Position numbers and translations under genes: made by a program. From Mycobacterium intracellulare ATCC 13950 (GTDB lineage Bacteria; Actinomycetota; Actinomycetes; Mycobacteriales; Mycobacteriaceae): a stretch of DNA of 64,000 nt. Positions 1-64,000 of the stretch are shown one piece after another; positions within the stretch are counted from its first letter, which is position 1, and every line of letters starts with the position of its first letter. Under the pieces are notes generated by a model. The model saw only the letters and a program-made list of their open reading frames with translations, was not told the origin of the DNA and did no database searches. The DNA is taken from assembly GCF_000277125.1 (NCBI RefSeq), contig NC_016946.1, positions 2,914,001-2,978,000 on the forward strand, written 5' to 3'.

Positions 1-131
1 ACATACCGGGCATAGTGTCTGGCCTCGTTATCGGCGCGCCACCCGCCGATTAGCCAGCAACGACAGTGTGGCGGCGGACGCTATGATCCAGCTGTGGGGA
101 TCACCGCCTACCGGTTTGCCGTTCGGTAATC

Positions 132-803
132 ATGCGCAGCCACGGTTGGGCAGGAAATACGCCGGCTTCCGACGCGGAGGCGATCGAGCGCATCCTCGAC
201 GCCGCCGACAAGATCATCGACGAACGCGGTTCAGCGCTGCGGATCGCCGATGTCGCCCGGGCGCTGGGCGTCACCCGCCAGACCGTCTACCGATACTTCC
301 CCGGAACCCAGGCGCTGTTGGTGGCGTCCGCGATGCGTTCGGCCGACGGCTTCCTCGATCGCATGGCGGCCCACCTCGACGGCGTCACCGACCCCGTCGT
401 GGCCATCACCGAGGGAATGGCTTTCGCCATCGAGGAGCTGGCCTCGGACAATCAGGTCGAATTCGTCCTCAACCAGCGCCATCGCGGTGGCCAGAAGGTC
501 TCGATCATCTCCGATACCGCGTTGGCATTCGGTCGGTCGATGCTGCATCGCTACGATATCGATTGGGAGCATTACGGTTTCGACGAGGCGGGCCTGGACG
601 AGCTGAACGAGTTCTCGCTGCGGGTCCTGCATTCCTTTCTCGCCGACCCGGGCAGGCCGCCCCGCAGCGGCGCCGATCTGCGGCGCTATCTCACCCGCTG
701 GATCGGGCCGGCGATCGCCTACCCGCAGCTGGTCCGCACGATGGATGCGCTGGGCACCGCCGAGCCGCCGCGAACGCGCCGGCGCTCGTCGAAGGCGTCC
801 TGA
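132..803 (+). CDS. TetR family transcriptional regulator
   Basis: This 223-aa protein has the usual TetR size and layout. An N-terminal helix-turn-helix lies at about residues 17-63, with the recognition-helix stretch GVTRQTVYRYFPG; a variable all-helical ligand and dimer domain follows. The ATG at 132 puts the HTH close to the N-terminus, as the family requires. The C-terminal tail RTRRRSSKAS is basic and probably disordered. It stands alone, followed in the same direction by the small membrane-protein locus at 969. Its target and ligand cannot be told from the sequence. I see no clear palindrome in the 131 bases upstream. Family call secure, function open. Confidence 0.9.
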   Translation: MRSHGWAGNTPASDAEAIERILDAADKIIDERGSALRIADVARALGVTRQTVYRYFPGTQALLVASAMRSADGFLDRMAAHLDGVTDPVVAITEGMAFAIEELASDNQVEFVLNQRHRGGQKVSIISDTALAFGRSMLHRYDIDWEHYGFDEAGLDELNEFSLRVLHSFLADPGRPPRSGADLRRYLTRWIGPAIAYPQLVRTMDALGTAEPPRTRRRSSKAS

Positions 804-968
804 CCGGGACGGTCGAAGTCGGCCGCGTACCGGACCCGCCGGGGCACCGGCGGTACGGTGACCATACGTTTCCATCGATATGTCCGGCCGGCCGGCCGGT
901 TGATCTGGTCGTGGAGTTCGGCGATCCTCGACGAGTCGACGTCGCGACAACCCGATCAAGGAGCCGCA

Positions 969-1428
969 ATGGTGGGCTTGGGACAAATCGCACTCGATAG
1001 CGCGCCTGTGTTCGGCGGCGTGATGCTCGCGGTCGCGGCCGGGCAGTTCAAGGGTCCCGACTATCGGGGAATGATCAAACAGGACATGGACCTGCTGGAC
1101 CGATTACCCCCGGACGCCACCGACCGGCGTGCCGATCTGCAGCGGACCATCGACGCCCGCATCGACGACATGGTCGAGGCCGCCGACCGCAGCCGCGCGT
1201 TGCGCCGGGCCGCACTGTCCTACCAGGGCAACTGGCGAGACGGTGCTGCTGCTCTGCGCGGTGTTGTTCACCATCGTCTGGTGGAACGTGAGCCATGCCA
1301 GAAGCAGCTGGCTGCCCATGTTCATTCTGTTGATCGTCCTGTCGGTGGTCGCCGCCGCCTACGCGTTCCGCGGGGTGCTGCGTGCGGCGAGTGCGTTCGT
1401 CCGTAAACGACGCGGCCGGCCGGATTAG
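969..1428 (+). pseudogene. Small membrane protein gene interrupted by a frameshift
   Basis: The start is the ATG at 969 behind a good ribosome binding site (AAGGAG, 958-963). The first frame encodes MVGLGQIALDSAPVFGGVML and then a charged helical stretch with many Asp and Arg, ending YQGNWR near 1238. From 1240 the coding signal continues in another frame as TVLLLCAVLFTIVWW, with two membrane segments and a basic tail (VRKRRGRPD) ending at 1428. One extra base at about 1236-1239 (or two missing) would explain the switch. Joined, the product is about 152 aa: soluble N-terminal half, two TM helices. No function recognised. This is a real frameshift or a sequencing error; programmed shifting is possible but no slippery site is evident. 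Confidence 0.6.
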
Positions 1429-1435
1429 GCGGCAG

Positions 1436-1466
1436 GCGGCGGCTTTTCGTCGCTGGGTGCCGCCGC
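1436..1466. terminator. Possible bidirectional terminator hairpin
   Basis: An 8-bp GC stem, GCGGCGGC (1436-1443) pairing with GCCGCCGC (1459-1466), lies exactly between the convergent membrane-protein and SDR genes. The loop is 15 nt and there is no U-tract, so this is only a candidate. Confidence 0.3.
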
Positions 1467-2366
1467 TCATCGCGCCTTCGTCGCCGCGCCGACCATCGTG
1501 TGCACCTCTGCCACCGACCACGGTCCGGACTCATGGTGATCGCGATAACCGAGCACGCGCGGCGTCTGGCGGTCGAAGCTGCCGACGAAACCGCCTGCGG
1601 CGACGAGGATCTGGCCCGTCACCTCACGCGCCAAGTCGCTGGCGAGATAGGCGTAGAGCGGGGCGGCGAACTCGGGCGGGGCGCTGTCGAGCGAGGCCCG
1701 CATGGTCATCTCGTCGAGCAGCCCGCGGCGGTGCAGATCTTCGATATGTCTTTCGTATTCGAGCCCCGTGGACAGCCGTGTGCGGGCGCCGGGACACACC
1801 ACGTTGGCCCGCACGCCGTGGGGCTTCAGTTCGGCGGCGATGGCCATCGTCAGGGAGTTGACGGCGCCTTTACCCGCGGGGTAGCCGGTCCCGCCATAGT
1901 CGCCCAGAAAGGCCACCGAACTGGTGTTGATGATGGCGCCGTGCCCCTGCGCGGCCATGACCGGGGCGGCGACCCGGCACGTGTGAAACGCCGTGCCCAG
2001 GTGCGCGCCGATCAGCCGCTCGAACTCGGCCTCCGAGATGTTCAGGATGGAGGAGCCCGGCGGCTCGGCGATTCCGGCGCAATTGATCAGCGTGTCCAGT
2101 CGCCCGAACGCGCTGACGCATTCGTCGATGAGCGTTTGGGCCACCCGCTCGTCGTTCGCGGCGCCCACCACCGCGGTGGCCCGCCCGCCCGCCGCGCTGA
2201 TCGCGGCGACCGTCTCCTCCACCGCGTGCCGGTCACGCCCGTTGACCACCACACCGGCGCCCAGGCCGCCCAGCAGTTCGGCGACCGCACGCCCGATGCC
2301 GCGACTGCCACCGGACACCGCCACCCCGCGCCCTTCCAGCAGGGCGTGCGCGCCGGATCCAGTCAC
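1467..2366 (-). CDS. Short-chain dehydrogenase/reductase (SDR)
   Basis: A 299-aa classical SDR with a GTG start at 2366. The Rossmann cofactor motif SGGSRGIG is near residues 18-25, NCAG replaces the usual NNAG, the catalytic Ser is in INTSS, and the Tyr-Lys pair is YPAGK. NGRDR after the second strand would suit NADP(H). The protein is about 40 residues longer than a minimal SDR because of a C-terminal extension after the VAAGGFVGS segment. It is convergent with the small membrane-protein locus, with no operon partner on its strand inside the window. Substrate unknown. Confidence 0.9.
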   Translation of the reverse strand: MTGSGAHALLEGRGVAVSGGSRGIGRAVAELLGGLGAGVVVNGRDRHAVEETVAAISAAGGRATAVVGAANDERVAQTLIDECVSAFGRLDTLINCAGIAEPPGSSILNISEAEFERLIGAHLGTAFHTCRVAAPVMAAQGHGAIINTSSVAFLGDYGGTGYPAGKGAVNSLTMAIAAELKPHGVRANVVCPGARTRLSTGLEYERHIEDLHRRGLLDEMTMRASLDSAPPEFAAPLYAYLASDLAREVTGQILVAAGGFVGSFDRQTPRVLGYRDHHESGPWSVAEVHTMVGAATKAR

Positions 2367-2882
2367 CGACGGCTCCGGGAGAAAGACGTCCCGAGCTCGG
2401 CGTAAAGCATTGCGCGCGAAAGGCTCTCGTTATCGGTGCGAGGCGTGCCGCTCGATTGGATGATAAACATTAGGCGAACGATACCGAAGCGAGCATCGAC
2501 CCCGATCATCTTGTGGGCGCCCCGGCCCGACGCTCTCCAAACACGGCTGAGCGGTGGCGCTTCAAGCACCCCCCGCAACCGACCCAAGGCGGAGCGCAAT
2601 CGGCGGCGAAGGGCGTCGGATTGGCCGCCGATTCCGTTTGCCGACGAATGCCGCCCCCTAGATCGTCGGTCGGGGAAAATTCGCGACATCGCAGCTCGGC
2701 GCCATGCGGGCACGTCAGGTCCCGTCCGGCCGCCCCGGATCCGGGGATTGCTGACCGTTGACGACTGCACGGGGAAACAGTTAAGTGACGGCGCGGAGCC
2801 CCACCGGAACGGGTCGCCGTGCGATGCGCGGGGGCGTATAGTCTCCAATGAAGTCCGCTTCTGGACATGTCGCCGTTTAGCT

Positions 2883-2920
2883 CAAAGCGGCCAGTTAGCC
2901 CCAATGGCTACTGAGCTTGG
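2883..2920 (+). other. Stem-loop in the sigma-factor leader
   Basis: CAGTTAGCC (2892-2900) pairs with GGCTACTG (2906-2913) around a CCAAT loop with one bulged T. The helix continues outward as CAAAGC against GCTTGG with one mismatch and an interior loop. It lies about 35-45 nt downstream of where a TATAGT (2837) promoter would start. It could be a leader structure or the end of a short RNA. Confidence 0.35.
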
Positions 2921-2960
2921 TACTGACTCCGGCGATCACACACCCCGAGAGTCATTCCCC

Positions 2961-2986
2961 GTTGGTAGCGCGTGTGCGGTGGGTAA
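2961..2986 (+). promoter_or_regulatory. SigF-type promoter candidate for the sigma factor gene
   Basis: GTTG (2961-2964), a 16-bp spacer and GGGTAA (2981-2986) resemble the mycobacterial SigF consensus GTTT-N15-17-GGGTAT. It points at the SigF-like gene about 155 bp downstream, suggesting autoregulation. One -35 base and one -10 base differ from consensus. Confidence 0.4.
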
Positions 2987-3143
2987 TCGACAAGTCCCGC
3001 GGATCAGGATGCAGTGGAGGCGACCGTGCGGGATTCCCGCGATGTCTTTCTGCATAGACTCAGGAAAGTGAGTCAGCAATGCAAACTTGTTCTCGCGCAG
3101 GTGTTTACACGATTCATCGAGTGAACACAAGGTGCGCGGCACG

Positions 3144-3953
3144 ATGACCCACACGATTGCCCCAACCCGTCCCGCTCCGGCGCCCGCCAGACAATCCGAC
3201 GATTCATACGACGACGTAGTCGACATGTTCGTGGCGCTGCATCGCATGCCGGCCGAGTCGCACGAGTACGCCCGCCAGCGCGAATACATCGTCGCCCGCT
3301 GCCTGCCGCTGGCCGACCACGTGGCCAGCCACTTCGCCCGCCGGGGCGAGGGTCTCGAGGACTTGATTCAGGTCGCGCGCCTGGGCTTGATGAACGCCGT
3401 TAACCGGTTCGACCCTGCGAAGGGCCCCAGCTTCATCGGTTTCGCCGTCCCCACCATGATGGGCGAGGTCCGGCGTTATTTCCGCGACTACAGCTGGGGG
3501 ATGCGTGTCCCGCGGCGGTTGCGCGAACTGCACGTGCAGATCAGCAGGGCGACCGCCGATCTCGCCCAGCAGCTCGGGCGCGCACCCAACGCGGGCGAAC
3601 TGTCGCAGATGCTCGAGGTTCCGCGGGAGGAGATCGTCGAATGCCTCGTCGCCGGCGATGCCTACCGGCTCGATTCCCTCGACGCACCGCTGGGCGCCGA
3701 TAGTTCCGGAACGCCGCGCTCGGTGGCCGACTCGGTGGGCGACATCGATCCGCAGATCGAGCACATCACCAACCGCGAGGCGCTGCGGGCCCTCGTTGCC
3801 ACCCTGCCGCCACGCGAACGCGACGTCTTGCGCATGCGGTTCTTCGAATCGATGACGCAAAGCCAGATCGCGGAGCGGATCGGGGTCTCGCAGATGCAGG
3901 TCTCGCGCATCCTGGCAAACACGCTGCGCTGCCTGCGCGACCAACTCGAGTAG
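3144..3953 (+). CDS. SigF-like alternative sigma factor (SigB/F/G group of sigma-70)
   Basis: About 269 aa from the ATG at 3144. Region 2 contains DLIQVARLGLMNAVNRFD and the core-binding VPTMMGEVRRYFRD. Region 3 follows (LGRAPNAGELSQML). Region 4 ends with the HTH FESMTQSQIAERIGVSQMQV and the tail LRCLRDQLE. From memory of the family it resembles M. tuberculosis SigF throughout, so it directs RNA polymerase to stress or developmental promoters. In-frame codons upstream of 3144 lack family features. No anti-sigma factor (UsfX/RsbW) or antagonist gene adjoins it, so it is an orphan paralogue. A strong terminator follows directly. SigF group very likely; exact orthology uncertain. Confidence 0.92.
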   Translation: MTHTIAPTRPAPAPARQSDDSYDDVVDMFVALHRMPAESHEYARQREYIVARCLPLADHVASHFARRGEGLEDLIQVARLGLMNAVNRFDPAKGPSFIGFAVPTMMGEVRRYFRDYSWGMRVPRRLRELHVQISRATADLAQQLGRAPNAGELSQMLEVPREEIVECLVAGDAYRLDSLDAPLGADSSGTPRSVADSVGDIDPQIEHITNREALRALVATLPPRERDVLRMRFFESMTQSQIAERIGVSQMQVSRILANTLRCLRDQLE

Positions 3954-3966
3954 CCCGTCCGGCACC

Positions 3967-4011
3967 CAGTGCATTGCTCCGCGGCGTCCCCCGCCGCGGA
4001 GCAATGTACTG
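3967..4011 (+). terminator. Strong hairpin terminator after the sigma factor gene
   Basis: An almost perfect 20-bp stem with a 5-nt TCCCC loop (3987-3991). The left arm is 3967-3986 and the right arm 3992-4011. The inner 15 bp (CATTGCTCCGCGGCG and its complement) pair perfectly, and the outer part has one G-T wobble. It begins 14 nt after the sigma-factor stop codon. There is no T-run, as is common for mycobacterial intrinsic terminators. Confidence 0.75.
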
Positions 4012-4072
4012 TGCGATTCGAAGGACGGGCCCGACGTTGTCGCCGGGAAGACCTGGAAGGGAGCTCGATGCG

Positions 4073-4708
4073 ATGAGGATTTCACGAGCGCTGATCGCGG
4101 GTGTCGCGGCGACGACGGCGCTGGCGGTTTCGGTGGCCGGCTGCGGCAACAACAAGTCGCAACCGTCGACGTCGAAGACCGGATCCCCCACCTCGGCAAC
4201 CTCGGCCCCCAGCGGCGCCAGCTCGGCGCCGCCGTCGTCGGCAGGACCCGCACAGCCCAACGATTACGCCAGGCTGCTCATCCAGGCCAGCGACATCAGC
4301 GCGCCGGTTCCCTTCACCGCCGCTCCCCCGACCAGCAATCCCAACGGGAAGCCGGGCGTCGAAACGATCTTCAAGGACGATGACGGCAGCCATGCCATCA
4401 AGGTCACCATCGCCGTCTACGACGATCCCGAGGCGGCGACCAACGCGTTGAACGCGGCCAAGGGCCAGCAGGGCGGCGTCGTCAAAGATCCGACCACGCA
4501 ACCGTCGAACGTCGGGACCGGCGGAACGATGCTGATGGGAAACGCACCCGACCGCAGTAAGGGTGTGGTGATCCTGCTCTTCACCGAGGGGCGGGCGCTT
4601 GCCACGCTGCAGTTCGACGGCCCGACCGACACGCTGGCCCCGCCAGATTTCGTCAGCGATGTCGGCCAGAAGCAAGACGCGGCCATCAAGAAGGGCCTCG
4701 GCGGCTAG
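4073..4708 (+). CDS. Secreted lipoprotein
   Basis: The ATG at 4073 sits behind GGAAGGGAG (4055-4063). The product is about 211 aa. It starts with a signal peptide (MRISRALIAGVAATTALAVS) and a lipobox VAGC, so the Cys near residue 23 should be acylated and the protein held on the outer face of the membrane. A Ser/Thr/Pro/Ala-rich linker to about residue 65 spans the wall-proximal space. The folded C-terminal domain begins around DYARLLIQASDI and has no Cys or recognised catalytic motif. The layout is that of the mycobacterial Lpp/Lpq lipoproteins. The function is unknown; it precedes the DUF2231 gene in the same direction. Confidence 0.85.
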   Translation: MRISRALIAGVAATTALAVSVAGCGNNKSQPSTSKTGSPTSATSAPSGASSAPPSSAGPAQPNDYARLLIQASDISAPVPFTAAPPTSNPNGKPGVETIFKDDDGSHAIKVTIAVYDDPEAATNALNAAKGQQGGVVKDPTTQPSNVGTGGTMLMGNAPDRSKGVVILLFTEGRALATLQFDGPTDTLAPPDFVSDVGQKQDAAIKKGLGG

Positions 4709-4749
4709 GCGCCGCGCAGACCCGAGCGGACCGCGGCCGAGGGGACGCC

Positions 4750-5208
4750 ATGAACGTCATCAACGGGATGCCGGCTCACGCCCTGTTGCTGCATTTCGTG
4801 TTGGTGCTCGTTCCGCTGATCGCCGCGCTGGAGATCGTGTGCGGATTGTGGCCGGCCGCCCGGCGCGGGCAACTGATGTGGCTCACGCTGATCCTCGCGG
4901 CGGTCACGCTGGTGTTGACGCCCATCACCATCGACGCTGGAGCGTGGCTCTACGACCGCCAGCCCAACCCCAGCCCGATTCTGCGCGAACACGCCGCGCG
5001 GGGCGGCATCATGACCTACTTCTCGGCCGCGCTGCTGGTGGTCGCCGTACTGCTCGTCGCGCTCCGAATGGTGGAACGCCGATCCGATCGGCGCCGCGTG
5101 GTACTCCACGCCGTCGTCGCGATCGTGGTGCTCGCGACCGGCATCGCGTCGACCCTGCAGATTTACCGCGTGGGCGACGCCGGCGCCCACGCCGTCTGGG
5201 GCGGCTAG
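4750..5208 (+). CDS. DUF2231 family membrane protein
   Basis: A 152-aa integral membrane protein starting at the ATG at 4750 behind a good ribosome binding site (GAGGGGA). The N-terminal INGMPAHALLLHFVLVLVPL is the signature of DUF2231: a short Gly-Pro-Ala-His motif leading into TM1. Four TM helices are predicted at about residues 10-30, 40-60, 83-105 and 115-133. Conserved His residues in TM1 and in the loop (REHAARG) are typical; members are often found near heme or redox proteins but have no proven biochemistry. It probably follows the lipoprotein in one transcript. Its 3' end overlaps the convergent methyltransferase by 4 bases. Confidence 0.82.
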   Translation: MNVINGMPAHALLLHFVLVLVPLIAALEIVCGLWPAARRGQLMWLTLILAAVTLVLTPITIDAGAWLYDRQPNPSPILREHAARGGIMTYFSAALLVVAVLLVALRMVERRSDRRRVVLHAVVAIVVLATGIASTLQIYRVGDAGAHAVWGG

Positions 5209-6329
5209 ACGAACTCGTTGTGGTCTGCGGGGCGGCGTCGATCGAGTTTGCCCAGCCCGGTGATTTCCAGGCTGACCGACTTGCGTTGCCCGGCAGCGCC
5301 CAGCATGAAAAGCATGTCGGCGATCGGCGCGCCCAGCCAAAATCGCCAAAACCTTTTGCGGAAAATCGTCCACGCGTAGCTGCCGCCGCCGATCGTCCAA
5401 TGCAGGGCCATCGTAATGAGGTAGTAGACAGCGCGTTTCGGGCGCGCGGTCACCATCTCGAGGTTCATCTCCCACGCTTCGAGGCCCCAAGCGCGGTAGT
5501 GCCATTGCAACTCGTACTTGCTCTGGAATTCGTAAAACGCCAGCATTTCGCCGTTGGTGACCAGGTATTCGTCAAAGACAAGGATCGATCCCTCGACGAA
5601 GCGGTCCTTGCAGGTTTCCAGCGCGTGCAGGCAACTCTCATACGTATCCAGATCCATGTGAAAAAGCCGGATGGCAGCGCCCGGTCGCTCGGCCAGAAAC
5701 GGGGCCAGCGTCTCGTAGGTGCTTCCCCTGATGAACTCCACCTTGCGGCCGAGCGCGTCGGGCACCCCGTCGTGCAAGCTGACTCCGGTGTCCCGGAGGA
5801 AACGTCTGGCCACCGGGTCCGCCAGGGAGAAGGCGCCGCGCTTGATGACGGTGTGGTCGTCGATCGGCCAGTCCTCGACGAGGCCCGAGAAGGTGTCGAA
5901 CCCGTACACCGTGCGGCCTGACGCGTCTGAGATGAGCCGCGTCGACCAGCCGGCCCAGACGCCCAGGTCGAGTAGCAATTCGTCGGGGTGATCGGCGCTT
6001 GGTGGCGCCAGGCGCGAGGCCTCCCACAACAGCGTGTGGCCCCCGATCTTGCACTGACGCAGTTCGGCGAGCGTGCGACCGATAAACGAACGATAGGCAT
6101 CGTCATAAACTTCGATGTCCCGCGCATACAAATTGGGGATATACCGATCCCGGCCCTTATAGACCACGCGCGCGCACACAAGCGACAGAAGAATCAGGGC
6201 GACCCCGATGAGCAGAACGGGCCTGAAGTAGCACGCCGCAAACACAATGCATGCGATGCCGATAAGAATCGCTTTCCATATGCGGTGAAGCCCCGTCCGA
6301 TCCACGGTTCGCGTGTCGATTGCGACCAC
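5205..6329 (-). CDS. Membrane-anchored TylF/MycF-type SAM-dependent methyltransferase
   Basis: A 374-aa protein with a GTG start at 6329. Two hydrophobic helices (about residues 20-33 and 36-55) precede a class I methyltransferase domain. The SAM loop is DLGVWAGWS (121-129), followed by YGFDTFSGL (142-150). Further on, FHMDLDTYESCLHAL and FDEYL match the acidic metal-site region of TylF-type O-methyltransferases, known mainly as macrolide-sugar methylases. The membrane anchor is not part of the family core and suggests a lipid or envelope glycan substrate. A second hydrophobic stretch (about 300-345) may also touch the membrane. It stands alone, convergent with the DUF2231 gene. Confidence 0.8.
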   Translation of the reverse strand: MVAIDTRTVDRTGLHRIWKAILIGIACIVFAACYFRPVLLIGVALILLSLVCARVVYKGRDRYIPNLYARDIEVYDDAYRSFIGRTLAELRQCKIGGHTLLWEASRLAPPSADHPDELLLDLGVWAGWSTRLISDASGRTVYGFDTFSGLVEDWPIDDHTVIKRGAFSLADPVARRFLRDTGVSLHDGVPDALGRKVEFIRGSTYETLAPFLAERPGAAIRLFHMDLDTYESCLHALETCKDRFVEGSILVFDEYLVTNGEMLAFYEFQSKYELQWHYRAWGLEAWEMNLEMVTARPKRAVYYLITMALHWTIGGGSYAWTIFRKRFWRFWLGAPIADMLFMLGAAGQRKSVSLEITGLGKLDRRRPADHNEFV

Positions 6330-6642
6330 CGGTCAGCCTCCCGATTTCTCGTCCGGATTAGACATCCCGCGGCCAATTTCGTCAAGAGCCGACGTTGCGG
6401 TGCCCGCGCCGCGCGTTGCTAGCAGGGCGTTTAAGCAATAAGCGGCCGCACGGGATCCGGCGCGAGGCGACCGCACACCGAGGTCCGCTTTCGGAATCGG
6501 CTAACGGTTTTGACGGAGCGAAATTCGCCGGCGGCGGCGCATCGAATTGGCATTCGACGGACCGTCCGATGCCCTCTCCCGCCGGCCCTCGTGACCGCTG
6601 CCGGCTAAAAATGTCGGCGATTAACTAGGGTCTCCGGCCAGC
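6330..6642. other. 313-bp intergenic region
   Basis: No gene is visible. The region separates two leftward genes. It contains short palindromes only, such as TGCTAGCA (near 6417) and GACGGACCGTC (near 6558), which are too short to call as sites. Confidence 0.5.
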
Positions 6643-7119
6643 TCAGGTAAGCGGCGCCAGAAGAAACAGCCGGAATTGGCGCCGGCCGGCAAGACCTTGG
6701 GCCACCCGATAGTTCGGCCAATGGTCCAGCACCGCGCCCCACGCCTCGTCGCGCTCCGCGCCGGTGAGCAGCTGCACCCTCGCCACGAACCGTTGGCCAC
6801 GCCGGCGCACGGTGACGCGTTGTGCCGCTTTGAGATTCGCCGACCACGACGGGTGACGGTCGCGCCCCCAGTTCGATCCGACCAGCAAGAGCCCCCCGCG
6901 AAAGGGGACATACTGCACCGTCGCGCCACGGGCCAGACCCGTCTTGCGGCCCGAGGTCGTGATTCGCATGTTGGGCAGCCCGACGAGGTCCAGGACGCCG
7001 ATGCGCCCGCTCGTCATGAACCGAAGCAGCGACTCGAAGCGTTCGACGATCGGCGGTCCGCTGCGCAGGAGCAACCGGTAGACGGTCGGGTTGTGTGCCA
7101 ACCGCCGCAGCGGATTCAT
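6643..7119 (-). CDS. Deazaflavin (F420)-dependent nitroreductase-family protein (Ddn-like)
   Basis: A 158-aa protein of the size and pattern of the FDOR-A/Ddn split-barrel family. It has an N-terminal basic helix, then MRITTSGRKTGLARGATVQY, in which TSGRKTG is the phosphate/F420-binding loop. Next comes GSNWGRDRHPSWSANLKAAQ, equivalent to the GS..G....P.W..NL.A motif that lines the deazaflavin site. Members are membrane-associated F420H2-dependent quinone or nitro reductases. It is divergent from the TetR gene at 7273 and shares a 150-bp promoter region with it. Substrate not predictable. Confidence 0.85.
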   Translation of the reverse strand: MNPLRRLAHNPTVYRLLLRSGPPIVERFESLLRFMTSGRIGVLDLVGLPNMRITTSGRKTGLARGATVQYVPFRGGLLLVGSNWGRDRHPSWSANLKAAQRVTVRRRGQRFVARVQLLTGAERDEAWGAVLDHWPNYRVAQGLAGRRQFRLFLLAPLT

Positions 7120-7236
7120 GCGGTGACTGTAATCGCGGCGCGCCGCGGCCGGGCATCAGCTCGGTGAACTATCCCCGACCACCCCGGGTTTCGGGTCGCT
7201 GCGCCCGATTCCACGGTCCCGCAACTAAATAAATTG

Positions 7237-7250
7237 CTTGATTTAACAAG
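7237..7250. promoter_or_regulatory. Operator candidate upstream of the TetR gene
   Basis: CTTGATTTAACAAG is an imperfect palindrome (CTTG/CAAG arms with an AT-rich centre) 22 bp before the ATG at 7273. It lies in an unusually AT-rich stretch for this genome, between divergent genes. It is a possible autoregulatory site, but short. Confidence 0.3.
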
Positions 7251-7272
7251 GCGGCCGGTGTTCACTGAGGCG

Positions 7273-7956
7273 ATGACCGCCGAGCGGATCGCTCGTTCCG
7301 AAAGGTCGACGGGAACCCGAGAGGCGCTCTTGTCGGCCGCCGAGGTGTTGTTCGCCGAACGCGGAATGTATGCCGTGTCGAACCGGCAGATCAGCGAGGC
7401 GGCGGGGCAGGGCAACAACGCCGCGGCGTGCTACCACTTCGGGACCCGGGTCGACCTGCTGCGCGCGATCGAAGCCAAGCACCGCGAGCCGATCGAGGAG
7501 CTGCGCGCGCACATGCTGGCCGCGGTCGGCGACTCCGCCGAGCTGCGGGACTGGGTGGGCGCACTGGTGCGCCCGCTGACCGATCACCTGTCCGCGCTGG
7601 GGATCCCGACCTGGTATGCGCGGTTCGCCGCCCAGGCGATGGCCGATCCCACGTACCGCCACGTGGTCACCAAGGACGCCCTGGCATCGCCGTTACTGGT
7701 GCAGACGCTCGACGGCATCGACCGCTGTCTCCCCGAGCTACCCAAGCGCGTGCGTGCCGAGCGAATGGTGATGGTGCGCAATCTGCTGATGCACACCTGC
7801 GCCGAGCACGAAGGCGCGCTGGCCGAGCACGGGCCGCGATCCCGTTCAGCCTGGCCGGTCGCCGCCGAAGGGCTGATCGACGCGATCGTCGGCCTGTGGC
7901 GCGCGCCCGTCCACATGGCCGCGGCCGGCGGCCCGACATCACCGACAACCGCGTAG
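7273..7956 (+). CDS. TetR family transcriptional regulator
   Basis: About 227 aa from the ATG at 7273. A TTG at 7234 is an alternative start but lies on the operator candidate. The HTH spans about residues 13-60 (EALLSAAEVLFAERG then NRQISEAAGQGNNAAACYHF). The C-terminal domain is a generic TetR ligand domain. The gene ends 20 bp before the P450 gene and reads the same way, so it probably controls the P450/SDR/amidohydrolase/M24 cassette and possibly the divergent Ddn-like gene. Ligand unknown; by analogy with such clusters it may be the P450 substrate or a CoA thioester. Confidence 0.88.
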   Translation: MTAERIARSERSTGTREALLSAAEVLFAERGMYAVSNRQISEAAGQGNNAAACYHFGTRVDLLRAIEAKHREPIEELRAHMLAAVGDSAELRDWVGALVRPLTDHLSALGIPTWYARFAAQAMADPTYRHVVTKDALASPLLVQTLDGIDRCLPELPKRVRAERMVMVRNLLMHTCAEHEGALAEHGPRSRSAWPVAAEGLIDAIVGLWRAPVHMAAAGGPTSPTTA

Positions 7957-7976
7957 GCCGAACACCGAGGAGCACG

Positions 7977-9200
7977 ATGACCGAAGGATCCACCGCCACC
8001 GATATCCCGGAGTTTCCGATGACGCGGGCGCCGGGGTGTCCGTTCGCGCCGCCTCCGAAGGTATTGGAGCTCAACGCCGGCAAGCAGCTGAGCAGGGTGC
8101 GGATCTGGGACGGCAGCACGCCGTGGCTCATCCACGGCTACGACGCGATCCGCGCGCTGTTCACCGACTCCCGCACCAGTGTCGATGACCGCCTGCCCGG
8201 TTATCCGCACTGGAACGAGGGCATGCTGGCCACGGTGCACAAGCGCCCGCGTTCGGTGTTCACCTCCGACGCCGAGGAGCACACCCGGTTTCGCCGGATG
8301 CTGTCGAAACCGTTCACCTTCAAGCGGGTTGAAGCGCTGCGGCCGGCGGTGCAGAAGATCACCGACGACCACATCGACGCCCTGCTGGCCGGGCCGAAGC
8401 CGGGCGACGTCGTCAGCACCCTCTCGCTGCCGGTGCCCTCGCTGGTCATCAGCGAACTGCTGGGCGTGCCGTACGAGGACGCGGAGTTCTTCCAGACCCA
8501 GGCCCAGCGCGGCATGGGCCGCTACGCGACCGAGGAGGACACCGCCCAGGGCGCCGCCTCGCTGGCCAAGTATCTGGCCAACCTGGTTCGGACGAAAATG
8601 CAAAGCCCCTCAGAGGATTTGGTGTCCGACCTCGCCGAGCGGGTCAACGCCGACGAGATCAGCGTGCGCGAGGCCGCGCAATTGGCCACCGGTGTGCTCA
8701 TCGCGGGCCATGAGACCACCGCGAACATGATCAGCCTGAGCATCGCCGCGTTGCTCGAGCACCCCGATCAGCGGGCGCTGCTGCGCGACACCGATGACCC
8801 GAAGGTCATCGCCACCGCGGTCGAGGAGCTGATGCGCTACCTGAGCATCATCCAGACCGGACAGCGGCGAATCGCCGTCGAGGACATCGAGATCGGCGGC
8901 GAAACGATCCGCGCCGGCGATGGCATCATCCTCGACGTCGCCCCGGCGAATTGGGATGAGCGCCAGTTCCCCAACCCGGACCGCCTCGACCTGCTCCGCG
9001 AAGACGGGCCGCATGTCGGGTTCGGCTACGGTCGTCACCAGTGCGTGGGCCAGCAGCTGGCCCGCATGGAATTGCAGATCGTTCTGCCCACTCTGCTGCG
9101 CCGCGTCCCCACGCTGCGGCTCGCCGTCCCGCTGGATGAGCTTCCGTTCAAGCACGACGCGTTGGCCTACGGCCTCTACGAGCTGCCCGTGACATGGTGA
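7977..9200 (+). CDS. Cytochrome P450 monooxygenase
   Basis: A 407-aa soluble bacterial P450 starting at the ATG at 7977 behind GAGGAG. The I-helix oxygen-activation motif AGHETTA is at about residues 241-247. The ExxR motif is ELMR. The heme loop [11 protein letters not shown] has the thiolate Cys at about residue 356. The Pro-rich N-terminus ([12 protein letters not shown]) resembles class I actinobacterial CYPs that need separate ferredoxin and reductase, neither of which is in this cassette. It overlaps the following SDR by 7 bases, so the two are translationally coupled. Hydroxylation followed by alcohol oxidation is the obvious inferred sequence. CYP family number not assigned. Confidence 0.95.
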
Positions 9201-10153
9201 AACCCGATCTCGCGCTGAGTGTTCCCGATCTGCGGGGCAGGTTCGCCGTCGTGACCGGGGCCAACAGCGGCTTGGGCTTCGGCCTGGCGAAGCGGCTGGC
9301 CGCCGCGGGTGCCGACGTGGTGATGGCCGTCCGCGACCGGGTCAAGGGCGAACGGGCGGTCGCCGACATCCGCCGGGACGCACCGCAGGCCAAGCTCACC
9401 ATCGGACAACTCGACCTGTCGTCGCTGGAAAGCGTGGCGGCGCTGGGTGAACAGCTCACCGCCGAGGGCCGCCCGATCGACGTCCTGATCAACAACGCCG
9501 GCATCATGACGCCGCCACAGCGGCAGCAGACCCGCGACGGTTTCGAATTGCAGTTCGGGACAAATCATCTGGGGCACTTTGCGTTGACCGGTCGGCTGCT
9601 CTCGTTGCTGAGGGCGGCGGGATCCGCGCGGGTGGTCACGGTCAGCAGCCTCGCCGCGACCCAGGGCAAGCTCGACTTCGGCGACGTCAATGCGCAACAG
9701 GGTTATAAACCCATGCATTCGTACGGGGTCGCCAAGTTGGCGCAACTGATGTTCGCCGTCGAATTGGATCGGCGCAGCCGCCGGGGCGGGTGGGGGTTGA
9801 TGTCCAACGCCGCGCACCCGGGACTGACCAAGACCAACCTGCTCAGCGGCGCCTCGTACGGCCGCGCCAAGCCGACGTTGCAGGCGCGTTTGACGCAGCT
9901 GACCTGGCGCGTGATGCCGTTCATGTGGCTCGACGTCGACGAAGGCATCAAGCCGACCCTCTACGCCGCGGTGTCCCCGGATGCGCAGGGCGCCAAATAC
10001 TACGGGCCGCGCGGTTTCTACGAAACGGTCAGGGGTGGGGTCACTTTCGCTCGAGTTCCCCGGTTGGCGCGCAGCGAAGCCGACATGCGACAGCTGTGGC
10101 AGCTTTCCGAAGAGCTCAGTGGCGTCACGTACCCCGCCCCAGGCGCACAATGA
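9194..10153 (+). CDS. SDR oxidoreductase, retinol dehydrogenase/protochlorophyllide reductase type
   Basis: A 319-aa SDR with TGANSGLG (cofactor loop), NNAGIM, a catalytic Ser in TVSSLA and a YGVAK Tyr-Lys pair. The pattern [11 protein letters not shown] after the NNAG strand and the long C-terminal segment are typical of the WWOX/RDH-like subgroup, which acts on hydrophobic alcohols or ketones with NADP(H). It overlaps the P450 gene by 7 bases and is followed by the amidohydrolase 24 bases later. It most likely oxidises or reduces the product of the P450 (inference). Confidence 0.9.
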
Positions 10154-10177
10154 TGAGTGATTCCCGAGGAAGGGACG

Positions 10178-11353
10178 ATGATGTCCAGCCCAGCCCCAAC
10201 CCTCTACCCCGAGGGCGTGATCGGTGCGCCCAAGGACCGTCGCGGCCACGCCGCGGAGTTCAGCACCGGCCTGCCGGCCGGCACCGAGGTCTTCTCCGCC
10301 GACAATCACATCTCGGTGGCCGACGACATCTTCTACGAGAGCTTCCCCGACGAGCTCAAGGATCAGGCCCCGCGGATTTGGTATGAGGACGGCGCGTATC
10401 TACTCGGCCCGCCCGGACAGTCGATGGTGGTCGGCGACTTCAGCGCGGTGCTCATGCAGTACGACGACCTCGCCGGGGCGGCCACCAACAACGTCGAGGC
10501 CCGGGTTCGTGAGCTCGCCGAAGACGGCGTCGACAAGGAGCTGGCGTTCCCGAATGCGGTGCTCGCGTTGTTCCACCATCCCGACCACGCCATCCGCGAG
10601 CGGATCTTCCGCGTCTACAACGAGCACATCGCCGAGGTCCAGGAACGCTCGAACGGGCACTCTTACGGCGTCGGATTGATCAACTGGTGGGATCCAGCCG
10701 GCGCCCGCCGCACGCTCAGCGAGCTGAAGTCGCTGGGGCTCACCACGTTTCTGATGCCGATCAGCCCGGGCAACGACCGCGACGGCCGGCCCATCGATTA
10801 CTCCAGCGCCGAGATGAGCGCGGTGTGGGACGAGATCGAAGAGGCCGGCCTGCCCGTCACGCACCACATCGGCGAAAGTCAGCCCAAGTTCCCCAGCGAG
10901 GTCAACAGCGTGGCGGTGGCCATGATGGTCAACATCGACTCATTCCGAGAGATGTTCTCCAAGTACATCTTCGGCGGCATCCTCGACCGGCATCCGGGGC
11001 TGCGGGTCGGCTGGTTCGAGGGTGGGATCGCCTGGGTGCCGACGGCGCTGCAGGACGCCGAGCACGTGCTGGCCTCGTATCGGCACATGCTCGCCCACCA
11101 GCCCGAGCGTGACGTCCGCGATTACTGGGACACGCACATGTGCGCCTCCTTCATGGTCGATCGGCTGGGGCTGCGGCAGATCGACGAGATCGGCATCGAC
11201 AAGGTGATGTGGTCGTCGGACTATCCCCACAACGAAAGCACTTTCGGCTATTCGGAGCGATCGCTGGCCGCCGTGGTCGACGCCGTCGGTCCCGAGGATG
11301 CCGTGCGCGTTGTCGGCGGGAACATCAAGAAATTCCTGGGGATCTCCGCATGA
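10178..11353 (+). CDS. Amidohydrolase-2 (ACMSD-like TIM-barrel) family protein
   Basis: About 391 aa from ATG 10178 (a second ATG follows at 10181) behind GGAAGGG. The N-terminal metal motif is SADNHISV, in place of the usual DxHxH, so only one His of the pair is kept. THHIGES supplies a later His, and WSSDYPHNES carries the conserved Asp and the SDYPH signature. This subgroup is common in mycobacteria and includes decarboxylases and C-C hydrolases of the ACMSD superfamily. A second member lies at 31544-32812. Its stop overlaps the start of the M24 gene (ATGA). Reaction unknown. Confidence 0.85.
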   Translation: MMSSPAPTLYPEGVIGAPKDRRGHAAEFSTGLPAGTEVFSADNHISVADDIFYESFPDELKDQAPRIWYEDGAYLLGPPGQSMVVGDFSAVLMQYDDLAGAATNNVEARVRELAEDGVDKELAFPNAVLALFHHPDHAIRERIFRVYNEHIAEVQERSNGHSYGVGLINWWDPAGARRTLSELKSLGLTTFLMPISPGNDRDGRPIDYSSAEMSAVWDEIEEAGLPVTHHIGESQPKFPSEVNSVAVAMMVNIDSFREMFSKYIFGGILDRHPGLRVGWFEGGIAWVPTALQDAEHVLASYRHMLAHQPERDVRDYWDTHMCASFMVDRLGLRQIDEIGIDKVMWSSDYPHNESTFGYSERSLAAVVDAVGPEDAVRVVGGNIKKFLGISA

Positions 11354-12585
11354 CGAACTCGGCGAGCGCCGTCGGCTCGGTGCTCGACATCCCCGACGAG
11401 CCCGATTGGGCCCGCATGCGCGCGGAGACCGGCGCGCGGCTGCGCGCGGCGATGGCCGAGCACGGCGTCGACGCGCTGATCCTGCTGCTGAACGGCTACG
11501 TCGGCTACGCCACGGGGGCGAGCTGGCCGCTGCTGGATGCGGGGCTGTCACACGTGGAGCGCCCCGTCGCGGTCGTGCTCGCCGACGACGTGCACCCGCA
11601 CCTCTTCATGCCCTTCCGCAGCGGAGCGTCCGCCGAAGCGCCGGTGCCCGACGACCACCTGCACGGCCCCGCCTACCTCGAATTCGACCACGGCGTCGAG
11701 GATTTCGCGCGGCGGCTGGCCGGGATCGTCCCGCCGGGAGCCCGCATCGCCGTCGACGAACTCACCGGGGCGATGCGGCGGGCGGCGCCCAGGCTTTTCC
11801 CGGCCGGCCCGCCGACGGACGCGGCCCTCGTGGTCGGCGCCGCGCAGTTGGTGAAGACGCGCGACGAATTGTCCTGCCTGCGCAGGGCGGCCCGCATCAC
11901 CGAACAGGCCATCGTCGATGTGCAGCGCACGCTGGTGCCGGGGGTGCGCCAGATCGACCTGTCGGCCACCTTCGTCCGTCGCGCATTCGAGCTGGGCGCG
12001 ACCACCAACATGCTGGAGGCGATCTGGCAGGTGATGCCGAGGTCCCGGGAGGCCGGCGTGTGGACGACGCACGGGGATCTCGCGCTGCCGCTGTTGCCCA
12101 CCGCTCGTGAACTGGCGGCCGGCGATGTCTTGTGGACCGACATCAGCATCACCTACCACGGATACTGCTCCGACTTCGGCCGAACCTGGGTGGTCGGCGA
12201 ACGGCCGACGCCGCGGCAGCAGGACCAGTTCCGGCAGTGGCGTACCGTCCTGGACGCGGTGCTGGCGGTGACCAAAGCCGGTGCGACGTCCGGTGATTTG
12301 GCGCGCGCGGCGATCGCGGCCAACGGTGGCCGCAAGCCGTGGCTGCCGCATTTCTATCTCGGCCACGGCATCGGCACCTACCCCGCCGAGGCGCCGATGA
12401 TCGGAACGGATCTCGGCGAGGAATTCGACGACAACTTCGTCTTTCCGCCCGGCATGGTGCTGGTCCTGGAACCGGTCATGTGGGAGGACGGCACGGGAGG
12501 CTATCGCAGTGAGGAGATCGTGGTGATCACCGAGGACGGCTACGTGCCGATCACCGACTACCCCTACACCCCCTATGGCGACTGA
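11350..12585 (+). CDS. M24 metallopeptidase-fold protein (Xaa-Pro peptidase/creatinase type), complete active site
   Basis: A 411-aa protein starting at ATG 11350, overlapping the previous stop. It has a creatinase-type N-terminal domain (1-170) and a pita-bread M24 domain. All five dinuclear-metal ligands are visible: Asp264 (in TDIS), Asp275 (in CSDFGRTW), His339 (in LGHGIG), Glu374 (in VLEPVMW) and Glu388 (in RSEEIV). It should therefore bind two metals. The M24 fold includes prolidases, creatinase and lyases, so the context of P450, SDR and amidohydrolase may mean a non-peptide C-N or C-S substrate. It overlaps the next gene, a degenerate paralogue, by 11 bases. Confidence 0.88.
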   Translation: MTNSASAVGSVLDIPDEPDWARMRAETGARLRAAMAEHGVDALILLLNGYVGYATGASWPLLDAGLSHVERPVAVVLADDVHPHLFMPFRSGASAEAPVPDDHLHGPAYLEFDHGVEDFARRLAGIVPPGARIAVDELTGAMRRAAPRLFPAGPPTDAALVVGAAQLVKTRDELSCLRRAARITEQAIVDVQRTLVPGVRQIDLSATFVRRAFELGATTNMLEAIWQVMPRSREAGVWTTHGDLALPLLPTARELAAGDVLWTDISITYHGYCSDFGRTWVVGERPTPRQQDQFRQWRTVLDAVLAVTKAGATSGDLARAAIAANGGRKPWLPHFYLGHGIGTYPAEAPMIGTDLGEEFDDNFVFPPGMVLVLEPVMWEDGTGGYRSEEIVVITEDGYVPITDYPYTPYGD

Positions 12586-13693
12586 AGTTCTGCCCGACCC
12601 CGGGACGTTGAGATCCGGGCGGCGGGAACGGGCGCTGGCCCAGATGGACGAGCACGGTCTGGACATCCTGGTGCTCGGGCGGCAGGCCAACATTCGGTAC
12701 GTCACCGGCGCGCCGCAGCTGTGGATCGCCGGGACACGGCCCTTCGGTCCGATGTGTGTGCTGGTGCGTGCCACTCAAGACATCTACCTCAACAGCACCG
12801 ACGATGAGGGGGTCCCGGAGGAGATCGACCACGATCACCTCTACGGGCTGGCCTGGAATCCTATGACGCTCATCGACGTGCTGAAGAAGGTCGACGGCGC
12901 GGAGTCGGCGAGGCGGGTCGGAACCGACGCGATCACACCGACTTTCGCGGCGCTGCTGCCCGAGGCGTTCCCCAACGCCGAACTGGTCGACGCCGAGCCG
13001 GCAATGCGCGCGGCGCGGCGCATCAAGACGCCCGACGAAATCGCCGCGATGGGGGCGGCCCTTCGTGTCGCCGAACGCGGGCTCGCCTCTGCCCTGGCCG
13101 AATTGGCGCCGGGCGCGTCGGAGCGGACCCTGGCGGGGGTGATGATGGAGGCGATGGCCGCCGGCGGGGTGAGCACGCCGGCCACCCAGGACGCCGCGTG
13201 GGTGACGTCGCGGGAACAGCCGTGGCGCCGCGCGTCTGCGCACGAGATCCGGTCGGGCGATCTCGTCGCGTTCGCCGCCGGTGCGCTCGCGGACGGCTAC
13301 GTCGCGGAGGTGGGACGCACGTGGCCGGCCGGCGATGTTGTCAGCGGCGGGGCGCGTGAGCTCTTCGCCCGCTCGAACGCGTTGTACGACAAGATGCTTG
13401 CCGCCTGTCGCCCCGGCGCGCCCACCAGAGATCTGCTGGCCGCCTATGAGGCGGTCGGTGAGCCGATACCGCCGATGCCGGTCGCACACGGGCTGGGGTT
13501 GGGTTTCGACCCGCCCGTCGTGTCCGCTGCGCTGCTGGCCGCGGGAGAACACGACCAACTCGAGGCGGGCATGGTGTTGGCCATCACCGGCTACGTGTGG
13601 CGGCAGGGCGTCGGCGCGGTGTTCCGCCGCGACACCGTCCACATCACCGAGGACGGCGTCGATGTGCTGACCGGCAGTCCTGCTTGGGCTTAG
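12575..13693 (+). CDS. M24-fold protein with a degenerate metal site (pseudoenzyme partner?)
   Basis: A 372-aa paralogue of the gene before it. Aligned by eye, four of the five metal ligands are lost: Ala234, Glu245, Thr338 and Arg352 replace Asp, Asp, Glu and Glu, and only His305 (VAHGLG) is kept. The frame is intact, codon use is normal and surrounding motifs such as GYVAEVGRTW are conserved, so this is not decay. The 11-base overlap with the active paralogue suggests coupled translation and possibly a heteromer in which this subunit is structural or regulatory. Alternatively it binds one metal or carries out metal-free chemistry. Confidence 0.85.
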   Translation: MATEVLPDPGTLRSGRRERALAQMDEHGLDILVLGRQANIRYVTGAPQLWIAGTRPFGPMCVLVRATQDIYLNSTDDEGVPEEIDHDHLYGLAWNPMTLIDVLKKVDGAESARRVGTDAITPTFAALLPEAFPNAELVDAEPAMRAARRIKTPDEIAAMGAALRVAERGLASALAELAPGASERTLAGVMMEAMAAGGVSTPATQDAAWVTSREQPWRRASAHEIRSGDLVAFAAGALADGYVAEVGRTWPAGDVVSGGARELFARSNALYDKMLAACRPGAPTRDLLAAYEAVGEPIPPMPVAHGLGLGFDPPVVSAALLAAGEHDQLEAGMVLAITGYVWRQGVGAVFRRDTVHITEDGVDVLTGSPAWA

Positions 13694-13741
13694 GCGAGGT
13701 GGCGGCCCTTCCCGGCCCCGCGGGCGAGGGCGCGATTACGG

Positions 13742-13763
13742 ATATCGAAAACGTATATCGAAA
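13742..13763. repeat. Short direct repeat ATATCGAAA
   Basis: ATATCGAAA occurs at 13742-13750 and 13755-13763 (13-bp period), about 75 bp upstream of the 13E12-type gene. It is an AT-rich island in GC-rich DNA. It may be a regulator site or part of the element boundary. Confidence 0.3.
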
Positions 13764-13837
13764 TTCCTTGTGTCACTGTGGTTTCAGTGGTCACGATGCG
13801 GGGTTTTCTGTCGGTGGCCGTTCCTACACTTTGGGGC

Positions 13838-15202
13838 ATGGGTTCGAGCAGTCGGGATGAGATCGTCGAGGTCTTCGACGCGATCGATGCCGACCTGGAC
13901 CGGTTGTGCGCGTTGTCCTTTGAGGTGTTCACCACCCCGGAACGGTTGCGCACGCTCGAGCGCATCGAACGCGTTGCGCGCCGGCTGCGCGCCCCCCAGC
14001 ATGAGTTGATCAATCAGCTGCGCGCCCAGGCCACCACGACAGAACTCGGTGGCACCCTGCGTTGTGCGCTGGCCGATCGGTTACGCATCACCAAGTCCGA
14101 GGCCGGCCGCCGGGTGGACGAAGCCGCTGATCTCGGGGAACGTCAGGCGTTGACCGGGGAGGTGTTGGCCCCCACCTTGAGCGCCACAGCGGCCGCCCAA
14201 CGCCAAGGATTGATCGGCGACGGACACGTGCGGGTCATCCGCGGTTTCTTTGCCAACCTGCCGTCCGGGGTCGACCCGTGCATCCAGGAGCACGCCGACC
14301 AAGATTTGGCGCAGCAGGCCCGCGGCTTTCGCCCCGATGAGTTGCAGAAATACGCCCACCGGCTGATGGGCTGGATCAACCCCGACGGCAAACTTAAAGA
14401 CGGCGAGCGTGCCCGCAAGCGCGGCATCACCATTGGCGCCCAGCAATACGACGGCATGTCACCCATCCGCGGCTATCTGACCCCCGAGGCGCGCGCCACC
14501 TTCGAACCCGTGCTGGCCAAGCTGGGCGCCCCCGGCGCCTGCAATCCTGACGGCGACGTTCCGTTCATCGATGAGGTTCCCGATGACGTTGCAGTGCGCC
14601 GCGACTTGCGTACCCCAGCCCAGCGCAATCACGACGGTCTGCTGGTCGGGCTGCGCGCCCTGCTGGCCTCCGGGGAGTTGGGGTGCCACAACGGCCTACC
14701 CGTGTCGGTCGTGGTCTCCACCAGCCTGCAGGAGCTAGAAGCCGCGGCAGGTAAAGGTATCACCGGCGGGGGCTCGTTGGTGCCGATGTCGGATCTGATC
14801 CGCATGGCCAGCCACGCCCACCACTATTTGGCGATCTTCGACCGCGGCAGGGCTCTGTCGTTGCACCACACCAAGCGGCTGGCCTCTCCCGCTCAGCGAA
14901 TCATGTTGTACGCCAAGGACCGGGGCTGCACGAAACCGGGCTGTGACGCGCCGGCGTATCACAGCCAGGTCCACCACGTGAGCGGCTGGACCACCACGCA
15001 TCGCACCGACATCGACGACCTCACCCTGGCCTGCGGACCGGATAACCGGCTAGCCGAAAAGGGTTGGACCACCCGCAAAAACGCCCGCGGCGACACCGAA
15101 TGGCTCCCACCGGCCCACCTCGACCACGGACAACCCCGCACCAACGCCTTCCATCACCCCGAACGATTCCTGAATTACGACGAAGATGACGACCCGGTTT
15201 GA
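13838..15202 (+). CDS. 13E12 repeat/DUF222 protein with C-terminal HNH endonuclease domain
   Basis: About 454 aa. The start is placed at ATG 13838 because TACACT (13825-13830), a good -10 hexamer, ends 7 nt before it, which fits leaderless transcription. Residues up to about 330 form the DUF222 helical region. The C-terminus carries an HNH domain: [20 protein letters not shown], then TLACGPDNR, with a Ser where many members have a third Cys. Mycobacterial genomes hold several such REP13E12 copies, and in M. tuberculosis one such sequence serves as the phiRv1 attachment site. Here no prophage or recombinase is attached. DNA cleavage is inferred from the fold. Confidence 0.9.
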
Positions 15203-15204
15203 CG

Positions 15205-16479
15205 CTAAGGCAGCACGTCATCGAGTAGGTCCCCCACGCGATGACGTTCCCACGCGCTCAGCAGGTTCGAGAGCATCTGCAGCGGCGCGCGCACGCTTTC
15301 GTCGTCCCGGATGCGCGGATCCTTCCGGGTGCCGGGCACGGTGTCGAATCGCTTGCGGATCAAGGCCGGCACGTCCAGCAGCCAGGCGACCCCCATGGCG
15401 GCCGCGTAGAGCAGCATGTGCCGACGCAACTGGCCAGCCTCGAGCTGCGGACCGCCGCAGCGCTCGTATTCCGTGACGAACAGTTGCAGCAGATCGTCGA
15501 GATGGGTGTCCCACATGTCGGTCTCGGCGCCGGACATCGCTCCCCACAGCGCCATGCCGAGGTTCATCTGGCCGACGCATCCCCAGTCCATCAGGCCGCA
15601 GTGCAACGTGCCGCCGGTGTCGCGCCAGAACCACGCGTTGTCGATGTTGGCGTTCCAGTGGCACAGCGCGACATAGTCGGAGTCGTCGGCCAATTGGTGT
15701 GCGATCACCTGCTCGTGGAGCGCCACGCGCGGCGCGTCGTCGCGCAGGCGGGCCAGGAATTCGGGTGAGCAGGCATTGGTCGGCAGCAGCCCAGGATGCG
15801 TCTGCGCGAATTCGGCGAGCTGGCTCACCCGCCGGTCCAGCTTCTCCGCGGACAGCGGCGCGCGTTCGCCCACCGTCGCGGCCCGCACGTCCAACGGAAA
15901 GTGAGCGGTCAATTCCGCGGGCAGCCGACCCGAGCGATGCGTGCCGGCGAGGCGCGCAAGCGCGGTCAGCAGCGCTCGGTAGTGCCCTAGGGGCTCGGGC
16001 ATCTCGTAGTCGAGGCACTTGTGGTATTGGCGCTCGATTCCGTTGCCGTCGAATTTGATTCGCTCGGTGACCAGCAGGCCGGTGCCGGTGGGGCGGTGGT
16101 AGTCGGCGAACTGCGGGCAGGGTACGGCGATCGGGAATTCCGGGGCGCGGGACAGCGAGGCGAAGCGCACCTCGGGCTCCATCTGTGTCTTTCCGCGGTC
16201 GCGCACCGGATTGTCGAGATCGCGGGAGAACTTCACGAACAGCTCGGTGTGCAGATCGGGTGCGGCACGGTCGTATTCGACCGACAGCACCACCTTGCGT
16301 CCGGTGCTGCCACCGCTGATCTCGCGGTAGTCGCTGATGCGAACGACGCTGTTGTCGGCGAGGACACCCGAAGCCCGAAAGGCCTTCGTAAGGAACGCAG
16401 CTCCACCGCTGAGCAGGGTCGCGGGGTCCGCCGGGATCGGCAATCCGTACTGATCACCGACCACCCAATGCGAACTCAC
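15205..16479 (-). CDS. APH/choline kinase-like phosphotransferase family protein
   Basis: A 424-aa protein with a GTG start at 16479. The glycine-rich N-lobe has EISGGSTGRK and the lysine strand LFVKFS. The catalytic loop CHWNANIDNAW stands in place of HGDxxxxN (Asp replaced by Asn at the usual base position), and GLMDWGCVG replaces the xxIDWE metal motif with Asp kept. Such kinases phosphorylate small hydroxylated molecules; some relatives act on steroids (ecdysteroid kinase-like). The Asp-to-Asn change in the loop questions activity. It follows the SDR by 4 bases and is probably the last gene of the P450 operon. Confidence 0.8.
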   Translation of the reverse strand: MSSHWVVGDQYGLPIPADPATLLSGGAAFLTKAFRASGVLADNSVVRISDYREISGGSTGRKVVLSVEYDRAAPDLHTELFVKFSRDLDNPVRDRGKTQMEPEVRFASLSRAPEFPIAVPCPQFADYHRPTGTGLLVTERIKFDGNGIERQYHKCLDYEMPEPLGHYRALLTALARLAGTHRSGRLPAELTAHFPLDVRAATVGERAPLSAEKLDRRVSQLAEFAQTHPGLLPTNACSPEFLARLRDDAPRVALHEQVIAHQLADDSDYVALCHWNANIDNAWFWRDTGGTLHCGLMDWGCVGQMNLGMALWGAMSGAETDMWDTHLDDLLQLFVTEYERCGGPQLEAGQLRRHMLLYAAAMGVAWLLDVPALIRKRFDTVPGTRKDPRIRDDESVRAPLQMLSNLLSAWERHRVGDLLDDVLP

Positions 16480-16483
16480 ACCG

Positions 16484-17245
16484 CTACCAGGTCTGCTCGG
16501 CCGCGCGCACCAGCATGCGGTTCACCGCCACCCGGCGATCGCGGGTCACCATGAACAGGACCGCGTCGGCGATGTCCTCCGGCCGCAGCATGACCATGCC
16601 CGACGTCTGCTTTTCGAAGGCCTCCCGCGAGGATTCGGTCAGGTGGCTGAAGATCTCGGTATCCACCGTTCCCGGGCCCACCACGCCGACGCGCACCCGC
16701 TTGGCGAGCACCTCTTGGCGGATGCCTTCGCTGAACGCGTTGACCCCGAACTTGGTGAGCGAATACACGGCGGTGTTCGGCCGGGCCACCCACCCGGCGG
16801 TGGAGCTGATGGTCACCAGGTCCGCCACGCCGCGTGGCGAGTCGGCGGCGGCGTCGATCAGGTGTGGCAGCGCCGCGCGGGTCGCGTAGAGGACGCCCTG
16901 CACGTTGACGGCCACCATGTTGTCCCAGTCCTGCAGCGGCGCTTCGGTCGCGGGCGCCGATTGCATCAGGCCGGCGTTGTTCACCAGGGTGTCGAGCCGC
17001 CCGAACTCCGCGATTGTGCGCCCCACGGCGGCCGCGACCTGATCGGCGTCCGTGACGTCGGCCGTGACGACGAGCGCTGTGCCACCGGCGGATTCGATCT
17101 CGCCTTTCAGCTCCGCCAGCCGGTCGGCGCGGCGCGCGAGGAGAGCCACCGCCGCTCCCTCGGCGGCCAGCGCTTTGGCCGTCGCCGCTCCGATGCCACT
17201 GCTGGCGCCCGTCACCAGGGCCGCGGTGTGCGCCAATGTCGTCAT
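16484..17245 (-). CDS. Short-chain dehydrogenase/reductase
   Basis: A 253-aa classical SDR with TGASSGIG at residues 11-18, NNAG, TISST and YSLTK. The second strand ends LLARRADR, suggesting NADP(H). The start is the ATG at 17245, which overlaps the stop of the CoA-transferase gene by 4 bases (ATGA), so the two are coupled. The C-terminal segment VNRMLVRAAEQTW is typical of the cp2 class of mycobacterial SDRs. It is the second SDR in this operon, so two successive redox steps on one carbon skeleton are likely. Confidence 0.9.
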   Translation of the reverse strand: MTTLAHTAALVTGASSGIGAATAKALAAEGAAVALLARRADRLAELKGEIESAGGTALVVTADVTDADQVAAAVGRTIAEFGRLDTLVNNAGLMQSAPATEAPLQDWDNMVAVNVQGVLYATRAALPHLIDAAADSPRGVADLVTISSTAGWVARPNTAVYSLTKFGVNAFSEGIRQEVLAKRVRVGVVGPGTVDTEIFSHLTESSREAFEKQTSGMVMLRPEDIADAVLFMVTRDRRVAVNRMLVRAAEQTW

Positions 17246-19593
17246 GATCCGCCCGTCGGTTGGGTGCGCAGTATCTGGTGTAGAACGTAGTCGGTGTCCT
17301 CGCCCAGATCCGGCGCACCGCGCGCGATCCGCGCGGGGTTGTGCGCCATCCGCCAGGACGGTCCCAGCACCGGTCGCTGGCCTTCGCGATGGTCCGAAAC
17401 GAAACGATACAGCTCGCGGTCCCAGAGTTGTTGATCGCCAACCACATCCATGGCGGTGGCGCTCTTGGTGGCCGGGACTCCCGCCGCCCGTAGCCGGTGC
17501 GCGAGTTGCTCGGCATCGAGCTGGCGGGTCAGCGCGGCGAGATCGGCGTCGAGGGCCTCGGCGTGCCGCTGCCGGTCGTCTGGGGTGGCGTAGCGGGGGT
17601 CGCCGGCCAGCGCGGCGGCACCGAGCACTCCGCACAACCGCTGCCATTCGGTGTCATCGGCGACGGCCACGCTGATCCACGAGCCCGCCGCGCACGGGTA
17701 GCAGCCGTGCGGGCACAGGTCGGGGTGGTGGTTGCCGTCGGGCCCGCGTCGTCGCCCGGTGAGGCTGTGTTCCAGCAGGCAGTCCCCGATCATCGAGGAG
17801 AGGGTTTCGACGGCCGACACGTCGACGAATTGCCCTGCGCCGCTGAGCTCGCGGTGCAGCAGCGCCACCACGGCGGCGTAGGCGGCCGCCGCGCCGACCG
17901 TGGAATCCCCGTAGCGCATGCTGGTTCCGAGCGGCGGTCCACCGGGGTAGCCGACCAGCGGTGCGAGCCCGGCGAGCGCGGCGAAGCACGGCGCGTAGCC
18001 GGTCTGATGACCTAGCGGTCCGTCGTTGCCCCACATTTTGATCGACACCGAGATGATGTCGGGTTTGATCTCGGTGAGCTGCTGATACCCGAGGCCCTGG
18101 CGCTCCATCGCGCCCGGCCGCAGGTTGTTGATGACGATATCGCTGCGGGCGATCAGCTCCCGCAGTTGCGCCATGCCCTCGGCGGACTTGATGTCGATGT
18201 CCACGCTGAGGATCTCGGGGTTGATGCTGAGAAAGAACGGGGCGTGGTTGATGTCGGTGCCGCCGTAGGCGCGCATCTCCTCGGGCAGCGCCGCGGTTTC
18301 TACCTTGATCACCTCGGCGCCCAACAGCGCCAACAGCTTGCCGGCATACGGACCGGCCCACACCTTGGTGAGCTCGACGACGCGCACCCCCTGCAGGGGG
18401 CCACCGCGCGGTGCCCTCGGCGGCTTGAGCTGCGCCGCCTTCGCCGCCGGTGGAGCGTGGGGGACATCGAGTCCACCGAGGACCGACGCGGTGTGCTGAC
18501 CGAGAGTGGGCGCCGCAGAGACGATTTCCGCCGGGGTCGCACCGAACCGGTACGGCACCGTGGGGTACGCCGCGTCACCCAACACGGGGTGGCTGACGGT
18601 GGAAAAGAAGCCGCGGTGGACGTACTGGGGCGCGCGGTGCAGGTCGGCGGCCTCGTTGACCGGCACCAGGGGCACACCGAGTCGCTGCGCCTCGTCGGCC
18701 GCCGTCTCCTTGGACAGGTCGCGGACCCACGCCGCGAATCCCCGCTGGAACGCCGCGACCTTGTCCGGGGTCACGGAGAACTCCAGCCAGTCGTCGTCGA
18801 AGTCGTCGAGCCAGTCCAGGCACCCCATCAGCTGTTTGACGCCGAGCCAGTGGGCGCGGCTGGTCATGTACAGATAGACGAAGCCGTCGGCGCAGGCGAA
18901 GAACGACGCGGGGCCCTGCTGGTCGTAGTCGTCGCGCGTGCCGAGGGCGGGGACTTCGCCGGTGACCAGGCGCCCCAGAATGCAATCGGCACGCGAGACC
19001 AGCACGGCCTGCTGCGAGACGTCGACGGCCTCGCCCCCGCCGGAGTGCAGGCGCCCGAACAACGCCGCCGCGACGCACAGCGCCGCCTCCAGCCCCGCCT
19101 CGTAGTCGGCCAGGAACCGGCCGGACCCCCGCAGCGGCGGCCTGGTCGGGTCCGGATGGCTGGGGGTATGGTAGCCCCAGCCGCTGGCGTGGAACACGTT
19201 GATGCTCTTCGCATTCGCGTACTCGGCCGGGGCGTTCTCACCGAATGGCGTGATCGAGCAGAACACCACGCCCGGGTGCCGCTGCGTCCCATCGGTGGCG
19301 CCGTCGTCGATGACCGCGTCGGCGCCGCCGATGAGCCGATCCAGGCTCTCGGCGCCGGCTCGCGAGGTCGCATCGAGAACCACGGAGCGCTTGTTCGTGT
19401 TGAGGTAGGCGAACAATGCGCTGCCCTCGCAGCCCTCAGCGAGGCGGGGCGCCATGGCCCTGGTCGGGCTGCCGCGCCCGGGCGCCTCGACCTTGATCAC
19501 CTCGGCACCGAAGTCGGCCAGCAACTTTCCGCAATACTCCCCCGCGACGGATCCCGCCAGCTCGATGACCCTGAAGGCCGTCAGCGCCGACAT
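17242..19593 (-). CDS. Tandem-fused family III CoA-transferase (CaiB/BaiF-CaiB/BaiF)
   Basis: A 783-aa protein made of two complete CaiB/BaiF domains; single-domain enzymes are about 400 aa. Domain 1 starts RVIELAGSVAGEYCGKLLAD and domain 2 starts near residue 390 with VRVVELTKVWAGPYAGKLLA. Both keep the region of the catalytic Asp (LADYEAG in domain 1, RYGDSTVG in domain 2). Family III enzymes transfer CoA between acids through an aspartyl-CoA intermediate and normally work as interlocked dimers; a fusion gives an obligate heterodimer-like unit. It lies between the crotonase-fold gene (19-base gap) and the SDR (overlap), so it probably activates the acid made earlier in the pathway. Confidence 0.92.
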   Translation of the reverse strand: MSALTAFRVIELAGSVAGEYCGKLLADFGAEVIKVEAPGRGSPTRAMAPRLAEGCEGSALFAYLNTNKRSVVLDATSRAGAESLDRLIGGADAVIDDGATDGTQRHPGVVFCSITPFGENAPAEYANAKSINVFHASGWGYHTPSHPDPTRPPLRGSGRFLADYEAGLEAALCVAAALFGRLHSGGGEAVDVSQQAVLVSRADCILGRLVTGEVPALGTRDDYDQQGPASFFACADGFVYLYMTSRAHWLGVKQLMGCLDWLDDFDDDWLEFSVTPDKVAAFQRGFAAWVRDLSKETAADEAQRLGVPLVPVNEAADLHRAPQYVHRGFFSTVSHPVLGDAAYPTVPYRFGATPAEIVSAAPTLGQHTASVLGGLDVPHAPPAAKAAQLKPPRAPRGGPLQGVRVVELTKVWAGPYAGKLLALLGAEVIKVETAALPEEMRAYGGTDINHAPFFLSINPEILSVDIDIKSAEGMAQLRELIARSDIVINNLRPGAMERQGLGYQQLTEIKPDIISVSIKMWGNDGPLGHQTGYAPCFAALAGLAPLVGYPGGPPLGTSMRYGDSTVGAAAAYAAVVALLHRELSGAGQFVDVSAVETLSSMIGDCLLEHSLTGRRRGPDGNHHPDLCPHGCYPCAAGSWISVAVADDTEWQRLCGVLGAAALAGDPRYATPDDRQRHAEALDADLAALTRQLDAEQLAHRLRAAGVPATKSATAMDVVGDQQLWDRELYRFVSDHREGQRPVLGPSWRMAHNPARIARGAPDLGEDTDYVLHQILRTQPTGGS

Positions 19594-19612
19594 GTGCTCC
19601 CTCGCAAGGCGG

Positions 19613-20581
19613 TCAGGGCTTCGCGCGCCCGGAGCGGCTCAGTCGCCATTCCGGCGGGAAGTTCATGTCGTTGTCCTTGACCACGTTGTTGAGGCCCTTC
19701 TCGAAGGTGCCCGCGGTGAGGTCGACCTCCTGCGCGTCGTTGGCGATCATCGGCAGCATGCCCTCGACCATGCCGGTCAGCAGGCTGCCGAAGTACTCAC
19801 CCTTGTGCTGCTTGTAGAGCTCCAGGAAGGTCTTCTGGACGGCAACGGTGTCGGTCGGGCGGGCCTTCGAGCACGCGAGCGCGTACTTGAGGGTCTCGTC
19901 TTCCAGCTTGTCGCGGGGCACCACGCTGTTGACGAAGCCGCAGTCGTACATCTCCTTGGCGCTGAACGGCCTTCCGGTGAACAGCATTTCGGAGAACTTG
20001 CGCAGTCCCATCGTCTCGGCCCACCACCACAGCCGGGGACCCCAGCCCACGTAGCGGAACGCCGGGTGGCCGAACAGTGCGTCGTCGGAGGAGATCACCA
20101 GGTCGGCGTCGCCGGCCTGGTAGAAGTGCCAGCCGTAGCAGTAGCCCTTGGCCTCGATGATGCTGATCTTCCGAAGCTCTTGCAGCGGCCGGTTTCCGGC
20201 GCGCGCCTTGGCGTAGAAGTCGGTGACGGTGGACAGGTAGCGGTAGGAGCCGCCGGGCGGGTACTTGACGTCGTCGTCGTTGATCGCGAGCTCGTGCAGC
20301 AGCGGCATGCCCGGGTTCTCCAGCATCCCGCGCTGTTCGGGCAGGTCGCCGCCGCTGCCGAAATCCTCACCCTCGCCGCGGATCACGACCACCTTGACGT
20401 CGTCGTCCACGTTGCACTTGTGAATCAGATCGGCGTAGTTCTGCCGCATTCCCAGCGTGGTGGAGTTCTGCGCGTCGGGGCGGTCGAAGGTGATGTAGGC
20501 GATGCGGTTCTTCTTGTCCTTTTCGAACTTGATGTACTGCTCGGCTTCCTTCTTCATTTCTTCATAGTCGTATTCGGGCAT
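19613..20581 (-). CDS. Crotonase-fold protein (enoyl-CoA hydratase family), non-canonical active site
   Basis: A 322-aa protein; ordinary hydratases are about 260 aa. The charged N-terminal helix (EYDYEEMKKEAEQYIKFEKD) and C-terminal tail account for the extra length. The oxyanion-hole loop is visible (EDFGSGGDL). However, the region that should read GGGCEL is YGWHFYQAGD, and FGQPE is FGHPAF, so both classic catalytic glutamates appear to be missing. It may therefore be a C-C hydrolase, decarboxylase or isomerase of the superfamily rather than a hydratase. It lies between a mycofactocin-type SDR and the CoA-transferase in the P450 operon. Confidence 0.85.
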   Translation of the reverse strand: MPEYDYEEMKKEAEQYIKFEKDKKNRIAYITFDRPDAQNSTTLGMRQNYADLIHKCNVDDDVKVVVIRGEGEDFGSGGDLPEQRGMLENPGMPLLHELAINDDDVKYPPGGSYRYLSTVTDFYAKARAGNRPLQELRKISIIEAKGYCYGWHFYQAGDADLVISSDDALFGHPAFRYVGWGPRLWWWAETMGLRKFSEMLFTGRPFSAKEMYDCGFVNSVVPRDKLEDETLKYALACSKARPTDTVAVQKTFLELYKQHKGEYFGSLLTGMVEGMLPMIANDAQEVDLTAGTFEKGLNNVVKDNDMNFPPEWRLSRSGRAKP

Positions 20582-20614
20582 AGTCTTCTTCCTTCAGTTG
20601 AATGTTGTTAACGC

Positions 20615-21451
20615 TTACTTGAGCAGAGCGCCCGCGTCGACAGGTAGCGAAACGCCTGTGATGTAACGAGATTCGTCCGAGGCGAGGAACAGGACGGCGT
20701 TGCTGATGTCGACCGCTTCGACCCACGGTACTGGCAACGTGTGCATCATTTGCGAGAACGGCGCGAAATCGTCCGGCCCGGGATTCTCCAGGTCGGGCCG
20801 AAACAACCGGAACGTCACCTCATTGATCGTCATCGGGGTGTTTACCTGGCTCGGGTGTACCGAGTTGACCCGAATACTGTGCTCCCCCAACTCGACCGCG
20901 AAGGCCCGCATCAGGCCCAGCACGCCATGCTTTGCGGCGATGTAGTGGCCGGTGTGGGCCATGGCCTTGTGCGATCCGACGGAACCGGTCAGCACGATCG
21001 AACCGCCGCGCCCGCCGGCGATGATATGTGGCACACCGACTTTGACGGTGTGCCAGACCCCGGAGAGGTTCACGTCGATCATGTCGCGCCAGATGTTCTC
21101 GCGGATCTTGTGCAGCTTGTTGCCGAACGTGCCGATGCCCGCGTTGGCGACGATGATGTCGAGGCGGCCGAGTTGTTCCACCCCGCTGTCCACGGCCGCC
21201 TTCAGCGCGTCGTAGTCGCGGACGTCGACCTGCGCGGTCACGATGCGCCGGTCGAGAGCCTTGACCAGGTCGGCGGTTTCGTCGAGGTCTTCCGGTGTCG
21301 AGTGGGGATACGCCAGGTTCTCGATCGGCCCGCAGACGTCGATCGCGATGATGTCGGCGCCCTCTTGCGCCAGGCGCACGGCATGGCTGCGGCCCTGGCC
21401 GCGGGCCGCACCGCTGATGAACGCTACCTTCCCTTCTACCCGGCCCGTCAT
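20615..21451 (-). CDS. Mycofactocin-type SDR oxidoreductase
   Basis: A 278-aa SDR whose N-terminus GRVEGKVAFISGAARGQGRS, followed by HAVRLAQEGADIIAIDVC, matches the mycofactocin-associated SDR subfamily (TIGR03971). Members hold a non-exchangeable nicotinamide cofactor recycled by the peptide-derived cofactor mycofactocin. The motif is GAARGQG, the insertion after IDVC is typical, and the Tyr-Lys pair is YIAAK. It overlaps the P450 gene by 4 bases. It resembles the products at 61744 and 62586. Likely role: oxidise the alcohol made by the adjacent P450. No mycofactocin biosynthesis genes are in the window. Confidence 0.92.
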   Translation of the reverse strand: MTGRVEGKVAFISGAARGQGRSHAVRLAQEGADIIAIDVCGPIENLAYPHSTPEDLDETADLVKALDRRIVTAQVDVRDYDALKAAVDSGVEQLGRLDIIVANAGIGTFGNKLHKIRENIWRDMIDVNLSGVWHTVKVGVPHIIAGGRGGSIVLTGSVGSHKAMAHTGHYIAAKHGVLGLMRAFAVELGEHSIRVNSVHPSQVNTPMTINEVTFRLFRPDLENPGPDDFAPFSQMMHTLPVPWVEAVDISNAVLFLASDESRYITGVSLPVDAGALLK

Positions 21452-22653
21452 CGTGACACCAGCGCCGGCATGCATTCCCAGCCCCGCACCGTGGAGGTCG
21501 GGCTGAGGGTGGCTTTGCTCAAATCGACCTCCCACTCGGGGAATCGCTTGAGGATCTCCTCCAGCGCCACGCGGCCCTCCAGGCGCGCCAGCGCCGAACC
21601 CAGGCAGAAGTGCGTGCCCATGCTGAAGGTGAGGTGCGGGCGGACGGCGCGATGGATGTTGAATTCGCCCGCGTCGGGCCCGAATTGGGCCTCGTCGCGG
21701 CACGCCGATCCGATGAGCATCATCATCACGCTGCCTTCGGGCACCGTTTGGTCGTGCACCGTGACGTCGCGGGTCACGTATCGGGACACGTGTGGGGCCG
21801 GCGGCTCGTAGCGCAGAAGCTCTTCGATGGCCTGCGGGATGAGGGCGGGGTTCTCGAGGAGGTCGCGGCGTTGGTCGGGGTGCTCGGCGAGAACCTTTCC
21901 GGACCAACCGATCAGCCGTGTGGTCGTTTCGTTGCCGGCCCCGGCGACGACGTTGAGGTAGACGAGGATCTCCTCGCGACTGAGGTGCCGATTCACACCG
22001 GTTTCATCGACGAACTCGACGTTGAGAAGTTCGGTCATGATGTCGTCGGACGGATGCTCGGCGCGCCAGTCGATGTACGCCTCGAACTGCTCACCCACGG
22101 ACAGGCCGTGCTGGGCCGCATCCATGGGCTTGCCGGCCTCGGTGCGCAGCTGGGCGTTGCCCCGGTCGCGGATGTACTCCTGATCGTCTTCGGGGATGCC
22201 GAGCAGCATGCTGATGACCTTCATCGGCATCTGCGCGCCCAGGTCGGTGACGAAGTCGAAGTGGCCCGAGCCCACCAGCGGGTCCAGCAGTTGGGCGCAG
22301 AAGTCGCGGATCATCGGCTCCAACGCGGCGATCCTGCGCGGGGTGAACATCCGCGACAGCAGTTTGCGGTGCACGTCGTGAATCGGCGGGTCTTCGAAGA
22401 TCAACATGCCCGACGGGATTTCGAGGTTGGCCTTGATCAGCTCGAGGATCGCGCCCCGCGCGGAGCTGTACGTCTCGTGGTCCACGAGCGCCTTGCTGAC
22501 ATCGGCGTAGCGGCTCACCGCGTAGAAGTCGAATTCGGCGTTGTAGTAGAGCGGCGCCTCTTGGCGCAACCGCGCGAACATCGGATACGGGTCGGCGATC
22601 AGCCCGACATCGTATGGATCGAAACGAACATGGCTGTCGGTGCTCGCCGTCAC
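21448..22653 (-). CDS. Cytochrome P450 monooxygenase
   Basis: A 401-aa P450 with a GTG start at 22653. The I-helix motif is AGAGNETTTRLIGW, ExxR is ELLR, and the heme loop FSMGTHFCLGSALAR has its Cys at about residue 350. It is the first gene of the leftward operon and overlaps the mycofactocin-type SDR by 4 bases. This sequence class is shared with mycobacterial CYPs acting on lipophilic substrates, but I cannot assign a family number. The 250-bp upstream region carries a site matching the operator of the TetR gene that follows (22825-22842). No ferredoxin gene is nearby. Confidence 0.95.
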   Translation of the reverse strand: MTASTDSHVRFDPYDVGLIADPYPMFARLRQEAPLYYNAEFDFYAVSRYADVSKALVDHETYSSARGAILELIKANLEIPSGMLIFEDPPIHDVHRKLLSRMFTPRRIAALEPMIRDFCAQLLDPLVGSGHFDFVTDLGAQMPMKVISMLLGIPEDDQEYIRDRGNAQLRTEAGKPMDAAQHGLSVGEQFEAYIDWRAEHPSDDIMTELLNVEFVDETGVNRHLSREEILVYLNVVAGAGNETTTRLIGWSGKVLAEHPDQRRDLLENPALIPQAIEELLRYEPPAPHVSRYVTRDVTVHDQTVPEGSVMMMLIGSACRDEAQFGPDAGEFNIHRAVRPHLTFSMGTHFCLGSALARLEGRVALEEILKRFPEWEVDLSKATLSPTSTVRGWECMPALVSR

Positions 22654-22824
22654 GAAACCCCTCCTACCGCTGCAGTTTTGGATACCCGCATTACCCGCAC
22701 CAGTGCTCGCGCTGCCAGCATTGCAGCGTTGGATTCGGTCCGGGGCAATTTACACACTCCGCTTAATTGCGTCGCTTCGACATGTGCACAACTTCGGCTG
22801 AAAACGGCGCATGAACGTCGACTC

Positions 22825-22842
22825 ACTCTATTGTCGTAGAGA
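22825..22842. promoter_or_regulatory. Second TetR operator-like site, upstream of the P450 operon
   Basis: ACTCTATTGTCGTAGAGA matches the core of the perfect palindrome before the TetR gene (23610-23627) at 14 of 18 positions. It has its own inverted repeat CTCTA/TAGAG. It lies about 170 bp upstream of the P450 start and beyond the TetR stop codon, where the operon promoter should be. Confidence 0.55.
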
Positions 22843-22903
22843 ACCATACTGCGGGTGCTCTGGCAAGGGTGGGAAGTCCGCGCGCCGGATTCGGTCGGGG
22901 CTG

Positions 22904-23587
22904 TCATCGGGGTCCGGGCGCCCCGCCGCGCAGCACCCGCAGACCGCCCGCCTGGGTGAGCCGGCCCTTGTCCGAACTGCGCAATATTCCGGCCGCGATC
23001 GCCGACAGCACCCCGTCGAGCTGCTCGGCACTGTCGACGATCCGGTCGCCGTGGGCGAACCGCTGCAGCAGGCCGTTGATGAACGTCAGCGTGACGTTGC
23101 TCAGATCCTCGACGACGGCCGGGTCCAGTTCCGCGCCGTGCGGCATGAGCTGCACGAGGATTTCCCGGTGCAGCTTGGTGAACTCGTCGGTGGCCTGCTG
23201 CAGGATCGCGGCGAGCGCGGGATCGCGGGTGGCCTGCATGGTCAGCTCGTATCGGGCCCTGGTCCGGTACAGGTGCGGGTCGCTGCCGGCCTGGATGACG
23301 ACCTGCGACAACCGCGAGGGTGTGGGAGCCTCACCGCCGGCGTCGGAGCTGTCCGCGATCGCCTGCAGTTCGGCGAGGTCAAGCTCGGCCGAACGTTCCG
23401 CGACGGCCCGCAGCAGCGCCGAGCGGGTGCGGAAATAGAACGACGTCGTGCCGTCCGGCACACCCGCTTTGCGGTCCACCTTCAAATGGCTCAGCCCTTT
23501 GGCCCCGTCATCGGCCAACAATCGAATCGCCGCATCGCATAGATCGCGGCGGCGCTCGGCGGGATTAGGCTTTCGTCGTCTATCCAT
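22904..23587 (-). CDS. TetR family regulator, probable controller of the P450 operon
   Basis: A 227-aa TetR protein. The HTH occupies about residues 9-57, with HLKVDRKAGVPDGTTSFYFR as recognition region, followed by a long ligand domain. The gene sits directly upstream of the P450 operon on the same strand, 250 bp away, and its own promoter carries a perfect 8-bp inverted repeat. A related site lies before the P450. Autoregulation and repression of the operon are therefore the simplest model. The inducer is probably an operon substrate or acyl-CoA. Start at ATG 23587, 16 bp from the palindrome. Confidence 0.92.
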   Translation of the reverse strand: MDRRRKPNPAERRRDLCDAAIRLLADDGAKGLSHLKVDRKAGVPDGTTSFYFRTRSALLRAVAERSAELDLAELQAIADSSDAGGEAPTPSRLSQVVIQAGSDPHLYRTRARYELTMQATRDPALAAILQQATDEFTKLHREILVQLMPHGAELDPAVVEDLSNVTLTFINGLLQRFAHGDRIVDSAEQLDGVLSAIAAGILRSSDKGRLTQAGGLRVLRGGAPGPR

Positions 23588-23603
23588 TGTTATTCAGGAT
23601 CAA

Positions 23604-23628
23604 GACACTACTCTATATTCGTAGTGTC
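23604..23628. promoter_or_regulatory. Perfect palindromic operator between divergent TetR and lipoprotein genes
   Basis: GACACTAC (23604-23611) and GTAGTGTC (23621-23628) are exact inverted arms around a 9-bp AT-rich spacer, TCTATATTC. The spacer contains -10-like hexamers on both strands (TATATT and TATAGA), so a bound repressor would block both promoters. Confidence 0.75.
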
Positions 23629-23740
23629 GGTAAAGGAAGCCATATTTCCCGCCGCGACGGCGCCGCGCCGCACGCCGCCAAACAAACTGCGGTGCAAGAG
23701 TTCCGGGGATTCGTCGGCTACCTGAGTAGAGTGTGTTGCG

Positions 23741-24355
23741 ATGAGCCCCCGTCGAGTTCGCGTGATCAATGCCGTTGCCCGGCTTGGGTCCATCGGTCTG
23801 GTTGCCGCGCTGGCCGGTGGCTGCCACCAGGCGCACAAGCCCGCGCCACCCAGCCCGCCGACCACCAGCACGTCCGCCCCGTCTGCCGCGCCGCCCGCGC
23901 CGCCCGCGCCGGCGCCGATTGTGAAGGTGGCGCCGCTGCCCGTTCGGCCGGTGACGAAGTCACACCCGACGACGCCCGCCACCAAGTGCCCCGACATGGG
24001 TCCGAACGTCCCGGTGGCCCCGACCGACCCCCTCAACACGTGCGACCTCGCCCGGGCCAACGTGTACACCCTGGGCCCGGAAACCATGCAGCTCGGGCTG
24101 ATACACGTGGACCCGCCCCAGGCCCTGACGGCCGACTTTTACCAGGTGACCCTGGTGCTCGACCCGCCGTCGGCGGCGGCGTGGGCGTCGTTCACCGCCG
24201 AGCACGTCAAAGACCACGTGGCCTTCATCCGGGACAATCTGGTGCTGGAAGCACCGATCATCGAGGAACAGGTCACCTCCGGACGGATCGTGCTGACCAC
24301 CCAAACGGCCGAGGGCGCAGCGCAATTGGCCCAGCTGGCGGGTCGTCCCGCGTGA
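23741..24355 (+). CDS. Lipoprotein with a SecD P1-head-like domain
   Basis: A 204-aa protein. The signal peptide ends with the lipobox LAGGC (Cys near residue 28), followed by a Pro/Ala/Ser linker (about 30-75). The C-terminal domain has YQVTLVLDPPSAAAWASFTA, then HVKDHVAFIRDNLVLEAPII, then ITSG-like VTSGRIVLTT. This is the pattern of the SecDF P1-head subdomain: a strand with Asp/Ser, an amphipathic helix, and a VISAPVI-like strand. Here the domain is detached from any transmembrane SecD. It may bind exported proteins or peptides at the membrane surface. Its stop overlaps the next GTG start by 4 bases. Confidence 0.75.
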   Translation: MSPRRVRVINAVARLGSIGLVAALAGGCHQAHKPAPPSPPTTSTSAPSAAPPAPPAPAPIVKVAPLPVRPVTKSHPTTPATKCPDMGPNVPVAPTDPLNTCDLARANVYTLGPETMQLGLIHVDPPQALTADFYQVTLVLDPPSAAAWASFTAEHVKDHVAFIRDNLVLEAPIIEEQVTSGRIVLTTQTAEGAAQLAQLAGRPA

Positions 24356-25191
24356 CCGCGCCGGGGCGTCCCGATCGCCTCGCGCTCGGCATGCTCAGCG
24401 TGTTCGGCCTTCCCCCAATCGAGTTCGTGGAGCTGGCCGCGGAGCTAGGCTGCCCCCGCATCTCGGCCGCCATCCAGGGCATGCCGCTGGTGCCACTCGG
24501 CTACCCTGCCTTCTCCCTCAAGGACGACGCCGCGCTCAGGAAGGATCTGCTCGCCGCGATGGACGATCGCGGCGTAACCATCTCGCTCGGCGACGGATTC
24601 CTCGTGCGCCCCGGCGCCGACGTGGACGCGCTGCGGCCCGACCTCGACGTGATGGCCGAACTCGGCGTCCCGCGGATCAACGTGGTGAGCCTCGACCCCG
24701 ACCTTCCGCGCACCCTCGACCAGTTCGCGGCGCTGACCGAACTTGCCGCCCAGCGCGGCATCGGTACCGTCGTGGAACCGGTGCCCGGACTGACCATCGG
24801 TGACCTCCCCGCCGGCCTGGCCGCCGCGGAATACGTTGGGCGAAGCGAATTCGGGCTGCTGGTCGACACCATGCACCTGATGCGCTCGGGTTCCGGGGCG
24901 AGCGAGCTGGCGGCCGTCGACCCCGGGCGCATCGGCTATGCCCAACTCAACGACACGACGCTGCGGCCGCGCATGGACAACTACCTGGAGGAGGCCATGT
25001 TCGAGCGCCTGGTGCCCGGCGAGGGCGACCTGCCCCTGCGCGACATCCTGGCCGCGCTGCCCGCCGACATCGTCATCGAGATCGAGGTCCCGCAACGATC
25101 TTTGGCGCTTGCCGGGGTGAGCCCGATCGAACGGCTGCGCCCCTGCGTCGAGGCGGCACGCCGGCTGCTGGCCGGCGTTCAGACCGGATAG
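24352..25191 (+). CDS. Sugar phosphate isomerase/epimerase (xylose isomerase-like TIM barrel) family protein
   Basis: About 279 aa from GTG 24352, coupled to the lipoprotein gene by a GTGA overlap. It shows the AP-endonuclease-2/xylose isomerase-like barrel: LGMLSVFGLPPIEFVELAAE at the first strand, VVEPVPG and LLVDTMHLMRSG carrying the metal-binding Glu and Asp-x-x-His, YAQLNDT at the Asp/His strand, and VIEIEVPQ with the last Glu. Members are divalent-metal isomerases, epimerases or dehydratases on sugars or cyclitols. The gene ends inside the convergent Gfo/Idh/MocA gene (13-base overlap), itself often a partner in inositol-type pathways. Substrate unknown. Confidence 0.85.
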   Translation: MTAPGRPDRLALGMLSVFGLPPIEFVELAAELGCPRISAAIQGMPLVPLGYPAFSLKDDAALRKDLLAAMDDRGVTISLGDGFLVRPGADVDALRPDLDVMAELGVPRINVVSLDPDLPRTLDQFAALTELAAQRGIGTVVEPVPGLTIGDLPAGLAAAEYVGRSEFGLLVDTMHLMRSGSGASELAAVDPGRIGYAQLNDTTLRPRMDNYLEEAMFERLVPGEGDLPLRDILAALPADIVIEIEVPQRSLALAGVSPIERLRPCVEAARRLLAGVQTG

Positions 25192-26183
25192 CGCAGCGGA
25201 AGACCGGCGGCCGAATAGATCGCGTCGATCACGGTCATGTTGTCGATCGCGTCGTGCGGGGTCGTCTTGATCGGCGCGCCGCGCAGCACCGCCGCGGCGA
25301 AGGCATCCAGCTGATAGGCGTAGGAGGCGCGGCGGCCGAAGTGTTCGGTGCGTCTGCCCTTCGCCGACCGGACCGAGAGGCGGTGAAATGCCTGCGGCAT
25401 CACGGGATTCACGATGCGCAACTCGCCGCGTTCACCGATCACCCGGGCGCTGATCTGCAGTAAGCGCGGCGACCACATCGAGCAGCGCACCCGGCCGGTG
25501 TGGCCGGCCGGAAACCGCAGCTCGGCCGCCATGGCCCGGTCGACGCGCGCGTCACGCAACGTGGCGCGAGCGGACACGACTTCCGGGGACCGGCCGCCGA
25601 ACGTGCGCGCCATATGAACCGCGTAGCAGCCGGCATCCATGGTGGCACCGCCGGCGAGCGAGTAGTCGTAGCGGATGTCGGAGAACTTCGGCAGCGGGAA
25701 GCACAGCGCCGCCTCCACGCGTTCGAGCGTGCCCAACTCCCCGGAGGCGATGATGTCCTCGGCCCGCAGGGTCAGCGGGTGGTAGCGATAATGAAAGGCC
25801 TCCATCACCACGCGATCCGATCCGTCCGCCAGTTCGGCGATCTCGCGGGCCTCGATCGCGTTGGCGGTGAACGGCTTTTCGCACAGCACGTGCTTGCCCG
25901 CGGCCAGCGCCGCCCTGGTCCACCGGCCGTGCAGACCATTGGGCAGCGGGTTGTAGATCGCGTCGATGCCCGGGTCGGCAATCAGCGCGTCATAATCGCC
26001 GTGCACGGTCGCGATGCCGTGTTGCGCGGCGAAGGCCCGCGCGCGGGTCACGTCGCGGGCGGCCACGGCGGCGACGACGACGTCCGCATTCTCCTTGGCG
26101 GGGTTGATCAACGCCATCGGCGCAATGCGCGCCGCCCCCAAAATGCCGATCCGCAACGGGTTTTCGCGCTTTGGCGCCGTCAT
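25179..26183 (-). CDS. Gfo/Idh/MocA family oxidoreductase
   Basis: A 334-aa protein with the N-terminal NAD(P) fold RIGILGAARIAP, the family hallmark HVLCEKPFTANA (Glu-Lys-Pro) at about residues 95-106, and FHYRYHPL and AGGATMDAGCYAVH in the C-terminal substrate domain. It resembles glucose-fructose oxidoreductase and dihydrodiol dehydrogenase-type members. The start is ATG 26183, overlapping the stop of the FAD monooxygenase gene (ATGA). Pairing with a monooxygenase suggests a dihydrodiol or cyclic alcohol substrate, but this is inference. Confidence 0.9.
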   Translation of the reverse strand: MTAPKRENPLRIGILGAARIAPMALINPAKENADVVVAAVAARDVTRARAFAAQHGIATVHGDYDALIADPGIDAIYNPLPNGLHGRWTRAALAAGKHVLCEKPFTANAIEAREIAELADGSDRVVMEAFHYRYHPLTLRAEDIIASGELGTLERVEAALCFPLPKFSDIRYDYSLAGGATMDAGCYAVHMARTFGGRSPEVVSARATLRDARVDRAMAAELRFPAGHTGRVRCSMWSPRLLQISARVIGERGELRIVNPVMPQAFHRLSVRSAKGRRTEHFGRRASYAYQLDAFAAAVLRGAPIKTTPHDAIDNMTVIDAIYSAAGLPLRYPV

Positions 26184-27415
26184 GGTGCCGCACCGGGCGG
26201 CCGGCGGGCGGCGAAGCCCGGCGCATGCTCGGGCCGGATCCCCACTCCGACGAAGTAGGCCGGCACGACCGAGAGCCACGGCAGTCGCCGGACGACGCCG
26301 AGAACCCACCGCGGCGGGCTGGGATCCGCGCCGCGAAACACCGCCCGCACCAGCGCGGCCTGCAGCACGCGCTGGCCCGCCTGGGTCAAAACGGTGGCAA
26401 CGGCGCGGCGGCGGCGCACAGCGGCCAGGTCGCGGCCGGTGACCCGGTGCCGGCGCAGCGGTTCGGCCAGCAGGGTGGCGGCCGCGACGGCGTCCTGGAT
26501 CGCCAGGTTGATGCCGACACCGCCGAGCGGCGACATCGCGTGCGCGGCGTCGCCGATGCACAGCAACCCGTCGGTGTGCCAGCGGCGCAGCCGATTCACG
26601 CGCACGTCGAGGTGCTTGACCTCGTCCATGGATTCGAGCGCCGCCACCGACTCGGGCATGTCGGGCAGCAGCGCACCCACGTCGCGGCGGAAGGCCTCGA
26701 CCCCCCGCGCGCGCAGTTGGGCGTCGCCGCCCTTGGGCCCCAGGTAGGCGATCTGGTTGTAGCCCTCGCGCGGGATGACGGCCAGCGCCTTGCCCGACCC
26801 GATGCGCGGCAGGAACGAGTGGTCCGCGGCGCCGTCGCGTGGCAGCTTGAACCACCACACGTCGAAGTTCACCGGGTATTCGTGGGCGGTGAGTCCGGCC
26901 TCCTGCCGCACGATCGACCAGCGGCCGTCGCAGGCCACCGTCAACTCGGCCCTGAGTTCGCCCGGCCCGTCGGGTCCGTCGTAGCGCACGCCCACGACCC
27001 GGCCGCCGTCGCGCAGCAGGCCGGTGACCTCGCTGCGCATCCGCAGGGTGAAACTCGGTTCGGCCCGGGCCGCCTCGGCGAGCAGGTTGAGCAGGTCCCA
27101 TTGCGGGACCATGGCGATGTAGCGATGGGGTTGGCGGAGCCGTTCGAAGTCGAGGTAGGTGACCGAGTGCCCGTTGGATTCGAAGGTGCCCCGGCGGAGT
27201 TTGCTGAACGGCAATCGCGCGAACCGCTCCCCCAGGCCCAGCTCGTCGAGCAGCCGCAGCGTCGTGGGATGCACGGTGTCGCCGCGAAAATCGCGCAGGA
27301 AGTCACCGTGCTTTTCCAGCAGGGTGACCTCGACACCGGCCCGGGCCAGCAACAGCCCGAGGACCATTCCCGCCGGGCCACCGCCGACGACCGCGCAGGT
27401 GGTTGTTTCGACCAT
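26180..27415 (-). CDS. FAD-dependent aromatic-type monooxygenase
   Basis: About 411 aa from the ATG at 27415 (a TTG precedes it). It has the p-hydroxybenzoate hydroxylase fold: VVGGGPAGMVLGLLLARAG binds the FAD ADP part at residues 8-26, a DG motif occurs as ACDGRWS, and the second FAD motif is GLLCIGDAAHAMSPLGGVG. The C-terminus ends in a hydrophobic then Pro/Ala-rich tail. Members hydroxylate phenols, quinones or tetracycline-like molecules with NAD(P)H. The gene is coupled to the Gfo/Idh/MocA gene downstream. It follows the sulfatase gene by 31 bases on the same strand, so all three may be cotranscribed. Confidence 0.92.
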   Translation of the reverse strand: MVETTTCAVVGGGPAGMVLGLLLARAGVEVTLLEKHGDFLRDFRGDTVHPTTLRLLDELGLGERFARLPFSKLRRGTFESNGHSVTYLDFERLRQPHRYIAMVPQWDLLNLLAEAARAEPSFTLRMRSEVTGLLRDGGRVVGVRYDGPDGPGELRAELTVACDGRWSIVRQEAGLTAHEYPVNFDVWWFKLPRDGAADHSFLPRIGSGKALAVIPREGYNQIAYLGPKGGDAQLRARGVEAFRRDVGALLPDMPESVAALESMDEVKHLDVRVNRLRRWHTDGLLCIGDAAHAMSPLGGVGINLAIQDAVAAATLLAEPLRRHRVTGRDLAAVRRRRAVATVLTQAGQRVLQAALVRAVFRGADPSPPRWVLGVVRRLPWLSVVPAYFVGVGIRPEHAPGFAARRPPGAAP

Positions 27416-27445
27416 CAACGCCCCAGCATAGGTGGCGACCGCTCG

Positions 27446-30149
<2,704 letters not shown>

Positions 30150-30152
30150 GGT

Positions 30153-30974
30153 TCAGTACTCGAAACGATTGAGCACGTCGTAGCCGCGCCCGCCGATCAC
30201 CCACGTCAGCGCGTAGATCATCCGCACCGCGGCCGACGGGATGTGCTCGTAGCCGGCCAGCGCGGGCGTCTGCTCGAGGAACCGCAGCCGGGGATGCCAG
30301 GCCGCAAGACGGCGCGCGTCGCGGATGCCCCAGGTGATGATGCCCCTGGTGAAGACCTTGGACAGCAACGGGGCCAGGGCCGACAGCGTATCGAAATGCA
30401 TTTCACCGCCGGGGAATCGGTCGATCAGGCGCTGCAGCAGCCGCCGGACTTCCTCTTCGTGCAGATACATCAGCAGGCCCTCGGCGACGACCAGGGTGGG
30501 ACGCCCGGCGGGGACGTCGTCCAGCCACCGCAGCTCGGTCACCGACGAGCCGATCATCCGGTAGCGCTCGGTGTCGTCGTAGAGTTGCCGCCGCAGCCCG
30601 ATGACGCTGGGCTGGTCGACGTCGAACCAGGAAACCGACGGCGGTAGGTCGAGCCGGAAGGCCCTGCCGTCAAGGCCGCAACCCAGGTGCAGGACAACGG
30701 CGTCGGGATGGCGGGAGAGGAAATCGGCGCACCAGTCGTCGAACTTCTTGGCGCGCAGCGCGACCAGGTATTGGTTCGAGGCGGGCATGGTGCTCCGGCG
30801 CATGCGCTTGAAGTCGTAGCTGATCCGGTCCACCGCGTCCGCGGCGACCGTGTCGCCCAGAATCGGCCGCTTCGAACGGCTTTCGCATGCGCGCAGATAC
30901 AGTGTGACGAGATTCGTCCATTCCACCGATCCCCAGGCGACCGAGCTGAAATCGACTTTGTCCGTTGCGGTCAT
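30153..30974 (-). CDS. Leucine carboxyl methyltransferase (PPM/TcmP-like) family protein
   Basis: About 273 aa from ATG 30974. It shows the class I SAM fold typical of the LCM/TcmP family: VLHLGCGLDGRAFRLD binds SAM, WFDVDQPSVI carries the acidic residue at strand 2, and VAEGLLMYLHEEEVRRLL is the family signature near strand 4. Members O-methylate carboxylates of polyketides or proteins. It overlaps the regulator gene by 4 bases (ATGA), so it is cotranscribed and probably controlled by it. A methyltransferase with its own regulator suggests inducible detoxification or modification of a small molecule (inference). Confidence 0.88.
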   Translation of the reverse strand: MTATDKVDFSSVAWGSVEWTNLVTLYLRACESRSKRPILGDTVAADAVDRISYDFKRMRRSTMPASNQYLVALRAKKFDDWCADFLSRHPDAVVLHLGCGLDGRAFRLDLPPSVSWFDVDQPSVIGLRRQLYDDTERYRMIGSSVTELRWLDDVPAGRPTLVVAEGLLMYLHEEEVRRLLQRLIDRFPGGEMHFDTLSALAPLLSKVFTRGIITWGIRDARRLAAWHPRLRFLEQTPALAGYEHIPSAAVRMIYALTWVIGGRGYDVLNRFEY

Positions 30975-31450
30975 CGCTGCTTCCTCTTCGCGCGGTATTC
31001 GGTCCACATTTCCATGAGCTGGTCGCGGTAGGCCCGCGTGCAGAACTCGCAGAAATCGCGGAAGTCCTCCACGCGTTGCCGTTGTTCGGCGCGGTCCTCG
31101 TCCAGCACGGACAGCGCGAATTCGGCGGGTTCGATCCCCAGCCGCATCAGGGACAGCTGGGTTTCCAGCACGCTGGTGAACCCGCCCGGCGTGACCCGGT
31201 AGAGGTGCTGGCGGTTCGGGCTCGGCAACCGCTCGACCATGCCACCTTCGAGCAGTTGCCGGGCGACGGTGCTGATCGACGCCTTGCTCACGGACAACGC
31301 GGCGGCCAGCGCGGTCAGCGACTGCTGCGGCGGATCGCAGATCAGCAGCCACCCGTAGACCCGGCCCATGGTGCGGGTGGCGCCCAGCAACTCGAAGAAC
31401 AGCCCGAGGCGGTCGACGAACTCGGCCTCGTCCGGCGACATACGCTCCAT
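30971..31450 (-). CDS. GbsR/MarR-type winged-helix regulator
   Basis: A 159-aa protein. The winged-helix part is ALAAALSVSKASISTVARQL, followed by the wing GGMVERLPSPNRQHLYRVTP. The start of the protein (FVDRLGLFFELLGATRTMGR) is typical of the GbsR subgroup of MarR proteins. The C-terminal helices would form the dimer. It leads a two-gene operon with the methyltransferase, and a near-perfect 20-bp inverted repeat ends 6 bp before its ATG, so it very probably represses itself. Confidence 0.88.
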   Translation of the reverse strand: MERMSPDEAEFVDRLGLFFELLGATRTMGRVYGWLLICDPPQQSLTALAAALSVSKASISTVARQLLEGGMVERLPSPNRQHLYRVTPGGFTSVLETQLSLMRLGIEPAEFALSVLDEDRAEQRQRVEDFRDFCEFCTRAYRDQLMEMWTEYRAKRKQR

Positions 31451-31456
31451 CCCGTT

Positions 31457-31476
31457 CGTTCAGTACGTACTAAACG
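31457..31476. promoter_or_regulatory. Operator of the GbsR/MarR regulator
   Basis: CGTTCAGTACGTACTAAACG is an inverted repeat with 9 of 10 base pairs matched and a perfect AGTACGTACT core at 31462-31471. It lies 6 bp upstream of the regulator ATG at 31450. No other copy was noticed in the window. Confidence 0.65.
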
Positions 31477-31543
31477 TAACTTATACGAAGCGGGACGCTG
31501 GCGGAACCCCCCGCCGGTGATCAAGGGGTCTGGGTTGCCGGGC

Positions 31544-32812
31544 TCAGAACGCCTCGGGGTCGCGCTGCACGGCGGCGGGCACCGGGTGCCGATACAGGCG
31601 GGATGCGTTCTCCCAGCTGAACTTCCGGATGACGTCGGACGGCAGGTCGCCGATCTGTTCGTGGATGGCCTGCTGGGTGTGCGGCCACGTCGAGTCGCAA
31701 TGCGGGTAGTCGGCTTCCAGCATGATGTTGTCGACGCCGATCCGGTCGCGCTGCACGAACGACGACTTGTCCTCGACCGCGCAGAACCAGAAGTTGCGGA
31801 CCAGCACCTCCGCGGGGGTCAGGCGCTCGCCGAGCGCTTGCCAGGTGCCGTACATCGCGTGATAGCTGAGCATGTGGTCGAGGCGGTCGAGCAGTCCTGC
31901 CACCCAACCGATTCCGCCTTCGGACAGACAGATCTTCAGGTCGGGGAACCTGCTGGGCAGCCCCGAGTACAACCAGTCGACCGCCGCGGAGATGGCGTAG
32001 GCGAAAAACAGCACGCCCTGCACGTCCGGCGGCGCGTCCGCGGTGGTGGACGGCGACGACCCGGACGATCCGATGTGCAGGTTGACCACGGTGCCGGTCT
32101 CGGCGCACGCGGCCATCATCGGATCCCAGTGGTCGGTGTGGATGCTCGGCAGGCCGAGCATCGCCGGATTCTCGCTGAACGTCACGGCGTGAAAGCCGCG
32201 GTCGGCGTTCTCGTAGATCATCTTCGCGCCGAGCTCGGGGTCGAGCAGCCACGGCAACTGGCAGGGAATGATGCGGTCGGGATACGAGCCCGCCCAGACG
32301 TCGAAATGCCAGTCGTTCCAGGCGCGAACGCAGGCGAGCGCGAGGTCGCGATCGGTGGTCACCTGCTGCAGCCGCTGTCCGGCGAAGCCGGGCAGAAACG
32401 AGGGGAAGTTGAGCGAGGCGTAGATCCCGTTGAGGTCCATATCCTTGACGCGCTCGTGGATATCCCATGCGCCCCTGCGCATCTCGTCGAATCGGACGGG
32501 TTCGAAGCCGTACTCCGCCACCGGCCGCCCGACCACCGCGTTGAAGCCGACGTTGGGCAGTTCCCGGCCGTCGTACACCCAGGTCTGGCCCCCGGCGTCG
32601 GTGTCGACGACTTTGGGCGCACGGTCGGCGAACTTTCGGGGCAGCCGGCCGGCGAAGGTGTCGGGGGGTTCGACGATGTGGTCGTCGACCGAGATGACGG
32701 TGTAGCGGCGTCGCGCCCGGGGCGGATCGGGCAGGAAGGTGACCGAACGTTCGGTGCCGGTCTTCGCCGTGGTGAAGTTCAGGTCGGTGGCCAGCTCGTC
32801 GATCGATTTCAC
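31544..32812 (-). CDS. Amidohydrolase-2 (ACMSD-like) family protein
   Basis: A 422-aa TIM-barrel protein with a GTG start at 32812. The metal region reads VISVDDHIVEPP (one His where DxHxH is usual). VNLHIGSSG gives a second His and EADYPHCDSTWP the conserved Asp, matching the layout of the product at 10178-11353 with an N-terminal extension of about 35 residues. These mycobacterial proteins group with decarboxylases and hydrolases of ring-cleavage products. It follows the class II aldolase gene by 19 bases and is the last gene of the ligase/aldolase cassette. Reaction unknown. Confidence 0.86.
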   Translation of the reverse strand: MKSIDELATDLNFTTAKTGTERSVTFLPDPPRARRRYTVISVDDHIVEPPDTFAGRLPRKFADRAPKVVDTDAGGQTWVYDGRELPNVGFNAVVGRPVAEYGFEPVRFDEMRRGAWDIHERVKDMDLNGIYASLNFPSFLPGFAGQRLQQVTTDRDLALACVRAWNDWHFDVWAGSYPDRIIPCQLPWLLDPELGAKMIYENADRGFHAVTFSENPAMLGLPSIHTDHWDPMMAACAETGTVVNLHIGSSGSSPSTTADAPPDVQGVLFFAYAISAAVDWLYSGLPSRFPDLKICLSEGGIGWVAGLLDRLDHMLSYHAMYGTWQALGERLTPAEVLVRNFWFCAVEDKSSFVQRDRIGVDNIMLEADYPHCDSTWPHTQQAIHEQIGDLPSDVIRKFSWENASRLYRHPVPAAVQRDPEAF

Positions 32813-32831
32813 GCGTCAAACTCCTTGTGGC

Positions 32832-33605
32832 TCAAGTCAGGACGTCGGGGTCGGCCTTGATCGTCATCCGCGCGGCCCCGGCCCAGTACACGTCGGCGGC
32901 CCGTTCGATCAGCGAGCGTTGCATGCCGGCCATGTCCGACCACCGCATGGCCACCGGCTGCTTGCCGGTGAGCATGACGTCGTAGGCCAGCTTGCACACC
33001 CGTTCGATCGAGGCCGCGCGGTAGACGGCCTCGGCCAGGTTGCGGCCGGTCGCGATGACGCCGTGGTTGGCCAAGATGGTCAGGTTGGCCCCGCCGATGC
33101 GGGCCGCGAGATCCGCGGCGCGAGTGGGGCTGTCGATCTCGCCGTCGTAGGTCTCGACCAGGCACAGGTCGTCGAGGAACAGCGACCCAGTCTGGTGCAC
33201 CAGCTCCGGCAGCCTGCCCAGCGCGGCGAGCACGCATACGTAGTACGGGTGGTTGTGGATGACCACGCGGGCGTCGTCGCGGACGCGGTGCAGTTCGGTG
33301 TGGATGTGGATGGCCGGGGTGACGTCCCAGCGGCCGCGGACCACGCGCGCGTCGGCGTCCACCACGCAGATGTCGGAGGCGCTGACCTCCTGCCACCACA
33401 GGCCCCAGGGATTGACGAACATGTTCGTCTGGCCGTCGAGCTGCCAGGTGATGTGTCCGGCCATGTTCTCGGCGAAGCCGATGCCGGCGAGGTGGCGGAA
33501 CGCGATGGCGAGCGCCTGCTCGTGGGACAGCTCGACGCCGATCGGCGGAACCACTGACGGCGCCCAGACTTCCAGCCCGCCACGGCGTGCATCAGGTGCG
33601 TTCAT
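32832..33605 (-). CDS. Class II aldolase/adducin family protein
   Basis: About 257 aa from ATG 33605. GTG 33629 upstream is possible but would overlap the ligase more. The zinc site is visible as HIHTELH, then VIHNHPYYV, with a third His in ILANHGVI. NMAGHITWQLDGQ carries the phosphate- or carboxylate-binding loop. Members are zinc aldolases, decarboxylases or dehydratases (fuculose aldolase, HpaI-type hydroxy-acid decarboxylase, HMP-P synthases). The ligase stop overlaps its start by 14 bases. Together with the ligase and amidohydrolase it suggests a small degradation cassette. Confidence 0.88.
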   Translation of the reverse strand: MNAPDARRGGLEVWAPSVVPPIGVELSHEQALAIAFRHLAGIGFAENMAGHITWQLDGQTNMFVNPWGLWWQEVSASDICVVDADARVVRGRWDVTPAIHIHTELHRVRDDARVVIHNHPYYVCVLAALGRLPELVHQTGSLFLDDLCLVETYDGEIDSPTRAADLAARIGGANLTILANHGVIATGRNLAEAVYRAASIERVCKLAYDVMLTGKQPVAMRWSDMAGMQRSLIERAADVYWAGAARMTIKADPDVLT

Positions 33606-35205
33606 GACCAGCCTCCATCCTGGCTCCAATATCCTCGCGAAGTCGGCCTTTGGCTATCTTTCCGCCCGACGAGCGGGGCAATTCGTCGAGAACGATGAGG
33701 CGCTCGGGCAGCAGTTCCTTGGAAACTCCCAGCGCCAGCAGGTGTTCGACGAGCTGGGGAAGGTCGATGGTGGCGGAGCCGGTGAGTTCGGCGTAGAGGC
33801 AGACCTTTTCGCCGAACACCGGATCGGGCATGGCGACCGCGGCGGCCACCGCGATGGCGGGGTGGGTGGTCACGGCGTCTTCGACCTGGCTTGCGCTGAT
33901 GTTCTTGCCGCCACGGACGATGAAGTCGGAGGTGCGCCCGGTGACCCGCAGATAGCCGTCCGCGTCGATTTCACAGATGTCGCCCATGCGCATCCACCCG
34001 TCGGGGGTGAACAGCTTGTCGTGGTCGGTGCCGCCGAGGTAACCGAGGCTGGTCGCCGGGCCCCGGCACGCGGGCTGGCCCCGACCCGTGTCGGTCACGT
34101 CGCGGTCGCCGTCGAAGAGGCGGACCGACATTTCGGGGATGATGCGGCCCCCGGTGCGCAGCCGCCGTTCGCGGGAGTCGTCGACAGTGGTCGCGCTGAG
34201 CATCCCCGTTTCGTTCGAGCCGAAGAACTGCAGGATCTTGGCGCCGGTGAGTTCCTCGAATTCGGCCGCCGGGCGATACGGCAACGCCTCGCCGCCGGTG
34301 TAGACGACGCGCAGCGAGCTCAGGTCGCGTTCGCGGCTGGCCGGGTCCGCCATCAGCATGGTCAATTGTGTGCTGACGCAGCATAATACGGTGACCCTGT
34401 GCCGGGCGATGGCCTCGCAGGTGGCTTTGGTGGTGAACCGGTCCAGGAGCACCGCGGTGGCGCCGAGGTAGATCGGTGTGGTGTGGCTGGTCCAGAGCCC
34501 GAACCCGAACGGCGTGGGTATCACCGGCAAAAAGACGTCGTCCGGCGCCAGCAGCCCATTGGCGACGGCCTTCTGGTGGAAGTAATGCCAACGGTTCTGG
34601 GTGTGCACGACACACTTGGGCAGCCCCGTGGTCCCGGAGGTGGAATTGATCAGGAAAACGTCGTCGGGGCCGAGGCGGGCGTCGGTCGTGAGCGCGGTGG
34701 GTTTTGCGCCGACGTCCAGGCGAAGGGTCCGGTCCAGCAGCAGCGCCGGCAGCCCGAGTTCATCGGCGACGCCCGCGGCGGCCTCGCGGTGGGGCTCATC
34801 GCTGATCAGGGCCTTCGGCTGGGCGCTGCGCAGTATCGCTGTGGCCTCGCGGGTGCCGGCCCGTGCGCCGACGCCGACGACCACCGCCCCGCAGCGTTCG
34901 ATGGCGACGAACAGGGCGTGGATGGCCGCGGAGTCACGGTGCCATACCGCGACCCGGTCCCCGCGCGTGACGCCGGCACCGGCCAGGGACTGCGCCAAAC
35001 GTGTTGCGGCGTCGTCGAATTCACGCCATGTCAGCGACGCTTCGGGGTGGTCGACATAGGCGAGGCGGTTTGGGGTTTGCGCGGCGTTGCGGCGCACGGC
35101 GTCCGACAGCGTCGTATCGCACCACCAGCCGGCCTCGCGAAACCGGGCCGGGTCCTGTTCGGAGAATGCCGGCGACGACTCGATATCCAGCCCGCCGACG
35201 CTCAT
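33592..35205 (-). CDS. AMP-dependent acyl-CoA synthetase/ligase
   Basis: A 537-aa ANL-superfamily enzyme starting at ATG 35205. The P-loop-like motif is INSTSGTTGLPKCV, A5 is FFGSNETG, A7/A8 is GWMRMGDICEID then GRTSDFIVRGGKN, and the catalytic Lys is in SSGGKIAKGRL near the C-terminus. It should adenylate a carboxylic acid and load CoA. It reads into the class II aldolase and amidohydrolase genes with overlap, so it probably supplies their CoA-thioester substrate. A -10-like TATCAT (minus strand) about 10 nt upstream suggests a short leader. Confidence 0.92.
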   Translation of the reverse strand: MSVGGLDIESSPAFSEQDPARFREAGWWCDTTLSDAVRRNAAQTPNRLAYVDHPEASLTWREFDDAATRLAQSLAGAGVTRGDRVAVWHRDSAAIHALFVAIERCGAVVVGVGARAGTREATAILRSAQPKALISDEPHREAAAGVADELGLPALLLDRTLRLDVGAKPTALTTDARLGPDDVFLINSTSGTTGLPKCVVHTQNRWHYFHQKAVANGLLAPDDVFLPVIPTPFGFGLWTSHTTPIYLGATAVLLDRFTTKATCEAIARHRVTVLCCVSTQLTMLMADPASRERDLSSLRVVYTGGEALPYRPAAEFEELTGAKILQFFGSNETGMLSATTVDDSRERRLRTGGRIIPEMSVRLFDGDRDVTDTGRGQPACRGPATSLGYLGGTDHDKLFTPDGWMRMGDICEIDADGYLRVTGRTSDFIVRGGKNISASQVEDAVTTHPAIAVAAAVAMPDPVFGEKVCLYAELTGSATIDLPQLVEHLLALGVSKELLPERLIVLDELPRSSGGKIAKGRLREDIGARMEAGHERT

Positions 35206-35266
35206 TCGGTCAATGATAGGAAAGCGACGCGGGGCCCGGTCTCGCTCCCGCCGAGAAACAGCCGGG

Positions 35267-35560
35267 CTAGGGATTCCTCGGGGCGGGAGTGGAGCGCTGC
35301 GTCTTGGCGGGAACATTCGGAGGGTGGGCCCGCGGCTTGTGGCAGTTATGCAGGCACCCGCAATTGAGGCCGATGATGCACCCGTTTCCACCGGTGGGTT
35401 GCACGCCGTCGGGATCGCTTTGCGAAACGGGCAGGGGGCTGGACAAAGCTGCTGACGTTGTCGGTCCTGTCGCGCTGCCGGCCGAGGAGCCCAGCGCGAG
35501 GACGAACGCGGCCACCCCCGCGCAGAACGTGGCTCCTGTTCTTTCGTTTCGGCTCCCCAC
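35267..35560 (-). CDS. Small secreted Cys/His-rich protein (leaderless GTG start)
   Basis: A 97-aa product. The only usable start is GTG 35560, since an in-frame stop lies just upstream. There is no Shine-Dalgarno, but TACACT (minus strand, 35569-35574) ends 8 nt before the GTG, as expected for a leaderless mRNA. A signal peptide is plausible (RTGATFCAGVAAFVLALG, then SSAGSA). The mature part has the cluster GCIIGLNCGCLHNCHK: four Cys and two His within 16 residues, which could form disulfides or bind a metal. A Pro-rich tail follows. Third-codon GC is high. No family recognised; it could be a metal-binding or disulfide-rich secreted peptide. Confidence 0.5.
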   Translation of the reverse strand: MGSRNERTGATFCAGVAAFVLALGSSAGSATGPTTSAALSSPLPVSQSDPDGVQPTGGNGCIIGLNCGCLHNCHKPRAHPPNVPAKTQRSTPAPRNP

Positions 35561-35645
35561 GGGGCGCGAGTGTAGTTAGCCGAATGGAGATACACGGGAC
35601 GCGCGCGCACCCGCAAGGACACTCCAAGGAGTCACCAAGAATCCT

Positions 35646-36176
35646 CTAAGGCCCGTCGCCGGGGCGTTGATTCGTTGCCCGGGGCGCCATTTCCCGCGCC
35701 CGGGTCCGCTGCCGCGCCCTTGCCGTCCGGATGGCATAGGCTGCGGCGCTGACCGCGAACATCGCCGCGGTCAACAACAGCCACCGACCCAGGAATGGGT
35801 CCTGGGTCTGGCCGGTCGCCGCCCGGTACGTGGCGCCGCCCTGCCTGATGATGCCGGGAAGGAACACCAGCAGCGTGAGGCCCGCCCCCAGCGCGGGCAC
35901 CCGGAGATGGTTGAGCACGGGCACGTCGGGACCGGGGCGCGGCGCTCGGCGGGACAGCAGCCGGTCGAGGCCCGCGTAGACCGGGAACAACACCAGATCG
36001 TGGGCGACGACGGCCCCGGCGAACCACACGACGATCGACTGCCACCACACGTCGGGGTTCCACAGCGTGGCCGGTTTGACCGTGGCGACCACGTAGCCCA
36101 GCACCGCGAATCCGGCGATCATCGTCAGCAGGTGCAGCGGGTGGGACCCGTAGAGCCTCGCGAACGCGTTACGCAT
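35646..36176 (-). CDS. Integral membrane protein, partner of the molybdopterin oxidoreductase
   Basis: About 176 aa from ATG 36176, overlapping the stop of the preceding oxidoreductase gene by 8 bases, so translation is coupled. Four TM helices are likely: LLTMIAGFAVLGYVVATV; WWQSIVVWFAGAVVAHDLVL; LRVPALGAGLTLLVFLPGII; LLLTAAMFAVSAAAYAI. The tail is basic. No cofactor motif is clear, although His residues in the first and second helices could be functional. It probably assists or anchors the neighbouring cytochrome b/molybdopterin enzyme. Confidence 0.75.
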   Translation of the reverse strand: MRNAFARLYGSHPLHLLTMIAGFAVLGYVVATVKPATLWNPDVWWQSIVVWFAGAVVAHDLVLFPVYAGLDRLLSRRAPRPGPDVPVLNHLRVPALGAGLTLLVFLPGIIRQGGATYRAATGQTQDPFLGRWLLLTAAMFAVSAAAYAIRTARARQRTRAREMAPRATNQRPGDGP

Positions 36177-37446
36177 GGGCGGCCGTGCGGAAGTCAATGG
36201 CGGCCACCCATTTGGTGTTGTGCACGCCGGGCAGCGCGGGCACGATGATGCGCGCGGGAAAGCCGTGGTCCGGCGACAGGTCGGTGCCGTTGACCCGCAG
36301 CGCCAGCAGCGCGTCCGGGTGCCGCACCTGGTTGCCCTGCAGGGTGGCGCCGGCGAAGGCGCCGGAGCGTTCCAGCGACGACACGCGCGCCGAATCCGGC
36401 GCGGGCACACCGGCGAGGCGGGCGAGTTCGGCCAGCTGCACCCCGCTCCACGTTTGGGTGGTCGACCAGCCCTCCACGCAGGCGATCGGTAACACGGCGG
36501 TGTGTTGCGGCATCGCCAGCAGCGCGGCGCGGTCGACGGTCACCGGCCGGGGGCCACCGGTCATCGTTAGCCGCCATCGGTCGGCGGTGTCCAAAGGCGA
36601 GATGCCGGCGGCCGCCGCGGTCCGGTTGACCTCGAAGTCATTGGGCCCGTTGCCTCGGCTGCGCCCGCGCGGCAGGAGTAACGCGGCGGGCCGGGCGTAC
36701 CCGCCGACGGTTTGACCGGCGGTGATGAGCGCGAGGAACAGCGCGCCCCCGCCCACCAGCGCCAGCGCGCCGCGGCGGCTCATCGTCGCGGGGCCGGGGT
36801 CGGCGGCGACCAGGGAGTCGGGCTGCCAGGGCTGCGGCTTGGTATCGGCGCGTGCGGTGCGCAGCACCTCCCGCAGCGGCATCGAGCGCAAACCGGACCA
36901 CATGCGCCGGCTCTTGATCGCCACGTGCACGACGAAGCCGGTGATGAAGACCCAGGCGCCGAAATAGTGGGCGGTATAGAAGCTGAATCCGAAAATGTAG
37001 TCGTACTGGATGTTCAGCACGCCGGTGACGATCTCGAACAGGATGCCCCCGACCAACATCAGCAGCGAAACCCGTTCCAGCAGTTGGGCAACCGACCGTG
37101 CGGGCGGCACCACGAACAGTCGCGGTATCACCGACCACAGCTTGGCGAGCACCACGGGGATCAACACCAAACCGAGCCCGACGTGGAGTCCCTGGGTCAG
37201 CCGGTACAGCCACGACGGATCGGTGGGCCAGTCGAAGGTCGGCAACTTCAGCCAGCCGACGTCGCCCGGGATGGCCTGGCCGAGTCGCGGCCCGTAGGCG
37301 ATGTAGGACAGCAGGCCGGTGAGGATGACGATCGGCAGCGTCACCAAGAGCACCGAGCCGAATACCGCTGTCAGCCAAGGTCCGCGCAGCGGGCTGCGCC
37401 ACAGCCGCGCGGGTAGGCCGCTGGCGGTCCGAATGAGATGCACCAT
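36169..37446 (-). CDS. Membrane cytochrome b561-like/molybdopterin (sulfite oxidase-fold) oxidoreductase fusion
   Basis: A 425-aa protein. The N-terminal half has about four TM helices with His residues suited to heme b (LTQGLHVGLGLVL; FYTAHYFGAWVFITGFVVHV). A further TM, RRGALALVGGGALFLALI near residue 230, leads to an external domain of the sulfite oxidase/MsrP fold. VLPIACVEGWSTTQTW contains the probable Mo-ligating Cys, and GFPARIIVPALPGVHNTKWV matches the family end. It resembles M. tuberculosis Rv0218 as I recall it. It would pass electrons between the quinone pool and an envelope sulfoxide, sulfite or N-oxide. Confidence 0.85.
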   Translation of the reverse strand: MVHLIRTASGLPARLWRSPLRGPWLTAVFGSVLLVTLPIVILTGLLSYIAYGPRLGQAIPGDVGWLKLPTFDWPTDPSWLYRLTQGLHVGLGLVLIPVVLAKLWSVIPRLFVVPPARSVAQLLERVSLLMLVGGILFEIVTGVLNIQYDYIFGFSFYTAHYFGAWVFITGFVVHVAIKSRRMWSGLRSMPLREVLRTARADTKPQPWQPDSLVAADPGPATMSRRGALALVGGGALFLALITAGQTVGGYARPAALLLPRGRSRGNGPNDFEVNRTAAAAGISPLDTADRWRLTMTGGPRPVTVDRAALLAMPQHTAVLPIACVEGWSTTQTWSGVQLAELARLAGVPAPDSARVSSLERSGAFAGATLQGNQVRHPDALLALRVNGTDLSPDHGFPARIIVPALPGVHNTKWVAAIDFRTAAHA

Positions 37447-37524
37447 CGATCATCATTCACGAGGGGCCGGCGATAGCGGTTCATTTCGCTGATCCTCGCC
37501 GAGCGGCGCGAACCGAGGGTGCGG

Positions 37525-38928
37525 TCAGTCGTTGCCGCGCGGTGGCGGCTGCACCGCGACGCCGCCGGACTCGTGTTCGGGGCCCGCGGCCGGGTGTTCG
37601 GCCGGGACACGTTCGCGGAAGCGGGCGCCCTCGCTGGGCCGCTGCATCCCCGGCCGGTCGGTCGGGCTTCGGTACGGTCCTGGTTTGCGCCGCGGCTTCC
37701 CACCGGGGAAGGCCAATCGAAAGATGGTGCGGTGCACCATCAACCACTGCTTCGAGAAGCGGCCGGAGTTGTACGGCAGTTCGTAGCGTTCGCAGATGTC
37801 TTTGACCTTCGGCGCGATCTCCGAGTAGCGGCTGCTTGGCATGTCGGGATAGAGGTGGTGTTCCACCTGGTAGCCGAGGTTGCCGCTGATGACATGGAAC
37901 AGCGGGCTGCCTTCGATGTTGGCGGCGCCGACCAGCTGGCGTACATACCACCCGCCGCGCGTCTCGTTCTCGACCTCTTCGGGGGTGAAAGTGTAGGTCT
38001 GGTCGGGAAAATGGCCGCAGAAGATGATGGCGTGCGCCCACACATTGCGGATGACGTTGGCCAGCGCGTCGGCGCCCAGGGTCCGCAGATAGGTGCTTTC
38101 CACCCCCGGCAAGAGCTTGTCCAGCAGATCCGCCGCCGAGCCCAGGCGACCGCCACCGGCCCTGCGCAGCGCTTTGCCCACCCGCGACCGCGGGGGCTGA
38201 TCGAGCCTGCCGCGTGCGGCCAGCTGAACGAGCGCGAAGGCGCCGGCGCTGATCAACGGCCAGCCGAGGTAGTCCTTGATGATCTGCGCGCGCGCCTTTC
38301 CGCTGATGCCGCGCAGGTCCTTGCGCACCTCCGACCAGGGCTTCTCGCGGCGCCGGATGGCCTCGATGTCCATGTCGTGGATCGCCACACCCCACTCGAA
38401 CAGCAGCGTCAGCAACAGGTTCGAGATCGGCTGGAACAGGTACCGCGGGGCCCACTTCTGCGCGGGATCGATGCGCAGGAGTTCGTAGCCGAGGTCTTTG
38501 TCTTTGCCGAGGATGTTGGTGTAGGTGTGGTGGATGTAGTTGTGGGAATGCTTCCACGCCTCGGCGGTCGAGGCGGTGTCCCAATCCCACACGGAGGAAT
38601 GGATATCGGGATCGTTCATCCAATCCCATTGGCCGTGCATCACATTGTGGCCGATCTCCATGTTCTCGAGGATCTTGGCCATTCCCAGGCAGGCGGTTCC
38701 CAGGATCCACGCGGTTTTCGAACGCGATCCCAGCAGCAGGATGCGGCCGGCCACCACGATCTGTCGCTGTACCGAAATGACCGTCTTGATGTAGCGCCGA
38801 TCCCGCTCGCCCAGATCGGCGAACACCTCGTCATGGATCGCATCGAGTTCCTTGGCGAGTTTTTCGAGCTCTTGTTCGCTCAGACGCTCAAGGGGGCTTT
38901 TCATCGTCTTTTCCGCGACGGAGGTCAC
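37525..38928 (-). CDS. Membrane fatty acid desaturase, DesA3-like
   Basis: A 467-aa protein with a GTG start at 38928; ATG codons shortly after are alternatives. The three His boxes of membrane di-iron desaturases are present: HNVMH (94-98), HSHNYIHH (127-134) and QVEHH near residue 340. ENMEIGHNVMHGQWDWMNDP is the hallmark of DesA3, the M. tuberculosis stearoyl-CoA delta-9 desaturase. Hydrophobic segments lie around 60-85 and 215-230. The C-terminal 70 residues are Pro/Arg-rich and divergent. Its electron-donor gene lies directly upstream (16-base gap), as for desA3-Rv3230c. Likely a paralogue; chain length and position specificity not predictable. Confidence 0.92.
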   Translation of the reverse strand: MTSVAEKTMKSPLERLSEQELEKLAKELDAIHDEVFADLGERDRRYIKTVISVQRQIVVAGRILLLGSRSKTAWILGTACLGMAKILENMEIGHNVMHGQWDWMNDPDIHSSVWDWDTASTAEAWKHSHNYIHHTYTNILGKDKDLGYELLRIDPAQKWAPRYLFQPISNLLLTLLFEWGVAIHDMDIEAIRRREKPWSEVRKDLRGISGKARAQIIKDYLGWPLISAGAFALVQLAARGRLDQPPRSRVGKALRRAGGGRLGSAADLLDKLLPGVESTYLRTLGADALANVIRNVWAHAIIFCGHFPDQTYTFTPEEVENETRGGWYVRQLVGAANIEGSPLFHVISGNLGYQVEHHLYPDMPSSRYSEIAPKVKDICERYELPYNSGRFSKQWLMVHRTIFRLAFPGGKPRRKPGPYRSPTDRPGMQRPSEGARFRERVPAEHPAAGPEHESGGVAVQPPPRGND

Positions 38929-38944
38929 CGGCCGCTCCTTTCGA

Positions 38945-40042
38945 TCACAGTGCGAGTTTCACGTCGCCTTCGGCGGTGTTGATGCAGATTCGGACGTCCT
39001 GTTCGGTGGGCTCGATGACGTCACCCGAGCGCAGGTCACGCAGCTTGCCCGACTTCAGGGTCCCGACGCAGGTGTGGCAGATGCCGATTCGGCAGCCGTG
39101 GGCCAGATTGAGGCCGGCCTTCTCCCCCGCCTCCAAGATCGAGGTGCCGCCGTCACATTCGACGGACTTCTCACTGTCGAGAAAGCACACCGTGCCGCCC
39201 TCTCCGGCGTTGGCGTCGCCACCGATCTTGGGCTGGAACCGTTCGAAGTGCAGTCGTTCGCGGTCGGCGTTGCCTTCCCAGTGCTCGATCAGCGCGTCGA
39301 GCATGTCGCCGGGACCCGAGCTGAACGTCTCGCGTTCGCGCCAGTCCGGGCAGGCGTCATCCAGGTCGTCCGGCTTGAGCCTGCCCCGCTCGGAGGTCAG
39401 GCGCAGATCCAGCCGCATGCCGGGGTGCCGGCGGTCGAGGTCTTCGAGGACGGACAGGAACATCACCTGCTCGCGGGTCCGCGCGGAGTGGATGACCACG
39501 ACGTCACCGAACGCGTCGCGATGGTCGAGGCTGCGCAGCATGCTGATCACCGGGGTGATGCCGCTCCCGGCGCTGATGAACAGCAGTTTGGGCGGCAGCG
39601 GTTCGGGCAGGGTGAAGACGCCTTCGATCTCGCCGAGCCGGACCAAGTCCCCGGGCTGGATCCGTTGCACCAGATACGGCGACACCACACCCCCGTCCAC
39701 CTTCTTGGGCGTCACGCTGATCAGCCCGTCTTCGGGCACCGGATCCGACGTGAGCGAATACGCGCGCCAGTGGTAGACCCCGTCGATGACGACGCCGAGC
39801 CGCACGTACTGCCCGGGCTGGTGACCAGGCCATTCATAGCCCGGCCTGATCAGGACGCTGGCCGCTTCCGAGCCCTGCGGCTCGACACGCTCGACCTTTC
39901 CGCGCAGCTCCTTGGTGGTCCACAGCGGATTGATCATCTCCAGGTAGTCGTCGGGCTGTAGCGGGCTGAACAATCGCCGCACCGCGCGCAGGAACAGCCG
40001 ACGCCCGCGTGGGACGTGGGGCCGGGCACCGCGTTCAGCCAT
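38945..40042 (-). CDS. Ferredoxin-NADP reductase-type electron donor for the desaturase (Rv3230c-like)
   Basis: About 365 aa from ATG 40042. The FAD domain has WRAYSLTS (RxYS), the NADPH domain LLFISAGSGITPVISMLRSL, and a C-terminal plant-type [2Fe-2S] ferredoxin domain with CRIGICHTC plus distal Cys residues (VRICIN). FLDSEKSVECDGGTSILEAG precedes the cluster. It is the same architecture as Rv3230c, the reductase of DesA3, and is placed next to the desaturase. It transfers electrons from NAD(P)H to the di-iron centre on the cytoplasmic face. Confidence 0.93.
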   Translation of the reverse strand: MAERGARPHVPRGRRLFLRAVRRLFSPLQPDDYLEMINPLWTTKELRGKVERVEPQGSEAASVLIRPGYEWPGHQPGQYVRLGVVIDGVYHWRAYSLTSDPVPEDGLISVTPKKVDGGVVSPYLVQRIQPGDLVRLGEIEGVFTLPEPLPPKLLFISAGSGITPVISMLRSLDHRDAFGDVVVIHSARTREQVMFLSVLEDLDRRHPGMRLDLRLTSERGRLKPDDLDDACPDWRERETFSSGPGDMLDALIEHWEGNADRERLHFERFQPKIGGDANAGEGGTVCFLDSEKSVECDGGTSILEAGEKAGLNLAHGCRIGICHTCVGTLKSGKLRDLRSGDVIEPTEQDVRICINTAEGDVKLAL

Positions 40043-40051
40043 AACAACGGA

Positions 40052-40065
40052 GTACACAGTTGTAC
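40052..40065. promoter_or_regulatory. Operator candidate before the desaturase operon
   Basis: GTACACAGTTGTAC contains inverted arms GTACA/TGTAC (40052-40056, 40061-40065). Read on the minus strand it also contains two GTGTAC direct repeats. It ends 9 bp upstream of the reductase ATG, a position suited to repression. Confidence 0.4.
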
Positions 40066-40113
40066 ACCGACTCAAACCGCCAATCTGAAACTGCTTGGGA
40101 CACATGGTTACAC

Positions 40114-40132
40114 ATATGCAAAATGCGCATAT
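40114..40132. promoter_or_regulatory. Inverted repeat in the divergent promoter region
   Basis: ATATGC (40114-40119) and GCATAT (40127-40132) are perfect arms around AAAATGC. This AT-rich site lies between the desaturase operon and the rightward membrane-protein gene. It may be a regulator or promoter element for either. Confidence 0.35.
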
Positions 40133-40191
40133 CGGCATCGCTTATCCGTTCACCATTCGGTGTTGGGCGGGGTCGGCGCCCCGCGCGGCTA

Positions 40192-41079
40192 GTGTCGGTG
40201 GGTGTGTTGATCGGCTTTCTGCTCGCGTTGGGCTGCTCGCTCTGTTACGGCACCGCGACCGTGTTGCAAGCGGCGGGGACGCGATCGGTGGAAGCGGGCA
40301 GCGGCTCGGGCGTCGACGCCGTGCTGCTGCTGCGGGCCGTCAGGCAGTGGCGCTACCTGGTCGGGATCGGCCTCGACGTCGTCGGGTTTCTCCTTCAGGT
40401 GGCCGCGCTGCGGCTGGTTCCGATCTACGTCGTCGCCGCGGCGTTGGCCGCCTCGATCGCCGTCACCGGGGTCGTCGCCGCGTGGGTGTTGTCGGCCCGG
40501 CTGTCGCCGGTCGAGTGGTGCGCCGTCGGCGTGGTCTGCGCCAGCCTCGTCGCCCTCGCAGTGGCCGCCGGGCCCGGGCACTTTCGACACGCCCCGGCCG
40601 GGCTCGGCTGGGCGCTCCTGGGCGTGGTGGCCGCGGTACTGATCGCCGGTTTCGCCGCCGGGCGTCTGCCCGACCGCGCGCGAGCGCTCGCGTTGGGGCT
40701 GGGTGCCGGGACGGGCTTCGGCGTCGTCGAGGTCGGTGTGCGCCTGATCGACGTGATCGATCCGACCACGCGGTCGTTCTACGCCAACCCCGCCCTGTAC
40801 GCGGCGGCCGCGGGTGGCGCCGCCGGATTTCTGTTGCTCACCTCGGCTCTGCATCGCGGATCCGTGACCACGGCGGTCGCGGGCATGGTCGTCGGCGAAA
40901 CCCTCGCCCCGGCGTTCGTGGGGGTGGCGTGGTTGGGTGACACGGCGCGCGACGGGCTCGGTGGGCTGGTGATCGCGGGATTCGCCGTCGCGGTGGCGGC
41001 GACGTTGGTGCTGGCGCGGTTCGGGGAAGCGCCGGTGCCCAGCGAGGCCGGTGGGGCCGACGCTGTCTCGGGCCGCTGA
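40192..41079 (+). CDS. DMT/EamA-like multi-pass membrane protein
   Basis: About 295 aa. GTG 40192, 40198 and 40204 are all possible starts, and coding character before them is poor. The product has nine or ten TM helices in two similar halves: VLIGFLLALGCSLCYGTATV at the start and VAGMVVGETLAPAFVGVAWL near the end. That is the pattern of drug/metabolite or NIPA-like carriers with no cytosolic domain. Short and mostly hydrophobic, it has no charged catalytic motif. It is divergent from the desaturase operon and convergent with fadD. Cargo unknown. Confidence 0.75.
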   Translation: MSVGVLIGFLLALGCSLCYGTATVLQAAGTRSVEAGSGSGVDAVLLLRAVRQWRYLVGIGLDVVGFLLQVAALRLVPIYVVAAALAASIAVTGVVAAWVLSARLSPVEWCAVGVVCASLVALAVAAGPGHFRHAPAGLGWALLGVVAAVLIAGFAAGRLPDRARALALGLGAGTGFGVVEVGVRLIDVIDPTTRSFYANPALYAAAAGGAAGFLLLTSALHRGSVTTAVAGMVVGETLAPAFVGVAWLGDTARDGLGGLVIAGFAVAVAATLVLARFGEAPVPSEAGGADAVSGR

Positions 41080-41080
41080 T

Positions 41081-42700
41081 TCAGGCGCCGGCGATGGTGG
41101 ATGCCGAACGGCCGTCGGCGTTTTCGTCGGCCGCAGCGTAGGTGGTGCCGCGGGCGGGCCGCGTCCACAACACACCGCCCTCGGCGCTGGGGCCCGCGGC
41201 GATGAGCGCGCGCTTGAGGATCTTGTTGGTCGCGGTCGCGGGCAGCTGGTCGTTGATGCGCACGTAGCGCGGCCACGCCTTGGGTGACAGATCGGGTTGC
41301 GACGCCAGGAATCTCCCGAAATCGTCCGGCGTCAGTTCCGCCCCGGCGCGCGGCACGATCGCGGCCATCACCTGGTCGCCGACCTGGTCGTCGGGCGCGG
41401 CGTAGACGGCGACCTGGCTGATGCCGGGCATCCGCGCCAGGATCCGCTCGATCGGTGCGGCGGCCAAGTTCTCGCCGTCCACCCGCATCCAATCGGAGGT
41501 CCGCCCGGCCAGGTAGATCCAGCCGTCGGCGTCCCGGTAGGCCAGATCGCCCGACCAGTACATGCCGTGGCGCATGCGCTCGGCCGTGGCGCCGGGATCG
41601 TTGTAGTAGCCGGCGAACGGTCCCGCGCCCTGGGTGTTGACGAGTTCGCCGACGGCCTCATCGAAGTTGGTCAGCGCCCCGTGCGCGTCGAACGTCGCGA
41701 CGTCACATTCGGTCAGTGTCGTCGAGTTGTAGATGCTCACCCCGGGGTAAGGCTTGCCGATGGAACCGGGCGGGGTGCCGTCTTCTCGGACCACGATCAC
41801 CGCGAACTCGCTGGATCCGAAGCTGTCCACCACCCGGCAACCGAAACGCCTTGCGAATTCGGCGATATCGCGATCGGTCGCCTCGTTGCCGAAGGCCACC
41901 CGCAGGGTGTTCTCGGCGTCGTCGGGACGCTCCGGGGTGGACAGGATCAACGCCAGGGGCTTGCCGACGTAGTTCAGGTAGGTCACGCGGAAGCGGCGCA
42001 CGTCCTCGAGGAACCGCGACGGCGAAAACTTGGCGGGGACCATGGTGGCGCCGCAGCCGATGGCCACCGCCCACCCCGCGGCGACGCCGTTCGAATGAAA
42101 CAGCGGCATCGCCAGGTAACACACGTCGGCGGCGGTGACGTCGTACTGGAAGATCAGGCTGGCGCCGCACATGATGGCCAACCCGTGCGCGAACCGGACC
42201 ACCTTGGGGTCACCGCTCGTCCCCGAGGTGAAGATCATCATGAGCGTGTCGGCGGCGGCGACCTCGCGGTGCGGGGTCAGCGGTGGCGCCGCGGTCACCG
42301 CCTCGGCGTAACTCGTCCCGTCCACGTCGAAAACCTGAATTCCGTTGAGATCCAGGCCCTCCAGCAGGGGCAGGTGATCGCGGTCGACCAGCAGGATCTG
42401 GCAGTCCGAGCGCCGGATGTCGGCGAGCAGCGCGGGTCCGCGGCGGGTCGTGTTGAGGCCGCACAGCACGTAGCCGCCCAGCGCGGCCGCGGCCATCGCC
42501 CGCAGCATGGCCGGTGAATTGCCCAGTGCGGCACCGACATGCAGCGGCCGGGTGGGGTCGGCGCGCGAGATCAGGGCAGCCGCTTCGGCCTCGGCTTCGG
42601 CGAGGTGCTCGCGCCAGGTCCACGTCTTCTCGCCGTGGGCGATCGCGGGGGTGTCCTCGTGCCTGCGCTGCCGCAACAGCTGCTGAACCGTCTCCGGCAC
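41081..42700 (-). CDS. FadD-type fatty acyl-CoA/AMP ligase (FadD1/FadD17-like)
   Basis: A 539-aa ANL enzyme with a GTG start at 42700. Motifs are IFTSGTSGDPKVV (P-loop), DSFGSSEFAV (A5 region), WSGDLAYRDADGWIY then GRTSDWMRVDGEN (A7/A8), and the catalytic Lys in TATNKILKRAL. The phrase GGYVLCGLNTTRRGPALLAD places it with the FadD1/FadD17 group as I recall them. The last gene of the eight-gene operon, 21 bases after the monooxygenase, it would activate the carboxylate substrate that the FadE pair then oxidises. Confidence 0.9.
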   Translation of the reverse strand: MPETVQQLLRQRRHEDTPAIAHGEKTWTWREHLAEAEAEAAALISRADPTRPLHVGAALGNSPAMLRAMAAAALGGYVLCGLNTTRRGPALLADIRRSDCQILLVDRDHLPLLEGLDLNGIQVFDVDGTSYAEAVTAAPPLTPHREVAAADTLMMIFTSGTSGDPKVVRFAHGLAIMCGASLIFQYDVTAADVCYLAMPLFHSNGVAAGWAVAIGCGATMVPAKFSPSRFLEDVRRFRVTYLNYVGKPLALILSTPERPDDAENTLRVAFGNEATDRDIAEFARRFGCRVVDSFGSSEFAVIVVREDGTPPGSIGKPYPGVSIYNSTTLTECDVATFDAHGALTNFDEAVGELVNTQGAGPFAGYYNDPGATAERMRHGMYWSGDLAYRDADGWIYLAGRTSDWMRVDGENLAAAPIERILARMPGISQVAVYAAPDDQVGDQVMAAIVPRAGAELTPDDFGRFLASQPDLSPKAWPRYVRINDQLPATATNKILKRALIAAGPSAEGGVLWTRPARGTTYAAADENADGRSASTIAGA

Positions 42701-42721
42701 CGTCTCACTTCCTCCGTGCTG

Positions 42722-44313
<1,592 letters not shown>

Positions 44314-44317
<4 letters not shown>

Positions 44318-44724
44318 GCGGGCCGATACCTCAGTAACGTGACTCCGTCTTCGAGATCGCAGAACACCGGCTCCACCCGCATCCCGATCCGGACGTCGCC
44401 GGGATCGACGTCGACCAGCTCGGTGCTGAATTTCGGCCCGGCGTCCCACTGCACCACCGCGAGCAGCTGCGGCAGCGCGTCGGCCCACGGCGGGCCGGTG
44501 GGCCGGCGGGCGATCGTGAAGGTGTACAGCGTTGCGGCGCCGTCGATCTCACGCCATTCCAAATCGTCGGCCAGGGTCCCCGGGGCCAGCGTGCGCGGGT
44601 AGAACACGTGCCGCCGAAGCGACGGCGAGTACTGCACCAGGATCCGGTGCTGCGCCAGGCCGTCCCAGAACGGCCGGGACACCGGTGTGGGCTCGGGGAC
44701 GAGCGCATCGTCGCGGCGGGCCAT
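44314..44724 (-). CDS. DUF35 OB-fold protein, acyl-CoA-binding partner of the thiolase-fold enzyme
   Basis: About 136 aa from ATG 44724. The DUF35 layout is clear: an N-terminal helix with PFWDGLAQHRI, then the position of the zinc ribbon, then the OB-fold (WREIDGAATLYTFTIARRP, LLAVVQWDAGP). The ribbon cysteines are all gone: VQYSPSLRRHVFYPRTLAPG replaces the usual CxxC...CxxC. In ChsH2 the DUF35 domain binds and activates Ltp2. The gene follows the thiolase-fold gene by 2 bases, so a 1:1 complex is likely. It is free-standing here, not fused to MaoC. Confidence 0.85.
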
Positions 44725-44726
44725 CG

Positions 44727-45929
44727 CTAATCCCCCCGCAGGAGCAGCGCGACCTGCTCGCTCATGATGCCGCCGTTGCCGGTCACGAACGCGGTGTGAC
44801 AGTCGGGCACCTGCGCGTCGCCGGCACGTCCCATGACCTGCCGCGCTCCGTCGACCACGTGGTGCATGCCGCCGGCCATTCCGGCCTGACCGAAGGACAG
44901 TTGCCCGCCGGCGGTGTTGAGCGGGAACTCCCCGCGATGGGTCAAATCGTGTTCGTTGATCCACGACATGCCTTTGCCTTTCGCGCAGAATCCGGCGTCT
45001 TCCAGGCTCATCAGCACCGTGATGGTGTAGCAATCGTAGATCGAGGCGACGTCGACGTCGGACCGGGACAGCCCGGCCATTGCGAACGCCCGCTCGGCGG
45101 CGCGGGCGATGGGTGTGGACAGCAGGTCCTCGGCGTAGGTGGGGGTCTTGAAGGCGATGTGTTCGCCGAACCCCTTGATCCAGACCGGGCGGTGGCGGGC
45201 TCGGCGCGCGATGTCGGCGTTGGCGATCAACACCGCCGCTCCCCCGTGCACGCGCATCACCGTTTCCAGCATGTGGATGGGGTCGGCGATCATCGGGCTG
45301 TCCAGCACGTCCTTCACCGTGATGGGGGTGCCGTGGAAGACGGCACCGGGGTGGGCGCACGCGTTGGTGCGTTGGTCGACGGCGATCTTGGCGACCGCGG
45401 CGGGGTCGTAACCGTATTCGGCCGCGTACCGCTGGGCGATCTGCGCGTAGGGCGCGTTTTGGCCCACGTTGCCGTAGGGGATCTCGAACTCGGCCTGCGG
45501 CGAGCCGTAGTTGCCCGAGGACGCCCCATACCAATTCGGCTCCGGCGCGGGCCGCCGTTCGGACCGGGGCACGGCCGCGGAGCCGGGTACCACGGCCAGG
45601 GCGGCCTCGCAGACGCCGAGTTCGACGGCCGCCGCGGCCCGCCACACCATGCCGGCCGAGGTGGCCCCGCCCAAGTCGACCCGCTCACCGAAATCCAGTG
45701 CCAGGCCCAGGTATTCGCACAGGGTGGCCGGGGCGAACATGGCCGACTCGGCGATGCCGTGGGTCAGCAGGCCGTTGACACAGCCCGGATCGACACCGGC
45801 GTCCTCGATCACCATCTTCGCCAGCAGCGCGTACTGGTCGAGGGTGAACATCGCGGGGCCGGTGGGGCGCCGTTCGGCCGGCAGCTCGGCGATGCCGACG
45901 ATCGCGGCCTCTCCCCGCAGCCCGCTCAT
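44727..45929 (-). CDS. Thiolase-fold lipid-transfer (Ltp2-like) protein, probable retro-aldolase
   Basis: A 400-aa thiolase-superfamily protein of the SCP-x/Ltp group. The nucleophile loop reads LGGATSAGM, with no Cys where thiolases have CSSG, so it is not a normal thiolase. The conserved C-terminal part SIYDCYTITVLMSLEDAGFC, then EFPLNTAGGQLSFGQAGMAG, fits the Ltp2 aldolases, which split 3-hydroxyacyl-CoA with the help of a DUF35 domain. It starts at ATG 45929, overlapping the MaoC stop by 4 bases, and precedes the DUF35 gene by 2. Predicted products: a ketone plus a short acyl-CoA. Confidence 0.87.
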   Translation of the reverse strand: MSGLRGEAAIVGIAELPAERRPTGPAMFTLDQYALLAKMVIEDAGVDPGCVNGLLTHGIAESAMFAPATLCEYLGLALDFGERVDLGGATSAGMVWRAAAAVELGVCEAALAVVPGSAAVPRSERRPAPEPNWYGASSGNYGSPQAEFEIPYGNVGQNAPYAQIAQRYAAEYGYDPAAVAKIAVDQRTNACAHPGAVFHGTPITVKDVLDSPMIADPIHMLETVMRVHGGAAVLIANADIARRARHRPVWIKGFGEHIAFKTPTYAEDLLSTPIARAAERAFAMAGLSRSDVDVASIYDCYTITVLMSLEDAGFCAKGKGMSWINEHDLTHRGEFPLNTAGGQLSFGQAGMAGGMHHVVDGARQVMGRAGDAQVPDCHTAFVTGNGGIMSEQVALLLRGD

Positions 45930-46381
45930 GCCCGGCTCCCCCGCAGCGGCAGCGCGACGCCGGCGGTGCCCGGCATCAGCACCGTGTCGCCGCGCCGGCC
46001 GGCGATGTCCAGATCCACCAGGCCGTAGCCCTCAAAATCATTGCCGCCCGGGCGTTTGCCGGTGACCTCGCCACCGAAACTGAGCGCCTCACCGGGATAG
46101 GCGATCGCCCGGTTCTGCACCGAGAACGTCACCAGCCTGCCCCGCCCGCCGATCCAGTCCCCGAGGGCGCGGGCCAGCAGCGCCGCCTGCAGCGGACCGT
46201 GCACCAGCACGTTGTCGTATCCCTCGGTGTCGCGGGCCCACTCCTTGTCGTAGTGGATCCGGTGACCGTTGTATGTGGCGGCCGAAAAGAAGAACATCTG
46301 GGTTTCGTCGACGGTCACCGTCAGCGTGGGGATGTGATCGCCGACGGCGATGTCTTCATAGAACACTTGCTGGTCGGCCAC
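45926..46381 (-). CDS. MaoC-like hotdog dehydratase subunit (ChsH1-like)
   Basis: A 151-aa hotdog protein with a GTG start at 46381. FEDIAVGD-type start (YEDIAVGDHIPTLTVTVDET), then ATYNGHRIHYDKEWARDTEG with the conserved His, then VLVHGPLQAALLARALGDWI, are the MaoC pattern. It corresponds to ChsH1, the catalytic half of the cholesterol side-chain hydratase. Only 7 bases separate it from the larger MaoC-like gene upstream, so the two probably form a heteromer that hydrates the enoyl-CoA made by the FadE pair. Confidence 0.87.
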   Translation of the reverse strand: MADQQVFYEDIAVGDHIPTLTVTVDETQMFFFSAATYNGHRIHYDKEWARDTEGYDNVLVHGPLQAALLARALGDWIGGRGRLVTFSVQNRAIAYPGEALSFGGEVTGKRPGGNDFEGYGLVDLDIAGRRGDTVLMPGTAGVALPLRGSRA

Positions 46382-46388
46382 GATGCTC

Positions 46389-46889
46389 CTAGGGGCGGGC
46401 GATCATCGACGTCGACGCTTCGGCCAGCAGGTCGCGATCCTGGTTGCGGTACACCGTGTGCCAGGTGACGAGGACGAATCTGCCGGAGCGGCCTCGCTTT
46501 TCGACGATCGACTCGATGGTGCGGACCATTTCGATTTCGTCGCGGTGGTAGGCCGGCAGGTGAAAGGTGAAGCTCTCCCCGCCGGCCATCCGCTTGGGGG
46601 CGCGGGGAAACGCGAGGCTGCCGGAGACCGCGCCGGAGGATCCGTCGGGGCGCAGCGACTTTAGCCGCGACACCCCGAGGACCGCGTACTGCAGGTACAG
46701 CGGCGGGCAGATGATGTCGCGAAAGCCGTTGGCGCGGGCGTACTCCGGATCGAAATACAACGGGTTGTCCTCGCCGACCGCGGCCGCCCACCGTTGCCAA
46801 TCGCGCCGGTTCACCTCACCGGTCGCCGAGGCGGCGACCGTGCCCACCCTCGACGCCGACTCGGCGTCGATCAAGCTGTCCTCACTCAC
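46389..46889 (-). CDS. MaoC_dehydratas_N-type hotdog protein (partner subunit)
   Basis: About 166 aa from GTG 46889. The start is set by overlap with the FadE stop (46882-46884) and by the protein's alignment, VSEDSLIDAESASRVGTVAA. It has the N-terminal-hydratase pattern: GEVNRRDWQRWAAAVGEDNP, YFDPEYARANGFRDIICPP and a hydrophobic helix. It matches the non-catalytic or N-terminal MaoC half found in ChsH2, but without the fused DUF35 domain. Pairing with the next MaoC gene is inferred from order and tight spacing. Confidence 0.82.
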   Translation of the reverse strand: MSEDSLIDAESASRVGTVAASATGEVNRRDWQRWAAAVGEDNPLYFDPEYARANGFRDIICPPLYLQYAVLGVSRLKSLRPDGSSGAVSGSLAFPRAPKRMAGGESFTFHLPAYHRDEIEMVRTIESIVEKRGRSGRFVLVTWHTVYRNQDRDLLAEASTSMIARP

Positions 46890-48015
46890 CGGCGCTCCCT
46901 TCTCCCATGGTCTCCTGAAGCCACGACGCCGCGACGTCGGTGCCGCCGCCGAGCGTCGCACCGAGGCGGGCCCGCTCGCTCCACAAATGCAGGTCCGTCT
47001 CGGTGACATAGCCCATCCCGCCGTGCAGCTGATGGGCGTCGAGCGTGATCAGCCGGGCCGCGGTTGCCGCGTGCATGCGGGCGATGGCGGTCTCCCTGCT
47101 CGCGGTGCGGCCGCGCCCCAGCCAGAACACCGCCGCGTGCGCCGCCAATCGCGCGGCCGCCAGGGCGATGTGCATGTCGGCGATCAGATGCTGGGCCGCC
47201 TGAAACGAGGCGATGGGCCGGCCGAACTGGTGACGCAGCTTGGTGTAGTCGACGGTGCGGTCCAGCACGGCCTGGCCGACCCCGACCAGGTCGAGTGATC
47301 CCAGCGCCACCGCGGTGTTGGCCAGCCGGCGCAATCCCGGCACGGTGACGCCGTCGAGCACGGCGTCACCGGCCACGACCGTGCCGTCGAAGCGCACGGT
47401 GAACGCCCGGTGCCCGCCGACCATGTCGAGCGGCTCGACGGTCACACCGGCGCCGTGCGCGTCGACGAGGAAGACCAGCGGGCGTTCGGCTCCGTCCCGC
47501 GACGAGGCGGCCGAGACCACGATGAGATCGGCGACGTCGGCGTCGGCGACGTAATCCGCGGTTCCGTTGAGCCGCCACCGATTCGGATCGGGATCGGCGC
47601 GCAGCGCAGGGGCGACGAGCGCGGCGTCGCGGGCGTTCCAGACGGCGGTGGTGGCGCGGAGGCTGCCGCACGCGAGCGGGGGCAGCCAAGCGGCCTTGGC
47701 CTCCGGGGAGCCGAGCTGGTCGACGGCGAGGGCGGCGTGCACGGTGCTGTGCACGGTCGTCGGGCACAGCGCGCGGCCGGCTTCGGTGAAGAACACGGCC
47801 AGGTCGTCGAGTGAGCCACCGGCGCCGCCGTACTCCTCGGCGACGGCCAGCCCGAATACCCCCGAGTCGGCCACCGCCTTCCACAGCGACGGCGTGCGCC
47901 GGTCCGTGCCCGGCTCGTCGAGGGCGCGCACCAGGCTGACCGGGTTCTCGGCGGCCAGCAGGGCGCGTAGCGCCGCGGCGAACTCCCGCTGCTCGGCGGA
48001 CGGGATCGTCTTCAT
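46882..48015 (-). CDS. Acyl-CoA dehydrogenase (FadE), probable non-catalytic partner subunit
   Basis: A 377-aa acyl-CoA dehydrogenase from ATG 48015. The FAD/acyl regions are recognisable: EEYGGAGGSLDDLAVFFTEA, KLRHQFGRPIASFQAAQHLI and LHGGMGYVTETDLHLWSERA. The helix that should carry the catalytic Glu reads LGSLDLVGVGQAV without one, and the MCAD-type Glu site reads TLGGGTD. It is therefore probably the partner of the upstream FadE in an alpha2beta2 enzyme like ChsE1-ChsE2. It lies 21 bases after that gene and overlaps the MaoC-like gene. Confidence 0.9.
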   Translation of the reverse strand: MKTIPSAEQREFAAALRALLAAENPVSLVRALDEPGTDRRTPSLWKAVADSGVFGLAVAEEYGGAGGSLDDLAVFFTEAGRALCPTTVHSTVHAALAVDQLGSPEAKAAWLPPLACGSLRATTAVWNARDAALVAPALRADPDPNRWRLNGTADYVADADVADLIVVSAASSRDGAERPLVFLVDAHGAGVTVEPLDMVGGHRAFTVRFDGTVVAGDAVLDGVTVPGLRRLANTAVALGSLDLVGVGQAVLDRTVDYTKLRHQFGRPIASFQAAQHLIADMHIALAAARLAAHAAVFWLGRGRTASRETAIARMHAATAARLITLDAHQLHGGMGYVTETDLHLWSERARLGATLGGGTDVAASWLQETMGEGSAGE

Positions 48016-48036
48016 CGGTGGTGTGCGAGGTTTCCG

Positions 48037-49215
48037 TCAGCGTCCATAGGAGGGCATCCCGTGCCCGCGCTGGGCGATGATGTCGCGAAGCACCTCGTTG
48101 GTGCCCCCGCCGAAGCGCATCAGCGGGGCGGCCCGGTAGAGCCGCTCGAATTTGCCGGCCAGCGGGGCCTGTTCGCTGCGATGCGCCAACAGGCCGTCCG
48201 GGCCGAGGAGATCGAGCGCCAGGGCGGCGATGCGCTGGCGCAGCTCGCTGGTGAACACCTTCTCGACGCTTACCTCGACGGTCGGAATGACGCCGCTGTC
48301 GAGGATCGAGGCCGCCTCGTAGCCCATCAGCGTGGCCACCGCGACGTCGGCTTCGGCCTGCGTCAGCCGGCGGCGAAGCGACGGGTCGTCGGCGGGCACC
48401 GTCCCGTCGCGGCGCGGACTGCGCGAAAGTTCGTGCAATTCCTCGACGGCGCGGCGCAGGTCTCCGGCGTTGGTCAGCGCGCCGCGCTCGAGGTCGAGCG
48501 CGCCGGTGATGTAGGTCCAGCCGCGGTTGACCTCGCCGACGAGGTTGGTGGCCGGCACCCGCACGTCGCGGAATGCCACCTCGTTGGTGCGGTAGCCCGA
48601 CCACGCGTAGAGCGGGCGGATCTCGACGCCGGGGCTGTCGATCGGCACGATGATGACCGAGATGCCGCGGTGGCGTGCGGTCGTCGGATCGGTACGGACG
48701 CAGAGCCATTCGTGCGTGGCCCGCTGCGCGCCGCTGTTCCAGATCTTGGTCCCGTTGATCACCCATTCCTCGCCGTCGCGGGTCGCGGTGGTCCGCAGGC
48801 TCGCCAGGTCGGTCCCGGCCTCGGGCTCGGAATAGCCGACCGCGCAGATCATTTCGCCCCGGGCGATCGGGGGCAGCCACTCGCTCTTGTTCCGCTCGGT
48901 GCCGTGACGCATGATCATCGGCGCCACCGACGTGACGGTCAGGTCGGGTCCGGGCACGCCCCAGTACTCGAATTCGCTCATCAACAGGTGCAGGTGAATG
49001 GCGCCCAGACCCAGCCCCCCGTACTCGCGCGGCCAGTTCAGCCCGAACCAGCCCTTGGCGCCGATCTCGCGGCGGAACCGCGCCACCTCGCCGTCGAGAA
49101 TCTCCAAGTCGTGCGCGGCCAGCTCGGCGCGCAATGCGGGGGTGACATTCTCGTGCAGAAATTGGCGGACCTCGGCCAGCCAGGCGCGCTGCCCGGCGTC
49201 GAGTTCGAAATCCAT
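48037..49215 (-). CDS. Acyl-CoA dehydrogenase (FadE), probable catalytic subunit
   Basis: A 392-aa acyl-CoA dehydrogenase from ATG 49215, the first gene of the operon. WPREYGGLGLG, SEPEAGTDLASLRTTA and WVINGTKIWNSGA are family motifs. ITGALDLERGAL carries a Glu at about residue 240, the position used as base in isovaleryl-CoA dehydrogenase-type enzymes. The MCAD-type site reads FGGGTNEV and lacks Glu. With the next FadE it should form a heterotetramer, as the mycobacterial steroid enzymes do, acting on a bulky acyl-CoA. Confidence 0.92.
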   Translation of the reverse strand: MDFELDAGQRAWLAEVRQFLHENVTPALRAELAAHDLEILDGEVARFRREIGAKGWFGLNWPREYGGLGLGAIHLHLLMSEFEYWGVPGPDLTVTSVAPMIMRHGTERNKSEWLPPIARGEMICAVGYSEPEAGTDLASLRTTATRDGEEWVINGTKIWNSGAQRATHEWLCVRTDPTTARHRGISVIIVPIDSPGVEIRPLYAWSGYRTNEVAFRDVRVPATNLVGEVNRGWTYITGALDLERGALTNAGDLRRAVEELHELSRSPRRDGTVPADDPSLRRRLTQAEADVAVATLMGYEAASILDSGVIPTVEVSVEKVFTSELRQRIAALALDLLGPDGLLAHRSEQAPLAGKFERLYRAAPLMRFGGGTNEVLRDIIAQRGHGMPSYGR

Positions 49216-49249
49216 TCCGGCGCCTATGCCTTTCTCGGAGCGTCGATGC

Positions 49250-49277
49250 CGTTACACCGAGCAGCGCCAGCGTAACG
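49250..49277. promoter_or_regulatory. Inverted repeat upstream of the eight-gene operon
   Basis: CGTTAC (49250-49255) and GTAACG (49272-49277) are perfect 6-bp arms with a 16-bp spacer, 35 bp upstream of the first fadE start. It is a candidate regulator site or promoter element; the short arms make it tentative. Confidence 0.35.
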
Positions 49278-49468
49278 CCGCCGCGAGTTCGCGCGTGGCA
49301 TTCTGCCGCGCATCGGTCGCGAACGGCGGGGGTCGCACTGTAAAACCGCTGTCAAACTCCCGTTAAAACCCGTCGACGCTCTGGCGGATTCGGCCGCGGG
49401 CTGCGAAGATTTTCGGATCGGTTGGTCAACGCGGACCAGGCCCTCTGCCCCAGCCCGAGGGAGAAATC

Positions 49469-49633
49469 ATGCCCACTGTTGAGACGCGCCTCCGCGAGGA
49501 CTTGCGCAACTACGCCGTCGAATTGAGACAACTGGCGTACACCCTTCCCCTGGGCGTAGGCGAGCACAATCTTCTGCAACTGTCCGATCGGATGCGCGCC
49601 GCGGCCGACCAAGTGGTCCGCAAGGGCGCCTGA
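49469..49633 (+). CDS. 54-aa conserved-looking small protein
   Basis: ATG 49469 behind GAGGGAG (49457-49463) opens a 54-aa frame with strong codon bias. The product begins MPTVETRLREDLRNYAVELR and ends MRAAADQVVRKGA. It is a charged, wholly helical-looking protein without Cys or TM segments. It is divergent from the fadE operon and convergent with the ABC exporter, with a hairpin spanning both stops. No family recognised. Good ribosome site, bounded position and coding statistics argue that it is real. It could be a small regulator or adaptor. Confidence 0.6.
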   Translation: MPTVETRLREDLRNYAVELRQLAYTLPLGVGEHNLLQLSDRMRAAADQVVRKGA

Positions 49634-49657
49634 CGCGCGAGCGATCAGCCGCCCTTG
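49621..49657. terminator. Hairpin between convergent small gene and ABC exporter
   Basis: CAAGGGCG (49621-49628) pairs with CGCCCTTG (49650-49657) around a 21-nt loop that contains the stop codon of each gene. It is a plausible bidirectional terminator. Confidence 0.4.
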
Positions 49658-52341
49658 AGGCGGATCTTCCAGCGCACGAAACCCAGATAGACGGCGCTGA
49701 TGAGCGCCAGCATGCCGACGTCGAACCACCACCTGGCCGGCGTGTGCTGCCAGTGCGAGTCCTTCGGGGTCAGCGGCCCGGGCACCAGCTTGGTCAGGTC
49801 GGCGGTGGACGCCGACGCCGCGAATCCCCACCGGGCGGGCGTGGCCCAGGCCATCTGATCCAGCCCCACCCGGCCGGTCACCGGGATCATCCCGCCGGAG
49901 AACACCAGCTGTGACATGACGGCCACCACCAGCAGGGGCATGATCTGCTCGTTGGACTTGGCGACGGCCGACAGCGCGAGCCCCAGCATGGCGGAGGCCA
50001 CGCACGTCAGCGCGACGTCGACGAACAACTCGAGGCCGGGCTTGCCCAACGCCACCGCGCCCTGGGTCGGCGCGCCCTTGCCGAGCACCGCGATGATGGT
50101 CACGATCGCCGACTGAACGATCGCGAAGACCGTGTACACGCACACCTTGGCCAGCAGGTACGCCGACGTCGACAGGCCAACCGCCTGCTCGCGCAGGAAG
50201 ATCGCGCGTTCCCCGATGAGGTCGCGGATGGTCAGCGCGGTACCCATGAACACCGCGCCGACGTTCAGCAGCACCAGGATCTGACCCGGCTCGTTGGGCG
50301 CGGCGCCCATCGGGTTCGGGATGCCGAAGCCGACATCGCCGGGCACCGACATCGACAGCGAACCCATGATGAACGGCAGCAGCGCCAGGAACACGAAATA
50401 GCCGCGATCCGAGACGATTAGCCGCATCTGGCGCCGGGCGATGGTGGAGAACTGCCGGAACAGGCTGGTGTGTGAGGGGTCGCCGAGTTCGGCGGGTTTC
50501 TCCGCCGGCGGCGGCGCCGGGGGCGGGCCCGTCCGCGCCAGGTAGCGCTCCCGGGAGCCGTCGGGGTCGTTGGCGACGGTGCTGAAGATGTCGGCCCAGT
50601 TGGTGGTGCCCATGGCGGGACCGATCTGGCCGGGCGGCCCGCAGAACGCCGTCTTGCCGCCGGGGGCGAGCAGCAAAACCTGATCGCAGACGTCGAGGTA
50701 GGTCAGCGAGTGGGTGACGACGAGCACCACCCGGCCGGCGTCGGCCAGCTGCCGCAGCATGGTCATCACCTGCCGGTCCAGCGCCGGATCCAGGCCCGAC
50801 GTCGGCTCGTCGAGGATCAGCAGCGACGGCCCGGTGAGCAACTCCAGCGCCACCGAAGCGCGCTTGCGCTGGCCGCCGGAGAGCTTGTCGACCCGCGTGT
50901 GCAGGTGCTGGGTCATCTCGAGTTCCTCGAGTACCCGGGCCACCACCTGGGCGCGGTCGTCCTTGGTGGTGTCCGGCGGCAGGCGCAGCTCGGCCGCGTA
51001 CATCAACGCCTGCTGCACGGTCAGCTGGCCGTGCACGACGTCGTCCTGCGGCACCATCCCGATCCGGCTGCGCAACGAGGCGTACTCGGCGTGGACGTTG
51101 TGGCCCTCGAACGCCACCGTGCCGGTGCTCGGGTGCGTGTACCCGGCGACCAGCCGGGCGAACGTCGATTTGCCGGCGCCGGACGGCCCGATGATCGCGG
51201 TCAGCGTCCCGGGCAGGGCGGTCAGCGAGATGTTGTCCAGCAACGTCTTGTTGTTCTCGATCGTCCACGTCACCCCGCGCACGTCGAGGCCGCCGGTGCG
51301 CGTCGCGGTCGCGGTCTGGTCGCGGCGGGCCAGGGTGCCGCCGGCGAAGACCAGGTCGATGTTGCCGATCGTGACGACGTCACCGTCGTGCAGCACGGCC
51401 GAATCGACGCGGGCGCCATTGACGAAGGTGCCGTTGATGCTGCGGTTGTCATGGATCTCGGTGCCACCGGGCGCCGGGATCAGCGTGGCGTGGTGGCGTG
51501 ACGCCAGGACCTCGGGGATGACGATGTCGTTGTCGTTGGCGCGGCCGATCGTGATCGCGCCCGGCGTGGACTCCAGCCCGGCCCTGCCCGGCCGCAGGAT
51601 CTTCATCATCGACGTGGCGATGTTCGACGAGTCGCCACCGATGCGGCCCGTCTGGGACGCCGCCGGCTGCGCGGTGGTGGGCGGGGCCGCGTGCACCGCC
51701 GACGGCGCCCGGTAGATCTGCGGCGCGGGCTGGGACGCGCTGGGCGGCGCGGCCAGGGGGCCGCTGGTCGGGAAGCGGGTCTGCGGCCCCGACGGATGGC
51801 TCGGGGTCGGGCCGCTGGGCGGCTGGCTCGCGAGGGGTCCGCTCGGTGAGTGGCTGGGCTGCGTGGTGGTGGGCGGATGCGCCGGGTGGCGGAACGAGGC
51901 AGACGCCGGCTGCTGAGGCTGGACGGAAGTTTGCGTGCCGCTCGGGCTCTGCGGCGCTCCCACGAGGGGCGCGCCGGGCGTGCTGACGATGGGTATCGAC
52001 GTCGTCAGCGGCGGCCGCCCGGCCGAACCCTGGTGGCGACCGACCTCGAAGGTCAGCGCCGGGCCGTCGGGATTGCCGACGTTGACGCGCATGCCGTCCT
52101 GGATGTCGATGACCGGGACGCGGCGATTGTTCGCGTACAGACCGTTGAGGCTGCCGTTGTCGACGGCGACCCATCGGCCCTGGTCGTACCGCACGATCAG
52201 ATGGGTGCGGGAGATCAGGGGGTGGGCGACGCGGACGTCCGCGCGAAGGTCACGCCCGATCACGACGTCATTGCCTGCCGCGAAGGTGCGCTCGGCTCCC
52301 TCGTACCGCACGGTCAGCGCAGGCGGGGCTGGTGGGCTCAT
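49645..52341 (-). CDS. FHA-domain ABC exporter, homologue of M. tuberculosis Rv1747
   Basis: About 898 aa from ATG 52341 (52350 possible). Order: FHA1 (about 20-90, VVIGRDLRADVRVAHPLISR), a Pro/Ser/Thr-rich linker of roughly 130 residues, FHA2 (about 240-320, RANDNDIVIPEVLASRHHAT), and an ABC ATPase with GPSGAGKST (Walker A), LSGGQRKR (signature) and LLILDEP (Walker B). Six or so TM helices of the ABC-2 type complete it (RQMRLIVSDRGYFVFLALLP onward). It closely follows Rv1747, a cell-wall glycolipid exporter phosphorylated by PknF in the linker. In M. tuberculosis pknF lies next to it; here a lipase gene takes that place. Confidence 0.95.
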   Translation of the reverse strand: MSPPAPPALTVRYEGAERTFAAGNDVVIGRDLRADVRVAHPLISRTHLIVRYDQGRWVAVDNGSLNGLYANNRRVPVIDIQDGMRVNVGNPDGPALTFEVGRHQGSAGRPPLTTSIPIVSTPGAPLVGAPQSPSGTQTSVQPQQPASASFRHPAHPPTTTQPSHSPSGPLASQPPSGPTPSHPSGPQTRFPTSGPLAAPPSASQPAPQIYRAPSAVHAAPPTTAQPAASQTGRIGGDSSNIATSMMKILRPGRAGLESTPGAITIGRANDNDIVIPEVLASRHHATLIPAPGGTEIHDNRSINGTFVNGARVDSAVLHDGDVVTIGNIDLVFAGGTLARRDQTATATRTGGLDVRGVTWTIENNKTLLDNISLTALPGTLTAIIGPSGAGKSTFARLVAGYTHPSTGTVAFEGHNVHAEYASLRSRIGMVPQDDVVHGQLTVQQALMYAAELRLPPDTTKDDRAQVVARVLEELEMTQHLHTRVDKLSGGQRKRASVALELLTGPSLLILDEPTSGLDPALDRQVMTMLRQLADAGRVVLVVTHSLTYLDVCDQVLLLAPGGKTAFCGPPGQIGPAMGTTNWADIFSTVANDPDGSRERYLARTGPPPAPPPAEKPAELGDPSHTSLFRQFSTIARRQMRLIVSDRGYFVFLALLPFIMGSLSMSVPGDVGFGIPNPMGAAPNEPGQILVLLNVGAVFMGTALTIRDLIGERAIFLREQAVGLSTSAYLLAKVCVYTVFAIVQSAIVTIIAVLGKGAPTQGAVALGKPGLELFVDVALTCVASAMLGLALSAVAKSNEQIMPLLVVAVMSQLVFSGGMIPVTGRVGLDQMAWATPARWGFAASASTADLTKLVPGPLTPKDSHWQHTPARWWFDVGMLALISAVYLGFVRWKIRLKGG

Positions 52342-52444
52342 CAGGACCAACTGTAACGGCAGCGCCGCGAGTTGGGCACCCGGCGCAACGGAATACGGCC
52401 GCCGGCCGTCGAATCAGCCTGCAGCACAATTACTTTCGTCGTCC

Positions 52445-53497
52445 TCAACCGGCCGCGGCGGCGCTGCGCAGGCGGCGCACGTTCCGGACCTTACTCCGGA
52501 CCGCGTCCCCGGCGGGGGTGACGTCCTTGACGAAATCGCCGAGGTATTTGATGGCGCGCCTGCCCTCCGGCAAGATGTCGGCGGCCAACGGGAAGTCGTG
52601 GATCTGCCCGTCCCACAGGTGCAGATCGCATCGGACCCCGCTGGCTTCCAGGCGCTTCGCCATCAGTTCCGCGTCGGCGAGCAACAATTCGTCCGAGCTC
52701 GCGTGAATGGTCACCGGTGGCAACGACGACAGGTCGGCATCCACGGGCGAGGCGACCGTGGACTCGCCCCGGCCCTCCGCCGCCCGGGCGTCGCCGAGGT
52801 ACTTAGCGAACCGCGAGAACGCGCTGCGGGTGAACATCGAGCACTTGCGGGCGTTGCGGTGCTTGAGTTTTCGTGCCGGGTCCGTGTCCGTGAACGGCGA
52901 GATGGTCGCGACCCCGGCCGGCTCCATGATGTCCTCGCCGATCGCCGACAGCGTGGTCATGAACGCCAGGTATCCGCCGGCCGAGTCGCCGGCCACGACG
53001 ACCCGGTCGCCGTCGTAGCCGCGGTCCTGCAGCCACCGCAGGCCGCTGATCCCATCGTCGATGGCGTCGGTGATCTGATGTGCGGGCAACTTCCGGTAGG
53101 CGACGGCGAGCACGGCGGCGTCGGCCTCCTTGGACAGGCGGGTCACCATCGAGCGGTGCGTGTTGAGGCCGCAGGTGAGGAACGCGCCGCCGTGCAGGTA
53201 CAGGATCGCCCGGTCCCCCGAGACGCCGGGAGCGCGAACCCACTCCGCGGCGCAGTGCTCGAGACGCACCGGTTCGGTGCTCGCCGCGGAGCCGAGACGG
53301 GGAAACATCCCGGCAAAACTGTCGACGTACTCCAGCGGCCAGTGCAGGTTGGGCGTCATGGCCCAGGCGCGGACCGCGTTCTTCACGATCAACCGGCTGG
53401 CGAGCGAGACGGCGACCGACTGGGGGCTATGCCGATGGTGCATGCGCCGCGTCGTCGCCACGCTCGGCAGTATGCGGGCCGGATCGATTGTGCTCAC
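52445..53497 (-). CDS. Alpha/beta hydrolase of the hormone-sensitive lipase (Lip) family
   Basis: About 350 aa from GTG 53497; upstream in-frame sequence lacks family character. The oxyanion motif is YLHGGAFLTCG, the nucleophile elbow is VAGDSAGGYL, the Asp is in SSDELLLAD, and the His in GQIHDFPL: a full HSL-type triad. A long N-terminal helical cap (about 1-100) is usual for mycobacterial Lip esterases. It reads toward the FHA/ABC exporter (103-base gap) and is divergent from an SDR gene. Short- to medium-chain ester hydrolysis is expected; specificity is unknown. Confidence 0.9.
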   Translation of the reverse strand: MSTIDPARILPSVATTRRMHHRHSPQSVAVSLASRLIVKNAVRAWAMTPNLHWPLEYVDSFAGMFPRLGSAASTEPVRLEHCAAEWVRAPGVSGDRAILYLHGGAFLTCGLNTHRSMVTRLSKEADAAVLAVAYRKLPAHQITDAIDDGISGLRWLQDRGYDGDRVVVAGDSAGGYLAFMTTLSAIGEDIMEPAGVATISPFTDTDPARKLKHRNARKCSMFTRSAFSRFAKYLGDARAAEGRGESTVASPVDADLSSLPPVTIHASSDELLLADAELMAKRLEASGVRCDLHLWDGQIHDFPLAADILPEGRRAIKYLGDFVKDVTPAGDAVRSKVRNVRRLRSAAAAG

Positions 53498-53522
53498 TGT
53501 GTCATCAACTCCTAAGTGGACA

Positions 53523-53534
53523 CCGGGTACCCGG
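53523..53534. promoter_or_regulatory. Perfect palindrome in the divergent lipase/SDR region
   Basis: CCGGGTACCCGG is a 12-bp perfect palindrome 26 bp upstream of the lipase start. It is nested in a wider CACCGG/CCGGTG pair. It could be an operator, though GC-rich palindromes arise easily by chance here. Confidence 0.3.
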
Positions 53535-53694
53535 CTTACCGGTGGATCCAGCGCGCAGCAAACGTCGCGTAGGTCACTGTTTGCCGCCGGCAGAGATGGG
53601 TACCACCCGTTGATCGCGATCGCCGATGTCGCGCGGCCGGAATGGGGCCGGACCGGCTGTGGCCGGGGCCGCCGCGTGGCCCAAGATATGAGCG

Positions 53695-54540
53695 ATGACA
53701 CACGCAGAGCATCCGGGCCCGTTGCTGGCCGACCGGGTCGCGGTCGTGACCGGCGGCGGGGGCGGCATCGGCGCGGCCACCGCGCGGCTTTTCGCCCGCC
53801 ACGGCGCGCACGTCGTGATCGCCGATATCGACGGCGAGCTGGGCGGCGCGACCGCCGACGCGATCACGGCGGCCGGCGGATCCGCGCGGGCGGTCGTCAC
53901 CGACGTCCGGGCGCCGGACCAGGTCACCGGCGTGGCCCGGACGGTGCTGGACGAGCACGGGCGGGTCGACGTGCTGGTCAACAACGTGGGCCACTGGCTG
54001 CGCCACCCCGGAAACTTCGTCGACACCGACCCGGGGCTCTGGGATGAGCTCTACCGGATCAACCTCCACCACGTCTTCCTGCTCACCCGGGCGTTCCTGC
54101 CCGCCATGGTGGACCGGCACGCCGGTGCGATCGTGAACGTCTCGTCGGTCGAGGGGCTGCGCGGCTACCCGGAGGATCCGGTGTATGCCGCGTTCAAGGC
54201 GGGCCTGATCGGCTTCACCCGCAGCCTCGCCGTGCAGGTGGGCAACCACGGCGTGCGGGTCAACGCGATCGCCCCCGACGTCACCGAGTCCCTTCAAGTG
54301 CCCTACTCGCAATGGCTATCGCCCGAGGAGCACACCCAATGGCCGCGGTGGGTGCCGGTCGGGCGGATGGGCCAGCCCGAGGATCAGGCCCGCGTGATCC
54401 TGTTTCTGGCCTCGGACCTGTCGTCGTTCGTCACGGGCCACACCATCGCGACCGATGGCGGAACGGGCGCGGCCGGCGGATGGTTCCGCTCGTCACGCCG
54501 GCCGGGCCGCGAGTGGACGAATCGGCCGGTCGACCCCTGA
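53695..54540 (+). CDS. Short-chain dehydrogenase/reductase
   Basis: A 281-aa classical SDR from ATG 53695. Motifs: VVTGGGGGIGAATARL (Gly-rich loop), VIADIDGE (Asp, so NAD preferred), NNVG in place of NNAG, NVSSVEGL with the Ser, and YAAFK for Tyr-Lys. The end FVTGHTIATDGGTGAAGGWF is typical, followed by a basic tail. It is divergent from the lipase and convergent with the molybdopterin oxidoreductase gene, with no operon partner. Substrate unknown. Confidence 0.92.
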   Translation: MTHAEHPGPLLADRVAVVTGGGGGIGAATARLFARHGAHVVIADIDGELGGATADAITAAGGSARAVVTDVRAPDQVTGVARTVLDEHGRVDVLVNNVGHWLRHPGNFVDTDPGLWDELYRINLHHVFLLTRAFLPAMVDRHAGAIVNVSSVEGLRGYPEDPVYAAFKAGLIGFTRSLAVQVGNHGVRVNAIAPDVTESLQVPYSQWLSPEEHTQWPRWVPVGRMGQPEDQARVILFLASDLSSFVTGHTIATDGGTGAAGGWFRSSRRPGREWTNRPVDP

Positions 54541-54566
54541 GACTCCTTGGTAAACCGCCGGCTTCC

Positions 54567-56813
54567 TCAAAGCGCTTGCGCGGGACGGAATCTGGCTTGA
54601 TCGTCGATGATCGTCACCGGGATGCCGTTGAGCACCCCGTTGCCGGACGGCTGGTCGACGAATGTCGGCGGGGACAGCACGTTGGTGTTCGCGCCCGGTG
54701 AGCCGTTGGCCACCGTCATGCGGGTGCCCGGCTTGCCGTGTCCCCAGCCGTGGGGCATCGAGACCACGCCCGGCTTGATGGCGTCGGTGATCTCCACGGG
54801 CACCCTGATCTCGCCGGCCTCCGATTTCACCGTCACGATGTCGTTGTCGGCGATGCCGCACCGGGCCGCATCGTCGGGGTGGATCAGCAACGTGCACCGG
54901 TCCTTTCCCTTCATCAGCGCGGGCACGTTGTGCAGCCAGGTGTTGTTCGAGCGCAGGTGTCGGCGGCTCACCAGAACCAGCGGTTCGGCGGGGCGTTCCA
55001 TGCGCGCGGCCAGCCGGGGCAGGTCGTCGAGCAGGTACTGCGGTGCGAGCCGGATCTTCTTGTCGGGGGTGCCGAGGATGTCGGGGAGTTGGGGGACCAT
55101 GGGCCCGAAGTCGATTCCGTTCGGGTTGGCCTTGAGCGTGTCCAGCGTGAGCCCGCCCGGATTCTTGCCGTACTGGTCGCCGAAGGGCCCGGTGCGCAGG
55201 GTGAGGTCGAGCATGCGCTCCGGCCCGCCGTGCTCGTAGAGCTTGCGGATCTCCGCGCCGTCGAGCCCGCGGGTGAAGGCCAGGTAATCGAAGAAGCCGT
55301 CGTCGATCGCCGCAACGTCGACGTCCTCGGCGGGCGTGCCGGTACACAGTCCGGTCAGCCGGATCAGGATCTCCCATTCGTGCGGGCGATCGCCCGGATC
55401 GAACACGGGCGCCGAGTAGTTCGCGATGCTGTGAATCGCGAAGAGCAGGATCAGATCGTCGTGATGCGGCTGCTCCAGCGGCGAGAGTCCGGGCAGGATC
55501 ACATCAGCGTGCCGTGTGGTCTCGTTGAGCCAAAGGTCAACGGAGATCATCGCCTCCAGCATCGGCAGCACTTCGTCGAGCTTGTCGCCGCCGGGGGTGG
55601 ACAGCACCGGGTTGCCCGCGACCGTGATGAGCGCCTTGAGTTGGCCGTCGCCCGGGGTGGCGATCTCTTCGGCCATGCAGGACACCGGCGCCTGGCCGAG
55701 AACTTCCTTGGCGCCGCGCACGCGGGTGTGCCAGCGGCCGAATTCCGGTGCGCCGCCCTCCAATCCGGGCAGGGGCTGCGTGGTGATCGACCAGGCGGCC
55801 GGCCTGGGGAACATGGCGCCGCCGGGGGTGTCGAAATGACCGGTCAGGATGTTGACCACGTCGACGAGCCAGCTGGCGAGGCTGCCGAATTCCTGGTTGC
55901 ACAACCCGATTCGTCCGTAGACCACCGATTTGTCGGTGCCGGCGAGTTCGCGGGCCAACCGGCGGATCCGGTCTTCGCCGATGCCGGTGACGGCGCCGAC
56001 ACGTTCCGGTGGCCAGTCCGCGACGGCCCGCCGCAGCGTGTCCAGCCCATCGAGGTGGCCGGCGAGGTGCGGAGCGGGACGGGCGAGGTCTTCGGCGAAG
56101 AGGGTGTGCGCGACCGCCAGCAACAGCGCCGCGTCGGTCCCGGGCACGATGGGAAGCCACTCGTCGGCGCGCGCGGCGGTCGGGGTGCGCACCGGGTCGA
56201 TCACGATGACCTTGCCGCGCTTGCGGATCGCGTCGATCAGGCCCATCACGTTGGGCGCTGCCAGCAGTGAGCCCTGCGATGCGGCGGGATTGGCGCCCAT
56301 GATGACCAGCAGGTCCGTGCGTTCGATGTCGGGCACCGGGAAGTTCCACCAGAGTCCGTACATCAGGTGCGAGGACAGGTTCTTCGGCCATTGGTCGACC
56401 GTGCCCGGCGAGTAGGTGATCGGCATCCCGGACATGCCCATCAACACGCCCGCGTAGCGGGCCAGCGAGAACGAGTGCGCCAGCGGGTTACCGGTGTAGG
56501 CGGTCACCGCGCCGATTCCGTATTCGTCGATCACCGGCGCCAGCAACTCGGTGCAGCGCCGGAACGCCGCGTCCCAGCTGACCTCCTGCCACTGACCGTC
56601 GACCTTGATCATCGGCTCGCGGATGCGGTCCGGGTCGTCGTGCAGGGCGGCCAGCGATGTGCCCTTGGGGCACAGGTGCCCGCGGCTCCAGACGTCGTCG
56701 CGGTTGCCCCTGATGCCGGTGACACGGCCGTCATCGACCTGAATTTCCAAGCCGCACATGGCTTCACACAACGGGCAGGTGCGCAGGTGCCTGCCGTCTT
56801 CGCCGGGTTTCAT
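54567..56813 (-). CDS. Molybdopterin-guanine-dinucleotide oxidoreductase (DMSO reductase superfamily, FdhF-like)
   Basis: A 748-aa protein from ATG 56813. It begins with an Fe-S site, CPLCEAMCG then HLCPKG (four Cys, one [4Fe-4S]). MGANPAASQGS, VIDPVRTPTAARADEWLPI and GTDAALLLAVAH mark the MGD-binding domains, and the C-terminal domain ends in VSMPHGWGHGKPG. No signal peptide or TM is present, so it is cytosolic. I cannot name the metal-ligating residue with confidence. It resembles Rv0197 as I recall it. No partner electron-transfer subunit is adjacent, and the substrate is unknown. Confidence 0.9.
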   Translation of the reverse strand: MKPGEDGRHLRTCPLCEAMCGLEIQVDDGRVTGIRGNRDDVWSRGHLCPKGTSLAALHDDPDRIREPMIKVDGQWQEVSWDAAFRRCTELLAPVIDEYGIGAVTAYTGNPLAHSFSLARYAGVLMGMSGMPITYSPGTVDQWPKNLSSHLMYGLWWNFPVPDIERTDLLVIMGANPAASQGSLLAAPNVMGLIDAIRKRGKVIVIDPVRTPTAARADEWLPIVPGTDAALLLAVAHTLFAEDLARPAPHLAGHLDGLDTLRRAVADWPPERVGAVTGIGEDRIRRLARELAGTDKSVVYGRIGLCNQEFGSLASWLVDVVNILTGHFDTPGGAMFPRPAAWSITTQPLPGLEGGAPEFGRWHTRVRGAKEVLGQAPVSCMAEEIATPGDGQLKALITVAGNPVLSTPGGDKLDEVLPMLEAMISVDLWLNETTRHADVILPGLSPLEQPHHDDLILLFAIHSIANYSAPVFDPGDRPHEWEILIRLTGLCTGTPAEDVDVAAIDDGFFDYLAFTRGLDGAEIRKLYEHGGPERMLDLTLRTGPFGDQYGKNPGGLTLDTLKANPNGIDFGPMVPQLPDILGTPDKKIRLAPQYLLDDLPRLAARMERPAEPLVLVSRRHLRSNNTWLHNVPALMKGKDRCTLLIHPDDAARCGIADNDIVTVKSEAGEIRVPVEITDAIKPGVVSMPHGWGHGKPGTRMTVANGSPGANTNVLSPPTFVDQPSGNGVLNGIPVTIIDDQARFRPAQAL

Positions 56814-56904
56814 CCACCCACTGTATTGCGCTACCGCCCGTAGCGGAAGTGGTGACAGCGGCGGTGGCCCGGACACCACGTGACCGGGCCACCGCCGGCT
56901 GTCG

Positions 56905-57138
56905 CTACTGTTCGGCCTTCTGGCGAGCTTCGTTGATATCGGCGGCCTTTCGGGCGCTTTCGGCCTCGGCCTCCTTCTGGGCGGCCTCGCGCTGCGCATC
57001 GGCCTTGTCCTGTTGGGCCTGGCCTTCGCGCATCAGGTCGTCGCGTCCGGCGACCGCCCCGGCGACTTCCTTCACCTTGCCCTTGACGCCCTCGACGACG
57101 CCTTCGACGGCTTCCTCGGGACCGCTCTTGTCCGACAT
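56905..57138 (-). CDS. CsbD-like stress protein
   Basis: A 77-aa, highly charged, Lys/Glu/Ala-rich helical protein. VEGVKGKVKEVAGAVAGRDD is the CsbD repeat signature, and the C-terminal half (QAQQDKADAQREAAQKEAEA) is coiled-coil-like, as in mycobacterial microaggregate-binding proteins. CsbD genes are general-stress (SigB/SigF) targets in Gram-positive bacteria. Here a SigF-type promoter with 16-bp spacing lies at 57179-57204, and the ribosome site AGGAGGGGAG is strong. It is probably highly expressed in stress; its molecular role is unknown. Confidence 0.88.
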   Translation of the reverse strand: MSDKSGPEEAVEGVVEGVKGKVKEVAGAVAGRDDLMREGQAQQDKADAQREAAQKEAEAESARKAADINEARQKAEQ

Positions 57139-57178
57139 ACGTACTCCCCTCCTTGTCGTGCGTCTTGCTCAGCGCTTA

Positions 57179-57204
57179 TTGCCCAGCCGGTCGGTTCCCA
57201 AAAC
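57179..57204 (-). promoter_or_regulatory. SigF-type promoter of the CsbD-like gene
   Basis: On the minus strand: GTTT (57204-57201), a 16-bp spacer and GGGCAA (57184-57179), close to the mycobacterial SigF consensus GTTT-N15-17-GGGTAT. It lies 40 bp before the CsbD start. The spacer length matches that of the motif before the sigma gene. Confidence 0.6.
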
Positions 57205-57408
57205 ATTCGACGGGAGTCGCCTTCGCCACAGCGCCGACGCGTCGGGCGGTCGCCGCGCAAGGACCGCCGGCCGTTGCATCTAATTCCCCTGCGGTTCAGG
57301 GTGTTTGACAATGCCCGGCCGAGACGACGCCGGAATGTCCCGGCCGTATCGGTTACGCTGAGGCCCGATATCGCTGCACCCCGGTCAGCGGCGGGAGGAA
57401 CCATAGCA

Positions 57409-57855
57409 GTGGAAACGTGGGAACTGGTGGCCCGTGAGCAGATCCGCGACACCTTGGCGCGCTACAACTGGTCCGGCGACGCGGGCGCGCTCGACGGCCT
57501 CGCGGAGACGTTCTGTCCGAACGGCGTGCTCGAAATCCGCGGGTTCGACCCGCTGCGCGGGCGATCGGCGATCGCGGAATTCCTGGGCGGCGTCACCGGA
57601 AAGGTCGCCGTCGACGCCGATGTCACTGGCGGCGTCAAACCGATTGTGCGCCATAACGTCGCGAACGTGTTGTTCACCGAAGTGACACCTGGCGAGGCGC
57701 GCGTCAAGTCGTACTTCACCGTCGTCACCCACATTGGGCTCGACCATTGCGGCCGCTACCGGGACGTCCTGGTGCCCGAGGGTGGCACCTGGCTGATCAA
57801 GCACCGCCGGGTGTCCACCGACTGGGCAGCGCCCGACTCGGCGATGGCCCGCTAG
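57409..57855 (+). CDS. SnoaL/NTF2-like fold protein
   Basis: About 148 aa from GTG 57409, chosen because GGGAGGAA (57394-57401) sits 7 nt before it and the alignment starts there (VETWELVAREQIRDTLARYN). The cone-shaped NTF2/SnoaL fold is indicated by WSGDAGALDGLAETFCPNGV, LRGRSAIAEFLGGV and HNVANVLFTEV with a hydrophobic C-terminal strand. Members include ring-closing cyclases, ketosteroid isomerase-like proteins and dioxygenase beta subunits. The Asp and His residues could be catalytic, but no subgroup is evident. It stands alone. Confidence 0.8.
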   Translation: METWELVAREQIRDTLARYNWSGDAGALDGLAETFCPNGVLEIRGFDPLRGRSAIAEFLGGVTGKVAVDADVTGGVKPIVRHNVANVLFTEVTPGEARVKSYFTVVTHIGLDHCGRYRDVLVPEGGTWLIKHRRVSTDWAAPDSAMAR

Positions 57856-57894
57856 CCCTCGCAGAACGCGGTCCCGATCCGCGTCCGGCCCAAT

Positions 57895-57921
57895 GTTTGC
57901 CGGAAGCCCCCCAGTGGCTAT
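57895..57921 (+). promoter_or_regulatory. Possible SigF-like promoter of the acyltransferase gene
   Basis: GTTT (57895-57898), a 17-bp spacer and GGCTAT (57916-57921) match the SigF consensus except for one -10 base. The overlapping TATAGA could instead be a SigA -10. The tandem palindromes at 57985-58012 would lie downstream of this start site. Confidence 0.35.
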
Positions 57922-57984
57922 AGAAAGACCGTCACACAACAAATCGCGGTCGCCCCGATCGTGGATCCCCCACGAGCGTTGGGA

Positions 57985-58012
57985 TGACCGATGGTCATGT
58001 GACCAGCGGTCA
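57985..58012. promoter_or_regulatory. Tandem palindromic operator upstream of the WS/DGAT gene
   Basis: Two 13-bp palindromes of the form TGACC-N3-GGTCA (57985-57997 and 58000-58012) are separated by TG. Each is perfect, and together they form a 28-bp inverted repeat with one mismatched pair. The pair ends 26 bp before the acyltransferase ATG, so it could block elongation or translation of the leader. Confidence 0.65.
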
Positions 58013-58038
58013 GAGCCGCACACAAGAGACGAGCGAGT

Positions 58039-59439
58039 ATGCAGCGACTCAGTGGGCTAGACGCGTTCTTTCTGTACCTCGAATCACCGACACAGCCGCT
58101 GAACGTTTGCTGCGTCCTGGAGCTCGACCCCGCGACCATGCCCGGCGGCTACGATTTCGCGCGCTTTCGTGAGGCGCTCGCGGAGCGGGTGGACGCCGTC
58201 CCGGAATTCCGTCTCAAGCTGGCCGATAACCAACTGAACTTCGACCATCCGGTCTGGGTGGACGACGACCGGTTCGATCTGGGACGCCACCTGCACCGGG
58301 TCGCGCTGCCCTCGCCGGGCGGGCGCGAAGAACTGGCGGAAATCTGCGGCCACGTCGCCGGCCTGGCGCTCGATCGCGATCGTCCGCTGTGGGAAATGTG
58401 GGTGATCGAAGGGCTGCGTGGCGGGGACGCGCTGTCCGTCGTCCTCAAGGCCCACCACGCGGTGGTCGACGGTGTGGGCGGAGCCAACCTGCTCGCGCAA
58501 CTGTGCGGCCCCACCCCCGACTGCCCGCCGCCGCCGCCGGAACCGGCCGCCCGCGCCGGCGCGGCGAACCCATTGCAGATCGCCGCCGGCGGTCTGATCG
58601 GGGCGGCGTTGCGACCGTGGCGCCTGGCGCGGGTGGTGCCTGCCACGGCACTGACGCTGGCGCAAACGGTCCTGCGCGCCCGCGCCGGCGGCCACACGAT
58701 GGCGGCCCCGTTCGCGGCGCCGCCCACGGCGTTCAACGGCCGCTTCACCCGACGCCGCAACATCGCCCTGGCGAGCGTGGACCTCGAGGACGTCAAAACC
58801 GTGAAACAGCGGTTCGGGGTGACCGTCAACGACGTGGTGACGGCGATGTGCGCGGGGGCGCTGCGGCAGTACCTTCTGGACCGCGACGCCCTGCCGGATA
58901 TTCCGATGGTCGCCAGCGTGCCGGTGTCCGTGCGCGGCAAGTCATCTCGACCGGGCCGCAATCAGATGACCTGGATGCTGTGCCGGCTCGAAACCCACAT
59001 CGCCGACCCCGCCGAACGCCTCACCCGCATCGCCGGCGGGAACGCCGCGGCCAAGGACCACGCCGCCGCGATGGGACCGACACTGCTGCAGGACTGGACG
59101 CAGGTGGCCGGGCAGACCATGTTCGGCGCCGCGATGAAGCTGCTGCCCCGCATACCGCTGCCCGAGAAGCCGCCGCACAACCTGGTGATGTCGAACGTGG
59201 CCGGGCCGCGAGACCAGCTCTACTTCTTGGGTTGCCGGCTCGACGCGATGTACCCGCTCGGTCCGATCATCGCCGGCGCCGGGCTCAACATCACCGTGAT
59301 GTCGCTGGGCCGCCGTCTCGGCGTCGGCATCATTTCCTGCCCCGACCTCGTGGCCGACCTCTGGGACCTGGCCGACGCCTTCCCCGTCGCCCTCAAAGAG
59401 CTGATGAATTCGAGCGCGCCGGTCCGCGGCCGAACCTGA
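58039..59439 (+). CDS. Wax ester synthase/diacylglycerol acyltransferase (WS/DGAT, Tgs-like)
   Basis: A 466-aa protein starting MQRLSGLDAFFLYLESPTQP, the family opening. The catalytic motif HHAVVDG is at about residues 139-145, PLWEMW lies just before it, and NDVVTAMCAGALRQYL and VMSNVAGPRD in the C-terminal half are family-specific. It transfers acyl-CoA to diacylglycerol or a fatty alcohol, making storage lipid at the membrane. The Pro-run linker between halves (PTPDCPPPPPEP) is normal. It is followed 62 bases later by an alpha/beta hydrolase. Regulation probably acts through the tandem palindromes upstream. Confidence 0.95.
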   Translation: MQRLSGLDAFFLYLESPTQPLNVCCVLELDPATMPGGYDFARFREALAERVDAVPEFRLKLADNQLNFDHPVWVDDDRFDLGRHLHRVALPSPGGREELAEICGHVAGLALDRDRPLWEMWVIEGLRGGDALSVVLKAHHAVVDGVGGANLLAQLCGPTPDCPPPPPEPAARAGAANPLQIAAGGLIGAALRPWRLARVVPATALTLAQTVLRARAGGHTMAAPFAAPPTAFNGRFTRRRNIALASVDLEDVKTVKQRFGVTVNDVVTAMCAGALRQYLLDRDALPDIPMVASVPVSVRGKSSRPGRNQMTWMLCRLETHIADPAERLTRIAGGNAAAKDHAAAMGPTLLQDWTQVAGQTMFGAAMKLLPRIPLPEKPPHNLVMSNVAGPRDQLYFLGCRLDAMYPLGPIIAGAGLNITVMSLGRRLGVGIISCPDLVADLWDLADAFPVALKELMNSSAPVRGRT

Positions 59440-59501
59440 CCGCCGCCCGTTCAGCGGAACCCCATCCCCCCTCGGCGCCGCGGCATGGCAGGGTGACACC
59501 C

Positions 59502-60389
59502 GTGGCAGACACTCCTCGACAGCCTCTCGCAGAGCAAGACCTGCGCGAAATCAGCACGGAAAACGGCGCTTTGCGCTACTACGACACTGGGGACAGCGGG
59601 GCCCCCGATTCCGCACCGGTGCTGTTGTTCCTGCACGGGTCCGGGCCCGGGGTCACCGGGTGGCGCAACTTCCGCGGCGTGCTGCCCGCCTTCGCCGAGC
59701 GATTCCGCTGCCTGATCCTGGAATTCCCCGGGTTCGGGGTCAGCGACGACTTCGGCGGACACCCGATGGTCACCGCGTTCGGCACCGTCGCGCCCTTGCT
59801 GGACGCGCTCGGCGTCGCCAAGGTGCACATCGTGGGCAACTCGATGGGGGGCGGTGTGGGCATCAACTTCGCCACCCACAATCCCGAACGCGTCGGTCGG
59901 CTGGTGACCATCGGCGGGATCGGCACCAACATCTTCAGCCCCAGCCCCAGCGAAGGCATCCGGCTGCTGCAGGAATTCGTCGAGGACCCGACGCGCCAGC
60001 GCCTGGTCGACTGGCTCAAGTCGATGGTCTACGACCAGGGGTTGGTCACCGAGCAGCTGATCGAGGAGCGCTGGCAGCTGGCCACCGACCCCGACACCCT
60101 GGCCGCGGCGCGGCGCATGTACGGCAAGGCGGCGTTCGCCGGGATGAACGCCGCGCTGGCCGCCTCCGACCGGCCGCTGCCGTGGGCGACCATGCACAAG
60201 CTCACCGCGCCCACCCTGCTGACCTGGGGACGCGACGACCGGGTCAGCCCGCCAGACATGGCCCTGATCCCGATGCGCACCATTCCCAACGCGGAGCTGC
60301 ACATCTTCCCGAACTCGGGGCACTGGGCGATGATCGAGGCCAAGGAGGCCTTCGAAAGCACTGTGCTGACGTTCCTTTCGCGCGGCTAG
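59502..60389 (+). CDS. Alpha/beta hydrolase of the meta-cleavage-product (HsaD/BphD-like) type
   Basis: About 295 aa from GTG 59502 behind GGCAGGG (a GTG at 59493 is alternative). The triad is Ser114 in GNSMGGGVG, an Asp in WGRDDRVSP and a His in NSGHWAMIE. FLHGSGPGVTGWRNF supplies the oxyanion loop typical of C-C hydrolases of ring meta-cleavage products, such as HsaD of steroid degradation. No dioxygenase gene is adjacent. It may be cotranscribed with the WS/DGAT gene. A hairpin spans its stop codon. Confidence 0.88.
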   Translation: MADTPRQPLAEQDLREISTENGALRYYDTGDSGAPDSAPVLLFLHGSGPGVTGWRNFRGVLPAFAERFRCLILEFPGFGVSDDFGGHPMVTAFGTVAPLLDALGVAKVHIVGNSMGGGVGINFATHNPERVGRLVTIGGIGTNIFSPSPSEGIRLLQEFVEDPTRQRLVDWLKSMVYDQGLVTEQLIEERWQLATDPDTLAAARRMYGKAAFAGMNAALAASDRPLPWATMHKLTAPTLLTWGRDDRVSPPDMALIPMRTIPNAELHIFPNSGHWAMIEAKEAFESTVLTFLSRG

Positions 60390-60396
60390 CGCGAGA
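60376..60396. terminator. Hairpin at the junction of convergent hydrolase and SnoaL genes
   Basis: TCGCGC (60378-60383) pairs with GCGCGA (60389-60394) around a GGCTA loop, with a further T-G and T-A pair outside. The hydrolase TAG is in the loop and stem. It may terminate transcripts from both sides. Confidence 0.4.
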
Positions 60397-60402
60397 CCGT
60401 CC

Positions 60403-60912
60403 TCAATCCACGTCTCCCCCGGCGCCCAATGTCGGTGCCGGTGCACCCGCCAGGCCCGCGGTGAGCAAGGCGTGGGCCCCGGGATTGCCATCGAGGACAC
60501 GGCTCGTACGCTTGGTGATCCGCCAACGGTTCTCGATGCGCCGCAACTCGAAATGGTTTGCCGTGCAGCGCCATACGCGGTAACTCTCGCCGTCGCGCAC
60601 GAGAACCAGCGATTCGCTGACCGCCACCGCCGAATCTCCCGCGACCGTCACGACCGCCGGTCCGACGAAGTGGCAGCAACCACCACCCACCAGCTTCTGA
60701 TGGGAGGCCGAGCTGACCATGGCGCGCACGTCGGCCCGGCTGTGCATCTGCCAACCCTCGACGTCGTAGCCGCCATCGGTCGCCCAGAGCCGCGCCGCGG
60801 CGTCGGCGTCCCCCGCGTCCACCGCCGGACCGTAGGACGCGATCAATCGGGCGATATCGCGTTCGTCCTCGAGTCGGCACAGCCGTGTCAACAGTTCGTC
60901 GGCGTCGATCAC
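60403..60912 (-). CDS. SnoaL-like (NTF2 fold) protein
   Basis: About 169 aa from GTG 60912. The fold is suggested by LEDERDIARLIASYGPAVDA, then DADAAARLWATDGGYDVEGW, MHSRADVRAMV, and HFELRRIENRWRITKRTSRV near the end. That is the SnoaL_4 pattern also seen in small subunits of ring-hydroxylating dioxygenases and in dehydratases. It lies 30 bases after the SDR gene and is the last gene of the leftward run with three SDRs and the Baeyer-Villiger-type monooxygenase. It may be a dehydratase or isomerase for their product (inference). Confidence 0.83.
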   Translation of the reverse strand: MIDADELLTRLCRLEDERDIARLIASYGPAVDAGDADAAARLWATDGGYDVEGWQMHSRADVRAMVSSASHQKLVGGGCCHFVGPAVVTVAGDSAVAVSESLVLVRDGESYRVWRCTANHFELRRIENRWRITKRTSRVLDGNPGAHALLTAGLAGAPAPTLGAGGDVD

Positions 60913-60942
60913 CGCTGATCTCCTTCCAGTTTCAGGAGCGCA

Positions 60943-61734
60943 TCATTTCTGGCCCAGGAGTTCCTGCACGGCTCTGTGCGCGCCCAACACGATCGCGGCG
61001 CGGTCCGGGCCGCTGCCCCGGTGCACCGCGGCCGCGTTGCCGCCAGCGATGAACACCGGGCCGTTGGCCAGGTTCTCCAACCCCTCGCGGGCCACGTCGG
61101 CCGGTTCGGACACCGACAGCCCCGGCACGTCGAAGTTCAGGCCGGCCCGGGCCATGGCCGGCGTGCGGGTCACGCCCAGCACCAGTTCCAGCACATCGAC
61201 GCCGTGCTCGCGCAGCTCCAGCCACAGGCTCTCGGCGAAGAGGCGGCTGAAGGCCTTCACGCCGGTGTAGACCGATTGGCGCATCGAACCGTGGGTCGCC
61301 GCCATCGAGCCGACCACCAAAATGCCGCCCCGGCCGCGGGACCGCATCGGCCGCGCAAAGTGCTGCACGAGTTGCAGCATCCGCGTCACGTTGAGGTCGA
61401 TCACCCGGCCGAACTCGCTGAGCTCGGCGTCCAAAAACGGCTTGCTGCAGGTGTTGGCGCCGGCGTTGTAGATCAACAGGCCGACCTCGATGTCCGCGGT
61501 CTGCGCGGTGATTCGCGCGACCGCGTCGGGGTCCAGCAGGTCTATGGCCAACGTGCGCACCTGTGCGCCGAAATCGCGGCACTGCCGCGCCGTGTCCTCC
61601 AGCGGTCCCGGCTTGCGAGCGATCAGCACCAGATCGAACCCGTCACCGGCCAATTGCTCTGCGAACTCGGCGCCCACCCCTTCCGAGCCGCCGGCGATCA
61701 CCGCCCACGGCCCGTACTTCGCGATGTCGGTCAC
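60943..61734 (-). CDS. SDR family oxidoreductase, DltE/YqjQ-like
   Basis: A 263-aa SDR with a GTG start at 61734. The cofactor loop is IAGGSEGVGAEFAEQLAGDG (Ala-Gly-Gly in place of TGxxxGxG). LIARKPGP is NADP-like, YNAG replaces NNAG, VVGSMAATHGS carries the Ser and YTGVK the Tyr-Lys. The later part (GLENLANGPVFIAGGN) fits the DltE-type class. It differs from its two upstream neighbours, which are mycofactocin-type. It follows the second of them by 9 bases. Confidence 0.9.
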   Translation of the reverse strand: MTDIAKYGPWAVIAGGSEGVGAEFAEQLAGDGFDLVLIARKPGPLEDTARQCRDFGAQVRTLAIDLLDPDAVARITAQTADIEVGLLIYNAGANTCSKPFLDAELSEFGRVIDLNVTRMLQLVQHFARPMRSRGRGGILVVGSMAATHGSMRQSVYTGVKAFSRLFAESLWLELREHGVDVLELVLGVTRTPAMARAGLNFDVPGLSVSEPADVAREGLENLANGPVFIAGGNAAAVHRGSGPDRAAIVLGAHRAVQELLGQK

Positions 61735-61743
61735 GGATCCTCC

Positions 61744-62589
61744 TTATTTCTGGGTGGCGCCCGCGTCGACGGGCAAGGTGATCGCGGTGATGTAGCGCGC
61801 CTCGTCGGAGGCGAGGAACAGCGCGGCGTTGGCCACGTCGAGGGGGTCGATCCACGGCACCGCGAGCATGTTCATCGAACGCGCGGCGTCGGCGAATTCG
61901 GCGCGCGTCGGCGGGCGGTCCAGGTCCGGGCGAAAGGCGCTGCTGACGACGTCGTTCTGGATCATCGGCGTGTCGACGTTGGTCGGGTTGACGCAGTTGA
62001 CCCGGACATGGTGCGGCGCAAGCTCGTTGGCCAACGAGCGCATCAAGCCGACCACGCCGTGTTTGGCGGCCGTGTAGTGCGCGACCCCGACCAGGCCGCG
62101 CAGCCCGGCGATCGAGCTCGTCAGGATGACCGATCCGGCGCCGCGCGCGATGAGGTGGGGCGCGCCGGCGCGGCAGGTGTGCCAGACCCCGGTGAGGTTG
62201 ACGTCCAGCATGGTGCGCCAGGCGTTTTCGTCCAGCTCGACCGCCATGCCGCGCGACGTGATTCCCGCGGTCGCGCACACCACGTCCAGTCCGCCGAACC
62301 GCGCGGCGCCTCGGTCGGTAGCGGCCCGCATGCCGGCGAGGTCGCGGACGTCGACGATCTCGGGGTGCACCCGCCCGCCGGCCTCGCGGATCAGCGATGC
62401 GGTGGTGTCGAGGTCGTCCGGCGTGCTGTGCGGGACGAGCACCGTGTCGATCGGGCCGCACACGTCGAGCGCCACGATGTCGGCGCCCTCCTGGGCGAAG
62501 CGCACCGCCTGCGCGCGACCGATCCCCCGCGCCGCGCCGGTGATCAGGGCGACCTTGCCGTCGAGTCGCCCACCGCGCGCCGCCCTCAT
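61744..62589 (-). CDS. Mycofactocin-type SDR oxidoreductase
   Basis: A 281-aa SDR from ATG 62589, coupled to the preceding gene by an ATGA overlap. It has GKVALITGAARGIGRAQAVR, then FAQEGADIVALDVCGPI, the mycofactocin-associated N-terminus with an insertion carrying PHSTPDDLDTTA. YTAAK is the Tyr-Lys pair and YITAITLPVDAGATQK ends the protein. It is closely similar to the product at 20615-21451, including the CGPI segment. Cofactor recycling would need mycofactocin genes elsewhere. Substrate probably an alcohol of the adjoining pathway. Confidence 0.92.
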   Translation of the reverse strand: MRAARGGRLDGKVALITGAARGIGRAQAVRFAQEGADIVALDVCGPIDTVLVPHSTPDDLDTTASLIREAGGRVHPEIVDVRDLAGMRAATDRGAARFGGLDVVCATAGITSRGMAVELDENAWRTMLDVNLTGVWHTCRAGAPHLIARGAGSVILTSSIAGLRGLVGVAHYTAAKHGVVGLMRSLANELAPHHVRVNCVNPTNVDTPMIQNDVVSSAFRPDLDRPPTRAEFADAARSMNMLAVPWIDPLDVANAALFLASDEARYITAITLPVDAGATQK

Positions 62590-63389
62590 GTCGTCTTCTG
62601 GGTCAGGCCGGCGTCGACGACGAGCTGGGTGCCGGTGATGTAGCGGGCCTCATCCGAGGCCAGGAACAGCACGGCGTTGGCGATGTCGACGGGCTCGACC
62701 CACGGCACCGGAAGCAGGTTGCGGGCCCGCAGCACCTCGGCGGCGTCGGCCTCCGTCGGGTTTTCCAGGTCCGGTCGCAGCCGCCGAAAGGTGGCCTCGT
62801 TGAGCACCATTGGGGTCGCGACGGGGCCTGGGTGCACGGTGTTGACCCGGATGCCGCGGGGCCCGAGCTCGTTGGCCAGCGTGCGGGCCAGTCCCACCAC
62901 CGCGTGCTTGCTGGCGGTGTAGTGGGCGGTGTTGGGCAGGCCGCGAAGGCCGCTGGTGGAGCTGATGATGACGACGGAGCCGCCGTCACCACCGATATGC
63001 GGCACCCCGGCCCTGACGGTGTGCCAGACGCCGGTGAGGTTGATGTCCAGTGTGCGCTGCCACACCAGTGGGTCCAGTTCCCACGACGGCGCGCCCGGCA
63101 GGTGGACGCCGGCGTTGGCGACGATGGTGTCGAGGCGGCCCAGCTCGGCGGCGCCGGCATCGATGGCGGCGGTGACGGCCCCGAGGTCGGTGACGTCGGC
63201 CAGCCCGGTCACGCAGCGCCGACCGCGATCGGCGACTTTCTCTGCGGTGTCGGCCAACTCGTCGGCCACGGCCGGGGCGTCGAGCGCGATCACGTCGGCG
63301 CCCTCGTCGGCGAACCGCTGGCAATGCACCCGGCCGGTTCCCTTGGCGGCGCCGGTGACGACGACGACCGTGTCCCGTAGACCCGTCAT
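62586..63389 (-). CDS. Mycofactocin-type SDR oxidoreductase
   Basis: A 267-aa SDR from ATG 63389, overlapping the monooxygenase stop by 4 bases. TGAAKGTGRVHCQRFADEGA, then DVIALDAP, is the mycofactocin-type nucleotide region, with a shorter insertion than in its neighbour. NAGVHLPGAPS follows, then VIISSTSGLRGL, YTASK and ITGTQLVVDAGLTQK. Two mycofactocin-type SDRs side by side suggest different stereo- or substrate specificity, or a heteromer. Confidence 0.92.
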   Translation of the reverse strand: MTGLRDTVVVVTGAAKGTGRVHCQRFADEGADVIALDAPAVADELADTAEKVADRGRRCVTGLADVTDLGAVTAAIDAGAAELGRLDTIVANAGVHLPGAPSWELDPLVWQRTLDINLTGVWHTVRAGVPHIGGDGGSVVIISSTSGLRGLPNTAHYTASKHAVVGLARTLANELGPRGIRVNTVHPGPVATPMVLNEATFRRLRPDLENPTEADAAEVLRARNLLPVPWVEPVDIANAVLFLASDEARYITGTQLVVDAGLTQKTT

Positions 63390-64000
63390 CGTTCGATGAG
63401 ATCGAAGCCGCGGTAGCCGGCGTCGGCGACCTCGGCGCAGATGTCGTTATAGGTCGCGAAGCCCCCGACGAACAGCATGAAACCCCGGGGCTTTCCCGGC
63501 ACGTTCGCGCCCATGTACCACGAGTTCGCCTTGGTGAACAACGTCGTCTCGGCCCGACGGGCGCATTCGGCGCCCCAGCCGTCCACGCTGTCGACGCCTG
63601 CTTCGATCGCGGCGTAACCGTGCTCGTCGAGGAACGCGATGGCGTCGGCGATCCAGTTCACCTGGGCTTCGGCGTGCAGCACCATGTTCGCCAGCACGGC
63701 GGGCGCTCCCGGGCCCGAGATCAGGAACAGGTTGGGGAAGCCGTCGACGCCCAGCCCCAAATAGGTGCGGGGTCCGTGCGCCCAGTCGTCGCGCAGGGCG
63801 GTGCCGCGGCGCCCGACGATATCGATCCGGCCCAGCGCACCGGTCATCGCGTCGAAACCCGTTGCCAGCACGATCATGTCGACGTCGTAGTGGGCGTCGG
63901 TCGTGTTGATGCCGGTGGCGTCGACGGATTCGATGGGGGTGACGCGGACGCTGATCAGCGACACGTTCGGGCGGTTGAAGGTCTGAAAATAGTTGCTGTC
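63386..64000 (-). CDS. Baeyer-Villiger-type flavin monooxygenase, C-terminal part (5' end outside window)
   Basis: The frame runs from the window edge to the stop at 63386, giving the last 204 aa. DSNYFQTFNRPNVSLI matches the YYATFNRDNVRLVNL stretch of the monooxygenase at 42722, and LATGFDAMTGALGRID, SGPGAPAVLANMVLHAEAQV and NSWYMGANVPGKPRGF are shared. The FAD, NADP and fingerprint motifs lie beyond position 64000 and cannot be judged. It is the upstream partner of two mycofactocin-type SDRs, which could make or consume its ketone. Confidence 0.9.
   Translation of the reverse strand, partial: DSNYFQTFNRPNVSLISVRVTPIESVDATGINTTDAHYDVDMIVLATGFDAMTGALGRIDIVGRRGTALRDDWAHGPRTYLGLGVDGFPNLFLISGPGAPAVLANMVLHAEAQVNWIADAIAFLDEHGYAAIEAGVDSVDGWGAECARRAETTLFTKANSWYMGANVPGKPRGFMLFVGGFATYNDICAEVADAGYRGFDLIER

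Follow-up and report, generated by a model that had tools for sequence, protein, structure and literature searches.

The window, a 64,000-nucleotide stretch of the Mycobacterium intracellulare ATCC 13950 chromosome (NC_016946.1, positions 2,914,001 to 2,978,000), carries eight genes on its minus strand between positions 49215 and 41081, in the transcription order FadEa, FadEb, MaoC-like, MaoC, Sal, DUF35, BVMO and FadD. The assignments and the evidence for each are listed below.

48037..49215, minus strand: FadEa, acyl-CoA dehydrogenase subunit (Pfam ACAD domains, PDB matches, Glu column)
46882..48015, minus strand: FadEb, partner acyl-CoA dehydrogenase subunit without the conserved Glu (Pfam, PDB matches, column counts)
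46389..46889, minus strand: MaoC-like subunit of the ChsH2 N-domain type, without the hydratase His (Pfam FAS1_DH_region, GTG start)
45926..46381, minus strand: MaoC of the ChsH1 type, His kept in NGHRIH (Pfam MaoC_dehydratas, His column)
44727..45929, minus strand: Sal-type retro-aldolase, thiolase fold, YDCY motif (PDB match, tree, residues, 52% identity to the 9myr chain)
44314..44724, minus strand: stand-alone DUF35/OB-fold aldolase partner, zinc-finger cysteines lost (Pfam OB_ChsH2_C, PDB match)
42722..44317, minus strand: type I BVMO-like flavoprotein (PDB match, identity, fingerprints)
41081..42700, minus strand: FadD1-type acyl-CoA ligase (NF009927, 963 bits, cut-off 800)
60943..63964, minus strand, outside the operon: one SDR gene, a pair of mycofactocin-coupled SDR genes and the 3' part of BVMO2, a further BVMO gene that continues beyond the window

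The original prediction of eight leftward, close-packed genes was confirmed, all junctions being gaps of 21 bases or less or overlaps. The spacing is 21 bases for both FadEa/FadEb and BVMO/FadD, 7 for MaoC-like/MaoC and 2 for Sal/DUF35, with 4-base overlaps at MaoC/Sal and DUF35/BVMO and an 8-base overlap at FadEb/MaoC-like when the in-frame GTG at 46889 is used as the MaoC-like start. The listed reading-frame starts of MaoC-like, DUF35 and BVMO lie too far upstream. Pfam and NCBIfam back the family names of all eight products, and these families support the proposed set of activities: a ligase, a dehydrogenase pair, a hydratase pair, a retro-aldolase with its DUF35 protein, then a ketone-type monooxygenase. 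A consensus scan of the operon found no sigma-70-like promoter; the one terminator-like site (42114-42101, inside FadD) compares with a higher mean, 3.3, in shuffled sequence. At 83 other loci with a Sal relative the same neighbours recur (FadEa at 77, FadEb at 76, MaoC-like at 81, MaoC at 82 and DUF35 at 79), and the gene grouping is therefore not due to chance.

The aldolase sets the character of the operon. Its PDB matches are 9myr_A at 450 bits and 6ok1 at 135 bits; we take 9MYR to be the Sal-Shy complex of Comamonas testosteroni. The window aldolase is 52% identical to CtSal, the Comamonas bile-acid C22-C23 aldolase, while CtSal and the Ltp2 of the M. intracellulare genome share only 30% identity. 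In a tree of 35 rows, in which the tool flagged long branches meeting elsewhere, the Sal group of 17 rows, including CtSal and a Vibrio Sal, stands apart from Ltp2 and the thiolases with a support of 100/100. Both residues of the YDCY dyad (Tyr and Cys), aligned to CtSal, are kept in 84 of 84 sequences, and the window protein agrees with CtSal at each of Tyr302, Cys304, Gly89, Gln161, Gln347, Gln352 and Gly391. The Ltp2 of the genome's own igr operon instead carries YDHF and a second tyrosine, the acid Tyr344, where the window aldolase has YDCY and Gln. YDCY, together with a Gly at CtSal position 89 (Cys in three thiolase-like paralogs of this genome), also rules out a true thiolase. The window aldolase belongs to the Sal clade and not to the Ltp2/igr type. 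The analogy to Ltp2 and C3 removal in the original prediction is thus overturned by the clade shared with CtSal, the Cys in YDCY and the Gln in place of the Ltp2 acid Tyr. Of the two placements which that prediction had weighed, among true thiolases or with unrelated Ltp proteins, the phylogeny bears out an aldolase clade different from that of Ltp2, but the protein is not a true thiolase.

Characterised Sal cuts the C22-C23 bond of C24 bile acids to give a C22 aldehyde and acetyl-CoA, and no ketone, according to PMC12329534, where actinobacterial Sal relatives had already been noted. The window operon shares with Sal-Shy the aldolase clade, the YDCY dyad, the equivalents of Gln347, Gln352, Gln161 and Gly391, and the DUF35 partner. 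It differs in that the window aldolase has no residue aligned to His59 of CtSal, a residue reported to clash with flat sterols (PMC12329534), in having a two-gene hydratase, in an added BVMO, joined by an esterase in most relatives, and in a DUF35 protein that is not fused to a hydratase and is without zinc cysteines. The DUF35 gene adjoins the aldolase gene, and the best PDB match of its product is 9myr_B, the DUF35 chain of that entry (103 bits). Cysteines are absent from the zinc-finger segment in 78 of 79 sequences, so that the protein departs from the Cys3His1 zinc finger described for the DUF35 domain of CtShy (PMC12329534). The DUF35 domain of the genome's own igr ChsH2 is likewise without these cysteines.

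FadEa matches 4x28_A best (263 bits) and then 6wy8_B (243 bits), and FadEb has 6wy8_A (Tcur3481) as its top match at 121 bits; we take 4x28 and 6wy8 to be steroid dehydrogenases. The Glu in the LDLERGAL motif of FadEa is kept in 77 of 77 sequences and is presumed to be catalytic, by analogy with its position in IVD-type enzymes. Across 76 FadEb sequences, neither of the two segments examined contains a conserved Glu. The predicted FadEa/FadEb pair shows the pattern of a heteromeric steroid acyl-CoA dehydrogenase, in which the Glu is present in one subunit and absent from the other. A similar asymmetry is seen in the hydratase genes. The MaoC-like protein matches only the ChsH1/ChsH2 entries 4w78/4wnb in the PDB (E about 5e-5) and has Trp (58 of 82 sequences) or Tyr (24 of 82) at the position of the hydratase His, and it is presumed to be an inert partner. 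In MaoC the His is kept in 83 of 83 sequences, and this protein is presumed to be the catalytic subunit. Its top PDB matches are itaconyl-CoA hydratase (8huc/8khg), with ChsH1/ChsH2 only weak, so that no steroid enzyme leads here, which counts against a steroid substrate. The fused MaoC and DUF35 domains of igr ChsH2 are replaced here by two separate genes.

The original prediction had suggested looking for a genuine igr operon at another place in the genome, and there is one (L034). The two operons have in common the order and types of the dehydrogenase pair, the hydratase pair and the thiolase-fold aldolase (cyp125-fadE28-fadE29-chsH2-chsH1-ltp2 in igr). The window operon differs from igr in aldolase clade and active-site residues, in its separate DUF35 gene, in the presence of a ligase and a BVMO, and in the lack of CYP125 and of an upstream KstR core box. 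That box, AACNNGTT, occurs in only 3 of 77 stretches upstream of such operons, not including that of the window; in the single positive control, the genome's own cyp125 carries it at -152. A scan with the KstR2 core motif gave no support for control by KstR2. Igr or Ltp2 membership of the aldolase is ruled out by its clade and active-site residues.

A third aldolase cluster in the genome (L031) contains Sal, DUF35, acyl-CoA dehydrogenase and TetR genes, the content of the HBC operon, and in gene content it resembles the published operon of Mycolicibacterium neoaurum (atf1-chsH4-chsE6-kstR3), which has a demonstrated role in sterol conversion (PMC10398937). The window Sal and DUF35 are 64% and 67% identical, respectively, to those of this cluster. 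In both systems an actinobacterial aldolase of the Sal type occurs together with a separate DUF35 protein, but the HBC operon as described contains a single acyl-CoA dehydrogenase gene plus a TetR gene and lacks the MaoC pair, the ligase and the BVMO (PMC10398937). The window operon contains no TetR (kstR3) gene. Orthology of the window operon to HBC was rejected, the L031 cluster being the better match in this genome.

The best PDB matches of the BVMO are 4aos (616 bits), the Rhodococcus rhodochrous steroid monooxygenase, to which it is 54% identical, and phenylacetone monooxygenase (533 bits). Like 4AOS it keeps the GTKR motif and the first type I fingerprint, [AG]GxWxxxx[FY]P[GM]xxxD (GGTWYWNRYPGARCD). 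It differs from 4AOS in the second fingerprint, FxGxxxHxxxW[PD] (as given in PMC4498894), where FSGEVYFTAAWP has Phe in place of His; BVMO2, which lies rightward of the operon, resembles the steroid monooxygenase more closely (65% identity). In 60 relatives the fingerprint position is F in 45, Y in 9 and H in 6. Because this His is replaced, the activity of the BVMO is uncertain. A protein-database search did not help to place the BVMO: the matches listed (best 120 of 7983) are all at least 80% identical. A window-type Sal co-occurs in 63 of 67 genomes with the BVMO (a raw count that ignores kinship). The BVMO is dispensable in the operon: 24 of the 83 loci, including L035-L037, have none, some loci ending at contig ends. 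In 53 of the 83 loci, and so in 53 of the 59 with a BVMO, the BVMO has an esterase gene no more than 150 bases away; the window operon lacks it. The next-best models for the ligase are FadD17 (558 bits) and the steroid-22-oyl-CoA synthetase CasI (489 bits), both under their cut-offs. We do not claim M. tuberculosis FadD1 as a relic of this operon, since a paralog in the M. intracellulare genome outscores the window ligase on the FadD1 model (1021 vs 963 bits).

Genes of the HsaA-like, HsaC-like, KshA and KstD types are found 16-36 kb away from the operon, and the first three are likewise near it in both relatives viewed. This linkage may be coincidental, since ring genes beyond 10 kb were sought in three related genomes only; in the fetched flanks of relatives KshA was seen only on a Rhodococcus plasmid. 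The orthologous operon on that plasmid is accompanied by two SDRs, by a BVMO that shares 66% identity with steroid monooxygenase and by a Rieske oxygenase that is 60% identical to a KshA-like enzyme of M. intracellulare. The absence of a P450, one of the earlier claims, holds for the window operon, but a CYP125-like gene (>50% identity) lies in the fetched flank of 21 of the 83 relatives, one with CYP125 as its best PDB match (649 bits).

These data suggest that the operon serves the Sal-type shortening of a steroid-acid side chain within a second steroid-catabolic region, the carbonyl product being oxygenated by the BVMO; we put the probability of this reading at about 0.6. A steroid acid, probably with a C24-type side chain, would be coupled to CoA by the FadD1-type ligase, after which a FadEa/FadEb heteromer would desaturate it and the MaoC pair hydrate it. 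Retro-aldol cleavage by Sal-DUF35 would then release acetyl-CoA (or propionyl-CoA) and leave the steroid with an aldehyde or keto group, beside which the BVMO may insert oxygen. The resulting ester would be hydrolysed by an esterase such as that next to the BVMO in most relatives. A steroid-type substrate is favoured by the FadD1-type ligase, the steroid-monooxygenase-like BVMO, the CYP125-like P450s and the nearby ring-type genes, and we propose a steroid-like acid with moderate confidence. On the other side of the balance stand the loci that have no BVMO, the rarity of the KstR core box upstream, and the fact that characterised Sal yields an aldehyde from C24 bile acids. The branched or ring-bearing acid of the original prediction is thereby kept and narrowed, and a route other than that of cholesterol is supported as probably distinct. 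Its description as self-contained is weakened by the esterase missing here and by steroid-ring-type genes lying outside the operon.

Other readings carry less weight. Degradation of a beta-branched terpenoid or other non-steroid acid appears improbable, though it is the strongest of the rivals. Here dehydrogenation and hydration would yield a tertiary beta-hydroxyacyl-CoA, retro-aldol cleavage a ketone and acetyl-CoA, and Baeyer-Villiger oxidation an ester to be hydrolysed, and a ketone is the usual substrate of a BVMO. At five loci outside the mycobacteria, two CoA-transferase genes lie inside the operon (three in Nocardioides, one in Amycolatopsis, one on the Rhodococcus plasmid). Near some of them lie, on the Rhodococcus plasmid, a five-gene ABC transporter, in Nocardioides a family-5 binding protein with an Amidohydro_3 protein, and in Amycolatopsis a Peripla_BP_6 binding protein, and these could fit a smaller soluble acid. 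The SDR beside the BVMO on the Rhodococcus plasmid scores 299 bits against a cut-off of 300 for the mycofactocin type, a family that includes carveol dehydrogenases. Against this reading, the nearest relatives of the aldolase, DUF35, MaoC-like protein, BVMO and ligase are steroid enzymes, and the CYP125-like, KshA, KstD and HsaA/HsaC-like genes are nearby.

A C3 operon of the igr type, with an Ltp2-like C17-C20 cut to a 17-ketone and propionyl-CoA and a D-ring lactone made by the BVMO, would account for the FadE-FadE-ChsH2-ChsH1-aldolase order, and PMC12239570 mentions that BVMOs turn androstenedione into testololactone. It is rendered quite unlikely by the far closer kinship of the aldolase to CtSal, by active-site residues unlike those of Ltp2 and by the true igr operon already in the genome. 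Equally hard to sustain is a duplicate of the HBC function, from a C24 sterol intermediate to a C22 aldehyde, with the BVMO unrelated to that product. The identities to the HBC-like cluster speak for it; two dehydrogenase genes where that cluster has a single fused frame (up to 851 aa), the operon's own hydratases and ligase, the lack of TetR and the two Sal copies in many genomes of the genus speak against it.

Within the steroid-acid reading, a more speculative and rather doubtful proposal is that the operon and its neighbours form an O2-dependent side-chain route in which a pregnane-type intermediate allows the CoA-dependent C3 (igr) round to be bypassed. Sal would leave a C22 aldehyde, the divergent BVMO would turn it into the formate ester of a 20-alcohol, an esterase and the mycofactocin SDRs would give the 20-ketone, and BVMO2 would form the 17-acetate, after which the KshA/KstD/HsaA/HsaC-like set could open the rings. 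Literature searches at the level of listings returned no case of a single linked region degrading a steroid acid through a pregnane-type intermediate.

Of the 297 genomes sampled from the genus, 104 contain a window-type Sal at 77% identity or more, and literature searches, mostly of listings, found no description of the window-type operon. With a ligase and a BVMO of its own and with dehydrogenase and hydratase each encoded by two genes, the operon offers a testable answer to how mycobacteria may handle the carbonyl left by retro-aldol cleavage. A DUF35 protein without zinc cysteines, together with the missing His59 counterpart, would make it well suited to testing how Sal chooses between bent bile-acid and flat sterol rings, and the enzymes are possible catalysts for steroid synthons.

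Pfam and NCBIfam models bore out the gene families named in the original prediction for the eight leftward genes; the source genome is a single 5.40-Mb contig, of which the window covers bases 2914001-2978000. Gene order was read directly by computation, as were the residues described below. The ligase FadD scored above the cut-off of the NCBIfam FadD1 model, with FadD17 and CasI next, both under their own cut-offs; the FadD1 model scores a paralog in the same genome higher than the operon ligase. The original prediction had also raised the question of a true igr operon elsewhere in the genome, and one is present. The relevant features are:

49215 to 41081, minus strand: operon of eight genes (FadEa, FadEb, MaoC-like or MaoC2, MaoC or MaoC1, Sal-type thiolase fold, DUF35, BVMO, FadD), neighbours separated by 21 bases or fewer or slightly overlapping
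60943-63964 and past the window end (stretch L135): a second BVMO (BVMO2) and three SDRs, two of them mycofactocin-coupled
Genome 2978-3001 kb, right of the window (L135, L136): second steroid-ring-type gene set with HsaA-like, HsaC-like, KshA, KstD and others
Genome about 525.7-530.5 kb: true igr set (FadE, FadE, ChsH2 with DUF35, ChsH1, Ltp2) beside a CYP125-like gene
Genome about 5341-5346 kb (L031 14081-19343): HBC-operon-like cluster with Sal, DUF35, a dehydrogenase frame and TetR
Genome about 1985-1990 kb (L033): further igr-like set

Two P450 genes also lie in the window, at 8202-9119 and 21532-22590 (34% and 29% identical to the CYP125-like query).

The thiolase-fold protein resembles the steroid aldolase Sal of Comamonas testosteroni (CtSal). 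Among PDB chains it matched 9myr_A best, at 450 bits; 4u4e and 6ok1 followed with 190 and 135. Judging by its sequence and by PMC12329534, 9MYR is presumably the CtShy-DUF35/CtSal structure; that paper assigns 6OK1 to the Ltp2 complex. A maximum-likelihood tree of 35 rows, in other parts of which the program flagged long branches joining, placed CtSal, a Vibrio protein and the window protein with its relatives in one 17-row group (support 100/100), outside which the igr Ltp2 of the same genome fell. Identity to CtSal is 52% for the window protein, 53% for the L031 paralog and 30% for the igr Ltp2. Every one of CtSal Tyr302, Cys304, Gln161, Tyr165, Gln347, Gln352, Gly89 and Gly391 is matched in the window protein. 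The 15 actinobacterial sequences of the group, like many rows outside it, have an alignment gap at CtSal His59, a residue that according to PMC12329534 would clash with a flat sterol. On a Vibrio alfacsensis plasmid (L117 16213-17148), the Sal-type gene adjoins one for a protein with an N-terminal DUF35 bearing four Cys and, by eye, a C-terminal MaoC domain.

The L031 cluster (Sal 64% and DUF35 67% identical to those of the operon) includes a reading frame, at most 851 residues long, with two acyl-CoA dehydrogenase units, and in gene content it is like the HBC operon of M. neoaurum (PMC10398937). The gene numbering in that paper is ambiguous, so the two are presumed to be orthologous. Knockout and complementation described there showed that formation of the C22-C23 cleavage product in M. 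neoaurum requires Atf1. Close to the L031 cluster are a FadD1-type ligase, a CoA-transferase and another thiolase-like/DUF35 pair.

For conservation, named genomes were scanned for the thiolase-fold protein; 359 stretches encode a relative. The best 80 of these, hence near relatives, span Mycobacterium, Mycolicibacterium, Nocardioides and its family, and Amycolatopsis, and adding three loci from plasmids, two of Rhodococcus and one of Vibrio, brought the sample to 83. At E<=1e-15 over half of the query, neighbours were found for FadEa in 77 loci, FadEb in 76, MaoC-like in 81, MaoC in 82, DUF35 in 79 and FadD in 74, counts in which contig ends cut some loci and a few matches are paralogs (FadD of L107, 40% identical; FadEa of L116, 31%). 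A BVMO occurs in 59 of the 83 loci. In 53 loci an HSL-type esterase (at least 38% identity) is found no more than 150 bases from the BVMO, on the same strand; three more have both farther apart, three (L042, L045, L110) have the BVMO without the esterase at these limits, two (L083, L093) the esterase without the BVMO, and L035-L037 neither. The window operon lacks such an esterase, the best match in its genome (49% identical) being located elsewhere, as does the operon of the close relative G046, whose BVMO is 92% identical. Among 297 sampled genomes of the genus, a Sal-type protein passes E<=1e-150 in 200, and 104 have the window type (at least 77% identity; the next group listed reaches at most 66%). 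The BVMO occurs in 67 at E<=1e-230, 63 of them also with the window-type Sal, in counts uncorrected for kinship.

We presume the assignment of catalytic residues in the FadE and MaoC subunits. Glu within LDLERGAL is found in all 77 FadEa sequences, and a conserved Glu sought in two segments of 76 FadEb sequences was found in neither. MaoC1 keeps its His in 83/83, the corresponding position in MaoC2 being Trp (58/82) or Tyr (24/82). These patterns would fit a catalytic plus an inert subunit in each pair, like the steroid enzymes described. Itaconyl-CoA hydratase was the top PDB match of MaoC1, with ChsH1/ChsH2 weak, so that this result alone does not favour steroids. The nearest PDB chain to the operon DUF35 is the DUF35 chain of 9myr. 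In 78 of 79 relatives, however, the zinc-finger segment of the operon DUF35 is free of Cys; the Vibrio protein has four there. The igr ChsH2 DUF35 of the same genome (L034 9927-10889) likewise lacks these cysteines, unlike the Thermomonospora protein, for which PMC12329534 describes a Cys4 finger; loss of the zinc cysteines has thus occurred elsewhere too.

The operon BVMO is 54% identical to steroid monooxygenase, its best PDB match (616 bits, against 533 for phenylacetone monooxygenase). Two sequence fingerprints are regarded as hallmarks of BVMOs in PMC4498894. The first is intact; in the second, FxGxxxHxxxW[PD], the His position is occupied by Phe (45 of 60 sequences), Tyr (9) or His (6). 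BVMO activity is therefore plausible but not assured.

The surroundings favour a steroid-type substrate. A CYP125-like gene (>50% identity to an M. moriokaense protein whose top PDB match is CYP125, 649 bits) lies in the retrieved flank of 21 of 83 loci, and the M. intracellulare genome has three genes 66-78% identical to that protein. BVMO2 is 65% identical to steroid monooxygenase with a canonical fingerprint, and the two mycofactocin SDRs score 317 and 375 bits (cut-off 300). On a plasmid of Rhodococcus qingshengii, a similar module follows the orthologous operon. It comprises two SDRs (mycofactocin-coupled by annotation for the first, at 299 bits with the cut-off at 300), a BVMO that shares 66% identity with steroid monooxygenase, and a Rieske oxygenase 60% identical to the KshA-like protein of M. 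intracellulare. The top PDB matches of that KshA-like protein are 3-ketosteroid 9alpha-hydroxylases (622 bits). Right of the window, KstD scores 968 bits (cut-off 793), the HsaA-like protein 367 (cut-off 450) and the HsaC-like protein 364 (cut-off 450; biphenyl-diol dioxygenase model 374, cut-off 366); a FAD-binding protein, esterase-like proteins and an IclR-like regulator (under the cut-offs) are there too. Measured from the operon start, HsaA-like lies at 16 kb, KshA at 35 kb and KstD at 36 kb. In G046 and G242, the two genomes viewed, relatives of HsaA-like, HsaC-like and KshA occur on that side as well; within the retrieved stretches, G046 alone also showed BVMO2, the SDRs and KstD. Second copies of KshA (62% identical) and HsaC (47%) lie in the igr neighbourhood of the M. 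intracellulare genome. KshA was seen in one of 83 loci, the Rhodococcus plasmid, the other flanks (at most 10 kb) being too short to reveal linkage.

Several observations count against a steroid substrate. Five loci outside mycobacteria (L087, L101, L102, L107, L115) have two CoA-transferases within the operon; in four no FadD1-type ligase was seen and L107 has only a 40% relative. A five-gene ABC transporter lies near L115 and a Peripla_BP_6 binding protein near L107. In Nocardioides daejeonensis (L087 11681-15273), Amidohydro_3 and a family-5 solute-binding protein 3' of the operon hint at an amide-conjugated or imported substrate. The KstR core box, present at the single positive control, the cyp125 of M. 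intracellulare, is absent from 74 of 77 upstream stretches. As a side observation, 11 of 77 stretches upstream of FadEa carry GCGTAAC and GTTACGC half-sites 20-60 bases apart, a possible operator, often with a nested GCGAAAT/ATTTCGC-like pair; the window (about 49216-49330) retains GTTACGC alone.

Most likely, the ligase, dehydrogenase heteromer, hydratase heteromer and Sal-DUF35 retro-aldolase would act on a steroid acid, shortening it by an acetyl (or propionyl) unit, and the BVMO would turn the carbonyl left behind into an ester for an esterase to open; these activities, the substrate and the BVMO step are what we infer for the operon. The portions of the open-licence literature surveyed contained no Sal-type operon with a BVMO, and in those of PMC6593523 and PMC7807495 neither a BVMO nor a Sal-type aldolase of this sort was found. 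PMC12239570 reports conversion of progesterone to testosterone acetate by BVMOs in Caenibius; this makes chemically reasonable the wider route proposed earlier, from a C22 aldehyde through a 20-ketone to a 17-acetate by way of BVMO2.
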